The position numbers and the translations under genes were made by a program. From Paracyclopina nana (taxonomy: Eukaryota; Arthropoda; Copepoda; Cyclopoida; Cyclopettidae): a stretch of 64,000 nucleotides of DNA. Shown in pieces: positions 1 through 64,000 of the stretch. Where the stretch lies: NCBI GenBank assembly GCA_019096065.1, contig JAGUCH010000010.1, forward strand, positions 62,001 to 126,000, given 5' to 3'. Positions within the stretch are counted from its first letter, which is position 1; every line of letters starts with the position of its first letter. Under the pieces are notes generated by a model that had not been told where the DNA came from, made no database searches, and saw nothing but the letters and a program-made list of their open reading frames with translations.

Positions 1-1262
1 AATGAGTCTATATATAGAATGAGACTCAGTTCTGCTATTGCTCAGCTCAATTGAGACTCAGCTAGAACAATACTCATGTAAAACAATACTCAGTTAGAAG
101 GAGACTCTGTTGGAATGAGACTAAGTTCAAACGAGTCTTAATATGGAATGAGACTCAGTTCTGCTAATGCTCAGCTCAAGTGAAACTCAGTTAGAACAAT
201 ACTCATGTAAAACGATACTCAGTTAGAATGAGACTCGGGTGGAATGAGACTCAGTTCAAACGAGTCTTAATATGGAATGAGACTCAGCTCTACTAATGCT
301 CAGTTCAAGTGAGACTCATTTAGAACGAGACTTAGGTAAAACGATACTCAGTTAGAATGAGACTCGGTTGGAATCAGACTCATATCAAACGAGTCTTAAT
401 ATGGAATAAGTCTCGGCTCTACTAATGCTCAGTTCAAGTGAGACTCAGTTAGAACGAGACTCAGGTAAAACGATGCTCAGTTAGAATGAGACTCGGTTGG
501 AATGAGACTCAGTTCAAACGAGTCTTAATATGGAATGAGACTCAGCTCTACTAATGCTCAGTTCGAGTGAGACTCAGTTAGAACGAGACTCAGGTAAAAC
601 GATACTCAGTTAAATATGGACTCGGTTAAAATGAAACTCAGTTAAAATGAGGCTCGGTTGGAATGAGACTCAGTTTAAATGAGACTCGGTTGGAATCAGT
701 CTAAAAATAGAATGAGACTGTTCTAATAATGCTCAGCTCAGGTGAGAGACTTGCTTAGACTGAGACTCATTTAAAATGAGACTCGGTTGGAATGAGACTC
801 AGCTACAATGAGTCTTAATATAGAATGAGACTCAGCTCTAATAATGCTCACCTCAAGTGAGACTCTATTAGAATGAGACTCAGTTAAAGCAATACTCAGT
901 TAGATACGGACTCAGTTAGAATGAGACTAAGTTAGAATGAGACTCAGTTGAATGAGACTCAGTTAGAAGGAGACTCGGTTAGAATGAGACTCAGTTGAAT
1001 GAGACTCAGTAAGAATTAGACTCAGTTAGAATGAGACTCAGTTAGAATGAGACTTAATATAGAATGAGACTCAGCTCTAATAATGCTTACCTCAAGTGAG
1101 ACTCTATTAGAATGAGACTCAGTTAAAACAATACTCCGTTAGATTCGTACTCAGTTAGAAACGGACTCAGTTAGAATGAGACTTAGTTAAAATGAGGCTC
1201 AGTTAGAATGAGACGTTAGAATGAGACTCAGTTAGAATGAGTCTAAGTTAGAATGAGACTCG
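1..1262. repeat. GAGACTCAGTTAGAAT-type array with ~129-bp higher-order unit
   Basis: Degenerate 16-17 bp units (GAGACTCAGTTAGAATG and variants) fill the start of the window. In the first 700 bases they form a higher-order repeat: the phrase AATATGGAAT recurs near 140, 269, 399 and 528, a spacing of 129-130 bp. After 700 the order decays into the basic unit. No open frame of interest crosses it. The array probably continues left of the window. Confidence 0.9.
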
Positions 1263-1774
1263 CCTTGAGAAAGAGTGAGGCACTTTTTGGTTGCGACACT
1301 TTGTAGTTAATTAATTGATATTCAGTTTGGATGAGTTTTTCATATTAAATGGAACTCAGCTTTTTAAAAGTGAGATTTTCGAAAAATAAACATAGATTAT
1401 GTTTCCACATCACTATCTTTATCAATTTAGTATTGTAAACAAACTTGGGTCTAGTACAATTCAAATCTAGTTTTTGTCAAGATCAGGGTCAAATCAACAG
1501 TCACATTTTTCACCTAAAATGTAAATAAAAGCATATCCATTCACATTAAAAAAGTGCTTGCTGCAGAATTTATTAAGGTTGTGATCACCTACGAAAGTCG
1601 GGATAATTAGCAGAAGACCACAGCTTTTTTTCAAAGCTGCATCAAGAGCTTGCGCGCGCGCCCGCGCTAAAAATGCTCTTAAAAAAGCGCCCGCTCTTCT
1701 CAGTTGCCGGTTGCATCTCAGTAGATCAAGTATTGAGACAAGTCTCAGCATTGACTCAGCTAAAACGTAAGTGA

Positions 1775-1838
1775 ACTTGAAGTGGCGCCATGAAATCCGT
1801 TAGCCTTTCAGTCTAGACTTCCTGGCGCCTCAATTAAT
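1775..1838. repeat. GGCGCC-bounded ~60-bp motif, copy 1
   Basis: A GGCGCC, then AATCCGTTAG, then GTCTAGACT, then a second GGCGCC, followed by an AATAAA-like tail. The same order of words recurs at about 2321-2385. GTCTAGAC is itself a palindrome, and the two GGCGCC blocks could pair. Function unknown. Confidence 0.6.
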
Positions 1839-2320
1839 AAACCTTTTTCTAACGGTTTTTCTGTTGTTGTTGATCTCTGGTTTTTTTTTATAAAGAAATC
1901 GGGGAAATACCTGTGTAAACATTGAAATATTTCAGTTTAGTCATTCTGGCACTTGAAATACCATTTTTGTGGTTTTCCATTTTTTCAAAAATGTTGACAA
2001 TTTCTGAAGCTATGGATTTTTTTAAAGCTCAACACATGTGGAAATTTTGTGATTGTGCTTTAAATCGAGTGCAACAAAAAAAGGCTTAATAGTGAATATG
2101 TGAAATATGTTTCAAAAAAGCTTTTTAGAAACTAAAAATAGGATCAGTATTTTGAGCCAGGCACTTTGGCGTACTTTCTAAGTTGAATCTTAGTTTGTCA
2201 TTTAAAGGTCAGCTGATGACTTGAAAAACAGGTCTTGAATTGAGCAAAGGGAAACAGAAAACCATTCTTTGCAGGCAAAGTTTTTGTGCATCCAAAATTG
2301 ACTAATTTTTATTACTAAAG

Positions 2321-2385
2321 CTGCTTGGCGCCAACTGAAAAATCCGTTAGACTTTGTCTAGACTCTGTGGCGCCACCAATAAAAA
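2321..2385. repeat. GGCGCC-bounded ~60-bp motif, copy 2
   Basis: Second copy of the motif at 1775-1838, in direct orientation about 545 bp downstream. The paired GGCGCC ends, CCGTTAG and GTCTAGACT blocks are kept, while the sequence between the copies is not repeated. This suggests a small dispersed element rather than a tandem array. Confidence 0.6.
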
Positions 2386-2816
2386 ACGCTAATATATTTA
2401 ACTTTAATATTACATGATCATTCAAACAAAGCATGATTTACATGTTTTGGCAGCTTATGCTGATTTCTAGATATTTAAATTGCATAACTGTGCAATTTTA
2501 AAAGGTATTTTATTGAGGTTTTTTTTGTTCAAACATAATTTAGCTGGATTTGTTTGGTTCAAGGCCAAAAATGGGAAAAACACTTGCTGAATTCTGAGTA
2601 TTTCAGATTTCACACCGAAATTACATTTCCTCTCAACAAATGGAAAAAAGCCTTTTTTGGCCTTGAAAAGGGCAAGATATATTATGCTTTTTCAAGATGT
2701 GTGAAAAGGCTTATCAGACTAATGAAAAAGGCTCTTTAAAGTCTTGCTTGAAAAATGGTGCTAAAATGGTCATGTAAAGGCCAAAAAGGCTCATTTTGGC
2801 CTTTTTTTAATTGCAG

Positions 2817-5800
2817 ATGATGCTGAATGAAACATTGCTGCAGTTGATGGAAAGCAACGAGGAGAAAACCTTGGATTTGTTTGTTGTAGTGACCACAGTT
2901 GGCCTTTTGGCCGTCCTATTTGTCCTTGGCATCGGAGCAAACTCACTCTTGTTATTGGCCTTTCACCGAAGGCCAGCGCTGAGGACGACCTCCAACAGGT
3001 AACACAAATGACTCCAGCCTTTATTAGGCATCAAGCTTTATTTGCCACTCTTTTTTGTTGCTAAATGGATGTGTAGCAAATCAGTGCCACTCTTTTGGCA
3101 CTAATTGTGTATTTAGTGCCACTCTTTAGCCAATTCAGTGTCACTCTTTTTTTTTTAATTCAGAGCTGCCAACTGGCCTCAATTCAAATTTAAGTGCCTC
3201 AACTTGCCTTAATTCAAATTTAAGTGCCTTAATTTGCCTTGATTCAAAATTCAGTGCTACTCTTTAATTGAAACTCAAATTAAGTGCCACTCTTTACTTT
3301 AAACTCAAAATTCAGTGCCACTCTCTATGTAAATTAATTGCCTCTCAAATTTTGATCCAGTAACGACTTTTTTATTTAAATTCAAATTTCAGTGTCACTA
3401 TTTTAAAATTCAAAATTCCACTTTGTTTTGTTTTGTTTTGATTCAGTGTTGTTTAGATATTTGCCATATTAAGTTATCTTTGGCTTGATTTAAGTCAATT
3501 CTTTGTTTTGTGTCAGTGCCCCTCAAGTCAAGTCTTAATTTAGTGCCATTTTAGACTAAATTCAGGCTAGGTTAAATGTTAAATCTAGTGCCGCTCTTTT
3601 TCAGGTAAAATAGTGAAGTCAACTTTGCCACTCTTTGCTGTTTTCGTGGGGTTAGTTGTGCCACTCTTTGCTGGTTGTGAGTAGTTAGCTCAGTGAAAGG
3701 TTCATTGATTGAGAACCATTTATGACCACACTGACCCACATTTTATGGTATTTTATTGACACTGTGCCAACTTTATGGCCCTGCAGCCTTTCAAAGGCTA
3801 CAAATGGCCTTCAATGCATTTGACACCCCACCAGAAATTGCAGCCTAAAAACATTGTTAATAAAACAAATTAAGCATAATTATAGCAAGCATTAATTATG
3901 ATAATATTGCATCTCATCAATTATTCCAGATGAGATATTACTATGATTAACAGTAATTGAAACAATAATATGGTTGATTATGGTAAAGAGTTCTAAAATT
4001 AGAACATAGCTTAGATTTTGTTGCTGGTTCTAAAATTACATAAATAACCTGTTTTGAATTTTATTATAGGTGCAAAACTTGTTGCCAAGACAATTTCAAG
4101 CTTAAAATATAACAAAGAAGTGAATATGCTAAAATTACACAATCAGCTGAAATCAGCTGTTTTTATTGACCATCAATTCAATTTAGCGTACTTTTTGTCT
4201 AAAAGTTGTTGTGAACAAGCAAAACAAAGCATAATGAGAATATGTTTCTTTTTTAGAATTGGCTGGTCATTTCTTGGAAAAGAAATGCTGCCTTTTTGCT
4301 TCAAGATTGCTTTCAGCAAGATTTCCATTTAGAACATTAAAAAACATGCTGATCATCGACATAAATAAATGCCTTTTTTGGCAAATCATTGTTACTTTAT
4401 ATCAACATTATGATGACCTTTGTAAGACAAATTCTTTCAGACAAAAAGTGTCGCTTAATGTTTTCAAACTCTGACAATTTGACGACAAGTGAAATAATAA
4501 ACTTTTTTTTTTCTCATTCCAGATTTGTTGGGAACTTACTGGTGGTGAATTTGCTGTCGACTTTGCTATTGATCCCTCTCATCTGTATTGACATAACACC
4601 TGCCTCGTGGTGGAGGTGGCCAGCACCTGCACCTGTCAGGTGCATCTTCAGTGAGTTCATCTCATCCTGGGTCTCATCAGCCTCAATGTTGGGCACTTTG
4701 CTCATTGGCCTCGATCAATACTTGGCCATACTTTTCCCTCTCAGGTACGAAAATTAAAACTGAAATTAAAAATATTCAGCCAAAAATATGTTTTTTAAGT
4801 AGAAAGCTTTAATTTTTATTATTGTTATTTTTTTACTATTGATGAAGTTACGTAGTTTTCACAAGCACAATATCGTGTAATGAGACAAGATTTGTTTAGT
4901 TCTACTTGCTTGTCATTCTTTTGCAAACCAATCACTCAATTAAGCTTCAAGATTGCTCACATGAAGATTTCCAACTTGAACATTGCTGAACATTTCTTAG
5001 ATACATTGGGATCGTGGCTGGATCTCGCACTTGGATCATGTTGGCCTTCTCCTGGGCCATTTGTCTCATTGTGGCAGGAGTGTCCTCAATGTCTGAAGAG
5101 TCGAGCATTTGGTATGTCTGCTTGAGGACTTCCAAAGTCCAATTGGACTTTGGAGACAAGTACTCCTTGATCCTCCCCAGCTTGAACTATGTGGTCCTCT
5201 TCATCCTCCCCATTCTCCTCATTGGCCTCATCTACTCAAGGATCTACCTGGAAGCTGCTGCCAACTCTGAGAGAGTGAGAAGAGGCTCCAATTCAACCTT
5301 GACCAACGGTCCCAATCCTGTGGAGGGCATGTACAAGTGCTCAGTGAAGATACTTCATGCCAGGAATGACTCCATTGCCTCTTCCATGGTTGATGCTGGC
5401 ATGGAAGAGCAGCCCTTGAAGAGGAGCTCTGGCTCCTTCAGTGAGAAATTGGCCAGAAATGAACTGGTTAGAGCCACCAGTACTGCCAGCACTCAGCTCA
5501 TGACCAGCATCAGGCATAAAATTTCCAATGCCAACTTGTTCATCCAGGTAAGTGCTCATTTAAGTCATTTCGTGCATTCTCTAAGAACCTATGAGTACCT
5601 AAGTATCTAGGACTAAATACTTAAGAGCTTCAAGACATAATAATGAAGAATTTGGGTTTGATTAGAAGACCTCTTGAGTCACTTTTAGAACCTTAAGAGT
5701 TACTTCTAGGTTTGAACGACTAAGATACTAAGTACTAACCTAGGGCCTTGAGACAAAAAAGTCTCTAATTAAGACCTTAGGGCCTGAGAACCTTTAATTA

Positions 5801-7115
5801 AGACCTTAGGGTGTGAGAACCTCTTATTAAGACCTTAGGGTCTGAGAACCTTTGATTAGTACCTTAGGGTGTGAGAACCTCGAATTAAGACCTGAAGGTT
5901 TGAGAACCTCTTTTTAAGACCTAAGGGTCTGAGAACCTCTAAATAAGACCTAAAGGTCTGAAAACCTCTAATTGAGACCTTTCTAGGGTCTGAGAACATC
6001 TTATTATGACTTTATCCTGTGAGAATCGCTTTTTCAGGCCTTAGGGTTAAAGATCCTAAGATTAAGACCTTACGGTCTGAGAACCTTTAAGTAAGACCTT
6101 AGGGTGTGAGAACCTCGAATTAAGACCTCAAGGTTTGAGAACCTCTTTTTAAGACCTAAGGGTCTGAGAACCTCTAATTAAGACCTAAAGGTCTGAAAAC
6201 CTCTAATTAAGACCTTTCTAGGGTCTGAGAACATCTTATTATGACTTTATCCTCTGGGAACCGCTTTTTCAGACCTTAGGGTTAAAGATCCTAAGATTAA
6301 GACCTTAGGGTCTCAGAACTTCTAATTAAGGTCTTAGGGTCTTTGAACCTCTAATTAAGTCCTAAGGGTCTCATAACCATAAAAAACTTTTTCTTAGCAT
6401 CTCAGAACCTTCAAAAGCAGTTAGGCTTCATTTAAGAACCTAGGCACCTCTCATTTTTTAAGACCAGTTGTCAGTCTCATGTCTTAAGAAGATTTATGTA
6501 CATATTAGTATTATATTTCAGAAACATAAGGAGGAATTGCATTCAGCCAAAATTTCAATGGTGATTTTTGTCATGGTCTTGGCTTGCTGGTTGCCATTCC
6601 ACACCTCAGTGCTGTTACTCAGAGTGCACCTACTTTTGTGCCAAAACTGGCCAGGTTGGGCCAGGTGCATAACTCACCTGCTGGTGGTCATCTATCCCAC
6701 CTTGTCACCTTATGTATTTGCCTTCAGATGCACCAAGCTCCAAAAGGAGCTAAAGAGAATGATCAAGGGCAGAAATAGCAATTCTTGGCAAGTCCCAACT
6801 AAAAGCCAAAGTGAATTGGACTCACTGAAAACTGGCCTTGTTGGCCTCCATTTGAAGAAGGCCTTGAAGGCCAACAAGGCTGAAGAAATGATGGTTGGGA
6901 AGAAAAAGGCTTCTTTCTTGATTGGTGACCAAGACTCTTGCAAAGAAACTATGCTGAAAAATGAAGGTAAAGAAGAAACATTGGCTCAGGCTCAGCCAGA
7001 AAGTGGTGAGAGCTCCCAAAGGAGCTCCATATCTTCACAAAAAACCAATTCCAGTGAGGACTCTTGTTGCATTTCTGATCTCATCAAGGGGAGCACAATC
7101 GAAATGCACTTGTGA
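2817..7115 (+). CDS. Class A (rhodopsin-like) orphan GPCR, GPR161/GPR22-like by eye; four coding exons
   Basis: Exons 2817-2998, 4523-4744, 5001-5547 and 6522-7115 join in phase (AG|A, AG|A, CAG|AAA) to 514 residues; all introns are GT-AG. The start is the ATG right after the acceptor at 2816, followed by a second ATG; the 5' UTR exon is not seen. Seven membrane segments are visible. TM2 has N where D2.50 is usual, TM3 reads SSASML then D-Q-Y instead of DRY, TM6 has CWLPFH, and TM7 has SPYVF in place of NPxxY. Conserved Cys in APVRC and WYVC could form the usual TM3-loop 2 disulfide. The third loop is long (about 90 residues) and Ser-rich, and the tail is Ser/Glu-rich with likely phosphorylation sites. 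The stretch RRP..SNRFV..L, the TM2 Asn and SSASML recall GPR161; TM7 and helix 8 recall GPR22. Ligand and G-protein coupling are unknown. Gene structure is confident; the subfamily is not. Confidence 0.9.
3010..3700. repeat. TCAGTGCCACTCTTT array in GPCR intron 1
   Basis: Irregular repeats of AGTGCCACTCTTT, mixed with AATTCAAATTTAAGTGCC, in the first half of intron 1 (2999-4522). Units are 15-35 bp and degenerate. The rest of the intron (3700-4520) is AT-rich without a gene. Confidence 0.8.
5640..6440. repeat. CCTTAGGGTCTGAGAACCTCTAATTAAGA array in GPCR intron 3
   Basis: About 27-bp units (TTAAGACCTTAGGGTCTGAG, then AACCTCTAA) fill the intron before the last exon. A higher-order duplication of about 235 bp is visible: the variant GTGTGAGAACCTCGAATTAA occurs at 5869 and again at 6104, each followed by the same series of variant units. 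Exon boundaries on both sides are intact. Confidence 0.9.
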
Positions 7116-7211
7116 GACCTTGCAGTGACCAATTCTAGTGTTTCCATGTATTTTAGCTGTATTTGCCAAAAATATCATACCTTCTAATTGCTTATAGCAT
7201 ATCAAAAATCA

Positions 7212-7217
7212 AATAAA
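7212..7217 (+). terminator. Poly(A) signal of the GPCR gene
   Basis: AATAAA lies 97 bases after the stop codon, a normal position for 3' end formation. No other candidate is closer. Confidence 0.75.
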
Positions 7218-9160
7218 AAGACTACATTCAATATACATTTTGCCTGGATTAACCGCTTTGAACATTCGCTTAATAAGAAAAGAACGGTACCTCTAGGTTG
7301 GGTGAATATATATTAATATATTGCGCTATACATACAAATAGTATATTGCCATTATTAAGCAATTTTGCAAAATATTCAGGGACAATTTTAGATGCCATTT
7401 TGCAAACAACTGAGCTCAAGTCTTAAAGCCAAAAAGTGAAAAAATCAAATTAAGGCCCTAAAGGTTGTTATAAGCCCAATATAGCATTAAAACTAAATAT
7501 TGTCAAGGTTTAAATCAACTGATATTTAATGTTAAAAGTCAGTATTTTTTCACATTATTTCTTGTTAGCTACAGTTATAGTTCGCATAATAAAAAAAAAC
7601 AACGCTTCTCAGAGGTTGCGAGACTTCTTTATGCATCTTTGCGCTATAAAGACAATGAAAGTATTGTGCAATTATACTACTGTTAGCTTACATGAAAAAT
7701 ACAAAAAATGTCCATAAATATATTGCAGAGTGGACAATTCCAGACAACTTAATTGAGCAATATTTTTTAAATGTAACACATAAACTTTGTTGCAGAGCTT
7801 TTTTGCATTTTTTTCTTTTTTTTTTACAAAATATTGGTCATAATAGTAAAATTAGTCACAGACTATAGCAATAACACTCCTTTCCAATCCCTTGGGGTGG
7901 TGTGTGTTCTCATTATTCATAGAACTCTATTTTTTGCTCCATCATAACAGCAACAACACATGTACTACACCCCCACTGTGTCAGTATTCATGTGGTGGTG
8001 AAAAAACCCTCCCACACACTTGTTGTTTTCCCACAAAATATGCTAATAAGATAATAACAATTGTGAAAATAATGGACATTTTCGAAAAAAAAAATTGGGA
8101 GATTCTGGAGCATCTATCTTTTGGACAGTCGATCCATTCTACAAGTTGACAGTTCCATCAAACCAAGAAAATGAGAAAAAGTTTGCGCTATTTGCAAAAC
8201 TTATAAAGAAATGCTGCTGATAAAAGTTGAGTTCCTCTGTGGACAAATTTCAGAGCTGGCAACTGAAAATGAACTCAAAAGATTTTGATAGAGTTACATC
8301 CCAAATTGTTTTGCTACAAATGAAATGTCGTCAAAAAAGAAATTTTTTGTTCATGTTAATTTTGGCTAGATTTGGTCATAGATGAACATTTTTTGCCTCT
8401 AGTACTAAAAGTAACTACATAATATTCCCCTGCACATTGGGTGAACTCTGTCGAGATTAATCGGTGATATCAACAGATCATGCATTTAGATTACCTCATT
8501 ACCCAGAAATGTGCATCTACACAAAATAGGTTTGCAAAAAAAAAAAAAAGAAAAGAAAGTAAAATAAAAACATAAGAATGTATTTAAAGTTGACGAATAA
8601 ATAAAAAAAAAGCATTAGTGATACTAGAGTCAAATCTTTTGCAGGCATTTTCAGTTCCTCAGATTGAAATTGCTATAGAAAGGAAACCAATTCAAAACAG
8701 CCAGATTTTCCAACTAAGAATACAAACATCGAACTTTTTTTCTACAACATAAAAAGCCTTTTCAAGGCCATAAATTGGCCTCGAGATGGAGCTGATGATC
8801 ACTATGTAACAAATTGTTATGGAATTTAAAGCCCCTTGCAAATCCATCGTTGAAAATGGCACCATTATTATTCCCCCCTTTTTCCTTTTCGCTTTGAAGA
8901 AGCATAGATGAAATTTTCAAAGTCTTCTCAATTCATGTTTGACAAAAAGAATAGCAGTTGTTGCAGCTTTATGGTTCAGCAAATGGGGAAATGAGAAAAT
9001 GAGAGGGAGGGAAATCGCTTTTTTCCCTCGACTCTCGTGGCTGCTGTTGTGTCTCCAGTCTTCCTCCTTTCTTCGCAATCTCACTGGGTGACTCTCTCCC
9101 TGTCGTGTAATACAGTTGTTCTTCATTATTTTGTACGCATGCGACACAAGCTGAAATAGA
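7218..9160. other. Intergenic AT-rich spacer
   Basis: No gene, RNA gene or organised repeat recognised. The sequence is AT-rich with homopolymer runs, and short open frames look random. It separates the GPCR from the upstream region of Lhx1/5. Confidence 0.6.
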
Positions 9161-9164
9161 AAAC

Positions 9165-9560
9165 GATGCACAGAGGTGAGAAAAGTGACAAAAAATGGTC
9201 AAAAATGGCTCTGGAATGCTACTTTTCACACTTCCAAAGGTGTCATTTTTATATATCAACATGCGACGAATGTCGCACTTTTGTGAGAAATTGCATTAGA
9301 CGTGGAGGGAAAAGGTGAGAAAAATGACAAAAAATGGTCAAAAGTGACTTTAATATGCTACTTTTCACACTTCCAAAGGTGCTATGTTCTCAATGATACG
9401 CAATTAATGTTGCAGTTTTGTTAGAAATTCCATGAGATGATGTAGGAAATGTCGTACAGAGGTGAGAAAAGTGAGAAAAATTTGTCAAATCTGAGCTGCA
9501 CAAAATGGTCAAAAATGGCTGAAATAGGTATGATATTTTTTTAACCTACAAAGGTGCTCT
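9165..9560. repeat. ~145-bp tandem repeat, about 2.7 copies
   Basis: The block beginning GGTGAGAAAA, then ATGGTCAAAA, CTACTTTTCACACTTCC and AAAGGTG, starts near 9175, 9314 and 9461 (periods of roughly 140 and 147 bp). Copies are diverged and carry different internal microsatellites. Confidence 0.75.
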
Positions 9561-12060
9561 ATTTATTTCGATAAACTACATGAAGCTCATTTAAAATTGT
9601 AATTATATTATACAGGACATTTTGCATCACAAGAGTTTCAGCTGGTCTCGAAAGAATAATTAATTAAAAACTGTAGGAAAGAATAAATGGAGCTTATAGA
9701 TTCATTGCTAATAATTATGCTTCATGTTTTGATTATTTCAATGCCGATTGGGCTCTGATTAAAAAGCTAATAGTAAACACTGAAGGTTTTCCCTTCATTT
9801 TCCCTTTTGGACATTAGCTAATTTGCAATCAATTGTACTATAGTCAATGTAACCATCAAAATTATATAAATATAATTGCTTTTGAACTTATAGCAATTTT
9901 AAAATGTGATAGTTAGTTACTCTTTTATGCATTAAGGCCAAAAAACACAGTTTAATCAATTCAGCCTCCTGTGAGTCATTTCTGAAAGAATACGAGGTTC
10001 ACCGCTTACATCAGTATGAACTTCATTAAAACCTTATTTTGCAAAAGTAAGCCTTTCAATAACATTGTTTGGCTTACATGTTAAAATCACAAGTACTACA
10101 TAATGCACTAGGTTTGTTAACAAAACATTTTAACCACCAGTAAGTCATTTCGTACATTGAAAAACCAAGTGTTAACATCTTAATAACATCATAATAAAAT
10201 ATTTTTGGTAAAAAGCAGGTATACATGAGTAATTGGTACACCCTGTAGAAAGCGTATATATGTGTACATGTCTCGTTTTGAGGATCGAGTGGTTAGAAGG
10301 GAAGTTCAGTTTGAGTTCCCTCGAGAGCAAGCTTAAATGGCACAACTGCAAAGGGGAGATAAGAGCTGAAATACAAAATTATGCCACATTTATTATGTAT
10401 AAAACAAAAAATCATGCAATATACACTGTGGAAAGCTTATGCAATTTGGGACCCTATTGGCTTTTAATTTGACCACTTTATGAGTACTATTGATTGATTC
10501 CCATGGGAATTGTGCTGGACTCATTTTTAGTATGTATATTAATTATCTGGCTGAAATGGGACATTGTATTACTGCCAAATGAGGTATTTCTGCCAATTAT
10601 AGCTCCATTTTGGCCTGAAGAGAAAGCCAAAAGGTCAGTTTTGAACACCTTTTTATGAAAACGAAAGGTGCTCTAAACAAGTGGGATTGACGTACTTTTC
10701 ATAGTGAGAAAGCAGCCATTAATTGATAAAAAACCTATTTCACACCTTTCTGCCAAAATCATCACCCATACAAACTTGTAAATGTGTTGAAATCTAATTT
10801 TTCACACTTCAGTGCCAAAATCATCAGATCATTATGAACTATATGCACAAAAAGTCCAATTAACTTGGCAGATTTTCTGCTAATTTTCACACCCTTTGTG
10901 GTGCTGCAACAATCCTCTTTTTATCGATAGTTTGTGTACAGAAAAGTTTTCAAACCATTCCATCCCCCCTCTCGGTTTCCTCTTTGCTAAGCAAACACAA
11001 GTGAAAAAAGATTTGTATGTACAAAGAGTTTCTTCGACTCTCATAAAAAGTGCATGAAACTGACCCAGGATTCCCTGGATTTGTACACCAGATTCCTTAG
11101 TCTTGTTCCCCCATCAGCTTTTTCCCCCTGTGTGTGAAATTCAATAGCCTTCTTTGTGGTGGTGGGATTGCAGCTCTTGTGTGAAAAACACACTATATGC
11201 ATTACTGTTTGTGCGTCAAGTTTGATCTAGGCTCAAATTTCACCAAACCCAAGTTGACGCGTGGCTGCTTCATTTACACAGAGTAACTTAATCATTCGTG
11301 GGAATCATATGAAGTAAATGGATAATAAGTCAAAAAAGGTCCATTTATCATGTAGGTATAGATATATATTCAAGTTCACATATTGATCTCAAAGGAGATG
11401 GAAAAACCTCTTACAGGTGCAGCTTTAATTTGGTGGTCATTAATCATTCACTATTCGTATTCGAGAGATCTTTAAAACGAGAAATTTTGAGTTAAAAGGG
11501 CGATATTTTGAGAGGAAATGTGTGAAAAGTGAGGACATTTTGGTGGCTCTATGCTAAATTTCACACCTTCAAGGTGTCATTTCTGCTAGCAACATGGTGC
11601 GAATTTCTGATAAACCTGACAGAAAGGTGCGAGATTTTGATAAAACTAGCAATGAGGTGTGAATTTTGGCAGGAAAGTTGCCAAAAATTGCAGCAACATT
11701 CAAATTTTAACACGATGCCATGTTATAAATGACCTAGCTCATCCTTCTCTTCTTCTTGTTCTTCTTCGCCTTCCACTAAGTCATGGTCTGATAATTTGTA
11801 ATGGGAATCATTAATCTCACTACATGTGGCTACTTTACTACTACCTGCATCATCTCTTGAGAAATATGGACGATACACGATGCCCAAGGCATGAAAATCT
11901 TCACAAATGTATAATTCAGGTCATCTCTTGATTTATGAGAGCCCACAAATTGACTCAAGTAAAAAGAAAAAAGCATTTAAAAATCTATCGATATCCTCAC
12001 AACAATGCTCAAAATCAAATGTGATCATCGACACTCAAATGTCTGCAAGTGTAATTGTGG
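9561..12060. other. Spacer upstream of Lhx1/5; possible cis-regulatory DNA
   Basis: No gene is supported. The sequence is largely non-repetitive, unlike most of the window, which would suit enhancers of the developmental gene that follows. An inverted CCAAT-type word (GATTGGCT) lies near 12069. No TATA box is obvious before exon 1. Any regulatory role is inference from position only. Confidence 0.35.
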
Positions 12061-12154
12061 TCTGTTTTGATTGGCTCCAGCCCTGGATTCATTTAGTATT
12101 TGGCCTTTCTCCACTGTGGCTTTCAAGTTGGTCAGTGAGTCAGTCAAAAAAAGC

Positions 12155-15100
12155 ATGCTGACTGTCGAAGAGACTCAAATGGAGGACAAGTTTTGTGCCA
12201 AGTGCTCCAGACCGATCCTGGATGAGTATCTCACCACTCTCATGGATCAATGGTGGCATGAAAAGTGTGTCCAATGTGATGATTGTGGTGACCAACTCAC
12301 TGAGTCGTGCTACTCCAGGAATGGAGGGATTTTCTGCCAAACTGACTTCTACAGGTGGATATTATGATTACCAATGTTTGATGAAGATCTTGTCAAATTT
12401 CTAATTGCATGACTCAAATCATCAAGTGTGAAACAATTTAGCTTTGTTTGTTTGATATCTCAATTGAAATTCTAATTTGAGTTTTGACAAATCAAATTTT
12501 AATTTGACAAATCAAATTTCAATTCTACAAATCAAATTTTAATTTGACAAAGGAAATTTTAATTTAATGAATCAAATTTGAATTTTGTCTAATCAAAGTT
12601 CATTTTTGCCAATCAATGACTTTTGACAATACCAATTTGAAATTTCAATTTGAATTTGGAGCTGTCCAACTGAATTTGAGTTTGGCAAAATCTAGTTGAA
12701 AATTTAAAATTTTCCAACAGAATTTTATTTTTATTTTAACAAAGAATTTTGTTCAAGGATAGATGAACGCCGCAAAGATTAAAAACCAAGTGTTGTCGTG
12801 ATGGCAAAAAGTTCCATTTCATTTTGTGGTCATCAAAACATGACTGTGGTTGAAATAAGCAAAAACACATCCAAGCAAAGAATTCTCTTGACCCAGTTCA
12901 TCATTTATTTGGTGAAACATTATTCTAACATCCATTAAACATTTGAGCATAAAAAAGCAAATGTGGTTTTCTAAAAATCCACACACCTTTAAAAATATTC
13001 AAATGATCAATATTTAACCAGATAAATCCTTGCATTCGTTAAGAATAATTAAATTTGCTTTTAAAATGTAATTTCATGATAAAAATCAAATTTGATTACA
13101 AGCATCAAATTTGATTACAAGCATCAAATTTAATTACAAGCATCAAATTTGATTACAAGCATCAAATTCAAAATCAAATTGTATGTCAAAAATCATATTT
13201 GGAACAAAAATCAAATTAGTGGTCAAAATCAAATTAAATGTCAAAATCAAATTTGATGACAAAAATCAAATTTGTTTGTCAAATTAAATTTGATGACAAA
13301 AATAAAAAATTATATAGCAAAGCAAATTTGATGGTACAAGTAAAAATTGATCAAAAATATATCATTTGACAAAATTCAAATTTTTTTACGCTAATCAAAT
13401 TTGTTGACAATTATTTTTCAAAATTTTCAAAATTATTTCAGGCGATTTGCTCCGAAATGTTCTGGATGCGATTGCACTTTTAGGCCAACTGATTTGGTGC
13501 GAAAAGCACGTGACCACTTTTTCCACGTGAATTGCTTCGTGTGTGCAATTTGCCATCGCCAATTGATGACTGGAGATCAATTATTCATCATCAATGGGCA
13601 TTTGTTTGTATGCAAACAAGATTACTGCGACGGCAGAAACTATTTCCAACATGGCAACCACTTTTCAGGTAACAGAAAAATTTGAATAAGTTCAAATTAA
13701 AAAAATAAGTTGAAATTTGAAAAGAATAAGGTCACAAGAATCAAATTTTACTAGAATAAGTTCTAATTTGACTTGAATAAGATCAAACTTGAAAAGAATC
13801 AATTTTGACTAAAATATAGTCAAATCTGATAAGAATTTGAGCTGTATAAGGTCAAATTTGACAAGAATCAAATTTTACTTGAATAAGTTCAAACTTGAAA
13901 AGAATCAAATTTGACTGGAATAAGCTCAAATTTGACTTAAATCAAATTTGACTAGAATAAGGTCAAATTTAATAAGAATCAAATTTAAATTGAATTAGGT
14001 CAAAATAGTATGACTTAATCAAATAATAAAGCCAAGTTTGAAAATCAAAATCAAGTCAAAATTGACTCAAATAGGATCCAATTGAAAAACAGGGAGATAC
14101 TTTTGAGCATAACAGTAATAGAGTTGCCATTCATCATTTTGAATTATTAATGTTTTAATAGCACTGTTGACAAGTTAAGCGTATTGAGCCTATCAAGCGT
14201 AAATTGTCTCATTTCAATAAACCGCAAATCATGACAGATAGCGACAAGCAACCAATCGAGCATGAGGTGTCCAAGCTAGAAAGACCCGTTCATCTACTAC
14301 ATATGCGTAAAATTTGAAATTTGAAAAATTTAAATTAATTGGAATTAATGGATCGAGCTCCAAGTCGTGCCTTGTGCACTAGGCCTCAAATTTAGGGACA
14401 CGATGCATAAGCAAAATATCTATTTAAAGTGGGTCAAAACTGAATTAAAATCGGCCAAATTTTTTTATTCATATTCAAAATTTGGCCAAATAGCTCCGAA
14501 AATTTGATTAAATGCCTACTAATTTGCAATTTTAAATACCAATCAATTTGAATATTTTGAATAGGAAAAAATATATATTTTTTTTAATTTGTCAAAAAAA
14601 TTGAATAATTTGATTTGTTGTCCAAAATTGTAATTTTAAATGTAATTTCAAATGTGAAAATTCTGCTTTAAAAATCTTATTTTATTTGGGGAATAAAAAT
14701 TTAACTTTATTTCCGTTTTAATGGAAACATAATTAGAAAATTTGAATTTTTCTCGCAGCAGATGACCGGGGCCTTTTCTTCGTCTGAGAAAACCTTTGAG
14801 TTGTCATGAAAAATTCTCAATATTCATGCACGCAACTTTTACATCTGAATGAATATGAATGTGCGATTGCGGTCGAAATTTCGGAACAAATAATAAAAAA
14901 TGACATTTTTTATTATTACGTTGCAGCGCTCACATCGCAGGACATTGAAGACAACAATCAGCTGACGTTTGATCAGCAAAGATGTCAACAACCACCTTCC
15001 CTCCCCTTGATGTCAGCTGATGCCCTCAACATAGACTCGGCCAACAATTCTAAGCAAGATTTGACCAATGCACAGTGGGCCACGGAGACCCTTATTTCTC

Positions 15101-18100
15101 CATTTCAGCTAAATTATGAAATCCAGTTTCAAACACTTTTTTATCTTATAATAGTTCCTATGGGTTCTTGGTGATCAGAAATGGCCATTTAAAAGGCTCT
15201 AAATTCAATTTGATTTGTGAAATGAAGATCATTTTTGAGAAGCAACCCGAATTTGCTAAAAAAAATCTAAGAAAAAAGAAATGTCAAAAAGTGGCTACAA
15301 GCTTCAACTGTTCCATTAGAACTATAATTTTTTTTGGTTGAAGCCTTTAATTAGAGTTAGTTTAAGTATTTTAGGCCTCAAGAGAACAGGATTTCATTTA
15401 AAATAAGTGTCAAAATTGACCCAAAAAGATGACTCTTCTATTTGCATGTAAAACTAAACCAAATATTAGCAGAACTTTTTATGTCCAAGGTTGTCCAACC
15501 TATAACACTGTCAAATTAGAGAAAAAGTAATATGAACAGGGTTGAATTGCAAAAAAAGTGCGTGGATGTGCGTAAGACTTTGCTAGAAAGAGTTAAAAGT
15601 TCGAGTTTTACAGTCATTTAGGGGCTTTGCTAATGCACTGCCGATTTGACGAAAAATCAGAAATGGAGGAAAATGCTTCAACGGGACCCACTGTGCAATG
15701 ATCACAATTTGGATTCTGCAGGTTTCTTTCCTTTTACTTTAGTCAAATGTATATGGTCAAATTTGACTCAAACATAGTCAACTTTGACTGACACATAATC
15801 AATTTTGGCTCATAAATTCTCAAACATTTGACTCAAATATAATCAATTTTGACTCAAACATTTGACTCAAATATAATTAATTTTGACTCAAACATATGAA
15901 TAAAAAATCTGACTCGAATATTTGACTCGGATATTTGACTCAAACATTTGACTCGGATATTTGACTCAAACATTTGACTCAAATAGAGTCAACTTTGATT
16001 CAATTATAGTCAAATTTGATTCAATTATAGTCAAATTTGATTCAATTATAGTCAAATTTGGCTCAAACGTAGGCAAAGACTCAAAAATATACATGATCAA
16101 ATTTGAATCAACTTTCATCAAATTTGACTCATTCATACTTTTTTATATGTAGTATTTGAAATTTGGCTGGATTTGATGTAATTGCGGCTTTTTGGAAGCA
16201 GAACTGTGGCTTTAATTGTTTCGTCAAAAAGTAGCTCTCCCCTTTTGCTGACACTTTTCTATCATTGCACAGTGGGTCAAAAAGCCATTTTCACGCGCAT
16301 GAGAAAATCCGCCAAATCGCCCGAATTCTCATTTAACCACCAATTTTCAACTTCTAATTGGGTTGACTTCTAGGCAATGAAAAGAGCCAAAAATGGTTTG
16401 AATTGACAGATACATATTCAAATTTGACTTCAAAGTCAAACTTAGCGTGAATAAGTTTTCAGCAAGAAAAATGGTAGAATAGCTTTTTTGCCCATTTTTG
16501 GGCATCCATAACTTTTGATTGGAATCGAATTGAATTGTTCTTTTATGACTGAGAGGTCAATCAGACCCCATTTAATGATTATTCATCAAAATTGGCTGCG
16601 GAAATTTGCGGACTTGGGAGTTCTGAATGTCCGTGTTTAGCTGACGGTCCTATGAAAATTTACTCCTTCGATTTCGCGAGTTTTTTTCTAGTAAGCGTCC
16701 AGTAAGCATTTTGAGCCACTGTGCATTGTATAATGGAAAGGTAGCACTTATGATTAATGGTGAATTAATATTCATGGCAAATGAGGATTGTTGACAGCCA
16801 CGAAAAAGCTCAAAATGAGTACAGAATATCTCAGTAATCAAAGCAATTTGCTGATTAGGCTTAAAACACTGCAATTGACTCAATGACTGAAACTGACTCG
16901 AAATCTGGGCATTTTATCTTTTTGACTTAAACAGGGTCATGATACTTAAAATCCGGTTCATGATGCCTTAAACTGGTTCATGAGACTTTACAAACAAGTT
17001 CATGAGACTTAAAAACTGGTTCATGAGACTTAAAAACTGGTTCATGAGACTTAAAAAATGGTTCATGAGACTTAAAAACTGGTTCATGAGACTTAAAAAT
17101 GGTTCATGAGACTTAAAAACTGGTTCATGAGACTTAAAAACTGGTTCATGAGACTTAAAAACTGACTCGTGAGACTTAAACAGGCTCATGAGAGTTAAAC
17201 TGGCTCCTGATACTTAAAACTCTCTCATGAGACTTAAAAACTGGTTCATGAGACTTAAAAACTGGTTCATGAGACTTAAAAACTGGCTCATGATACTTAA
17301 AACTATCTCATGAGACTTAAAAACTGGTTCATGAGACTTAAAAACTGGTTCATGAGACTTAAAAACTGGCTCATGATACTTAAAACTATCTCATGAGACT
17401 TAAAAACTGGTTCATGAGACTTAAAAACTAGTTCATGAGACTTAAAAGCAGATTCATGAGACTTAAAAACTGGTTCATGAGACTTAAAAGCAGGTTCATG
17501 AGACTTAAAAACTGGTTCGTGAGACTTAAAAACCGGTTCATGAGACTTAAAAACTGGCTCATGAGACTTAAAAACTGGCTCATGAGACTTAAATTGGTCC
17601 ATGAGACTTAAATTGTGACTCCTGTGAGTCAAATAAGGCAAATGACTAACTATTATTGAAATGAAACTGACTTTATGTTTTCAGATGATGAGAAACAGCT
17701 GAGCAAAACTGAGAATATTACTGGGAAGAGGCGAGGACCGAGAACCACCATTAAAACCAAGCAATTGGAGATGCTCAAAAGTGCCTTCAATTTGACACCA
17801 AAGCCATCCAGACATTTGAGGGAGCAATTGGCCAAGGAAACTGGATTGCCCATGAGAGTGATCCAAGTAAGCTTAAATCCTTAACTTAAGACTTGAACTT
17901 AAGACATTTGTCTTAAATATGCTTATAAAGTCTTAAAACTAAGCTGACTTAAAATAAAGTCTTATTTATCATATCATATAATAAGTCAAAGTCTTAATCC
18001 TAAGATACCTCATTAAGTATTGTGTACTTAATTAAACTTAAAAAAAACTTATAGGAATTCTCAACTAAGTCTTCTTCATCATATCATACTTAAACTCCAA

Positions 18101-21100
18101 GTCTTAAACCTCAGAAACTTAAGTGATAAAGTTGACTAAAAAATAATTAGAAATACTTAAGTACTATATACTATAATTTTGTATATGTATTTTTAAGGAG
18201 AGAACTTAGTGGGCTTAAAATTAAGGATCAGTTCCACAACTCCTAAGTCTTAATCATCAAATGATACTTAAATTTGAACTTAGTGGGCTTAAAATTAAGA
18301 ATCAGTTGCACAACTCCTAAGTCTTCATACTCAAATGATACTTAAATTTGAACTTAGTGGGCTTAAAATTAAGAATCAGTTGCACAACTCCTAAGTCTTC
18401 ATACTCAAATGAAACTTAAATTTGAACTTAGTGGGCTTAAAATTTTTTGTAGCATATTTTTAAAGAGAGAAGTTAAAGTTTTTAGTGGAATTATTGGAGC
18501 AGCTGAAAGTTGTGACTCAACTGAGGGCAATTGTACAAAAGGAGATTTCATCTGTACTAGACGAGAGTCCACGTGGCTTTCTCTTCTCCCCTCAATGAAA
18601 CCAACAACAAGCTTAGCTTTTCTGTATGTGACTCCTCGGGCTGATAAGGGAAAATGGATAGAGCTGATTTTCCCTCTGGCTGAATTGCCCGAGCTTCAAA
18701 TGGTTTTGGGGACAAAACATCCATTTTACCCCGCGTGGGAATTGAATCACCGTTTTAATTTTAAGGCTTAAAAAAGGTATTTTCAGACCTAAAAAATTCC
18801 TTTTTTAAGACACTTAAAATGTACCTAAGATTTAAGGCTTTAGATCATTTAAAAAAAATAATCAAACCTTAGGTTCTTAAGTCTTGATTAAAAAAGAACT
18901 TAAGCCTTAAGAATGTGACTTAAGAATCTTAAGTGCCTACAAAAGGTATTTTCAGACCTTAAAAATTCCTTTTTAAAGACACTTAAAATGTACCTAAGAT
19001 TTAAGGCTTTAGGTCATTTAAAAAAAAAATATCATCAAACCTTAGGTTCTTAAGCCTTGATTAAAAAAGAACCTAACCCTTAAGAATTTGACTTAAGAAT
19101 CTTAAGTGCCTAAGTGTTTTAAGAACATCCTAAAAAATTGCTTTTTAGGATGTTATTTCAACACTAAGACTTTAGGCACTTTAGATTCTTAGATTCTTAA
19201 GTGCTTGAAGCATTTAAGTAAGTCTATAAAACATCTTAATGTTTCCTTAAATCCTAATTACTTAAGTTTTAGAAACTTAAATAAGTGCTCAAAAATCCTC
19301 TGAACTAACACAACTTTAAATTTCTAAAGTCAGTTTAAAAGCTTAAAACTTTTTTGACCAGCTTGATTTTTCAAAGTTTTTAAGGCTCTTAATTTCCAAG
19401 GAAAAGGAGAGTCGAGTCCATTTTTTTAGGGCATTTCTGAGCTGTTTTTAATTCTGCATGACCACCTAGATAGGGGAAAGAACGTAGGAACTGGTTATCA
19501 CAGTAGTGTTCTCAGCGGGGGGATCGAGCTTGAAAAAACAAGGAGCAAAGCGGATTACTCTGAGCTTGACCCATACTCGTTACAGCACTGAGATGAATTA
19601 CATTACATAAAGGAGGGAGAGATTTTGAATGACTGCTGTCACTTGATAAGAAACATGAGTCCCCTGTCAATCCACTGTGCAACTAAATACCACCACTATT
19701 ATGTAAGCCAATTTGAGCACACACTCAAAAAATCACAGTACTCTATATTTACTTTTTTTGGAAATGGCCAAAAAATGGGAAACCATAGCACTCTACTGTT
19801 GTCGTAATTGCTCAGTGCTATATTTTAAATACTTTTAAAAACATGAATTTTAAACAAAGATTTTAATATAAAAATACCATTATTTTGAAAAAATATCATT
19901 TAAAATATGCCATAATTTTTAAAAATGCTTTTTAGAAAATACTATGATTTAAAAAAATGCTATGATTTTAAAACATACTATAACTAAAAAAAAATACTTT
20001 AAAACAAAAAATACTATAATTAAAAAAATACCTTAATTTTGAGAAATACTATTTTTTTAAAATACTATAATTTAAAAAATACTATAATTTTAAAAAATAC
20101 TATTATTTAAAACATACTATAATTAGGAAATAACTTTTATTTGGAACTTACTTTGTTGCATTTGCATACCGAGTTTAAGTTTAAGCTAAGCTAAGGCTAA
20201 GATAAGCAAGGTCACTTTTCAGGCTTTTAACTCAGTAATTCCTGAGTCAATTGGTACCAAATTTGGCAAGTTTCATACTTAGGCTATCTCAATAGCGCAT
20301 GCCAAATTTAGTCGAGATCCGAGGCCGCTACGCAGAGGCCGTTGTCGCCTTGCTTAACTTCTAGCGTAGCTAGCTTTAATCAAAGCGAAAACGACCTTGA
20401 CAAATCATCCTCGGATCTCCACCAAATTTGGCATGGACATTTGCTATGTGATCCTCATGATTTCTACGGCATTTGTTTCAAGTCATCTCAGTCATTACTG
20501 AGTCGCGAGCCTGTAAAGCGCCTTGCTTAGCTTTGCTCAACGAATAAGCGAGGTTGAATTCGCTCCTTTTTACTGACATATGGATTCTTGAGAGTGATGG
20601 TTGTCTCTTAACCCTGTCCCATATGTCAAGTCACAATTGTGGAAGGGGATTGAAAAGATGAGCAGATTAGGTGAAAAAGATGAATATTGCATGCTGAGCC
20701 CAAATGTCGACCCATCACTCCCTTTTTGCCCCCAAAATGGATGGAGACATTTCATGCTTTTTACTTAGCCGAGGGCCCGCTCATCTGCCAATTTTGAGAA
20801 AATGCTATTTTTGAAATTCACTTCCATTCTAAATTAGGCCAATTTTGAAAATGGTCATTTTAAATTTGAATGGAGTTTTAAGGGCCAAAAAAGTATTAAA
20901 AACTAGATTTTTATCTATTTAAGTAAACATATGTATAAGTATGTATTATATTTTTTCGTGGGAAAAATAGTTATTTTTCAAGAACTTTTTTTTGAGTTTA
21001 TGTTCAAACTTTGTTAAATAGTGATTTTCAAAACTTTTTTTCTAAGCTGTAATTTTCAAATTATTTGTTTTTTAAAAATTGCCAATTTTGAAAATTTATT

Positions 21101-22933
21101 TATATAGTCATTTTCAGGCTGAATTATTTATTAAAATTGCATTATTTTTTAGATTTCCTTCAAGTGATTTTGAAATGTCATTATTTTGCAAATTGTGAAT
21201 TTTACCATATTTTATTGCAAACTTTCATAGTTTTAACTTTTTTGAGGTAATATGTAAAAATACGCTTTTTAAAGAACAAACATTGGCAGATGAGCAGGGC
21301 CTTGGCCAATGGTGTGAATAACAGCGACATTTATTGACTCAAACGTGTTTTCTCAATAGTGAAAAGAAGCCAATAATTCAGGATTTTTAAGGCCGAAAAA
21401 GTCGTAAAAGTGATGCTGACACCAAAAGGATGCTCACGCATAAAAACCAATCCTTTCTTAGCCTAATTGAGAAATCTGCGGCCAAAAAGGGCAGCAAATC
21501 TTTTAAAAGCCTCCACGAGGTGGAAAACAAGGTTTGAAAACATGGCAAAAACTGGTTAAATAAGTTAAGTAAGCAGAAATGTCTGAGGGTTAAAAAAGTG
21601 ACTCAAACATGTGAGTTTTAACTCATATTTAAAGTTAAGTAAAGTATGTGATTTAAATATGTGAGTCGAATCTGTGAGTCCAATATGCAATGCAAACATC
21701 TTGAGAGTCAAATATGTGAGTCAAATTTGTGAGTCAAATATGTGAGGTAAACCTGTGAGTCAATTATGTGAGTCAATTATGTGAGTCAGTTATGTGAGTC
21801 AAACCTGTGAGTCAAATCTGGAAGTCTACCATGTGAGTCTACCATGTGAGTCAAAATTGTGAGTCAAATATGTGAGTCAAAATGGTGAGTCAAAATTGTG
21901 AGTCAAAATTGTGAGTCAAATATGTGAGTCAAAATGGTGAGTCAAATATGTGAGTCCAATGTATGTGAGTAAAATATGTGAGTTAAATATGTGAGTCAAA
22001 TATGTGAGTCAAATATGAGAGCATAATCTATGAGCCAAATCTGTGAGCCAACCTGAGAGACTTGTATGTGAGTTTGACAAGCCTAATATTTGTCATTATA
22101 TACAAATCTTCGAGTCATGTCTATTTTTAAATCTATTAGTCAAATTTGTGTATTGAATCTATGAGTCAATTTCCTAAGGCAAATCTATGATGTGAGTCAA
22201 ATCTATGAGGCATATTTACGAGTCAAATCTATGAGTCATATGTATAAGTCACATCTATGAGTCATATGTATAAGTCAAATTGATGAGTTAAATCCATTAG
22301 TCAAATCTATGAGTCAAATTGATGAGTCAAATTGATGAGTCAAATCAATGAGTCAAATCTATGAGTCAAATATATGAGTCAAATTGATGAGTCAAATTGA
22401 TGAGTCAAATCAATGAGTCAAATCAATGAGTCAAATCAATGAGTCAAATCAATGAGTCAAATCAATGAGTCAAATCTATGAGTCAAATCAATGAGTCAAA
22501 CCAATGAGTCAAACCAATGAGTCAAACCAATGAGTCAAACCAATGAGTCGAATCCTTGAGTCAAATCTAAGAGTCAAATCAATTAAAAGCATTAAAACAC
22601 ATTTTCTGCATTTTTCAGGTTTGGTTTCAAAACAAGCGGAGCAAAGAGAGGCGAATGAGGCAAATTTGCAACCGGAACAAGTACTCAAATACCGCCAACA
22701 ATTTCCCTCAAAAAACGCCACCCAACAACGGCTTCTTTTTCTACGATGAACGACGGCCAGAGTTGCCAGAGTTTCCAGCCGACTACCAGAGTTTCTCGCC
22801 AATTCTGGCCGAAAGTGGCCACTTTGAAAATGGTAAACAAACAGCTGACTTTCCAGGCATCTAAAATGTTTTTTTTTTTCAATTCACAGATCTTTTGCCA
22901 TCAATGGAGGAAATGAATTCTGCTGAGCTTTAG
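12155..22933 (+). CDS. Lhx1/5: LIM-homeodomain transcription factor, Lhx1/Lhx5 (lin-11/mec-3) class; six exons, one carrying a transposon
   Basis: Exons are 12155-12354 (LIM1), 13442-13668 (LIM2), 14927-15721 (linker, interrupted by a transposon at 15071-15695), 17685-17866 (homeobox, first part), 22619-22832 (recognition helix and tail) and 22890-22933. Without the transposon the total is 343 residues. LIM1 spans about 14-66, LIM2 73-129 and the homeodomain 213-272. The homeodomain keeps RRGPRTTIK, the helix-3 core [13 protein letters not shown] and Gln50. The acceptor splits YR|RF exactly as in the FFRRFGTKC junction of vertebrate Lhx1. The homeobox intron falls between residues 46 and 47 (IQ|VW). 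Lhx1/5 proteins bind DNA and the Ldb/Chip cofactor through their LIM domains, and specify neurons and mesoderm. The protein is shorter than vertebrate Lhx1 (about 400 residues), having lost most of the C-terminal region. A later in-frame ATG at 12179 would sit closer to LIM1, as in vertebrates. Without the last intron the frame stops at 22864. Confidence 0.92.
12470..12725. repeat. ATCAAATTTTAATTTGACAA array, Lhx1/5 intron 1
   Basis: About 18-20 bp degenerate units rich in CAAATTTGA-like palindromic words just after exon 1. It is followed by about 350 bp of AT-rich unique sequence before a related array resumes at 13080. Confidence 0.75.
13080..13400. repeat. ATCAAATTTGATGACAAAA array, Lhx1/5 intron 1
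   Basis: Units such as AAGCATCAAATTTGATTAC and AAAATCAAATTTGATGAC run up to the acceptor of the LIM2 exon. TCAAATTTGA is a perfect palindrome, so single strands of this intron could form many small hairpins. Confidence 0.8.
13690..14060. repeat. AATAAGGTCAAATTTGACTAG array, Lhx1/5 intron 2
   Basis: About 22-bp degenerate units (AATCAAATTTGACTAGAATA, then AGTTC) start directly after the LIM2 exon. It is the same CAAATTTGA core as intron 1 with a different spacer, so related but locally private. Confidence 0.8.
15071..15695. mobile_element. 625-bp non-autonomous DNA transposon with CACAGTG ends, Transib/RAG-like, inside Lhx1/5 exon 3
   Basis: Both ends are CACAGTGGG in inverted orientation. 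Aligned without gaps, the terminal inverted repeats match at 27 of the first 36 positions, including a shared CTCCATTTC at positions 29-36. It is flanked by exact 5-bp duplications CAATG (15066-15070 and 15696-15700). No transposase frame is present. A CAC-starting terminus with a 5-bp target duplication fits Transib, the superfamily related to RAG1. CACAGTG equals the V(D)J signal heptamer; a clear nonamer at fixed spacing is not seen. The insertion splits the Lhx1/5 linker exon. The superfamily call is by termini only. Confidence 0.8.
15740..16165. repeat. GTCAAATTTGACTCAAACATA array, Lhx1/5 intron 3
   Basis: About 20-25 bp units combining TTTGACTCAAA with ATAGTCAA. Three nearly perfect copies of TTCAATTATAGTCAAATTTG occur around 16008-16060. 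It lies between the two CACAGTG transposons. Confidence 0.8.
16268..16723. mobile_element. 456-bp non-autonomous DNA transposon with CACAGTG ends, Transib/RAG-like, in Lhx1/5 intron 3
   Basis: Inverted CACAGTGG termini match at 28 of 40 positions without gaps (shared TCAAAA and GAAAA blocks). The flanks are exact 5-bp duplications CATTG (16263-16267 and 16724-16728). It shares ends, but no obvious interior, with the element at 15071-15695. Its target is the reverse complement of that element's target, which suggests a preferred pentamer. It has no coding capacity. Confidence 0.8.
16920..17640. repeat. AAAAACTGGTTCATGAGACTT 20-bp array, Lhx1/5 intron 3
   Basis: About 33 copies of a 20-21 bp unit (CTGGTTCATGAGACTTAAAA), very regular, with a 60-80 bp higher-order pattern where CTATCTCATGAGACTT variants recur. 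TCATGA is palindromic. Because the unit is near a multiple of three, the minus strand shows long spurious open frames (FKSHEPV repeats). It ends 40 bp before the homeobox exon. Confidence 0.92.
17885..18430. repeat. TTAAGTCTTAA-rich array ending in a 73-bp tandem triplication
   Basis: Loose CTTAAGTC/TTAAAC units follow the homeobox exon. From about 18196 a unit of about 73-85 bp (GAACTTAGTGGGCTTAAAAT, then CAACTCCTAAGTCTT) occurs three to four times with few changes, indicating recent local duplication. Confidence 0.8.
18431..18770. other. Non-repetitive island in Lhx1/5 intron 4
   Basis: A higher-complexity stretch between arrays, with an open frame of about 120 codons on the + strand (18409-18771). 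It is not bounded by clear splice sites and has no recognisable domain. It could be a transposon remnant, a regulatory element or chance. I do not call it a gene. Confidence 0.3.
18771..19330. repeat. ~170-bp tandem duplication and TTAAGGCTTTAAG array
   Basis: A block starting AAAAGGTATTTTCAGACC begins near 18773 and again near 18941. Both copies run through the same series of CTTAGGTTCTTAAGTC-like words. Looser CTTAAG-type units follow to about 19330. Confidence 0.8.
19331..19835. other. Unassigned part of Lhx1/5 intron 4
   Basis: Mixed unique sequence with no gene seen. CCACTGTG at 19672-19679 looks like an isolated end of a CACAGTG-type element, but I found no partner end with matching flanks. 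Confidence 0.4.
19836..20130. repeat. AAAATACTATAATTTTAAA array
   Basis: Very AT-rich 15-20 bp units (ATACTATAATTTAAAAA) of low complexity within intron 4. Confidence 0.75.
20160..20560. mobile_element. Dispersed element copy A with AAGCTAAG / CTTAGCTT ends
   Basis: The core 20220-20510 resembles 33490-33790: shared words in the same order include TTGGTACCA, TTTGGCAAGTTTC, CATTTGCTATG and CCTCATGATTTCT. The left edge has AAGCTAAGCTAAGGCTAAG and the right edge CCTTGCTTAGC, i.e. inverted ends. The interior has GAGATCCGAGG against CCTCGGATCTCC, so it can fold back. No coding sequence is recognised. Probably a MITE-like family. Confidence 0.65.
20773..21301. mobile_element. Possible ~530-bp element with GCTCATCTGCCAAT terminal inverted repeat
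   Basis: GGGCCCGCTCATCTGCCAAT near 20773 is mirrored by ATTGGCAGATGAGCAGGGCC ending near 21301. The interior is strongly AT-rich without a frame. The target duplication is not clear, so the exact ends are uncertain. Confidence 0.55.
21590..22570. repeat. TGTGAGTCAAATA / GATGAGTCAAATC array, Lhx1/5 intron 4
   Basis: About 13-bp units: first ATGTGAGTCAAAT (21600-22020), then a transitional zone, then ATGAGTCAAATCA (22200-22560), nearly perfect near the end. It stops about 60 bp before the acceptor of the helix-3 exon. TGAGTCA, the AP-1-type bZIP site, occurs dozens of times. Confidence 0.92.
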
Positions 22934-23210
22934 CAATGTAAACAAAACAAGTCATTTCGTCAATTGTGATGCAACAGCAGCGCCACCTATCAACAAAAAT
23001 TGCACCCAACTTGACAATATTAAAATTCTCGCTAGAAAAAACTTTTGCCAAATTAAATGAGTCGTAATTTGACTCAGCTTGACTCAAAAGTTGAATCAAT
23101 ACAGGAAAATGACAGAGAAACGTAAATTATGACAGAAAATTGAAAATTGAAGCAGTATTAATTTGACCTAATTTAATATGCCTCAAAAACTGCCTCACTG
23201 GTTCATTTTG
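22934..23210. other. 3' flank of Lhx1/5
   Basis: Presumed 3' UTR and downstream sequence. A variant poly(A) word ATTAAA lies at 23019; no AATAAA was seen close by. No other gene. Confidence 0.45.
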
Positions 23211-23705
23211 ACTCATGTGACTCATGACTCACTCAAATCTGAAAATTGACTCAAAATCTGAAAATTGACTCAATATCTGAGAATTGACTCAAAATTCGAG
23301 AATTGACTCAAAAATCGAGAGTTGGTTCAAAATTCGAGAATTGACTCAAAGATCGAGAGTTGGCTCAAAATTCGAGAATTGACTCAAAATTCGAGAGTTG
23401 GCTCAAAATTCGAGAATTGCCTCAAAATTCGAGAATTGACTCAAAATTCGAGAATTGACTCAAAAATCGAGAATTGCCTCGAAATTCGTGAATTGACTCA
23501 AAATTCGAGAATTGACTCAAAATTCCGAGAATTGACTCAAAATTCCGAGAATTGACTCAAAATTCCGAGAATTGACTCAAAATTCCGAGAATTGACTCAA
23601 AATTCCGAGAATTGACTCAAAATTCCGAGAATTGACTCAAAATTCCGAGAATTGACTCAAAATTCGAGAATTGGCTCAAATCTGAGAATTGACTCAAAAT
23701 TCTGC
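23211..23705. repeat. ATTGACTCAAAATTCCGAGA 19-20 bp array
   Basis: About 25 units. From 23520 to 23660 they are almost perfect 20-mers with CCGAG; earlier units are 19-mers with CGAG. The transition shows local homogenisation. TGACTCA is in every unit. Spurious open frames (LTQNSRI repeats) arise from it. Confidence 0.92.
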
Positions 23706-24110
23706 AGAACTCACAAAATTGCAACTTTTATACTAAAATATAAAGAAATTGAATGCATGACTCTTGACTTTAACGTTGCCTCATAAAGAAGTGACTCTTT
23801 TAAAAGCCTCTCGCAGAGAAAAAATCCACAGAGTTATACGCAAGAGGAAAATGGGAAATGAGATATGTATGCTTCTTTGTTGTCTGTGGAAGACCACCAA
23901 AATGTGCATAAATTGGATGCAAATTGGCGAAAATTTCCCCATGCGGAACGAAAAGGCGCCGGGAAATGAATGAAGTAGCCAATTCTCAAATGGACCACAA
24001 CAGATGTCTACGACTTTTTCTTCCGCGGCGCGCATTATTCATAGACTTCAACGATCGGCGCGCATCACGTACACACTTGTCAATTTGACGCTCTTTTTGC
24101 TTACAATTGT
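23706..24110. other. Island between two TGACTCA arrays
   Basis: Higher-complexity sequence with two CG-rich spots (GCGGCGCGC near 24026 and CGGCGCGC near 24056). Overlapping open frames on both strands show no recognisable domain. Nothing further supported. Confidence 0.35.
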
Positions 24111-24850
24111 TAGAATTGATGCGATTTCAGTCAAGTTGACTCAATTTTCAGATTTCAGTTAATTTGGGCTCAGTTATCAGATCCAAAGTCAAATTTGACT
24201 CAGTTTTTAGATTTAGAGTGACTTTTGACTCAGTTTTTAGATTTGAGCTAATTTTAACTCAGTTTTTAGATTTGAGCTAATTTTAACTCAGTTTTTAGAT
24301 TTGAGTCAATTTTAACTCAGTTTTCAGAATTAAAGGCAATTTTGACTCAGTTTTCATGTTCAGAGTGAATTTTGACTCAGCTTTCATTTTTACTCTGTTT
24401 TCTGCTTTTGCAGGTTATCAAAGACTTTTTTTTGGTCAATTTTGCTCAATTTGAGTCAAGCTTGCCTTAATTCTTTTAATTTTTGTCAAGTCTTAATTTG
24501 ATATTCAAGTCAATTTGAAGCAGGATTAATTCGAATGTGACTCTATTTTGCTACTTTTGAAGTTTTGACTAAGTTTTGACTCAATCTTAATTTAGTATCA
24601 AGTCGAATTTGACTGAGTTTATTGTAAGCTTTCAGGCAATGTTAGTTCAGTTTTGACTCATTTTGACTCATTTTGACTCAGTTTTGACTTAGCTTTTATT
24701 TAGTTTTTATTATAATTTAGTGCCAATTTTAATTTCGACTTAGGTTTATCTCAGTTTTGACTTTGTTTTTACTCAGTTTTGACTCATTTTTGTCTCAATT
24801 ATTATTTGGTATTGATGCATATTTTGACTCAATTCCAGACCATAAGAGTC
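24111..24850. repeat. TTTTGACTCAGTTTTTAGATT array
   Basis: About 28-30 bp degenerate units of TTTTGACTCAGTTTT with variable spacers. TGACTCA again is the core. Confidence 0.85.
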
Positions 24851-25197
24851 AAGTTTTGCACAGTGCCAAAGTTAGCAGCGTTGTCTGATAAGTGAAATTG
24901 GACACAGATGAAGCGCAGCAGTCGATTTCAACCCTTTAGTGCACTTGCACTCGCTGCTCTGCTCGGCATGAGGTCACTTTTAGCAGCAGCCTTTGAGGTC
25001 GCCGCGCGCTCACAAAGCGCTAATAAAACATGTTGACGTGGTAAACAATGCTCCTCAAAATAGCTTTTCCCACGAAAAGTCATCTTTAACTTTTTAAATT
25101 ATATTTCAATTTATTAAATTTAAACTTACTTAATGAAAATGGCATTACGTAATGCATGTTAACTATCATATAATTTCATATAAAAGTGCTAAAAAAG

Positions 25198-25850
25198 CAA
25201 CGTAACATGAAAAAGACGTATATTTCGACGTGCTTTTATGCTGAGACTAACGACAAATATTAAACAATATTAGTCGATTGTTAGCTCTCAATTTCATGCT
25301 CAGCTCCTTTCAATGAAATTGTCAATTCAAGCAGAATCTTTCACACCATGCAGGTTAAGGTTCATTTCATGGTTGGACATTTGTTCAGTCTGCGATGAGA
25401 GTTTTATTGTAAAACTGAGAATAGGTCATGTGAGGACAGTGACGTATGAGCTTCTCAGTTTTCACATGTGGCTATAATAACAACTGACCAGCAGCAGCAG
25501 CAAAAAAGCCAACCCCTCGTTTTACCACCACCAAAACAGCACAGCGATGATTTTTCTTCTTCTTCTTTTCCCTGGCCGCCAAACTCAGCAGGTGTCAAGC
25601 TGACCGACAAGCAAGCCAAGCCACATACGCAGAAATGACGCCAAAACACTGAGCAAAAATAAGCCAAATGTCCAACCATGAAATGAACCCAAAACTGCAC
25701 GGAGTGACTTTTGTTGCTTGATTGCACAATTTCATTGGTAGGAGCTGAGCATGAAATTGAGAGTTAACAATCGACTAATATTGTTTAATATTTGACGTTA
25801 CTTTGTTTAGATATACACGTATGTAATTCATGTTACGTAACATTTTCATA
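25198..25850. mobile_element. Large imperfect inverted repeat (fold-back element)
   Basis: The left arm (about 25198-25385) and right arm (about 25663-25850) are reverse complements with modest divergence. Shared words are ACGTAACATG, AATATTAGTCGATTGTTA, TCAATTTCATGCTCAGCTCC and TTCATTTCATGGTTGGACAT. The loop is about 275 bp and holds a CTTCTTCTTC run and no gene. Weaker pairing may continue outward. Terminal duplication not resolved. Confidence 0.75.
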
Positions 25851-26460
25851 GTGTTTTAAGTAATAATTTCTTATTTATAGCGTTTATCAAATACAACTCA
25901 TTAACTATTTGTTAACTTCAATTTCATTATTTTTTTAGAATTAAAGAGTCGTTAAGCAATGTTTTTAAGTTAAAAAGTTCAAAATGGTTAAATTATGATT
26001 GGAAAACACGATTTTTTGCAACTCAAATTAAAAGAAATGAAATATTTAGTTTGACTCGCATTTCTGCTATGGAAAGAAGCCGACTGATTTTCCGCGTCTT
26101 TGCCACTCTCAACATCGGTTCGAAAAGGACCCGAGCAAGTAAAAAACTAAGAATTACATCATGCACACCAACAGATATAATTTCGTTTCTAATTATAAAC
26201 AACCTAAAGCCTACAAGGTTCCAATTCATTGACTTTTTAAGGAGAACGAGTCGATTTCGCGTTTTATTTAAGCCCCAAAAATTGTGGCTCGACTTATCAA
26301 AAAAATTAAAATTATGCCTTAAAAATTGAAACAATTAAGAAATTGACCCTTGAAACAGAGTGTACAAAGTTTGCCTCACAATTTTAAATATTACAGTTTT
26401 TCCTTAACAAAAAAAGGCTTTTTTATAGGAGTCGAATTTTCCGAAAAACTGACCAGTACA
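25851..26460. other. Spacer before the intronless LIM-homeodomain gene
   Basis: AT-rich. Overlapping open frames of about 90-100 codons occur on both strands around 26023-26334 without recognisable domains. They are rejected as genes but may be transposon debris. Confidence 0.4.
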
Positions 26461-26648
26461 GTGACAAGGTCGCGCGCGCGCGCGCTTATGAAGGCAACAA
26501 CAGCTGCGCGCGAGCAACACCCTGGAGAAATTCGCAGTGAACGGGGAATCGCGGGTCAGCGGTCGGTCAAGGTCGCGGCGGCGGCGGCGTCTCAGTTTTT
26601 TGAGGCGCTGAGAGCGGCGGCGGCGGGCGGTCAGGTGTCACCTGGGAT
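26461..26648 (+). promoter_or_regulatory. GC/CpG-rich upstream region
   Basis: Abrupt change to GC-rich sequence: (CG)n run at 26472-26484, then repeated GGCGGC words to 26630. In this AT-rich window such a patch directly before a TATA box is likely a proximal promoter. It also forms a short spurious open frame. Confidence 0.5.
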
Positions 26649-26686
26649 TATAAGGTGGTCAAATTTCACCTGTGCCCTCAATCATC
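26649..26686 (+). promoter_or_regulatory. TATA box and initiator of the intronless LIM-homeodomain gene
   Basis: TATAAGG at 26649-26655 lies 31 bases before an initiator-like CTCAATC, with its A at 26680. If transcription starts there, an ATG at 26654 is upstream of the mRNA and translation must begin at the ATG at 26712, after a leader of about 32 bases. Spacing and order fit a standard TATA/Inr core promoter. Confidence 0.65.
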
Positions 26687-26711
26687 GCCGATCGATCGGT
26701 CAAGCAACACC

Positions 26712-27701
26712 ATGACTCAGCAGAATTGCTTCAAGTGCCGTCAAGGTTTGGAGGAAACCGTTGAGGTCAACTCCATCCAGGTTGGAAACCTTACACGGTT
26801 CTACCACGCCGAGTGCCTCACCTGCGCCCTTTGCCCTCCGGCGGAGTTCGAGGGCAACCTTTTTGCCCACGAGGATCAGGTGCTGTGCCAAGGTCACTAC
26901 CTGGCCAAGGTTGGCATCGAGTGCCGAGGCTGCAAGAGTGGCATTTTCCGCGAGGATTTGGCCTTTAAAATCGCCTTCTCCGCCCACAACAAGGTTTTCT
27001 ACCATAAGGCGTGCCTGCGGTGCGCGCAGTGCGGCGAGCAGCTGCAAACCGGTCAATCCGTGGACGAGCGCGGGCACTGCGCGGCGTGCGCCAAGTGCTC
27101 AGCTGTTGCGGCTGCGGCTGCGGCTGCGGAGGAGGAATCTTGCGACGACAAGGAGGAGGAAAATAGTCCCCGGGAAAACGGGTCGAAAAAGAGGACGCCG
27201 CGGACCAAGTTCACCGAGGCGCAAACCCAAACCTTGGTCAGGTTCTTCACCACGCAAACCATACGGCCAACAAGGTTGATGCGCGAGGAATTGGCGCGCA
27301 AAACCGGACTCGACATCCGCTGCATACAAATTTGGTTCCAAAACAAACGGTCCAAAGACAAGCGGATGACCGCCAAGCGCAATGCAATGCTCTGCACGGT
27401 GGCGCCACCTGGCGGACTCAACTGGTACCACTACAACCAGCAGCAAACCCTGCAAACCTTGCCGCCACAGCAGCATGAACCTTGTCATCAAACCTTGAGC
27501 CCGCCGCTCAGCAGCCCAGAAAACACGCTATACCCCACCCCGCCACCCTCCGACTACTTTACACCCCACTTTACACACCTCGAGGGAAACCACTTTACAA
27601 GCGCCACTCAGCCGGATGGAAAGCCCGTGGTGGAAAGCCACTTTACCGAGCTCCCCTCGCCGCCCTGGACGATGGAAAGCCAAACTTTCCAACTGCTGTA
27701 A
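26712..27701 (+). CDS. Divergent intronless LIM-homeodomain transcription factor
   Basis: A single 329-residue frame. LIM1 has all eight zinc ligands (C6, C9, H32, C35, C38, C41, C59, H62), and so does LIM2 (C71, C74, H98, C101, C104, C107, C123, C126). An Ala run and an acidic linker lead to a homeodomain at about 160-219 with [20 protein letters not shown], Gln50 and Asn51. The tail is rich in Gln, Pro, Thr and His. Start chosen at 26712 because the longer reading begins upstream of the inferred transcription start. LIM1 has a longer first loop than Lhx1/5, and helix 3 has [13 protein letters not shown], between Lhx1/5 and Islet patterns; I cannot assign a class. Unlike its neighbour it has no intron and is GC-rich, consistent with retroposition or intron loss, though it has its own promoter and poly(A) signal. 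Same strand, 3.8 kb after Lhx1/5. Confidence 0.93.
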   Translation: MTQQNCFKCRQGLEETVEVNSIQVGNLTRFYHAECLTCALCPPAEFEGNLFAHEDQVLCQGHYLAKVGIECRGCKSGIFREDLAFKIAFSAHNKVFYHKACLRCAQCGEQLQTGQSVDERGHCAACAKCSAVAAAAAAAEEESCDDKEEENSPRENGSKKRTPRTKFTEAQTQTLVRFFTTQTIRPTRLMREELARKTGLDIRCIQIWFQNKRSKDKRMTAKRNAMLCTVAPPGGLNWYHYNQQQTLQTLPPQQHEPCHQTLSPPLSSPENTLYPTPPPSDYFTPHFTHLEGNHFTSATQPDGKPVVESHFTELPSPPWTMESQTFQLL

Positions 27702-27740
27702 AGTGTACCCGCCAGGGACTGTAAAATGTGATGATGATAA

Positions 27741-27746
27741 AATAAA
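27741..27746 (+). terminator. Poly(A) signal of the intronless LIM-homeodomain gene
   Basis: AATAAA 40 bases after the stop codon. The 3' UTR is short, in keeping with the compact gene. Confidence 0.75.
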
Positions 27747-27749
27747 AGA

Positions 27750-28125
27750 ATATTATTTTACAATGATGGCACGCGCGCGTTCTTGTTTTTGTTTTTCGCA
27801 AAAGCAGCAGAATAAATTTGCATTTCAAATTCTCGACACACCGCGGAATTTGTTGTCAAAATGCGGCGGGTTTTTGGTTTACACAAAAGGTCTTTTGTTT
27901 TTCTCCCTCATCGCGTTAATGGGCAGATAATCCTTGATTTTCCGACCTCTTTCACCGCGCGAGGACTTATTTCTTCCGCGCGCGCGCGAAAAGCTGTGAA
28001 ACATAACAGGATTTTTTTTTCTGCGTAATCAGTTAGGGTTGAAAAATCTGTTATTATCTTGTGTAATAGTAGGCAAATTGGGACTTAACCGAGATTGATT
28101 ATGCTTGAACAAAATATGTTAATGT
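27750..28125. other. Spacer with CG-rich runs
   Basis: Contains GCACGCGCGC near 27770 and CCGCGCGCGCGCG near 27977, both prone to Z-DNA. No gene seen. Confidence 0.4.
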
Positions 28126-28480
28126 GTGCAATTTTGAAAGTTTGCCTCAAATGAGGAAGTTTTGCCTCACAAAGGATGTTTTACCTCAAATTGGAAAGTT
28201 AAGAATCAATTAGGAAGTTTTGCCTCAAAATGAGAATTTTTGCCTCAAAATGAGAATTTTGCCTCAAAATGAGAATTTTGCCTCAAAATGAGAATTTTCC
28301 CCTCAAAATGAGAATTTTCCCCTCAAAATGAGAATTTTGCCTCAAAATGAGAATTTTTGCCTCAAAATGAAAATTTTTGCCTCGAATTATGAAGCTTTGT
28401 GTCAAATTATAAAGTTGTGCCTCAAATAGAATTTTGTGCCTCAAGTTGGGATCTCCTGCCTCAAAACCTTCAATTTCATT
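28126..28480. repeat. TTTTGCCTCAAAATGAGAAT array
   Basis: About 19-20 bp units, best between 28210 and 28390. The core GCCTCAAA is the reverse complement of the TTTGAGGC core used by the array at 29280-30000. Confidence 0.88.
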
Positions 28481-28589
28481 AGGCTCCAAAATAGAAAGGA
28501 GCGAATATGCCTCACAAAGTCAATTCAGTATTTAAGTAGACTTTTATTTTGCCTCAAAAAACCTTTCACCTTTCAACAGTTCGCCATCT

Positions 28590-28895
28590 GAAAGATTGCT
28601 AATTTTGCATCAGAAATTTAATTTTTGCCTCAGAAATTTCCTTTTTACCACAGTTAATTTTTACCTCAGAAATTTCATTTTTGCCTCAGAAAATTCATGT
28701 CTGCCTCAGAAATTTCATTTTGCCTCAGAAATTTCATTTTTGCCTTAGAAATTTAATTTTGCCTCAGAAATTTCATTTTTGCCTTAGAAATTTCATTTTG
28801 CCTCAGAAATTTCATTTTGCCACAGAAATTTCATGTTTGCCTCAGAAATTTCATTTTGCCTCAGAAATTTCATTTTTGCCTCAGAAACTTTTTTC
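28590..28895. repeat. TTTGCCTCAGAAATTTCATT array
   Basis: About 19-bp units with GCCTCAGAAATTTCAT, in the same orientation as the array just upstream but with a different private unit. Confidence 0.88.
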
Positions 28896-29269
28896 TGCAA
28901 TTTTGGCCTGACAATTGACAATTTTAAAAAATGGCTTCTCAAGGGGAAAAGTGGCCATTTAGAATCAGATAGTGGACAATGTTGAGGAATCCCTTGAAAA
29001 TACACGCAGATTTTATATCACAGTGAAAATGAAAACAACAAACATGCGATGATACTGAATAAACATAAGGTTGATTGACAGCTGCATAAAGAATGCGATT
29101 TATGCTGTAGTGTGCAAGGATTATCATGTTTTGGAGTCATTTCACCCATAAAATTCCACAAAAGCATCTCCTTTGTCAACCAGATACGCATCTCCCTTTT
29201 TTGTCAGTAGTGACACTCCTGGAATGTGGTTATTATTATGATCATTTTCGAGCGGAGCGGAGCGCGGAG

Positions 29270-30000
29270 CGGAGGGCGGAAAAATTTTTTGAGGCAATTT
29301 GAGGCAATTACGAGGCAAAATAGGCAAATATGGCCTTAAAATAGGGGATTTGAGGCAAAATTATTGGTATAAGGCCAAAATAGGCAAAAATGCAAATATG
29401 ACGAAAAAATCGGCAATTTGAGGCATAAATGTAAACATGAGGCAAGATCGCGAATATCACGCTAAAATGAGCGATTTGAGGCGAAATAGGCCAATTTGAG
29501 GCACAATGATGACAAATACGGTGAAAAAGGCGTGAGGCAAAATCCACTTTACAATTTTGAGGCAAAAAAAAATTTACTATGAGGTAAAATGCTGAATTTT
29601 AGACTAAGATCTTAATTTGAGGCATAAAGCTTTTAATTTGTGGTAAATAGCTTAATTTGAGGCAAAAAAGCTTACTTTGAGGTAAAAACTTCCTTTGAGG
29701 CAAAGCAAATTCAGTCAAGGAGGAATTTGAGGCTAAAAAGCTTATTTAGAGGCAAAAAAGCTTAATTTGAGGCTAATAGCATAAAAAAGCTTTGAACTTT
29801 GACTTTGAGGCAAAGCAGATGAATTTGAGGCAAAAACTTATTTAGGATCAAAGCAGATCAATTTGAGGCAAAAGAGCTTCATTTGATACCAAAAAGCTTG
29901 CTTTGAGGCAAAAAAAAACCTAATTTGAGCAAAAAAGCCCAAGTTGAGACAAAAAAGCTTAAGTTGAGGCAAAGACCACAAATTGAGGCATGAAACACCA
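29270..30000. repeat. AATTTGAGGCAAAAAGCTTA array
   Basis: About 20-24 bp units with TTTGAGGCAAAA, opposite in strand sense to the GCCTCAAA arrays at 28.1-28.9 kb. The three arrays therefore form a loose inverted arrangement around 28.9-29.27 kb. Confidence 0.85.
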
Positions 30001-32090
30001 ATACATTTTGTGACTTATGTCGCTTATTTGGCCAAAGTGTCCAATTTCACTAAGAATAACCAAAGGCAAGGAGATGCAAACTTGGACATCCAAGTGTAAG
30101 TGAGAGAAGAATTACACATCTCTGTTTGCCCCTTTATTCTTCTTTGGATGGCAAGAAATGGAAAGCAAACACACTCAAGAAAGAGCCTTCCATCTTCATC
30201 CATGTTTTCATATCCATAATTGGAATTGGAGAACATTGACACCCTCCAATTTGACGCAAAATATACAACTCTCCAGACAAAAAAATAAGAGTTTTCCACT
30301 CTTTGGACAATTTTCAAAAAAATGCTGGAGTTTTCAAGAAAAAACTTTATTTACAAAAAAAAAATATTTTTTTAGGCTTTAGATGCAATAATTTCATTAA
30401 TTTTAAAGATGAAATTTTCATTTTTAGTTGCCAGTTTGTATAGGTGAAAATTGCTTTTTTCCCACAAACAGGAACTGAGAATTTAATTACGCTAATCCTG
30501 CCGAACAGACAAATTCCGGATTTGTGGGGCAAAAATATTTTTGTAATCAAATGAGTTTTCTCACACTTTCAGCGGGAGAGTGATGAAGCCCATTTGAATT
30601 TTGCCGCCAAAAGCAGATTAATTGTTTGTTTGTAAACAAAGCCCACGTGGCCTTTCAAAAAACAAAACAAAAAACGGGAAACCATAAACTTTCCTGCTTC
30701 TGAGCAATGACAGCAAATTTTTGTCAACAAATAAAGTCTCTTCAAGGATTTATTCAAAGTTGGCAATGATTTCAGGCAAAAAATATTAATTTTTTAATGT
30801 TAAATGCATTCCGCTAAGAATACAACAAATGCGGTTCATTTTCGAGCAAAAGAAAGAAAATTCAAAGTTAAAAGTTAAAAATTAACAAGTTTCTGGCATA
30901 AATTAAAATCAGGTCGTCAGCTGTTTGTTAGTAAACAAGCGTAGCATCATGACGTCTTTTTAAAAAAGATATAAAAAAAAAACAATTTTGATATAAAGCA
31001 TCGCAAAGCAAATTTCTAATGTAAAACCAAGTCATGCTGCTGATTTGTTTCTAAGTAAATGGCTTTAGGAGGAAATACTACAAGAATTTTGGGCAATAAA
31101 TGATTTTCTGGGAATTGGGAAGGTGTAATAGAAAGGTGTGTGGTGAATTTTTGCTGGTCCCATGGCTGCTTTCCATTTCCAGCCAGGCTATTTCTTTTCC
31201 AATTTTTGCACGTCGTTCCAGATATAGATGGGGGAAATAGAAGGGGAAAAGATGAGGGTGTCTTCTCTCATGGTTTTGCTTTGGAAAAGCAATCTTCCAC
31301 AAGATGATCCACACCGGGGGGAAAAACCCTGAAAACCCCCAACTAATTTGGATTGACCTGAAATTTTGTCGTACTTTGCTTACAAAGCAGTTTTGCATTG
31401 GGCAAATGAGAAATTTTTCACATTTGTTTCTGCGAAATTGCTTTCCAAAGCTTTTAAGCGAAATTGTTTTTTTAGAGCACTTTTCCCCAATGTGCTCACC
31501 GCTAGCGTAGTGTGAAATGGTTTTTGTACGGGTAAACAAAAAAGGTCATTTTTCTTGCGGAGGAGACAAATTTCATCATTACGTGTAAAAACCCTAATAA
31601 ATTGTTTTCTAAATAACATATTTAATTACGCATTTAATTTTTCAATTTTGAGCAAATTTTCTTCCGGAATAATTTGTATCAATGCATGTGAAATATGCAG
31701 CGAGACTTAATTTTCCATTTTGGATTTGCTTGCTTGTAGATTGTAGATGGGACAAATTTTGATGAAAAGCGCCCCCTGGTGGGCAAAAGTAGGCTAAAAC
31801 AAGGACTTGTAGATCTTGTAGATCTTGCTTAATCTCAATTGTAGATCTGAGATTTTGTGAAAAGCCAATGGGGGGTTCCCTTTGACTTTGACACTTTGGA
31901 CTGACATGACATCTGTATTTTCACAGAGAAAAAAAGGGTTAAAAGAGTTATGCCAGTTTCTTCCTTTGTCAGAGTCCTTTTTTCTTCATATGCACTTAAA
32001 AAAAGGGAGGAGGAGTTGAGCTTTATGGGTCAGGAAAAAAACAAAACAACAGGTGAACCAGATTTTTAGATTTTTCAAGTTGAACTTTAT
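30001..32090. other. Higher-complexity region with weak exon candidates
   Basis: Mostly non-repetitive. Two islands look exon-like on the + strand. One is 30038-30095, with a perfect GTAAGTG donor and a frame reading SNFTKNNQRQGDANLDIQ. The other starts at 30573 after a CACACTTTCAG acceptor and reads RESDEAHLNFAAK. Their phases do not join directly. A 153-codon open frame on the minus strand (31078-31539) has no recognisable feature. No gene is asserted. Confidence 0.25.
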
Positions 32091-32474
32091 ATTGGCTATA
32101 GATTTGACCTGAGTCTGCTTAAGCTGAAATAAATGTTAATTTTAGCTTAAGTTGGCTGAAATAGACTTAATTAGTTATGATTTAGACTTAAAAACTGTGA
32201 TCTTAAATTGACTATCTAGATTTAGACTGATCTTACTTAGAAATCTAAGATTTAAGAATGCTGAAAATTAGCCTGAAAAAGACTTTATAAAAGGACTTAA
32301 AAGTCATATCTTAGCATTAACAAAAAATGACTTAAATTGACTATTTTAGGAATTTTTTTAGAAAATTGGCTTGCCATAAAATCTAGAAAATAAAGCTCAA
32401 AGTTATTTTATTTGTAAGTTAATCATGTTTTTATTTTATGAAAAGATTTCTTCCAAGCAGGTGAAGCTGACAAG

Positions 32475-34260
32475 AAATCCCCATTCCATCATTGGTGGAT
32501 GATGGAAGAGACACAGGAGATCTCATCTATTGGTCATCAAGTCTGCAGGACTTTGATGATCTTCTTCAAAGCCAAAGTTCATCATCAACTTCAGTAATCA
32601 CAATATGGCGGAGCTGCTGATTTAGATCTACTACATTTTAGACCGTTCGATTCGCAAGCTAAGCAAGGCTAAGCTAAGCAAGAAGCTCAGCATATCTTAG
32701 CTAGACGAGCAAGAAGCCAAGCAAGGCTGAGCTAAGCAACAAGCTAAGCTAAACAAGGCTAAGCTAAGCAACAAGCTAAACAAGGCTGAGCTAAGCAAGG
32801 CTAAGCTAAGCTAAGCAAGGCTAAGCTAAGCTAAGCAAGGCTAAGCTAAGCTAAGCAAGGCTAAGCTAAGCAAGGCTAAGCTAAGCTAAGCTAAGCTAAG
32901 CAAGGCTAAGCTAAGCTAAGCAAGGCTAAGCTAAGCTAAGCAAGGCTAAGCTAAGCTAAGCAAGGCTAAGCTAAGCTAAGCAAGGCTAAGCTAAGCAAGA
33001 AGCTCAGCATAGCTAATCTAGGCAAGAAGCCAAGCAAGGCTGAGCTAAGCAACAAGCTAAGCTAAACAAGGCTAAGCTAAGCAACAAGCTAAGCAAGGCT
33101 GAGCTAAGCAAGGCTAAGCTAAGCTAAGAAAGGCTAAGCTAAGCAAGGCTAAGCTAAGCAATGAGCTAAGCATAGCTAAGCCAAGCGAGGCTGAGCTAAG
33201 CAAGAAGCTAAGCTAAGCAAGAAGCTAAGCAAGGCTAAGCTAAGTTAGGTTAGGCTAAGCTTAGCAAGAAGCTAAGCAAGGCTAAGCTAAGCAAGAAGCT
33301 AAGCAAGGCTAAGCAAGGCTAAGCTAAGCAAGAATTTAGGCAAGAAGCAAAGAAAGGCTCTTTACTCAGTCAAAGCCAGCTACTTCAAGTAAAAGGTAAT
33401 GACTGAAAAAGCGTCATTTATTGTGCTATGAAACAGTTTGTCAGCTTACAGTGTTCTCCAAGCTAAGCAATGCGAAGCTTAAGGTAAGCAAGATACTATC
33501 AAGGTTCCTTTCTCAGTGATTAATGAACTGATTGGTACCATATTTGGCAAGTTTCTTAATTAGGATATCACAAAAGCTCATGCCTAATTTAGTAGAGGTT
33601 TGAGGTTAATTTCAAGAGGCCATGTTTGCCTTGCTTATCTTAATGTGCAGCAGGCTCTCAGCAAGTCAGAATCAACCCTAATAAAGCAGCCTCGTACCTC
33701 TACCAGATTTAGCTTGGACATTTGCTATGCTTTCCTCATGATTTCTTCTGAATTTATTCCAAATCAGCTGAATCATTACTTAATTGTTGCTTTTTTTAAG
33801 GAAGCGTCACTTAACTTAATAGTTACAAATTAGAATTGATCAATAATCAACTTAATTTGACCAATAATTCACCAAATTACCTTAACTTAATTTACATTAA
33901 GATAACTTTTAAATAACTGAAACTAAGCTTGAAAACTTAAATTAAGTTAAAAAAACACTCTTAACTCTAGGATTTAAATATAATGCTTGGACTTAAGATG
34001 GTTTAAGTCGACTTAAGTTCGATTTTGTTGTTGGCTAAGCATTTTGTTAATATTCCAAGTTGGCCTTCACTGCAAGCAGTCCCATCTCCAAGTCTAATAG
34101 TTCTCCTATCAAGTTGATGGCACGTGTTTTGCCCTTGTCCTGCACACTGGGGCAGTCCCACCCACCAAAGCCCCCACCAGCTGGGAGTGGAGGTTTGAGT
34201 GGCCCAAAGCCCCAGTGTGAGGTGCCAAGTTGGCTAAAGCCAAAACCTCTGGCAATGTAA
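32475..34260 (+). CDS. Putative 3' part of an unrecognised spliced gene (two exons)
   Basis: Exon 32475-32593 follows an AG and ends at TCA|GTAATC. It reads about 40 residues, acidic then Ser-rich (VDDGRDTGDLIYW, then SLQDFDDLLQ). Exon 34060-34260 follows CCAAG and continues in the same phase (0) for 66 residues, Ser then Pro/Gly-rich, to a TAA; AATAAA follows at 34442. The other frames of both pieces are closed or less protein-like. The intron holds the AAGCTAAGCAAGGC array and a dispersed element, as the Lhx1/5 introns hold arrays. No domain is recognised, upstream exons are not found, and the second exon contains CACACTGGGGC and its inverse (34143 and 34209), so it could instead be a repeat. 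Confidence 0.33.
32640..33345. repeat. AAGCTAAGCAAGGCT array
   Basis: Units of 10-20 bp built from GCTAAGCTAAGCAAG, in runs of high regularity (32780-33000) and a duplicated block (32690-32790 resembles 33000-33100). It directly precedes the second copy of the dispersed element also found at 20160-20560, whose ends carry the same words. Confidence 0.9.
33470..33800. mobile_element. Dispersed element copy B
   Basis: Resembles 20200-20520 along its length: TTGGTACCA, TTTGGCAAGTTTC, CATTTGCTATG and CCTCATGATTTCT occur in the same order and spacing. The tandem array to its left is made of the same AAGCTAAG words that form the ends of copy A. Roughly 75-80 % similar by eye. No coding capacity. 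Confidence 0.65.
33801..34058. other. AT-rich sequence with TTAACTTAA words
   Basis: Short loose repeats of CTTAATTT and TTAACTTAA; nothing else seen. Confidence 0.4.
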
Positions 34261-34441
34261 TCTCAAGCACAGCGGGGTGCTTTTTGCTCAAACTGCTCTC
34301 CAAAAGCTGAGATGGTCACTTTTTGACAAGACTCAGCCTTAATTTCCCCAGAAAACTCCAAAATCCTTAACTGAAAAACCTCTGAGAGGACCAAACCCAC
34401 TTCCAAAAGAAATTTTGAAGCAAACAAATTTTGGGCTCAAT

Positions 34442-34447
34442 AATAAA
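34442..34447 (+). terminator. Candidate poly(A) signal of the putative gene ending at 34260
   Basis: AATAAA about 182 bases after the proposed stop. Its meaning depends on that uncertain gene. Confidence 0.3.
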
Positions 34448-35940
34448 ATTTTGTTTTGCAAGCATTGGCAAGAGATTTCATTAGAAACAATCAAAACTGA
34501 TTAATTATCTAAAATGTTTTGTTTAAAACGAATATAGCAAAAGATATATGTAACTTAAAAACACTATTCAATGATAGGTTAGAAATGAAATCACTTTTTT
34601 AAAACACTTTTTTGATGTGCCGCTAATGACTGAGCGTATCCCATGTTCATTTGACGCACAATTTTGTCAAGCATGGAATAATAGCAATTTCTGTGGAAAC
34701 AATCACAACTCATCACAAATTATTTTGCTACATAGATGTTACAAGTAAAAACAAACTTTGTATAGTATCGTAAATAATCTATATATATATATTTTGTAGT
34801 AGTAGTAAAAATAGTAAGCGTGGATAATAATTAAAGGAATTTGCTCTCTTTTTGACACAAAAGGTTGTGTAAAGCAATTTGTCCTGGAAATTTGCACTTG
34901 AAAGGTGGCGAGACAACAAAGAGGGAGATGCAAATTGGCACTGAGGAAAAATTTGCCCCTGGGCTGTAAAGTGTCAAAAAATCGGCTTCTGCTTTTGATC
35001 CAGTCAAAAGGCTGATCATTATCCTATTGCATTCCTGCATATGATTTGCTCCAAATAATGAGTTTTCTTCATTAACTTATTTTACAGCAAAAAAAAAAGT
35101 TGGACCTCCTCTTTTTTTTGTGCACTTCACATATCTGTCAGCTGACGATTCTTGTACAACCTTTGAAATTGTTATTTTCAATTTGCCTTTTACAAAATTT
35201 CTATAAAAAATATTTTTTTTACAGTTAGGATACTTTTGAAAAGAGTATTGAAAATGTTTTGAAACATAGTTATGCTAAATAAATATCAGATGGCAATCGA
35301 TTGTCATAACATAAATTTCTTGTAACTCATGACTGATGGTAATTAGCGTAAAAGCTATCGCTTATCAACTTCTTTAAATTGTTGCCGTACATTTTATCAA
35401 TAGGCCACACTTAAATTACATTAATTAATGCCACATCAATCGTTATTTTTACAAATATATACCCCTGCTTAAAGTTAAATCTTCATAAATTCAAAACCCA
35501 AATTTTATATGATTGTTGAAAAACAAATCGCTTAATAATGCTTGCGAAAAAAAACAAGAGGTAAAAGCCGATTGTTTCTTCTCGTCAATATTTAGTTAAA
35601 CATGGAATTTGAACCTTTCAAAAGTTGAATTTCAGTATTTGATGGCACATCTACTGATTTAGCAATAAAATTAATATTATCCTCCTGTAAGCCCTTCTTT
35701 ATATAGATCCAATGCACAACATGATTTTGGGCATTGTAAAAAGAAAAAGACTAATCTGGTTGAATGTGTAAAACAACTGACCGCGAGCTCGTGCTCTGAC
35801 CTTAAATAGCAAAAGTTGAACTGCTGCTACAAGTCGTAACTCTTTTTGTGATTTTTTGTTTCTGTACTTGCTGGGTGGTAGGCGTGTCACAGTAGCCCAC
35901 AAAAAAGCCCCCAGCTACGCATATTTTTTTTCACTCAATA
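34448..35940. other. Intergenic AT-rich spacer
   Basis: No gene, array or inverted repeat recognised. Short open frames on both strands look random. Confidence 0.5.
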
Positions 35941-36270
35941 TTACTTTTAAAAATGTTTTTTGCGAAATAATGAACTCTAGATTTTTTAATACTATTTTAA
36001 AACTGTATTTTAATACTTATAAGTGTGTTTTACTCCTTTTTAATTCTTTTAAAATGTATGTTTTACTCATGTTTATTAATTTAAAATAAGTGTACAACTC
36101 ATTTTTAATGTGTTTTACTAATTTGTATTAATTTGTATAAGCTTGCTTTACTCATAATACATTTAAAAGGTAGTACATTTTACTCACTGTTACTACTTTA
36201 GAAAAAGTGTATTTTAATATTCATTAACTCTTTTAAAAAGTGCATTATACTCATTCTTAAATAAAACATT
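35941..36270. repeat. TTTTAAAAAGTGTATTTTACTCAT array
   Basis: Degenerate units of about 40 bp with TTTTACTCAT and TTTTAAAA; AT-rich. Confidence 0.65.
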
Positions 36271-36357
36271 GTTCATACTTCTATATAGTGAATTGTACAA
36301 ACTCAAAAATTACATTTTAACAGTAGTTTCATTGCTAAATTACATAAATTGCACAGA

Positions 36358-36712
36358 ACTCGCTACGCTCGGCCTTGCAAATTAGCACTCGTGCATAGTA
36401 TATTTTTTCGTACTGTCACTTTGAATTGGGAAAAAGGCCAAAAAGTGTAAAATAGCAATACAATGGGGGGAAAAGCCATTTTCTCTGGCAAAAAAGAGCC
36501 GAGGGTCATCTATCCCTTTTGTTATGGAGCTGTCGACGAACCATTTGTTGTTGCCCTTCTCAATTCTTGACCACACTTTGTAATGATCAAGCGATGACTT
36601 GCACATTTCGGCCAAAATTGGCCTCTGTTAGTATTTGCTATAAAGCGCGGGAGTATTTAAAAAAGAGGAAACCGAGCTCATTTTTGCACGGCCGAGCGGT
36701 AGCGAGGAATGA
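36358..36712. mobile_element. Possible ~350-bp element with GCTACgCTCGGCC inverted ends
   Basis: CTCGCTACGCTCGGCCTTGCAAAT near 36359 is mirrored by TTTTTGCACGGCCGAGCGGTAGCGAG ending near 36712, an imperfect terminal inverted repeat of about 24 bp. Further GCCGAGCGGTAGCGAGG occurs near 36803, and CCTCGCTACGGCTCGG at about 61374 and 61492. The interior is non-coding. Confidence 0.5.
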
Positions 36713-37075
36713 AATGTCTAACTATCAAAATTGTGTTTACATCAAGGGATGACTTGCACATTTCTGTGTCTTCCTTTCAAAGTAAGAGTAAACTTTTGCT
36801 CCGCCGAGCGGTAGCGAGGTATGCAATCAGACAACATCAGCATTAACACAATAAGGCTACAAAAAACTTTTTTAGGTTTTTAGATTGGTTGTTTACAGTG
36901 TTTCTCAAATATCTGAGTTACAGCATTTGCAGTGTATCGGTTGACTTCTAATGCCATAGTAAGGCGAAACTCATTTCGTTTGTTGCACCTGATGTCCTCG
37001 AGGTGAATTTCTACGCTTGGCTGTCACTCTGTTTTGGGCTTTTTGGCCTCCAACGCTACACAGTGGGAACATTTG
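36713..37075. other. Spacer
   Basis: Nothing supported apart from an isolated CACAGTGGG at 37059 directly at the start of the next array. Confidence 0.4.
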
Positions 37076-37850
37076 ACTCAAACTTGACTCAGCACTGGCT
37101 CAAATATGACTCAAATTGGACTCAGTTATTAATCAAACTTGACTCAGCCCTGATTTAAACTTAACTCAGCTCTGACTCAAATTGGACACAGTTCCGTATA
37201 AAACTTGACTCATTTCTTACTCCAACTTGACTCAGCTATGACTCAAACTTGACTAAGCTATGACTCAAACTTGAATTAGCTATGACTCAAACTTAACTCA
37301 TTTCTGACTCAAACTTGACTCAGCTATGACTCAAACTTGACTCAGCTATGACTCAAACTTGAATTAGCTATGACTCAAACTTGACTCAGCTATGACTCAA
37401 ACTTGACTCAGCTATGACTCAAACTTGAATCAGATTTGACTCAGCTATGAATCAAACTTGACTCAGATGTGACTCACCCATGACTCACCTATTACTCAAA
37501 TTTGACTCAGCTCTGAGTCTCTGACTTTTTCTTGACTCAGCTGTTAGTCTAACTTGACTCAGCACAACCTCATACTAGACTTGGCTATACTCAGTTTTGC
37601 CTCAAGTTGACTCAGTTTTGCCTCAAGTTGATTCAGTTTTGCCTCAAACTGACTCATTTCCACCTCCATTTGACACTATCATGGCTAATGAAGGCATTAT
37701 TACTCCTCAATTTTGTTTTCTTCAACTAGGCTCAATTCTGTTTCAACTTTACTCATTTCTACCTCAATTCATTGACTCGGTTTTGACTCAACTTCAAGTC
37801 AACTTCAAATCAGCTTCAAGTCATTTTTACCCTATGTTTAAGTCAAATGC
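37076..37850. repeat. GACTCAAACTTGACTCAGCTAT 22-bp array
   Basis: Regular from 37180 to 37450. It then turns into CTCAGTTTTGCCTCAAGTTGA units to 37660 and looser CTCAATTT words to 37850. TGACTCA is present in nearly every unit. Confidence 0.9.
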
Positions 37851-38040
37851 CTAAATATGGGCAATTTCTCGACATTTCGCAGGACGGCAGTCAACATGTG
37901 GCGTCCATGTTGAGTTAGGGTAGCGCCAACTGATGATCTTCCAAAAAGACACCGCGTGGTTACCCCCTAGGGAGCGCCTGAAAAAGATCCTCAAGGCCCC
38001 CGACCAGACTGTGAAAATTGAGGGCAAAGATCCAATTTCG
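37851..38040. other. Island with TAGCGCCAACTGA and GAGCGCCTGA words
   Basis: Resembles the GGCGCC motif of 1775-1838 and the TAGCGCCAATTGA of the inverted repeat at 42.9 kb. It may be an end of a related element. No gene. Confidence 0.3.
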
Positions 38041-38365
38041 AAAAAGAGTGTGTGTGAAAATCGCAATATGCTGCATAATAACAATAATAACAGTACTTAG
38101 GGTCAACTAAACTGTTGTCAACTCCTTTGAAAAATAAATAAAAAACGGAAAAAGAAGAAAATCGCAATATGTTGCATAATAACAACAATAGCAATACTTA
38201 GGGTCAACTAAACTGTTGTCAACTCCTTAGAAAAATAAATGAAAATCGGAAAAAGAAGATAATCGCAATATGTTGCATGATAACAAGAATAACAATACTT
38301 AGGGTCAACTAAAGTGTTGTCAACTCCTTTGAAAAATAGATGAAAATCGGAAAAAGAAAAATAAT
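38041..38365. repeat. ~101-bp tandem repeat, three copies
   Basis: AAAATCGCAATATG starts near 38058, 38159 and 38260. Each is followed by TTGCATAATAACAA, then ACTTAGGGTCAACTAAA, TGTTGTCAACTCCTT and an AAAAATAAATGAAAATCGGA tail. Copies are about 93-95 % identical by eye, hence young. Confidence 0.88.
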
Positions 38366-38760
38366 TTTGTTAAAACGCTTTGTGAGGTCCAAAAAACAAC
38401 AACAACAACAAGTCTTGATGAGAGGCGCCAAGATGTCTGGAAGCTCTGCTACTGGTCACTTCTTCGTGATGACGTCACAGTGCTCCACAGTGGAATTTTC
38501 TCATTTGGCCAACCCACTAATTATCTGGGCAGATACGCCATGAAACCGTGAAAATATTTGGAAGATGCCAAAACACTATGGGAACTAAAAGCAAAAGGCC
38601 TTCGGCTCTTCCATCAGATGCTCCACTTGATATGATGTGAAGCTCAATCAAAGCAGGAATTTCACGAGTTTTCGGGGAAAAGAAAACAAATTTTAAGTGT
38701 GAAAAAAACCAAAGAATTAAGTTTTTTAAGGCTACCTATTTATTTATTAGATAAAGTAAG
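38366..38760. other. Unassigned region
   Basis: A CAACAACAACAA run, then higher-complexity sequence holding CACAGTG at 38476 and CACAGTGG at 38486. The open frame to 38543 has no recognisable domain. Confidence 0.35.
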
Positions 38761-38764
38761 GTTT

Positions 38765-39350
38765 TTTCGCTTCTAGGTTGGCCTACTTTGAATTTGACGG
38801 GTATTTTAGGACTTGACGGGTACTTTAGGTCTTAGTGGGTATTTTAGGACTTGACGGGTATTTTAGGTCTTAGTGGGTTTTTTAGGTCTTGACAGGTATT
38901 TTAGGTCTTGATAGGCATTTTAGGTCTTGATGGGTACTTTATGTCTCAACGGGCTTTTTAACAGGTATTTTAAGCTCTTGACGAGTGTTTTAGGTCTTGA
39001 TGAGTGTTTCAGGTCTTGACTAGTGTTTTAGGTCTTGACAGGTATTTTAGGTCTTGACAGGTATTTTAGGTCTTGATAGGCATTTTAGGTCTCAACGGGC
39101 TTTTTAATAGGTATTTTAAGCTCTTGACGAGTGTTTTTAGGTCTTGACGAGTGTTTTAGGTCTTGACGAGTGTTTTAGGTCTTGACGAGTGTTTTAGGTC
39201 TTGACAGGTATTTTAGGTCTTGACAGGTATTTTAGGTCTTGACAGGTATTTTAGGTCTTGACAGGTATTTTAGGTCTTGAAGAGTATTTAAGGTCTTGAC
39301 GGCAACTTAGGACTTGACAGCAATTAATGGACTTGACGGCAATTTTGCAC
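38765..39350. repeat. TTTTAGGTCTTGACGGGTA 18-19 bp array
   Basis: About 30 units with sub-families (GACAGGTATTTTAGGTCTT; GACGAGTGTTTTAGGTCTT) that recur as blocks. A higher-order duplication of about 140 bp is visible: the TCTCAACGGGCTTTTTAA variant occurs near 38943 and again near 39089. Confidence 0.9.
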
Positions 39351-39439
39351 TGGTAGGACATTTTGGTCATGTCAGATATTTTCGATATTTTGGACTTGAC
39401 GGATATTTTGGAACTTAAAAAGCTTCAAAAATATCTGTT

Positions 39440-39650
39440 GAAATCCGTGTCCGCAAAAATCCGTGCCGTTATATTCCGTTCCGTTAAATTCCGTTCCGTA
39501 AAAATCCGTTCCGTAAAAATTCATTCCGTGAAAATCCGTTCAGTCAAAATCATCTCAATTAAAAACCTCGGAATTTGACGGCCATATCCGAATATGACGG
39601 GAAAATCCGAATTTGACGGGAAAATCCGAATTTGACGGGAAAATCGGAAA
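39440..39650. repeat. Short arrays: TCCGTTCCGTAAAAA then TGACGGGAAAATCCGAATT
   Basis: A 10-18 bp array on CCGTTCCGT is followed by four units of TTTGACGGGAAAATCCGAA. CCGTTCCGTAA resembles the 10-bp unit at 51.1 kb. Confidence 0.75.
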
Positions 39651-40320
39651 TTTTTGTCGATTACAGTATTCGTGGGCTTTTCGTAGACTTTAAAAAAGTT
39701 AATTTTTCCTACCTTGAATCGAGTTTTCAATCACTTTTGAATCGATTGAATTTCAGCTGTTTTTTTCAGAAATCTCGCCGTTTTTTGTTGTCGCGTAAAA
39801 ACTGAATTGTAAACAAATTCACGCAACCAAAATTCCCGTAATTCGAAAACAAACTCGCTTTCAGAATATCAGTCAAGAAATTTTGATTTAATCTCGGTAA
39901 AAAAGCCATTTTTTTCAAAATAAAAATTTTCTAGTATTTTTTTTTAATTTTGGTAAAAGTTCAAATCTTGAAGTATTTAATTTTTTTAAGTTTTGAATGG
40001 CTTAAAATTGGCGAAAATGCCAAAAAAGGGGATTTTTACGGGGATGGTGGAAAAATAATCCACTGTGGATTGAGTGGCCATTAGTCAGTTTTGACCGCCG
40101 CCATTTTGAGCTCTAGCTCCATTTCTCCTTCTGCCAAAAGTGTGACTTTCATTTCCCTTTGGCGGCAAATGATCAATGACTTCCGTACAACTAATCTATT
40201 CAGTATCATCAACCTTATGGCAATGCAATTTCACAAATTGGCAAATTCTTCCTTTGTGACTTCGTCAGCTGACCTCTTCAACAACAACAACACACCTGTG
40301 CAATTTGCCAGTTTTCACTC
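39651..40320. other. Spacer with GCCGCCATTTTG motif
   Basis: No supported gene. GACCGCCGCCATTTTGAG near 40095 is a YY1-like site. An open frame continues to 40330 (Ser/Asn-rich, TTG-initiated, unsupported). CCACTGTG at 40060 resembles an orphan transposon end. Confidence 0.35.
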
Positions 40321-40324
40321 AAAA

Positions 40325-40790
40325 AGCTAAATTAAGTCTAAGCAAAAAAAAAAGACTTAAAGACTTAATTTAAGTCACTTCCTTTTCAAACAGTTTGAAC
40401 TAATTTGATTTTTGATTTGACTTAATTTGAACTTAAGTATGTGAAATGGCTTGAGTTGAGCAGACTTAGCATTCAAAAAGCTAAATTAAGTCTAAGCAAA
40501 AAAAGAAAAAAAGACTTAAAGACTTTATTTAAGTCACTTTATTTTCAAACAGTTTAAAAAAATCTGATTATTGATTTGACTTAATTTGAACTTAAGTATG
40601 TGAAATGGCTTGAGTTGAGCTGACTTAGCACTCAAAAAGCTAAATTAAGTCTAAGCAAAAAAAGAAAAAAAGACTTAATTTAAGTCACTTTATTTTCAAA
40701 CAGTTTGAACTAATTTGATTTTTTATTTGACTTAATTTGAACTTAAGTAAGTGAAATGGCTTGAGTTGAGCTGACTTAGCACTGACTCTG
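40325..40790. repeat. ~157-bp tandem repeat, three copies
   Basis: GCTAAATTAAGTCTAAGCAA begins near 40326, 40480 and 40639. Each copy carries CAGTTTGAACTAATTTGATT-like and GTGAAATGGCTTGAGTTGAG blocks. Copies differ mainly by A-run length and small indels. Confidence 0.88.
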
Positions 40791-41330
40791 CATTAAAATG
40801 ACTTAGCTCAACTTAGCTTGGCTTAACTTAAACTTATAAAATTACTTAATGTGAGCCTCATTAATTAAAATGACTTGAGGTGATTTGACTTAGTACTGAC
40901 TTAACTTAATATGATGACTTGATTTGTAGTTGACTTAACTCTATTTAAAAGTGACTTAATTTGAGCCTGACTAATTGAAAAGACTTGAGGTGAGTTGACT
41001 TGGAAATGACTTAACTTGTAAAAGACTTGGCTTAAAGCTGACTTAATTTAAGTCGCTTAATGTTTGACGCAACTTAACCTAAATTGATTTTGAGACTTGA
41101 CTTTATTTAAGATGACATGACTTAATGTGACCATGACTAATTGGACTGACTTAAATTAAAAATGACTTAACTGAGTTGCTTAACTCACTTTTTTAATCCT
41201 TAAAAGTCTTTTTTTTAATTAGACTTGACTTGAACCAATTTTACAGCTCAAATATGACTTGAGTCAACTTGAAATTAAATCAACAAATTGACTTTTTTTT
41301 GACTTAATGCTAAAGACTGGATTTTTTTAA
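40791..41330. repeat. GACTTAACTTAATTTGA array
   Basis: Degenerate 15-40 bp units with TGACTTAA and TTAACTTAA, continuing the words of the tandem repeat before it. Confidence 0.75.
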
Positions 41331-41690
41331 GGGAAATGACATTTGCATAATCAGATCATTGAATGCGGTTCTTGTTTTTGTTTTGATGTGATCAAGTTGA
41401 TGAAAAATTGTGTTGTTATTCTTTTTATTATTTGGCGTTGACTGCAAACCCATCAACAAGTTTTGGGGCCAATGTCATTGTTGCAAGGAAACCGAAAAAT
41501 TGATGATCATGTTGTTGTCGTTTTCCGAGTCTGTTTTGGCATAATAGCAGCGAAGAATAAAAGGATTATTAAGACACTTTTCTTTGAAGAAAAAGACTGC
41601 TGAATGTATCTTATTTTTGTCAGCTAAAATTTGCCTTTAAAAAGCTTTCCAGTTGTTTTGGCTTATCTATAAATTCGACTTTCCAAAAAT
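41331..41690. other. Unassigned spacer
   Basis: Non-repetitive and AT-rich; no gene supported. Confidence 0.4.
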
Positions 41691-42330
41691 CTTGGCTCTC
41701 CATTAACCTTGGCCTTCCAGTTAAATTGCTTTCCATCAACTTGGCTCTCACGTTATCTTGGCCTTTCAGTTGACCTGGCTTTCCATTAATCCTGGCCTTC
41801 CAATTATCTTGGCTTTCCAGTTTTTTGCTGCCAGTAATAATGGCTTTCGAGTGATATTGGCTTTCAAGTAATTATGGCTTTCCAATAATCTTGGCTTTCC
41901 AATTATCTTGGCTTTCCAATCATCTTGGCTTTCCAATCATCTTGGCTTTCCAATCATCTTGGCTTTCTTAATAGCTTAGCTTTTCAATCAACTTGGCTTT
42001 CAAATCATCTTGGCTTTCCAATCATCTTGGCTTTCCAATCATCTTGGCTTTCCAATTATCTTGGCTTTCCAATCATCTTGGTTTTCCAATTATCCAAGCT
42101 TCCCAGTTGTTAGGGGTTTCAAACAATCTCGTCTTTCTAGGTAGCTTGGCTTTCCAAAGAAATTGGCTATCCAGTTTTCTTGACTTTCCATTAGGTTAGC
42201 TTTCCAGTCATTAGAGCTTTCCACCCATGTAAACTATATCTATTTGACTTTCCAGTCAGCCTGGATCTTCAATCAGGCCTTCCAGCGCCATTAATTACAA
42301 AAGCCATCTCCGGCTTTCCAGTCGGCTTTC
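41691..42330. repeat. TTGGCTTTCCAATCATC 17-bp array
   Basis: About 33 units; regular at 41870-42090, where TTGGCTTTCCAATCATC is nearly perfect, and degenerate on both sides. Confidence 0.9.
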
Positions 42331-42925
42331 CACCCTCTAATTTTGGTAGCAGTATTTCGGATCAATTGGTGCATGTGTGTATAGATGGGCAGAGTTGTGG
42401 GAGAGTGATTTGTTTTGTGCGTGCTATATAATTATCTCAAGTGATTTGGGTCACGTGCTCACATTCTCATCCTCCTTTTGTTGTTGTTGTTGTTCTTGTA
42501 AATTGCAGCCATTTTGGGGTTGTTCCACGATCCCTCCTGGTTGAATTTATGTAAAAAAGCGAAATACATGCCATTAATGTCCTGCTGAGTTTTTGGGGCT
42601 GCATGCTTCCTTTTTATGGGTCTCAAAAAACCACTATATAACATGAGCCAAATGTCCATTTCACACACAAAAACAAGACTGAAAATTTGTTAAGTTTTAA
42701 GTCTTAAGTCGGTGAAGAAAGTATTAGAGTGTTGAGCTTTATCTTCATTCATTTTTAAGGTCTAGAATAATTGCCTTAAGTACTTAAAAAAGTATTTGTA
42801 AGGCTACTTTAAGTCCAATTCTTAAAATGCGACTTAAAACGACTTTTAAGTCTAAAGCTGTATTTTAATAGTGGATTTGCTCCAATGATTGCTATTAATG
42901 TATGTTATTAAAAATTGACATCTTT
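42331..42925. other. Unassigned spacer
   Basis: Includes a TTGTTGTTGTTG run at 42480 and TTAAGTC words at 42690-42860. No gene supported. Confidence 0.4.
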
Positions 42926-42927
42926 TT

Positions 42928-43500
42928 TAATTTAGTAGTTGACGATGTCTTTTCAAAAACAATTAACAACATGGAAACTAGGTAATCAAAAGATTTGGTA
43001 GCGCCAATTGAAGTTTTCAAAGTCCGGATTGCACCCTTAGTAATGAATTTCAGTTGGATTTGTCGATGAAAAAAGTCACTTTCAGACCATAGTTTTGCGT
43101 ACAAAAAAGTGAGATCGTGAGAAGCCATTTGAGAAGTCCTGGGAAGAAAGAGAAGATCAGGGAGCCCCAAAATTTGTTGATGGGTGCTCAGCACCTGTTG
43201 AGTCATGAGCCAATTTCTTGGGGGTCCATTTCCGAACCCCCAACTGCACCAAATTGCTCATCAATCGTCAGCACCAAGCCGAAAAGTCTGAGAGGAGGTC
43301 AAAAGGTCAAGGCCAGGTGCAACAAGACAGCTGACGCCATGATATCAGCTGGGAAGAATGATTTGATGCTTGACCAAATTTGGCCCCGGTTCATTGACAA
43401 GGGTTGCAAATGGACTTTGCATTCTGCAAGAGGCGATGCCAAATCTTTGCTTGACCTAGTATCCATGTTATTAATTGTTTCGAAATGAAACACGATACAT
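42928..43500. mobile_element. Inverted-repeat (fold-back) element with ~140-bp arms
   Basis: The left arm (about 42928-43070) and right arm (about 43355-43500) pair in inverted orientation. Shared words are AACAATTAA, AACATGGA, ACTAGGT, GATTTGG, CGCC, CAAAGTCC and CACCCTT-like, at roughly 70-75 % identity by eye. Overlapping open frames on both strands (42895-43206 and 43117-43488) are by-products of the arms, as shown by matching LVSMLLIV peptides. Confidence 0.7.
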
Positions 43501-43884
43501 CTAAAAGAACGACCCCACTTGACCAATTTGAAAAATCTAGATGCAATATCTGGGCAGATTACTATGTACTCTGGAAGTTTCACGAAATCATCGAAAAAGT
43601 GCAGCACTATCTTGGCAGATTTTTCATCGATACCAAAAGTAGATGACGTCATCAACTACGTTATTGGTTGATGATAAATCTGGCCAGATCATGTACTTTA
43701 TTTCAACAAAAATCTAGCTTACTCATGCCGACCCAAAAAATGGCAAAGCTAGCTACTTTTCATCTACATTTCATGTACAAGTTAGTTTTAAAAGACTGTT
43801 TGACCAATCAGAAGCTGATGCCAACAGCCAATCATTGCACAGAGTTTACGCGGAATCTAACCGTCGGCCGCCATTCCGTCACTA

Positions 43885-44535
43885 GTCTCACTACGAGCTC
43901 GGCACTGCTGAAATCAACTCGGAGCCGGCCATTTTGGACTAAGGGAAACACAAGCTCAGGGGCCTTGGACTTTTGCAAAAACTCAGGCTTGGCTTGGAGA
44001 CTTGGCGCTGCCAAAATCGACTCGGGAGCCGGCCAATTTTGGATGGGAATGCAAGTTTGGATTCGAATAAGACAAGCTCAGGGGCCATGGACTTGGACAA
44101 ACACTCAGGCTTGGAGACTACGAGCTTGGCGCTGCCGAAATCGACTCGGGAGCCGGCCAATTTTGGACGGGAATGCAAGTTTGGATCGAATAAGACAAGC
44201 TCAGGGGCCTTGGACTTTGGCAAAAACTCAGGCTTGGCTTGGAGACTACGAGCTCGGCGCTGCCGAAATCGACTCGGGAGCCGGCCAATTTTGGACAGGA
44301 ATGCAAGTTTGGACTCGAATAAGACAAGCTCAGGGGCCTTGGACTTTGGCAAAAACTCAGGCTTGGCTTGGAGACTACGAGCTCGGCGCTGCCGAAATCG
44401 ACTCGGGAGCCGGCCAATTTTGGATGGGAATGCAAGTTTGGATTCGAATAAGACAAGCTCAGGGGCCATGGACTTTGGCGAAAACTCAGGCTTGGAGACT
44501 ACGAGCTTGGCGCTGCCGAAATCGACTCGACGATT
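43885..44535. repeat. GC-rich minisatellite, ~104-129 bp period, ~5.5 copies
   Basis: GGAGCCGGCCAATTTTGG recurs at 43921, 44025, 44149, 44277 and 44406, i.e. steps of 104, 124, 128 and 129. Other fixed blocks are GACTACGAGCTCGGCGCTGC and AAACTCAGGCTTGG. The later unit length is a multiple of three and stop-free, producing long open frames on both strands (43668-44633 and its complement) that are not evidence of a gene. GC content contrasts with the flanks. Confidence 0.9.
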
Positions 44536-45508
44536 ATTTAAAGTGCAGAATTGCAACTAACAATGACAAATACAATATTTTTATTGTAAAACATGTCCGT
44601 TTCAATTATATTGCCATATCGAGGTTGCTATGAGGCTGCGAGGTCAAAAAGGATCAGCATTTGAAGGTATCAAATTCTTAAAAAACTTCTCCATTAACTC
44701 GAGACGTAAAGCATTAAAAAAGGTTGAATCGATCACTTCAATTGTTGTTCGTTCTGATACGGTACAATACCGGTGTTTTTTTTGCAACATTTTATGTACA
44801 AATAATGTATTTAAAAAGTAGTAGAAATGTAGTAAAAACAGCTGACATCAACATTTCTTTCTAACATTTCAGCGGCATTTTTATACCATAGGAGCCGATA
44901 TTTTTTGAGATAATGGAGTAAATTAATGTCCATGTTTTCCGTGCGACAGCTGCAATTCTCACTCAAATTGGTCAAGTGGGGGAAACAACGTCAATAAAGA
45001 GTCTATAAATGTAATGTTAGTACATTTAATTATTTGACGACATTTTGTCAAATTTGTCAACTTAAGGAATTCCTTAAGTTGACGATGAACCATCAAATTT
45101 GACAACAAGTTCCAATAAGTTCAATTGAGAAATGACAACATTTTTTTGACAACATTTTTGTGGTGCTGTATTGGAATGCAAACAAGGATGACACATGGTC
45201 AATGGTTATGCAATACCTTTGATATTTTGTATTCATGGAATTTTCACTCTGCTCACTGAGTCAGCTGACTCCCAATCATCTTTTCCATTCATTTTCTGCC
45301 CCCAAATGAAAGGCTGTCAATGCTAAAAGCTTCAGGGCCAAATTACCATTTTTCTTCTTGGAAAAATTCAGGCTTTTTGCCCAAAGGACTTGAACCAACT
45401 TATTCAATTGACAATGGAATTCATTCATTTCATTAAAGCAAAAACTGTTGAAACATTTTTTGATTACAATTGACTCATTTCAAGTATTTACCTTAAAACG
45501 TACTTTGC
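44536..45508. other. Unassigned AT-rich spacer
   Basis: No gene. A palindromic TTAAGGAATTCCTTAA lies near 45061-45077, inside a longer inverted stretch around GTCAACTTAAGG and CCTTAAGTTGAC. Confidence 0.4.
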
Positions 45509-45509
45509 A

Positions 45510-46305
45510 ACATTTTGACGCTCTTTTTACATTTTTAAGGGATTTTTCCACATTTCTTTTTCTCATTTAGCTTTTTAGGCTGTTCTCATATTGCTGCTAA
45601 AAGCAACGCAAAGCTCACAAAAGCTAAACAAAAGCTCATCATTTGAAGCAAAGCGCTTTGCTTAAAAATGAACGATAAAACTGGTTTGGATACTTAACTT
45701 TTCGCACAACATTTGAAAAATAAAACTGGTTAAAGTCGTTCAATTTCACTCAGCATTAAAAAGCAAAGCAGCTGTTCTGATAAAATGCTGAACAATAAAA
45801 CTGGTTTAGTTGCTTAATTTCACTTAATTTGAGCAACTAAACCAGTTTTATTTTTCAACATTTGAAGCAAAGCAGCTGCTTCACTTCAAATGTTGAGCCA
45901 AACGTTATGCAGCCAAACCAGTTTTCATTGTTCAACATTTGGAGTCAAGCAGCTGCTTTGCTTCAAATGTTGAAAAATAAAACTGGTTTAGTTGCTCAAT
46001 TTAAGCGAAATTAACCAACTAAACCAGTTTTATCGTTGAAATGCTGAAACATAAAACAGGTTCAGTTGCTCAATTTTGAAGCGAAGCAGCTGCTTTGATA
46101 AAATGTCGAACGATAAAACTGGTTTTGTTGCTTAGTTTGGCTCAACATTTTAACATCACTGTGCTTTGCTTCAAATGTTACGCATTTGTTTAGCTTTCGT
46201 GAGCTTTACTTTGCTTTTTGCAGCACCATGAGAACGGCCTAAAAAGCTACATGAGAAAAAGAAATGTCGAAAAATCCCTGAAAAATGCAAAAAGTGTCGA
46301 AATTT
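45510..46305. mobile_element. ~795-bp fold-back element with ~150-bp terminal inverted repeats
   Basis: The left end (ATTTTGACGCTCTTTTTACA, then GGGATTTTTCCACATTTC and AGCTTTTTAGGC) is mirrored at the right (46160-46305) with about 85 % identity over about 150 bp. The interior has repeated AACTGGTTTAGTTGCTCAAT and its reverse complement alternating, plus AACATTTGAAGCAAAGC blocks, so many nested hairpins are possible. No protein-coding frame. Target duplication not resolved. Confidence 0.78.
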
Positions 46306-46490
46306 TAATACCAATTGGGGTCAGCAATTAAAGATTTGTTGCCACATTCCTGGTTGGCCCAAAAGTGGCAATTAAAGACATATTTGACCATGACCAGCTT
46401 TGGCAAGAATTTGTTGTTTTTCAGCCGTAAACAGCAATGATCAACCCACCAATTATCCTTATTTTCGCCTCCTTTTGTTTGGTATCTCAG

Positions 46491-47291
46491 CGTCGGTTTG
46501 TCTGCCTCAATCAGCAGGACATCCGCGCAAGCGCGCGCGCGCGCGCAGCCACCCAGCTACAAAGTTGACCGGTATGCCGACACGCAACGGACACTTCTGA
46601 CCTTCAGGGTGATTTTCATTGTTTTTATGAATGATAAACGGCCTATATTAAGTAAGCTAAGGCTTATTATTGTGAAGCCTTAAATAGGCTAATTTAAAAA
46701 TGGCTTATTTTCAGTATTAAGCAAAATAAGGCAAACTTGAGGCTTTTTTGTGATACATTTCATTTATTGTTCAATTAAGTATATTCAATTAAGTACTAAG
46801 TTTATTAAGTCAACAAAATTTAGGCTTTGTCAGCCAAATATTTCTTTCTCTTTTTAAGTCAATTTAAGGCTAAGCACTAGATTTATTAAGTCACCCAAAT
46901 TAAGGCTTTTTCAGCCAAAAAAAAAGCTTTTTTCTTTTTCAAGTCAACTTAAGGCTAAGCATTAAGTTTATTAAGTCAACTAAATTAAGGCTTTTTCAGC
47001 CAAATAAAAAAAGCCTTTTTTTCTAAGCCGACTTAAGGCTAAGCATTAAGTTAAGTCACCCAAATTAAGGCTTTTTCAGCCAAATAAGAAACCCTCCTTT
47101 TTCTATTTTAAGTCAATTTAAGGCTTAGATAAAAGCTGAAAAAGACAGGTCAATTTCCAGGCCAAGTTTCATGAAACTTATAGTCTCATTTTTTTCGGAT
47201 TTTCAGGAGTCTGGTTTTATTGGCATCACTCTTCTTTTCTCAATTGGTTGGCAGCAGCAGCAGCACGTGGTGTGGTCAATTTTGAATAAAG
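46491..47291 (+). other. Pair of weak exon candidates (46491-46608, 47207-47291)
   Basis: Candidate 1 follows GGTATCTCAG and reads VGLSASISRTSAQ, then PPSYKVDRYADTQRTLLTFR. Candidate 2 follows GGATTTTCAG and reads ESGFIGITLLFSIGW to a GT donor at 47292. Both are in phase 0 with each other, and the sequence between them is largely a TTAAGG array, as in real introns here. But the first contains a (CG)n run, the donor AGG|GTGATT is poor, and no domain is recognised. Confidence 0.2.
46640..47130. repeat. AAATTAAGGCTTTTTCAGCCAAATAA array
   Basis: Units of about 75-90 bp composed of TTAAGTCAACTTAAGGCTAAGC, then ATTAAGTTTATTAAGTCA and TTAAGGCTTTTTCAGCCAAA; four to five diverged copies. Confidence 0.75.
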
Positions 47292-47559
47292 GTGCGATGA
47301 TGAATGATGATTATCCATATCGAATGAGTAGTAAATTCAGCAGTTGTGAAAATTGTCACCACAACAGAGCAATTCTTCGTCCTTTGTGTAGCGCAGACGG
47401 GACGGCGCCTGCCAAAAATCCCTTTACCAAAAACCGCCCAAAGATAAAGATTCAAACTTTGATTTTGGGCAAAAATGACTCAATACTAGTTTTTTTTAAA
47501 CAATATTAATTGAAAAAAAAAAAAAGAATTTTTTCATTTGAAGTTTTTAAATTGTTAGT

Positions 47560-48260
47560 TAAAATGTCTCCTGTAAGCCTACTCTAAGTCTGCTTTTATT
47601 CTGCTTTAAGTCTACTGAAAGTTAGCTTTAAGTTCCTTTAAGGTCTTTTTATAAATCTCTTTTAAAGCTACTTAAAGTCTATTTAAATAGAATTTATAGT
47701 CTATTTTAAGGCTACTTGAAATCTATTTTAATGACCCAACTTAAAATACTATTTTATATACTGTAATACGATTTTAAAACAGACTTTAAAAATTCATTTC
47801 TTGTGAGTTGCACCTTAAAGTCTATTTAAAGTCTACTTAAGGTTCAAACTTTAAGTTCTTTAGTCTTTATTTTAATTGGCTACTTAAAATTTATGTTTAA
47901 GACAAATTAAAGTTTATCTTAAGACAGCTTAGAGTCTATTGGAAGTCTACTGGCTAAGGCTAACTTTGGAATGATTCTTTAGTTCTGGTTTAAGGCTACT
48001 TTAAGTCTACGTATAGTATTTACCATGAATCAACTTTAAGTCTACTTCTGCCTCGAGACTTCTTTTTTAAGTCTACTGTAAATCGTATTACTGTAAGAAT
48101 TATCTTAAGTCTATTTTTTAGTCTATATTTTAAGATAACTAAAAATCCATTTAAAGTCTACTGAAGGTTACCTTTAAGTTCTTTAGGTCTATTTTAAGGC
48201 TACTTTAAGTCTACCATTAATACTTAAAATCTACTTTAAGTCTTTTTAAAGGAAGTATTA
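47560..48260. repeat. CTTTAAGTCTACTTTAAGG array
   Basis: Degenerate 18-25 bp units on AAGTCTACTTTAAG; one of the least regular arrays of the window. Confidence 0.75.
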
Positions 48261-48289
48261 TATTTATTTAATTATGGACAGGGTTTATT

Positions 48290-48730
48290 TTTAGTGTTGG
48301 TCGCAAATTGCGGAAATTCCGCCATCTTCCAAGAATGTGACCCGTACGCCCATGCGCGCGCGCGCATGCGCCCATTCAGCAATTTTAAAGCCGCTTAAGA
48401 AATCAAACTTCTTCATTCGGTCTCCCCTTTCAAGAATTAAGCAAAAACTGTGAACTATTTTCTCATCACCGCGGAGCGAGAGTAATTAGCGCGAAGCGCG
48501 CGTTTTTGCCACCTTTTCAAAGTTGGCGGGAAAATTCAAACGCATTCCGCGAGAAGTGTGACAAAAATGGCGACCACCTAGAGAGACAAAAGGATTTATT
48601 CCGCGCAACACAGCCGCCATTTTGTTTTTGTCGCTCCATTATTTCTTAATTCCACAAAGAATCTGAGAAATCAAGATGCTCCATTTGAATTTCCCGCCCT
48701 TTCGGCGACATTCCGCCAAAGCAAATAATA
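48290..48730. promoter_or_regulatory. CpG-rich patch with E2F-like and YY1-like sites
   Basis: GC and CpG rise sharply: GCGCGCGCGCGCATGCGC near 48354, GCGCGAAGCGCGCG near 48490. TTGGCGGGAAAA near 48522 fits an E2F site, and CAAAAATGGCGACC (48552) and GCCGCCATTTTG (48612) fit YY1 sites in opposite orientations. Such patches usually mark promoters, yet I see no coding exon immediately downstream. Orientation unknown. Confidence 0.4.
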
Positions 48731-48939
48731 ATGGAAGAAGTTGACAAATTCCGTAATTGCAATCTTAAGCCTAATTGAAACATAACTGAGAGCAAATTGA
48801 AATCTCATCTCTTGATTTCAATTTAGGCAAAAATGCTGCTAAATTCCGAATGATTTGAATTTTTTCCTTTAATGAAAGATTCGCGAAAAGGAATTTTGTT
48901 AAAGTGCGAAATCCAAATTGCCCTTTTTAAAGATTGATT

Positions 48940-49345
48940 CAAATTTGATTAGGTATGAATCAAATTTGACTGAAATAATTCAAATTTGATTGAAATAAGT
49001 CAAATTTGGTTTAATAAAAATCAAATTTGGCTGAAATTAGTCAAATTTGACTGAAATTAGTCAAATTTGATTGAAATTAGTCAAATTTGGTTGAAATTAG
49101 TCAAATTTGACTGATATTAGTCAAATTTGACTGATATTAGTCAAATTTGACTGATTTTAGTCAAATTTGTCTGAAATTAGTTTATATTGATCAAAATAAT
49201 TCAAATTTGACTGACATTAGTTTAATTTGATCAAAATCAGTCAAATTTGACTGAAATTAGTTTAATTTGACTGAAATTAGTCAAATTTGACTGAAATAAG
49301 CCAAATTTGATTTAATTTTAGTCAAAGTTTATAATAATAAAGATT
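48940..49345. repeat. GTCAAATTTGACTGAAATTA 20-bp array
   Basis: About 18 units of TTAGTCAAATTTGACTGAAA, containing the same CAAATTTGA palindrome as the Lhx1/5 introns. Confidence 0.9.
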
Positions 49346-50500
49346 TGATTAAATATGAGTCAAATATGGAGACTTTTACGAATTGACTGGTAAAATGGGA
49401 AATTCCAGTTTTTGGCCTTTGTTCGAAACAAAAATTGACTGACCTTTTATTTTTAAAGGCCGATTTAGATAACTTACATCAAGCTAAAAACAGACTTGAT
49501 TTGAGTTCGTTTAAAAAAGGTCAAATTAACCAGACAAAGAAAAGAGGAATTCCAAGCAAATAAAGAAGATTTTTTTTGCAGTGTTCACTTAAACAATTTG
49601 AATATTTATGCTATTCATAAAGTGCACAGTGGATTTTTTTATTTTTACGCGCGCATAAATTCACTAGTATGCACACCCGCGAATCTGCTTAAAGTCCAAT
49701 TATCAAAAAAGCGACTTATTTAAAAAAAAAATATCATGCTGCAATTTGGCGGATTATTTGATAAAACTTCAATCATAAAAAATGAATTTTTTTAAAGTAC
49801 CTAAAAATTGCCTTGTTGACTTTAGGTGAAATATTTGTTGAAAAATGTGTGATAACAGTGTAATTTAAAAAAATGATTTTTTAAATTTTTTTTAATGAAA
49901 AGAATACCGAAAAATTGTTGAGAATAGTTTTCTTTCGGTTTTTCCGACAAAATTGGGCAAATTTCAAGGAAGAATTCGGCTTTAAAAAAGTGCATTTTCT
50001 TATGTAGGCGCCTTTGTGCTTTATGTTGTCATCCTTTTAGAGTAACAATCAATAAGTGCATTAATTGTAGACCTTTTTTGCGCTCCCTTTTTTTTAAAGC
50101 ATGGTCAGTGCAAATTCAAAATGGGACTGACTTAACCAGTCATTAGCATTCTTTCACTGCAAAAAAACCGGCCTCAATTTGGTCACTTTAAATAAAACCC
50201 AGCAAAAAATTTGCTCATTTTTTTATTATTTTGCAAAAAATCCATGATCCAATAATTCTAAAAATAAATTTTTAAGGCCGAAAATGGCTTGAGCGTTAAA
50301 ATTGACAATAATAATCCAGAAACGAAAAAACCGTTAACGCTATTTATTTCATATTTAAAAAAAGTTGCGAAATCAAGGGTTGCGTGGTTTTGTTTACATT
50401 TCAGTTTTTTAAGAATGCGCCGCGCGATTTTTCGCGAAGTGAATTTCGAAAACAAAAAAGTGCCGAAATAGTGAAAAGAATACGGAAATCGCTTTTAAGG
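49346..50500. other. Unassigned AT-rich spacer
   Basis: No gene. An isolated CACAGTGG at 49625 resembles a transposon end. Confidence 0.4.
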
Positions 50501-51010
50501 TAGGACAATGATCCGTTACTAGTTCCCGTCGAGTTCTTGAGTTCCCCGTTAAGTTCCCAAATTGACCGTTAATTCGGCAAAATCCGCGAAACATTTGTGT
50601 GAGTGCAAAATTGACGTTAAGTTCTCTGAATAACCGTTAACTTTCATTTAGCCTCCGTTAATCCCATTGCCGTTAAAGTGTAAGTCACTGGAACTTCCGT
50701 AATTTCAAATTTTCCGTTAAGTTCACTGACTCAACGTTGGACTTGACATGAAGAAATCGCCGTATTTGACGTAATTTCAAAATTGCCGTCAAGTTCACTG
50801 AGTTACCGTAGCAAGTAGCTATGTCTGAGATAATCCGTTTTCCGTAAAGTTGTTCAGTTCACTGTCAAATCGCCGTATTTTCATCAAGTTGCAGAAATTA
50901 CCGTTATTACGAAATTGCCGTTTTCAGGACTTCTTAACAAAGTCAAGACTTCTAAAACGGCACCTTGCCGTTAAGTCCTTAAGGTCACCGTTAAATCTAG
51001 GCGCCTTAAG
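50501..51010. repeat. Loose CCGTTAAGTTC array
   Basis: Scattered ACCGTTAA and CCGTTAAGTTCACTGA words at irregular spacing (about 20-40 bp), grading into the perfect 10-bp array after 51070. Confidence 0.65.
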
Positions 51011-51071
51011 ATCTTAATTTTAAGTCATTCATGAAGTCCGCCAATTCTTTCTATTCACCTCACTGTTATGA

Positions 51072-51320
51072 TGTTCCGTAACGTCCCATAACGTTCCTTA
51101 ACGTCCCATAACGTTCCGTAACGTTCCGTAACGTTCCGTAACGTTCCTTAACGTTCCGTAACGTTCCGTAACGTTCCGTAACGTTCCGTAACGTTCCGTA
51201 ACGTTCCGTAACGTTCCGTAACGTTCCGTAACGTTCCGTAACGTTCCGTAACGTTCCGTAACGTTCCGTAACGTTCCGTAACGTCCCATAACGTCCCATA
51301 ACGTCCCATAACGTTCAGTT
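51072..51320. repeat. ACGTTCCGTA 10-bp satellite, ~24 copies
   Basis: Almost invariant 10-bp unit (AACGTTCCGT), with CCCAT variants only at both edges. It is the most homogeneous array in the window, implying recent expansion. The 10-bp period reads through in all frames, giving spurious RYGTLRNVTE peptides. One helical turn per unit would place AACGTT on one face of the DNA. Confidence 0.95.
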
Positions 51321-51985
51321 AAGTCCTTTTTGTTTCTACGTTCTTCAAAGTCTTTTCTATGTCGTTTTTATGTTCTTAAGTCTTTTTTAAGTCTTTTTAA
51401 GTACTTGAGTCATAAAATTGGCCCACTAATCCACTTGTGTTTATCCAAAATTTGAAGTCTTTTCAAGTCATTAAGTTGAGCTATTCTAAAGGTTTTTTTT
51501 TTAAATTTTAACGGTCTGTCATTAGTTCAATGGGTCAAGGCAAAGAGGAGAATGGCGACAAATGTCTGAAATTGCGGTCAAAAAGTGGGCACAGATCGAT
51601 GGTTTTGTCTGTGGCTGAGTGACAGATCGTGAGAGATGCGGACTGACTTTTTTGTGGTCTAATTTCCCAACGACGGCAATTTTTCCCGCCACCACGACGA
51701 CGAAAAAAAAAACTCCAGCTGAGCCTGAAAAAATTGACCATGTCAACCTCATTTCGGACAAAAAGACACTTTTTTCCTTGGGCACCTGCTGAGACACACT
51801 GACTGAGAAAAATGGGACTGAGACGCAATTTACTGAGACAATTTTCTCAAAGCTGAAGCATCGCTGTTGAAATTCTAAAAATGTTATTAATATTTTGGCC
51901 ACTTTTAAATGCTTTTAGCTCTATTTAATTTTTTTTGGGTGAAATTGATATTTAAAAAACATTAGAAAGACTTTGCTTTTTAAAG
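51321..51985. other. Spacer with TTAAGTC words and an unassigned island
   Basis: The island at 51530-51850 has a 126-codon open frame on the minus strand without recognisable features. No gene asserted. Confidence 0.35.
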
Positions 51986-51989
51986 AGTG

Positions 51990-53310
51990 AATTGGCAAAA
52001 TTAGCATGAGACACTTTGTCTCATTAAGAATTCATAGTGTCTCATTAGGCAAGTTATGTCCCGAAATTGGGTGTGAAACCCTAATTTAGCTAATTTTTAG
52101 TCTCAAAATTCAACAATATTTTAATGTATCGGTCAAATTAGTGTGTGACACTTTGTCTCATTAAGATTCATAGTGTCTCATTTGGCAAGTTATGTCCCAA
52201 AATTGGTTGTGAAACCCTATTTTTGCAAAGTTTTTGTCTCAAAAATCAACTAATACGCTCAATGTTAATGTATCTGCAAAAGTAGTATGAGACACTTTGT
52301 CTCATTAAGATTCATGGTGTCTCATTAGGGAAGCCATGTCCCATTATTGGGCATAAAACCCTTTTTTACAAATGTTTTGAGAATTTCAATGAAATGGCAA
52401 AATTAAAATGAGACAATTAAGATTCATAGTGTCTCATTACACAAAAATGAAAGAATTTTTTTATTTACTTAATAATCAACAAGTACGCTCTTTTTCAATG
52501 TAGTGCCAATTTTGGTTTGAGACATTTTGTCTCATCGAAGCTCATTGAGTATCATAGAACCAAGTATGTGGATGTGTTTGATCTGCCCTTAAATGACCAT
52601 GACAGCCGTACCAATTATTTTGTTTTCGACTTTTTGACGCAAAAAATCCCGTCGCCGCCATTTTGTCAATGAGCCCCCCGAAAATATTTGTAACATGGGA
52701 TAAATTCCCAATGGGGCTTTCGTCTTTGTCCATCTGTCGTCGTTTTAGGCTGCGTTCATCTGCGGAATATTAGGGAAACAAAAGTGAAAATGTCATGGCT
52801 TTCATTGACATTTTTGTGCAGCTCAAACACATCTACATACGTTGTTCCATGAGACTCAATGACTTTTGATGAGACTAAATGTCTCATTTCAATTTTGGCG
52901 CTACATTGATAAAGAGCGTTTATTTTAATTTATGATAATATAACAATGGTTTAATTCTTAATTTTGGCGCACTTTTTATGCGTTGATATATTTTGAATTT
53001 TTAATGGGACAAAATGTCCCATACTAACGTTGCAAACACATTTTAAGAATAATAGTGTATTTTATTCATTTTTGCGCTTACAAGCTTTAATTGAAGGGTT
53101 TCATGCCCAATTTTGGGACACGTTTTTACTAATGGGACATTATTCATTTTTAATGGGACACAATGTCCCAAACTAATTTTACTACTACTTTTTTAAAAGT
53201 AGCATATAATGTCATTTTTGCATATAAAAAAATTTAAAAAAATGTTTCATGCCCAATTTTGGGACATGCTTTGCCCAATGAGACAAAATGAGTGCTACTG
53301 AGACAAACTC
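51990..53310. mobile_element. ~1.3-kb fold-back element with internally repeated arms
   Basis: The left arm (51990-52605) carries about four ~120-bp units (GAGACACTTTGTCTCATTAA, then TAGTGTCTCATTAGGCAAG, TTATGTCCCAAAATTGGG and GTGAAACCC). The right arm (about 52790-53310) holds the reverse-complement family, with GGGACAAAATGTCCCAT and GGGTTTCATGCCCAATTTTG. The inner edges also pair: GTATGTGGATGTGTTTGATC against its mirror near 52820-52850. The loop of about 185 bp includes GCCGCCATTTTG. Arms are diverged, so it is older than the element at 59.6 kb. Confidence 0.75.
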
Positions 53311-53599
53311 TGTAAAATGAAATGGGGCAGGTGAACCGGTCCTTTTTCGTGGGCTATGGCACGAGTCTTGACTAGTCATTACATAGGATATATTCACACA
53401 TCTGTTCAGCTTGGCGAGTTATGGACCGTGCTAAATGCTTCTTTGATACTACAATGGAAATTTATGGACCCTCAACTGATGATAAAATTGGCTTGACTGC
53501 TGAAAAATTGCTGGGTGATGTTGCCTAAATAGTCCGCGCGCGATACACTTCATTAGCAGCGTTAAATTCACGCATTTGGACGCTGAAAATCGACAAAAA

Positions 53600-53835
53600 A
53601 ATCGCCCCAAATTTGAAAAGAGTCCCAAATTTGAAAAGAGTCCCAAATTTGAAAAGAGTCCCAAATTTGAAAAGAGTCCCAAATTTGAAAAGAGTCCCAA
53701 ATTTGAAAAGAGTCCCAAATTTGAAAAGAGTCCCAAATTTGAAAAAAAGAGTCCCAAATTTGAAAAGAGTCCCAAATTTGAAAAAAAGAGTCCCAAATTT
53801 GAAAAGAGTCCCAAATTTGAAACGAGTCCATATTT
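53600..53835. repeat. CCCAAATTTGAAAAGAGT 18-bp array
   Basis: About 12-13 nearly identical 18-mers with two 3-bp (AAA) expansions. The period is a multiple of three and stop-free, so frames on both strands look protein-like (SPKFEK; FSNLGL/SFQIWD). These are repeat artefacts. Confidence 0.94.
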
Positions 53836-53959
53836 ACTGAGAGTCCTACTATATTTGCTAGTCCCAAATTTTCTGAGAAGTTGGAAGTCAAACCAAAAAT
53901 GGATAGGTGTCCCGATAGTACCAAGAGTCCCATAAAAAAGCAAAAATATTAGAGTCGTG

Positions 53960-54470
53960 TATGTCGTGTCCCAAAGAGTGCTTTGTATCCCAAAGGGAGA
54001 TTAGTGTCCCAAAGGGTGCTTAGTGTCCCAAAGGGAGCTTTTTTGTCCAATATCAAGCTGTGTGTCCCAAATGGTATGAAGTGTCCCAAAGGATGCTTAG
54101 TGTTCCAAAGGGGGACAAGTGTTGTAAATGTTACATAGTGTCCCAAAGGGTGATATGTGTCCCATAGGATGCTGGGCGTCCTTAAGGGTGCTTAATGTCC
54201 CAAAGGGTGATTTATGTCCCATAGGGTGCTCAGTGTTCTCAAGTGCATTAAGTGTCCCAGAGAGCGCTCGGTCTCCTTAAGGGTGCTTAGTGTCCCAAAG
54301 GGTACTAAAGTGTCCCAAAGGGTGCTTAGTGTCCCAAAGGGTGCTTAGTGTCCCAAAGGGTACTATAGTTACCTTAAGGACATTAAGTACTATAAAGGGT
54401 GCCACATGTCTCAAAAAGTCTCTTGGTGTCCCAAAGTGTACTGAAATCTGAAAAAGTGTCCCAAAACTTG
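53960..54470. repeat. GTGTCCCAAAGGGTGCTTA array
   Basis: About 20-25 degenerate 19-25 bp units; CCCAAAGGG is near-palindromic. The GTCCCAAA word links it to the preceding 18-bp array. Confidence 0.88.
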
Positions 54471-54985
54471 TTTCTTTCATTTCGAGGAATGTTTTTAAAG
54501 AAACTATTTGAAATACTAATGATTACATTTAAAATCTGAGAGGAAAAATGTGATTAGTTTGCTGTCTATTTTGCGGTTAGCTGAATAATCTGAGTCATTG
54601 AAGGAGGGCAGCCATAGGAAAATTATACTGGATTTCCCTTGAGACAAAAGCGATCCCATGGGACCATGCATGCAGCAGTTGTACCATGTAGATGGAGGGG
54701 ATTGTGTGATGAGAGATCGAGTCTTAAGCCCGAGCTGGGATAATGCTGTCAAAACGATCCCTGTAATACTCCACTACACAAAAATAATGCAGCTTTCTCT
54801 TTTTCCTTCTACTTTGGGATTTGCCTGCACACAGATTTCGGTCTCAAATTACACTTGTAATTTTACACTTGTAATTACGCCTGGGTTGTAAAACTGAGTT
54901 AAATGCGCTTTTTGCTCTCACATCAGCTGACGATGATGAAGCATTGATGCATATTTTCGTTTTTAGTCAATTTTTCAAATTAAGT
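54471..54985. other. Unassigned island
   Basis: Higher-complexity sequence. A + strand frame from an ATG at 54658 (77 codons) is coherent for about 40 residues but has no recognised domain or splice context. Not called. Confidence 0.3.
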
Positions 54986-54989
54986 CAAA

Positions 54990-55790
54990 AATTAATTTTT
55001 AGTTTTTAGCATAAGTTAGTCAGATTTCAGCCAACATCAATCTATTTTCAGTCAAAGCTTAGTCTGCATGTGGTCGAAATTATGTCAGTTTTCAGTCCAA
55101 ATCATTGAATTTTCTGTCAAAATCAGCCAGTTTTCAGTCAAAATAAGTAAGTTTTCATGGAAAAATATAGGTCAGTTTTCATTTAAAAATATGTCAGTTT
55201 TCAGTCAATTTTCAGTCATAATAAGTCCGTTTTCAGTCAAAATCAGTCAGTTTTCATTAAAATACATGTCTATTTCAGTCAAAATAAGTCCGTTTTCAGT
55301 CAAAATCAGTCAGATTTCAGTCAAAATCAGACAGTTTTTGGTCAAAATCAGTCAGTTTTCATTAAAAAATTAGTCAGTTTTCATCAAAAATAAGTCGGTT
55401 TTCAGTCAGTTTTCAGTCAATTTTCAGTCAGTTTTCAGTCAAAATACGTCAGTTTTTAGTCAAAATCAATCAGTTTTCATTAAAAAATTAGTCAGTTTTC
55501 ATCAAAAATAAGTCGGTTTTCAGTCAGTTTTCAGTCAATTTTCAGTCAGTTTTCAGTCAAAATACGTCAGTTTTCAGTCAAAATCAGTCCGATTTTATTT
55601 AAAAACTAGTCAGTTTTCATTAAAAATATGTCAGTTTTTGTTGAAATACATGTCAGTTTTCATTAAAAATATGTCAGTTTTCATAAAAAATAAGTCAGTT
55701 TTCTTTAAACAATAAGTTAGTTTCCATTAAAAATAAGTCAGTTTTCAGTCAAAATTAGTCTGATTTCATTAAAAAATTAAGTCAGTTTTC
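54990..55790. repeat. AAAATCAGTCAGTTTTCAGTC array
   Basis: About 40 units of 10-21 bp (CAGTTTTCAGTCAAAAT). A ~120-bp block (TTAGTCAGTTTTCATCAAAA, then GTCGGTTTTCAGTCAG) is duplicated in tandem at about 55368-55600. Confidence 0.9.
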
Positions 55791-57925
55791 AGTCTTTTCC
55801 ACTTCTTAAAAAAGGAATGGACCCATTTAAAAAAGCATGAAAAAAAATTCCAATATTTCTTCCCATATTCACTTAGCCAAAGTCAGTGTGGAAAAAGCAT
55901 AATTATTGGTTCCTTTGAGCGATTTTTCTGGCTGTGCTTAATGGAGTTTTGATCGCACTTGTCAACTCCAGTGTGATACTTTTATGCAATCATTTTCAGC
56001 TTTCAGTGTGTGATCATCAGAGAGCACCAGCAGCTCAATATTCGGTTTCTGGCGTTGACAGGACTTTGATTGCAATTCCCTCTTTCATCTTCATTCACAT
56101 TTTCCATTTAGCCAAATCATCACTTGTCCAAAACAGCCTCATTTTCCCGCCAAAAAGGATTAACAACGATATTTTTTTAAGTTAAAAAGTTAAGTCATTA
56201 TTTTACTAAGACGCTCTTTTTAAGTTAAAGTTACTTTATGTTAGACATCGTCCATGATTTAGCTTAGACACCTTTTCGCTAAGTTGGATTTATTTTCTCA
56301 GTCTAGACGATTTAATTTAGACACCCTATGATGGTATTTTTAGCTTAGACGCTTTTTATCTGATTTGACAATAATGCGTCAGTTTAAAGTTTTGATTGGA
56401 CAATGCGTATATTTTGTATTATAGATGAACAGCGCATAAAGACAAAAGGGCGACAGATGTTTTGCTCATATTTCGATACCGATCACCAAAAAGTAGTTTC
56501 ATGTTTCATTTTAAAAAATAAAAAAAAAATATAAATTCCTTTTTTTAATTACTTTTTTATAATGAAATAATCTCCGTTTCAATCATTTTTAAGAAAACAA
56601 ATCGGGGTGTTTTGACCCTGTTTCATTTGACGCACAATTTAAAGGAAAGGAACTGAATGGGAAACCGGGAAAATGTCTGGAAATCTCATTCCAGATTTTT
56701 TTCAAAATCAAATGTGGGCATTTGGAATTGAATGATTTTTCAGGGAAATTGCCGCGTTCATGTGTGTGTGGTCTACAAAATTCCTTTCGCATGTAATAAT
56801 TATGTTATTTTGACTGAGCCCTGTGAGAAAGTAATTAGGCATTTTGAAATTTTTGGCAGGCCAATTTAGCATCCCATTTTGGCACTTTCTCACGGCCAAC
56901 TGAGCGAGAAACTCTTTTGCTTCTGGCAACTACCTAAAACTACTTAGAGTCCCGTTCACCTACTCTGATTTACATAAAAATCATATTTTCAAATAAAAAT
57001 GGAAATAACATATGAAAAGTACATTTCTTTTTTCACATTTTATGAAAAAATTAAACTTTTTTAAGCTTATCAAAAAAATCTTAACTTAATTTACCTTTTT
57101 TGGCTTATTTTAAATTTGCTTAGAACATATTATTTAATATATTTTTTAGCCGAATTTTCGCTATAATAATCCAAAATACTGTTATTATACCTGATTTAGC
57201 CATTTTTGTTAGTATAGTCATGCCAAAAAATGTAATAAAAATATATTTTTAGCAAATTTGAAATTAGCCAAAAAGGGCAAATTATACAAGACACTTTAAA
57301 AAAACGCAATTATTCAGTAAAATGTGCAAAAAAGAAATGTAATTTACGTTTTAATTATTTTTATGTGTTTTAAAGTAAAAAAAATAGATATTTTTTTCAA
57401 ATTCAATTTTTTTTTTCAACACATGAACGGGGCATGAAAATGAGGCAAAGCATGCGTTTTCCCAACACAAAAATTCAACGTGTGGTCTCAAAATAGCAAT
57501 AATAATAATATTGTCATTCCGGTTAGCACAGTGGGGCACTTTTCAATCCTTCCTTTGAAAAATGTCATCTCATAATCCGCGAAATGAAAACACGTCAAAT
57601 CGATGAAAAGTGTGCTCAAATGAGCGGGAAATTGAAAAATGATTATTTTGGGTCTAAGCTTCTTCTTTCTTTTTCTTCATTATTTGCAATCATTTTTGAC
57701 GATAACTCAAGACGGGTTCATCTAATTTGCATAGTTTAACAACATTCCAGCCCTGATTGCCTCGCATTCCTTGGTCATGTTACTCCCAGCTCTTGACTTC
57801 CGAAAACACATCTCCCACATTTACACACTGGGGCATTGACCGAAAAAACCCTACTGGCTGCAAAACAGGAAAAATTCAATTTTGAGGCAATTTGGAATAG
57901 TTTTGAACTACATTCAGGTCACTAT
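55791..57925. other. Long AT-rich spacer
   Basis: No supported gene. It contains an exon-like scrap 56007-56069 after TTTCAG, a CACAGTGGGGC at 57527, and ATAGATGAACAGCGCATAAA near 56423, a word related to the ends of the element at 59.6 kb. Confidence 0.4.
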
Positions 57926-57939
57926 AAGTGCAGATTGCA

Positions 57940-58380
57940 TCAAGTTTGAGTCAAGTTTTGAGTCAATTTTTGAGTCAAGTTTGAGTCAAGTTTGAGTCAA
58001 GTTTGAGTCAAGTTTGAGTCAAGTTTGAGTCAAGTTTGAGTCAAGTTTGAGTCAAGTTTGAGTCAAGTTTGAGTCAAGTTTGAGTCAAGTTTGAGTCAAG
58101 TTTGAGTCAAGTTTGAGTCAAGTTTGAGTCAAGTTTGAGTCAATTTTGAGTCAAGTTTGAGTCAAGTTTGAGTCAAGTTTGAGTCAAGTTTGAGTCAAGT
58201 TTGAGTCAAGTTTGAGTCAAGTTTGAGTCAAGTTTGAGTCAAGTTTGAGTCAAGTTTGAGTCAAGTTTGAGTCAAGTTTGAGTCAAGTTTGAGTCAAGTT
58301 TGAGTCAAGTTTGAGTCAAGTTTGAGTCAAGTTTGAGTCAAGTTTGAGTCAAGTTTGAGTCAAGTTTGAGTCAAGTTGAG
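57940..58380. repeat. GTTTGAGTCAA 11-bp satellite, ~38 copies
   Basis: Nearly perfect 11-bp unit (AAGTTTGAGTC), with only about two variant copies. Every unit contains TGAGTCA. The array lies between CACACTGGGGC (57824) and its inverse (59037-59047). Confidence 0.95.
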
Positions 58381-58860
58381 GTCAAGGCTGAGTCAATTTT
58401 ATGTTCAGTTTGAGTCTTGTTTATGTAAAGTTCAAGTCGAGTTTATCTTTCGTTTGAGTCAATTTTACATTGAGTTTAAGTCAATTTTACATTAAGTTTA
58501 AGTCAATTTTACTTTTAGGCTGAGTCAAGTTTATGTCAAGTTTTAGTCAAGCTTACATTGAGTTTAAGTCAAGCTTACATTAAGTTTAAGTCAAGCTTAC
58601 ATTAAGTTTAAGTCAAGCTTACATTAAGTTTAAATCAAGTTTACATTAAGTTTAAGTCAATTTTACTTTAAGACTGAGTCATGTTTGCATCAACTTTTAG
58701 TCAAGTTTACATTAAGTTGAAGTCAATTTCACATCAAGATTAAGTCAAGTGTTCATCGAGATTAAGTCAAGCTTACATTTAGTTGGAGTCTAGTTTACGT
58801 TGAGTTTAAGTCCGGTATAAGTCAAGGTTGAGTCAACTCAAAGTCAGGTTCAGGTTTCAA
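58381..58860. repeat. AAGTTTAAGTCAAGCTTACATT array (degenerate continuation)
   Basis: 20-22 bp units (TTACATTAAGTTTAAGTCAA) diverging from the 11-bp satellite before it; a best-conserved block lies at 58550-58660. Confidence 0.85.
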
Positions 58861-59228
58861 GTTAAGGCAAATTTTTGGCGCTTTTTAGTCCATTTTTAGA
58901 TGCAGCTTTGACTCTAGAATTGAGTTAAGTCTGTTTTCGTCAATGTCAAGCCAATTTTAACCAAGTTCGAGTCAAGCAGATATTTGTGAGCTCAATTGAG
59001 TTTTGGATCGATAATGGGAGTTTTTCTAGGGCTGCGGCCCCAGTGTGCCAAGCTCCATCACGCTTCAATGCCAAATCAGTCAAAAATCCGGGAAAATTAA
59101 GAACACGCCCCATTTCGCTTTGTTTACTTTCATGCTTCACACAAGCTTTGTGTCCTGCTCAGAAATATTGGCCGAAAATCGCTTTTTTCCATTTCGGACT
59201 TTTTTTTCGGAACTAATACTTAAAAAGA
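58861..59228. other. Unassigned island
   Basis: Moderately complex sequence with overlapping short frames; includes GCCCCAGTGTG at 59037. No gene asserted. Confidence 0.3.
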
Positions 59229-59600
59229 AAACTTACATCTAAGTCCGACTTTGTTTAGTCGAAACATATCAATTAAGTCCGATTTTTTATTGACGGAAAA
59301 AATGTTAATTAAGTCCGATTTTTTATTGACGGAAAAATGTTATTAAGTCCGATTTTTAATTGACGGAAAATTGCAATTTAGGTCCGACTTGGTTTTGTCC
59401 GAAAAACTGTAACTTAAGTCCGACTTTGTTTACGCTTAAAAAATGTGATTTAAGTCCGACTTTATTTTGTCAGAAAAACTGTTATTTAAGTCTGACTTAC
59501 TGTACTTTAAGTCCGAAAATAACGGTTTTTAGGCTACACTTGCTTAAATGTAACGGTTTTTTCCGTTAAGTCCTATTTTTTGGCGGACTTTGTTTCTTGA
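59229..59600. repeat. TTAAGTCCGACTTTGTTT array
   Basis: About 10 units of roughly 30-45 bp: AAGTCCGATTTTTTATTGAC, then GGAAAAATGT. Confidence 0.8.
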
Positions 59601-59631
59601 GTCCGTCTGTCATATAGTTCTTTTTAACTTT

Positions 59632-60131
59632 AAGTTCTTAAAAAGTAAACAGCCGAAAATTTGCTTTTAGAAATTCAACATCAATTTCGATGCATTCATA
59701 GATGAACGTCACATAAAAATAGCTCAATCCATGTTTTGTTGTAGGCACGCGCGTGAAATTCGCAGGGCATTAAAAAGCGGCCATCAATTCTCGTCAAATC
59801 AGAAAATCGTTACAATCAGCTGTGAAAATCTCGCCTTTAACTTTCCCCTGGGACTTTGGGAAAGCAAAAATCACCATAGGAAAACGGAAATGGGAAAGCA
59901 GAATACAAATCTTGATAACAAATTCCATTCCGAAATTTTCCTTTTGATTTCATTTGATGAACTTGACTGCTGTTAAAAAAATTGAAAAATAGGCAAAAAA
60001 ACCAAAAACGACAAAAGTCAACAACAAAAGATTGATTGAGCTATTTTTATGTGACGTTCATCTATGAATGCATCGAAATTGATGTTGAATTTCTAAATAC
60101 AAATTTTCGGCTGTTTACTTTTTAAGAACTT
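59632..60131. mobile_element. Young ~500-bp fold-back element, 98-bp arms 98 % identical, TTAA-flanked
   Basis: Left arm 59632-59729 and right arm 60034-60131 are reverse complements at 96 of 98 positions without gaps. TTAA occurs at 59630-59633 and 60131-60134, suggesting a TTAA target as for piggyBac-type elements, with one base of asymmetry at the ends. The 304-bp interior has an 81-codon frame without recognisable domain. Near-identity of the arms indicates recent insertion or ongoing arm conversion. Confidence 0.85.
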
Positions 60132-60164
60132 TAAGTTGAGACCCTAGCCTTAAAAATTGGCTTA

Positions 60165-61035
60165 AAGTCGAGAAACGGCAAAATATCGCTAAAAATGGCA
60201 AAAATTCGTGAAACGGCAAAAGTGTAAAAAATTAGTATTGAAACGGCAAAAACGTAGAAAGCCGTAGAATTGCCACATAAGGCTTAAAACGGCAAAAATG
60301 GCAAAATTAAGAAATGGCAAAAATGCAAAAAAGCCGAAAAAAGGCAAACAGCCAAATAATGGCAAAAATTGAGGAAAAGCCAAAAAATGGCAAAATTGAG
60401 AAAAGGCAAAAAAGGCAAAAATTGCAAAATAAGCCTAAAGAAAAATGGAAAAACAAAAAAATGGAAAAAAATGAAGAAAAGCCAAAAAAAAAAATATGGC
60501 AAAATTGAGAAAAGCAAAAAAAAAAGGCAAAAATTGCAAAATAAGCCTAAAGAAAAATAGCAAAACTAAGCAATGGCAAAAATTGAAGAAAACCCAAAAA
60601 TTGCAAAATTGAAAAAAGGAAAAAAATGGCAGCAATGGCAAAAAAGCCTAAAGAAAAATGGCAAAGCTAAGCAATGGCGAAAATAGAAGAAAAGCGAAAA
60701 AAGCCTATAAGAAAAATGGCAAAACTAAGAAACGGCAAAAAATGAGGAAAAAAAAAAAATAAAAAAAAAGAAAAAAGGCAAAAAATGGCAAAAACGGCAA
60801 AAAAGCCTAAAGAAAAATGGCAAAGCTAAGAAATGGCAAAAATTGAAGAAAACCCAAAAAAAAAAAAAAAAAAATAGCAAAATTGAGAAAAGGCAAAATT
60901 GCAAAAATAAGCCCTAAAGAAAATGGCAAAACTAAGCAGTGGCGAAAATGTGGGAAGAAGCCTTAAAAATATGGCTGAAATGTAAAAAATTAGCTTAAAA
61001 ACGGCAAAGATATTGAAAAAGGCAAAAATTCCGAG
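60165..61035. repeat. AAAATGGCAAAAATTGAGAAAAGG array
   Basis: Purine-rich strand with units of 10-12 bp (GGCAAAAAT) and a longer pattern of GCCTAAAGAAAAATGGCAAA about every 80-120 bp. Strong strand asymmetry (few pyrimidines on +) could favour triplex or R-loop structures. It yields spurious Lys-rich and Phe-rich frames. Confidence 0.88.
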
Positions 61036-61730
61036 TCCGAGTTTGCATTGATTTTTCAAGGTTAAGATTTGTCAAAGTGGCAATCATTCAGTTTTATGCG
61101 CCGAGGGATCGAATTTTTGGGCACGAGCTCAGCGAAGAGGAAAAGGAGGGCAGGTGAACCGGATCCGATTTCGCGTCTTTTTTCTCGCGGCGAAATGTAC
61201 ATTTTATTCTAGAGTTGTAGCATATAGAACATGTGGTCTATTTGGCAGATTTCAAAAGTGTTTTGAGTGGTGTATCGATTTCAGAGAGCCGCAAAATAAA
61301 TGGGGATTTAGCCAGCCAACCGATTAATATGAAAATTTGCCACCAAAAATGTGATTATAAGCGAGTTTCATGACCTCGCTACGGCTCGGCAGTGAAACTT
61401 TCACTTGGATGTCGGATGTTTACTTCAAATATTTCATTGTTTATGAGCCAAACAATTATATACATTTTTTGGTGTGAGTTAAGTCAGCGGCCCTCGCTAC
61501 GGCTCGGGTATGAAAAATTTCCCTCGGCTAATAACAGGGTTTTTTTTGGCTTTTTTTGGTGCCAAAATGTGTGGCATCCTTGTAGGAAGTTGCCACTTTG
61601 ATCTTCTAATTATGACTTGACAAGCAAATTGGCCTTTTTTAGACGTGAAACAAGATTTTTCTTGTTTTGTCAATGAAGTTTCATGTAAATAAAAATAATT
61701 TTTTGTTACACTGCTATTTTGATTTTCAGT
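61036..61730. other. Island with CTCGCTACGGCTCGG repeats
   Basis: CCTCGCTACGGCTCGG occurs near 61374 and 61492, matching the ends of the element at 36.36 kb. GGGCAGGTGAACCGG at about 61149 also occurs at about 53325. No gene. Confidence 0.35.
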
Positions 61731-61734
61731 AACT

Positions 61735-62330
61735 TTTAAAGTCATTTTAAAGTCACTCTCAATTGACTTTTTAAGTTGGTTTAAAAGTCACTTTTATGTC
61801 AAGTTCAATCTCATTTCACTTTTAAGAGCGTTAAGCTACGGTTTAGTCATATTAAGTCAGTTTTAAGTCATTTTTAATCATCTTTTTAGTTTTTGAAAGT
61901 TCCTTGCTGGTCACTTTTATTAAGCTATTTTCTTCATTTATTATATCTCATTTTTATCACTTTTTAAACTCTTTTAAATCACTATTTAATCATTTTAAGT
62001 CTATTTCAAATCATTTTTAATCATTTTAAGTTAATTTCAAGTCATTTTTAATTTGTTTAATCAATTTTAACTAACTTTTTAATCATTTTACATTACTTTC
62101 AAGTTATTTTTACTTACTATAATTACTTTTAAATAACTTTTTAATCATTTTAAGTCACGCTTCATACAACTTTTTAAAAGTTTTTCAGTCATTTTAAGTC
62201 ACTTCAATGTTCAGTCACTTTTAAGACGTTTTCAGTCGTTTTTCAGTCATTTTCAGTCGTTTTTCAGTCATTTTCAGTCGTTTTTCAGTCATTTTCAGTC
62301 GTTTTTCAGTCATTTTGAACTTGCTTGAGT
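61735..62330. repeat. AAGTCATTTTTAATCATTTT array
   Basis: Loose 10-20 bp units, then a regular run of CAGTCATTTTCAGTCGTTTT at 62230-62320. Confidence 0.8.
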
Positions 62331-62780
62331 CAATTACAAAACAATCTTATTTCATTTCAGTCCTTTTTCAGCATTTCTTTAAGGCAATTTTTCACGACTT
62401 TTCATTGCCTTTAAAGAATGCCTCACCTCCCGTAAGTCCTAATTATGACCTTACTTTGTCACTTTGTTATGACTTTTAAGTTACTTTTAAATCACTTTTT
62501 ATTCAACTTTTTTTTGTCATTGTTAAGTCATTTCTCAGTCATATTTAAGTCACTTTTCAGTCAAAGTTCAGTCTCTTGTTAGACGTTTTCCAGTCATTTT
62601 CAGTCCTTTTTCAGTCATTTTCTGTCGCTCTAAGTCATTTTCAACTTGCTTGAGTCAATTACAAAACAGTCTTATTTCATTTCAGTCCATTTTCAGCATC
62701 ATTTTATGGCAATTTTTCACAACTTTTCACCGCCTTTAAAGAATGCCTTACCTCCCGTAAGTCCTAATTATGACTGACAA
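62331..62780. repeat. Duplicated ~140-bp block (62328-62455 and 62643-62775)
   Basis: Both copies contain CTTGCTTGAGTCAATTACAA, CTTATTTCATTTCAGTCC, GGCAATTTTTCAC, CTTTAAAGAATGCC and CCTCCCGTAAGTCCTAATTA; about 90 % identical, separated by about 315 bp. Direct orientation. Confidence 0.85.
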
Positions 62781-62893
62781 GCAATTTGAGCTTTCGTCGG
62801 GGTTTGACGTCGACAAGTCTGGCTGCGGTTTTTTATAGGCTTCATTTCGTATCCTGTCTTCTTCAGCTTTTGCCCCTAAGCACTATTTTTCAG

Positions 62894-63027
62894 CAAGTTG
62901 ACTACTGCAGATGTTGTCGATGTGGTGGGAACTCGTCAATTGTTTTTCCTCATCTTGGAAACTCTTCGCAGTTATTCAAATGACACACATTCAGTCTATT
63001 CCACTTTTTCCATCTCTGCTTTTCAAG
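62894..63027 (+). other. Single internal exon candidate
   Basis: Preceded by CACTATTTTTCAG and followed by CAAG|GTCAGC. The frame reads about 44 residues without stop (TTADVVDVVGTRQLFFLILE, then a Ser/Thr-rich end). It sits in a small non-repetitive island between arrays, as real exons do elsewhere in this window. No domain is recognised and no partner exon found; a gene could continue beyond 64 kb. Confidence 0.25.
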
Positions 63028-63039
63028 GTCAGCTCTTTT

Positions 63040-63790
63040 ACTACCTCCATTTTTCAGTCGGCTTTAAGTTAATTTTCAGTATTCTGTTTTTGAAGTCATT
63101 AATAAGTCATTTATATGTCATTTATAAGTCATTTATAAGTCTGTTTTTAGCCAGTTTTTGGTAAGTTTCAGTTTGTTTTAGACAGTTTTTGGTCAGTTAG
63201 AAATCAGCTTTGCGTCATGTCAGTTATATTCAGTTTTCAGTCAGTTTTCAGTCAATTTTAAGTCAGTTTTATGTCAGTATAACATTAGCTTTCGGTCAGC
63301 TTTAAATCCGTTTTAAGTCACAATTTCAAGCCAGCTTTTGTAAGTTTCTGTGAGTTTTTGTCAGTTTGAGTCAGTTTTCAGTAAGTTTTTAATCAGTTTA
63401 AAGTATGTTTTTAGACAGCTTCTAATGCATTTTAAGTCAGTTTCAGTCAGTTTAAAATCTTTTTTAGTCCATTTCAGTTAAGTCAGTTTCAGTCGGTTTT
63501 TAGTCAAGTCATTTTTAATACTTTTCACTCTGCGTCTTTTTTTATTGACTTCAGTCATTTTTACATTTTTGAGTGTTACATCAATTTGTAAGTCAGCATC
63601 AAGTCATTTTTTAAGTCGGTTCTAAGTGAGTTTTCAGCCAGTTTCAAATCAGTGTTACGTCAATTTAAAGTCAGTTTTTAGCCAATATAAAGTCAATTTA
63701 AGGACAGTTTTTAGTCAGTTTTAAGCCAGTTTTAAGCCAGTTTTAAGCTAGTTTAAGTCAGATTTAAGTCAGTTTCAATCAGTGTTGTCA
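63040..63790. repeat. AGTCAGTTTTAAGTCAGTTT array
   Basis: Degenerate 10-13 bp units (TTTTAAGTCAG) with frequent CAGTTTTCAGT variants. Confidence 0.85.
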
Positions 63791-64000
63791 TTCTGTCATA
63801 TTTATTGAATTTTATTTAATCTATCAGTTTCATAATTTTACAAGCTTGGAGTAAAATCTTTTTTCTTTCTCTTCTTGAGGATTTATTGCGTGATCCACAA
63901 AATGATTGGCCTGGAAAAAAAGGGGGATAATAATCATCAAGGTCCCAAATTACCCAAAAGTAAAGAGAGCCGCCTTTGCATCGGCTCAAGAAGATTCTAC
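63791..64000. other. Window edge, unassigned
   Basis: Non-array sequence at the right border; too short to interpret. Confidence 0.4.

Follow-up and report, generated by a model that had tools for sequence, protein, structure and literature searches.

A 625-bp non-autonomous Transib-type element, el1, has very probably moved in trans and recently inserted in exon 3 of one of two assembled copies of a LIM-homeobox gene of the copepod Paracyclopina nana. The window analysed here (64,000 nucleotides, C10:62001-126000) belongs to a 92 Mb genome assembled in 10 contigs and carries the interrupted copy. The features that concern us, with the evidence for each in brackets, are:

12155..12354, plus strand: exon encoding LIM domain 1, with a putative start codon (frame, Pfam profile)
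13442..13668, plus strand: exon with LIM domain 2 (frame, Pfam profile)
14927..15721, plus strand: putative exon 3, split by el1; 165 nt minus el1 and one CAATG, phase 1-1 (splice signals, frame, C6 site)
15066..15070, plus strand: left target-site duplication CAATG (sequence read)
15071..15695, plus strand: el1, 625-bp non-autonomous Transib-type element (MITE) in exon 3 (sequence read, copy family, terminal inverted repeats, duplications)
15071..15106, plus strand: left terminal inverted repeat with heptamer CACAGTG (27/36 against the right end)
15660..15695, minus strand: right terminal inverted repeat with heptamer CACAGTG (comparison of the two repeats)
15696..15700, plus strand: right target-site duplication CAATG (sequence read)
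16268..16723, plus strand: el2, 456-bp sister element in the intron after exon 3, duplication CATTG (sequence and copy family)
17685..17866, plus strand: first homeodomain exon (frame, Pfam profile)
22619..22861, plus strand: last exon found, with the homeodomain end and the C-terminal region (frame, Pfam profile)

When el1 and one CAATG are removed, the five exons join in one open frame encoding two LIM stretches and a homeodomain. Exon 3, a putative exon judged by its splice signals, frame and phase, is 165 nt long once these 630 nt are taken out, ends at the donor CAG/GTTTCT and has phase 1-1, which keeps the frame of exon 17685-17866. A sequence-only reading of this DNA had predicted such a restored exon, with CAG/GT at 15721 and phase 1 continuing at 17685; the computation reproduced it, and the predicted join is also present on a second contig, C6, letter for letter. 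The name Lhx1/5 (lin-11/Lim1) is putative: it is drawn from LIM and homeodomain profiles and from homeodomain residues that we take to be those of the Lhx1/5 class, and the best solved-structure matches of the host protein were Lhx3/Lhx4.

If el1 is retained, a stop codon within the element ends the frame ahead of the homeodomain, and read-through of this copy would therefore cost the protein its homeodomain. Could the insertion be tolerated in the RNA? The sequence-only reading had suggested tolerance through splicing. As an intron, el1 is a poor proposition, since among the candidates examined (donors with a score of 5 or more out of 8, within 14990-15689) a single GT-AG pair restores the frame, and this pair has a poor acceptor tract and would also take out 27 nt of exon. 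Skipping of the whole of exon 3, a route not named in that reading, is possible: the LIM domains and the homeodomain would all stay in a single frame, minus a 55-residue linker, and Pfam reported no best domain stretch in the part encoded by exon 3. Tolerance by either route is compatible with a recent insertion and would be superfluous if the allele is heterozygous; we regard it as conceivable, if unlikely.

On re-reading, the element, its inverted ends, the 27/36 match between them and the CAATG duplications proved exact to the base. The ends of el1 read CACAGTGGG...CCCACTGTG, with one CAATG on each side, and the landing site is CCAATGA. The identity between its terminal inverted repeats is gap-free, and random pairs of 36-mers drawn from the window reach 22 at best (n=20,000). 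The frame of the exon meets stops inside el1, and 625 bp is too short for an open reading frame of transposase length. Short, transposase-free and present in many near-identical copies, el1 is a MITE.

The clearest evidence on the history of the exon comes from C6, whose end pairs with C10, the 268,240-bp contig of the window. Window 13300-15080 pairs with C6:6958387-6960157 at 100% (rounded), in a match that ends exactly at 15070, and window 15701-16262 resumes at C6:6960158, the very next base, with 92% identity. At this point C6 reads ...GACCAATGATCACAATTTGGATTCTGCAG/GTTTC, with a single CAATG and with neither element nor footprint. Because the C6 exon is uninterrupted, el1 breaks one of the two assembled gene copies. 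Between the contigs, exon 3 differs by one base (G/T), about 30 bases left of the join, and the following intron diverges more. Window 600-2200 (97%) and window 61000-62200 (92%) likewise have their counterparts on C6, and each of the five stretches of the window that we searched matches one and the same part of that contig at 92-100%, with order and orientation conserved. A remnant of el2 is found on C6 as well, consisting of CATTG, CACAGT, 42 interior bases (window 16534-16575) and CATTG; el2 would therefore have been in place before the two copies diverged, and most of it would have been deleted on C6 thereafter. Of the two elements, el1 is probably the younger.

Most likely, C10 and the end of C6 are two haplotypes that the assembly left unmerged, one of them with el1. 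The empty C6 copy speaks for the disruptive, possibly heterozygous allele suggested at the outset, and a duplicated locus stands as its rival. Divergence between C10 and C6 reaches about 8% in some stretches, which is high for alleles and makes duplication the main competitor of the haplotype reading: C10, a separate contig in the assembly, could be a second locus at which el1 broke one paralogue, and heterozygosity would be unnecessary. Against this identity of down to 92% stand the small size of C10 and the collinearity of the five stretches with one part of C6, and we consider a second locus unlikely. That the C6 site arose by precise excision, and is not the pre-insertion state, is highly improbable; the el2 remnant indicates that such elements can be lost, but a single CAATG without any footprint is present on C6, and hairpin-forming cleavage, described for HzTransib on flanking DNA (PMC6941560), would be expected to give imprecise joints.

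Both elements belong to copy families. Counting the window copies, we scored 40 matches to el1 at 94-100% identity (of 71 candidates) and 40 to el2 at 91-100% (of 373 candidates), and fetched 30 of each, again with the window copies among them, for analysis of the duplications. Exact 5-bp duplications flank 29/30 el1 and 29/30 el2 copies (58/60, the exceptions being L005 and L038). The window copy is identical over 625/625 positions to 4 of the 29 other fetched el1 loci, which suggests that el1 was mobile recently. Genome-wide, a degenerate 20-base pattern of the terminus occurs 56 times forward and 55 times reverse, and its reversed-pattern control 0 and 0 times. The 58 sites give the target consensus C-CANTG-G, with C at 49, A at 44, T at 36 and G at 42 sites in duplication positions 1, 2, 4 and 5, C immediately before the duplication at 34 and G immediately after it at 32. 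Exact duplications of 2-11 bp were scanned at all 60 loci and none is 8 bp long; the hAT superfamily, which needs 8-bp target-site duplications, was rejected for el1.

The same genome encodes Transib transposases. Our query, a Transib fragment validated by its match to HzTransib (6pqn) at E=8.8e-78, gave 15 matches in the genome. A protein encoded on C5 (489 aa, the portion that follows the first open frame) gave 16, itself counted, the others being 38-71% identical to it. After neighbouring pieces were joined, 13 transposase places resulted; at 10 of these the frame is open across 438 or more of the 489 residues searched. In its alignment with HzTransib (6pqn, E=4.9e-55), the C5 protein is identical at 123/390 aligned residues and has D, D and E at all three DDE positions, at a spacing matching that of HzTransib, whose catalytic residues are D126, D225 and E436 (PMC6941560). 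The Pfam profile of RAG1, PF12940, had no match in the genome and was equally silent in control genomes; against the C5 protein the model scored weakly (E=0.0047, 15.5 bits, below the cut-off of 25).

Two Transib elements were read at their ends. The C5 element, read whole, is 3109 bp long, has terminal inverted repeats starting CACAGAAGGTTAAAAG and is flanked by the duplication GGTTG. The C3 element (10177911-10181251, 3341 bp, two ends read) has CACCG duplications; both its ends are CACAGTGGGCCC, with 31/36 identity end to end, and the C3 transposase stretch sits between CACAGTGGG ends 3.3 kb apart. The ends of el1 are 11/12 identical to those of the C3 Transib. The target CCANTGG and 5-bp duplications are reported for the Drosophila melanogaster Transibs hopper and transib2 (PMC3276498), and our 58 sites gave that target independently. 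We file el1 and el2 as non-autonomous Transibs on the basis of their 5-bp duplications, CCANTGG target and heptamer ends and of the Transib transposases in the genome. The Transib affiliation, first read from the CAC ends and the 5-bp duplications, gains support from the transposases, one of them with CACAGTGGG ends, and from the target motif.

The subterminal sequence separates el1 from the Transibs whose ends we read. At all four ends on C3 and C5, AAAACTCGC is present 15-16 bp after the heptamer (the C3 ends consist of the heptamer, 16 bp and then AAAACTCGC). It also lies within 70 bases at 29 ends among the 30 el2 loci, where AAAATCCGC is found at 28 ends, and it is present at 0/30 el1 loci. 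Unlike the C3 and C5 Transibs, el1 thus has neither a transposase nor subterminal AAAACTCGC, and by the absence of that motif falls outside their family, the termini having been read for 2 of the 13 transposase places. Our literature search found no report pairing Transib with CACAGTGG.

The sequence-only reading had also proposed a search for an autonomous Transib/RAG-like transposase. Transib was found at the 13 places, but no long element with the 20-bp ends of el1 appeared among the 100 listed of the 111 terminus matches. For this partner search we fetched 10 regions, nine around seemingly unpaired ends and one a pair 727 bp apart; the unpaired end C7:3568124 was excluded, as it already matched el1 over its whole length. 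Whole, diverged copies of el1 account for two of the nine (L063, 86%; L069, 89%) and partial matches for five (L061, L062 with 66 bp, L066, L067 and L068), and L064 and L065 together make up a single copy of el1 on C3. The 10 regions contain none of the 13 transposase places. The search found no parent element sharing the interior of el1, hence an origin by internal deletion is not indicated. Descent of el1 from the RAG1L-RAG2L (RAGL) transposon family, or from another superfamily with terminal inverted repeats and 5-bp duplications, is barely credible, because although CAC ends and 5-bp duplications are found in RAGL elements too (PMC7204232), this genome encodes Transib transposases and CACAGTGGG misfits, by eye, the protostome RAGL consensus CACTWMCAAACKTYKBB (PMC7204232).

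In its heptamer ends, 5-bp duplications and CCANTGG target, el1 resembles HzTransib of Helicoverpa zea and hopper and transib2 of Drosophila, and a RAG1-like DDE transposase is encoded in the genome that holds it; in being short, with intact ends and many near-identical copies, it resembles MITEs and other non-autonomous Transibs. The likeness extends to the recombination signal sequences (RSS) of V(D)J recombination, whose heptamer consensus is CACAGTG (PMC8289069), the canonical form found at both ends of el1; unlike an RSS, el1 has no nonamer evident by eye in its first 70 bases. Both the RAG1 core and RSS-type ends are regarded as derived from Transib (PMC4411706), and RSS-like heptamer ends of Transibs, as well as non-autonomous RAGL copies, have already been published (PMC6941560, PMC7204232, PMC8355894). 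As in the model in which V(D)J recombination began with a transposon in a receptor exon (PMC8355894), a heptamer-ended element splits a coding exon, and the clean form of that exon represents the state before insertion. The differences are that the host is a developmental transcription factor gene and that programmed excision is not in evidence. It is a long shot, in our view, that the el1 copy is kept through a linker-short isoform from skipping, or through somatic Transib excision that restores or rejoins the exon in some cells; if true, somatic Transib cutting at CACAGTG ends would be a present-day counterpart of the split-exon stage proposed for V(D)J origin.

Transib transposition is described as forming a hairpin on the flank and leaving 5-bp duplications (PMC6941560, PMC7204232). 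For el1, we infer cut-and-paste movement by a Transib transposase of this genome. The enzyme would act in trans, recognise the CAC-starting heptamer ends and cut el1 at a donor site elsewhere; the element would then be joined, at positions staggered by 5 bp, to both strands of the palindromic C-CANTG-G target, and repair of the gaps would yield the CAATG duplication. Such an insertion would have hit coding exon 3 on the C10 copy and left C6 with the clean pre-insertion site.

The kind of element is already known, and the value of the case lies in a filled and an empty exon within a genome that also encodes Transib transposases. We found no report of the el1 insertion in the literature searched, including among the papers listed for Transib, insertion polymorphism and coding exons. 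With both forms of the exon in one assembly, together with Transib transposases that are open over the part searched, the locus is a natural test case, and at the split exon one could study directly what excision leads to, how the footprint is repaired and whether the exon is skipped. It is also a warning for annotation, as the gene on C10 is broken in just one of two assembled copies.

The sister element el2 differs from el1 in sequence and lies in the same host gene, in the next intron. A census of heptamer pairs in the window and in L001-L060 (CAC[AG]GTG pairs at most 9 kb apart, terminal inverted repeats matching at least 14/30, exact 5-bp duplications; pairs of el1 and el2 size counted within the window) found only the window copies of el1 and el2. 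A preference of the insertions for open reading frames was unconvincing, stretches of at least 100 aa spanning 41% of the 58 empty sites and 35% of background points. The duplications themselves have a GC content of 49%, compared with 35% in the window.

The 456-bp sister element el2, which lies in the intron following the LIM-homeobox exon that carries the 625-bp non-autonomous Transib-type element el1, is complete in the window (16268-16723). At the end of contig C6, where the other assembled copy of the region lacks el1, all that is left of it between two copies of CATTG is the initial 6 bp plus 42 bases from the interior (C6:6960690-6960790), a remnant of excision or deletion. Around the el1 insertion (junction at window 15071), C10 (the contig of the window) and C6 are about 100% identical over 1771 bp on the left and 92% identical over 562 bp on the right. 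The window also contains, in the intron that holds el2, a long tandem array whose unit is, by eye, of the TTCATGAGACTTAAAAACTGG type (16920-17620), and, downstream of the LIM-homeobox gene split by el1, another LIM-homeobox gene in a single open frame (26715-27698).

Further coding exons may have been struck by el1 or el2, because joining the flanks at three other sites (L055, L023, L003) yields protein-like open frames of 292-407 aa that span the site. The end of the L055 frame resembles, by eye, a DEG/ENaC channel.

Among el1 copies elsewhere, two halves on C3 (C3:2707173-2730495) lie 23.3 kb apart with aaatg at each outer side, as if a nested insertion some 22.7 kb long had cut a single copy in two. 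On either side of its middle 6.5 kb, the intervening segment holds several long open frames. Partial copies on the separate contigs C4 (L067) and C7 (L068) share the flank cggcg and have equal alignment length and identity, possibly reflecting duplicated DNA.

Finally, C1:2178473-2179870 carries a 703-aa open frame that resembles Transib but is only 38% identical to the Transib transposase encoded in the C5 element; it may represent either a domesticated gene or a distant lineage.
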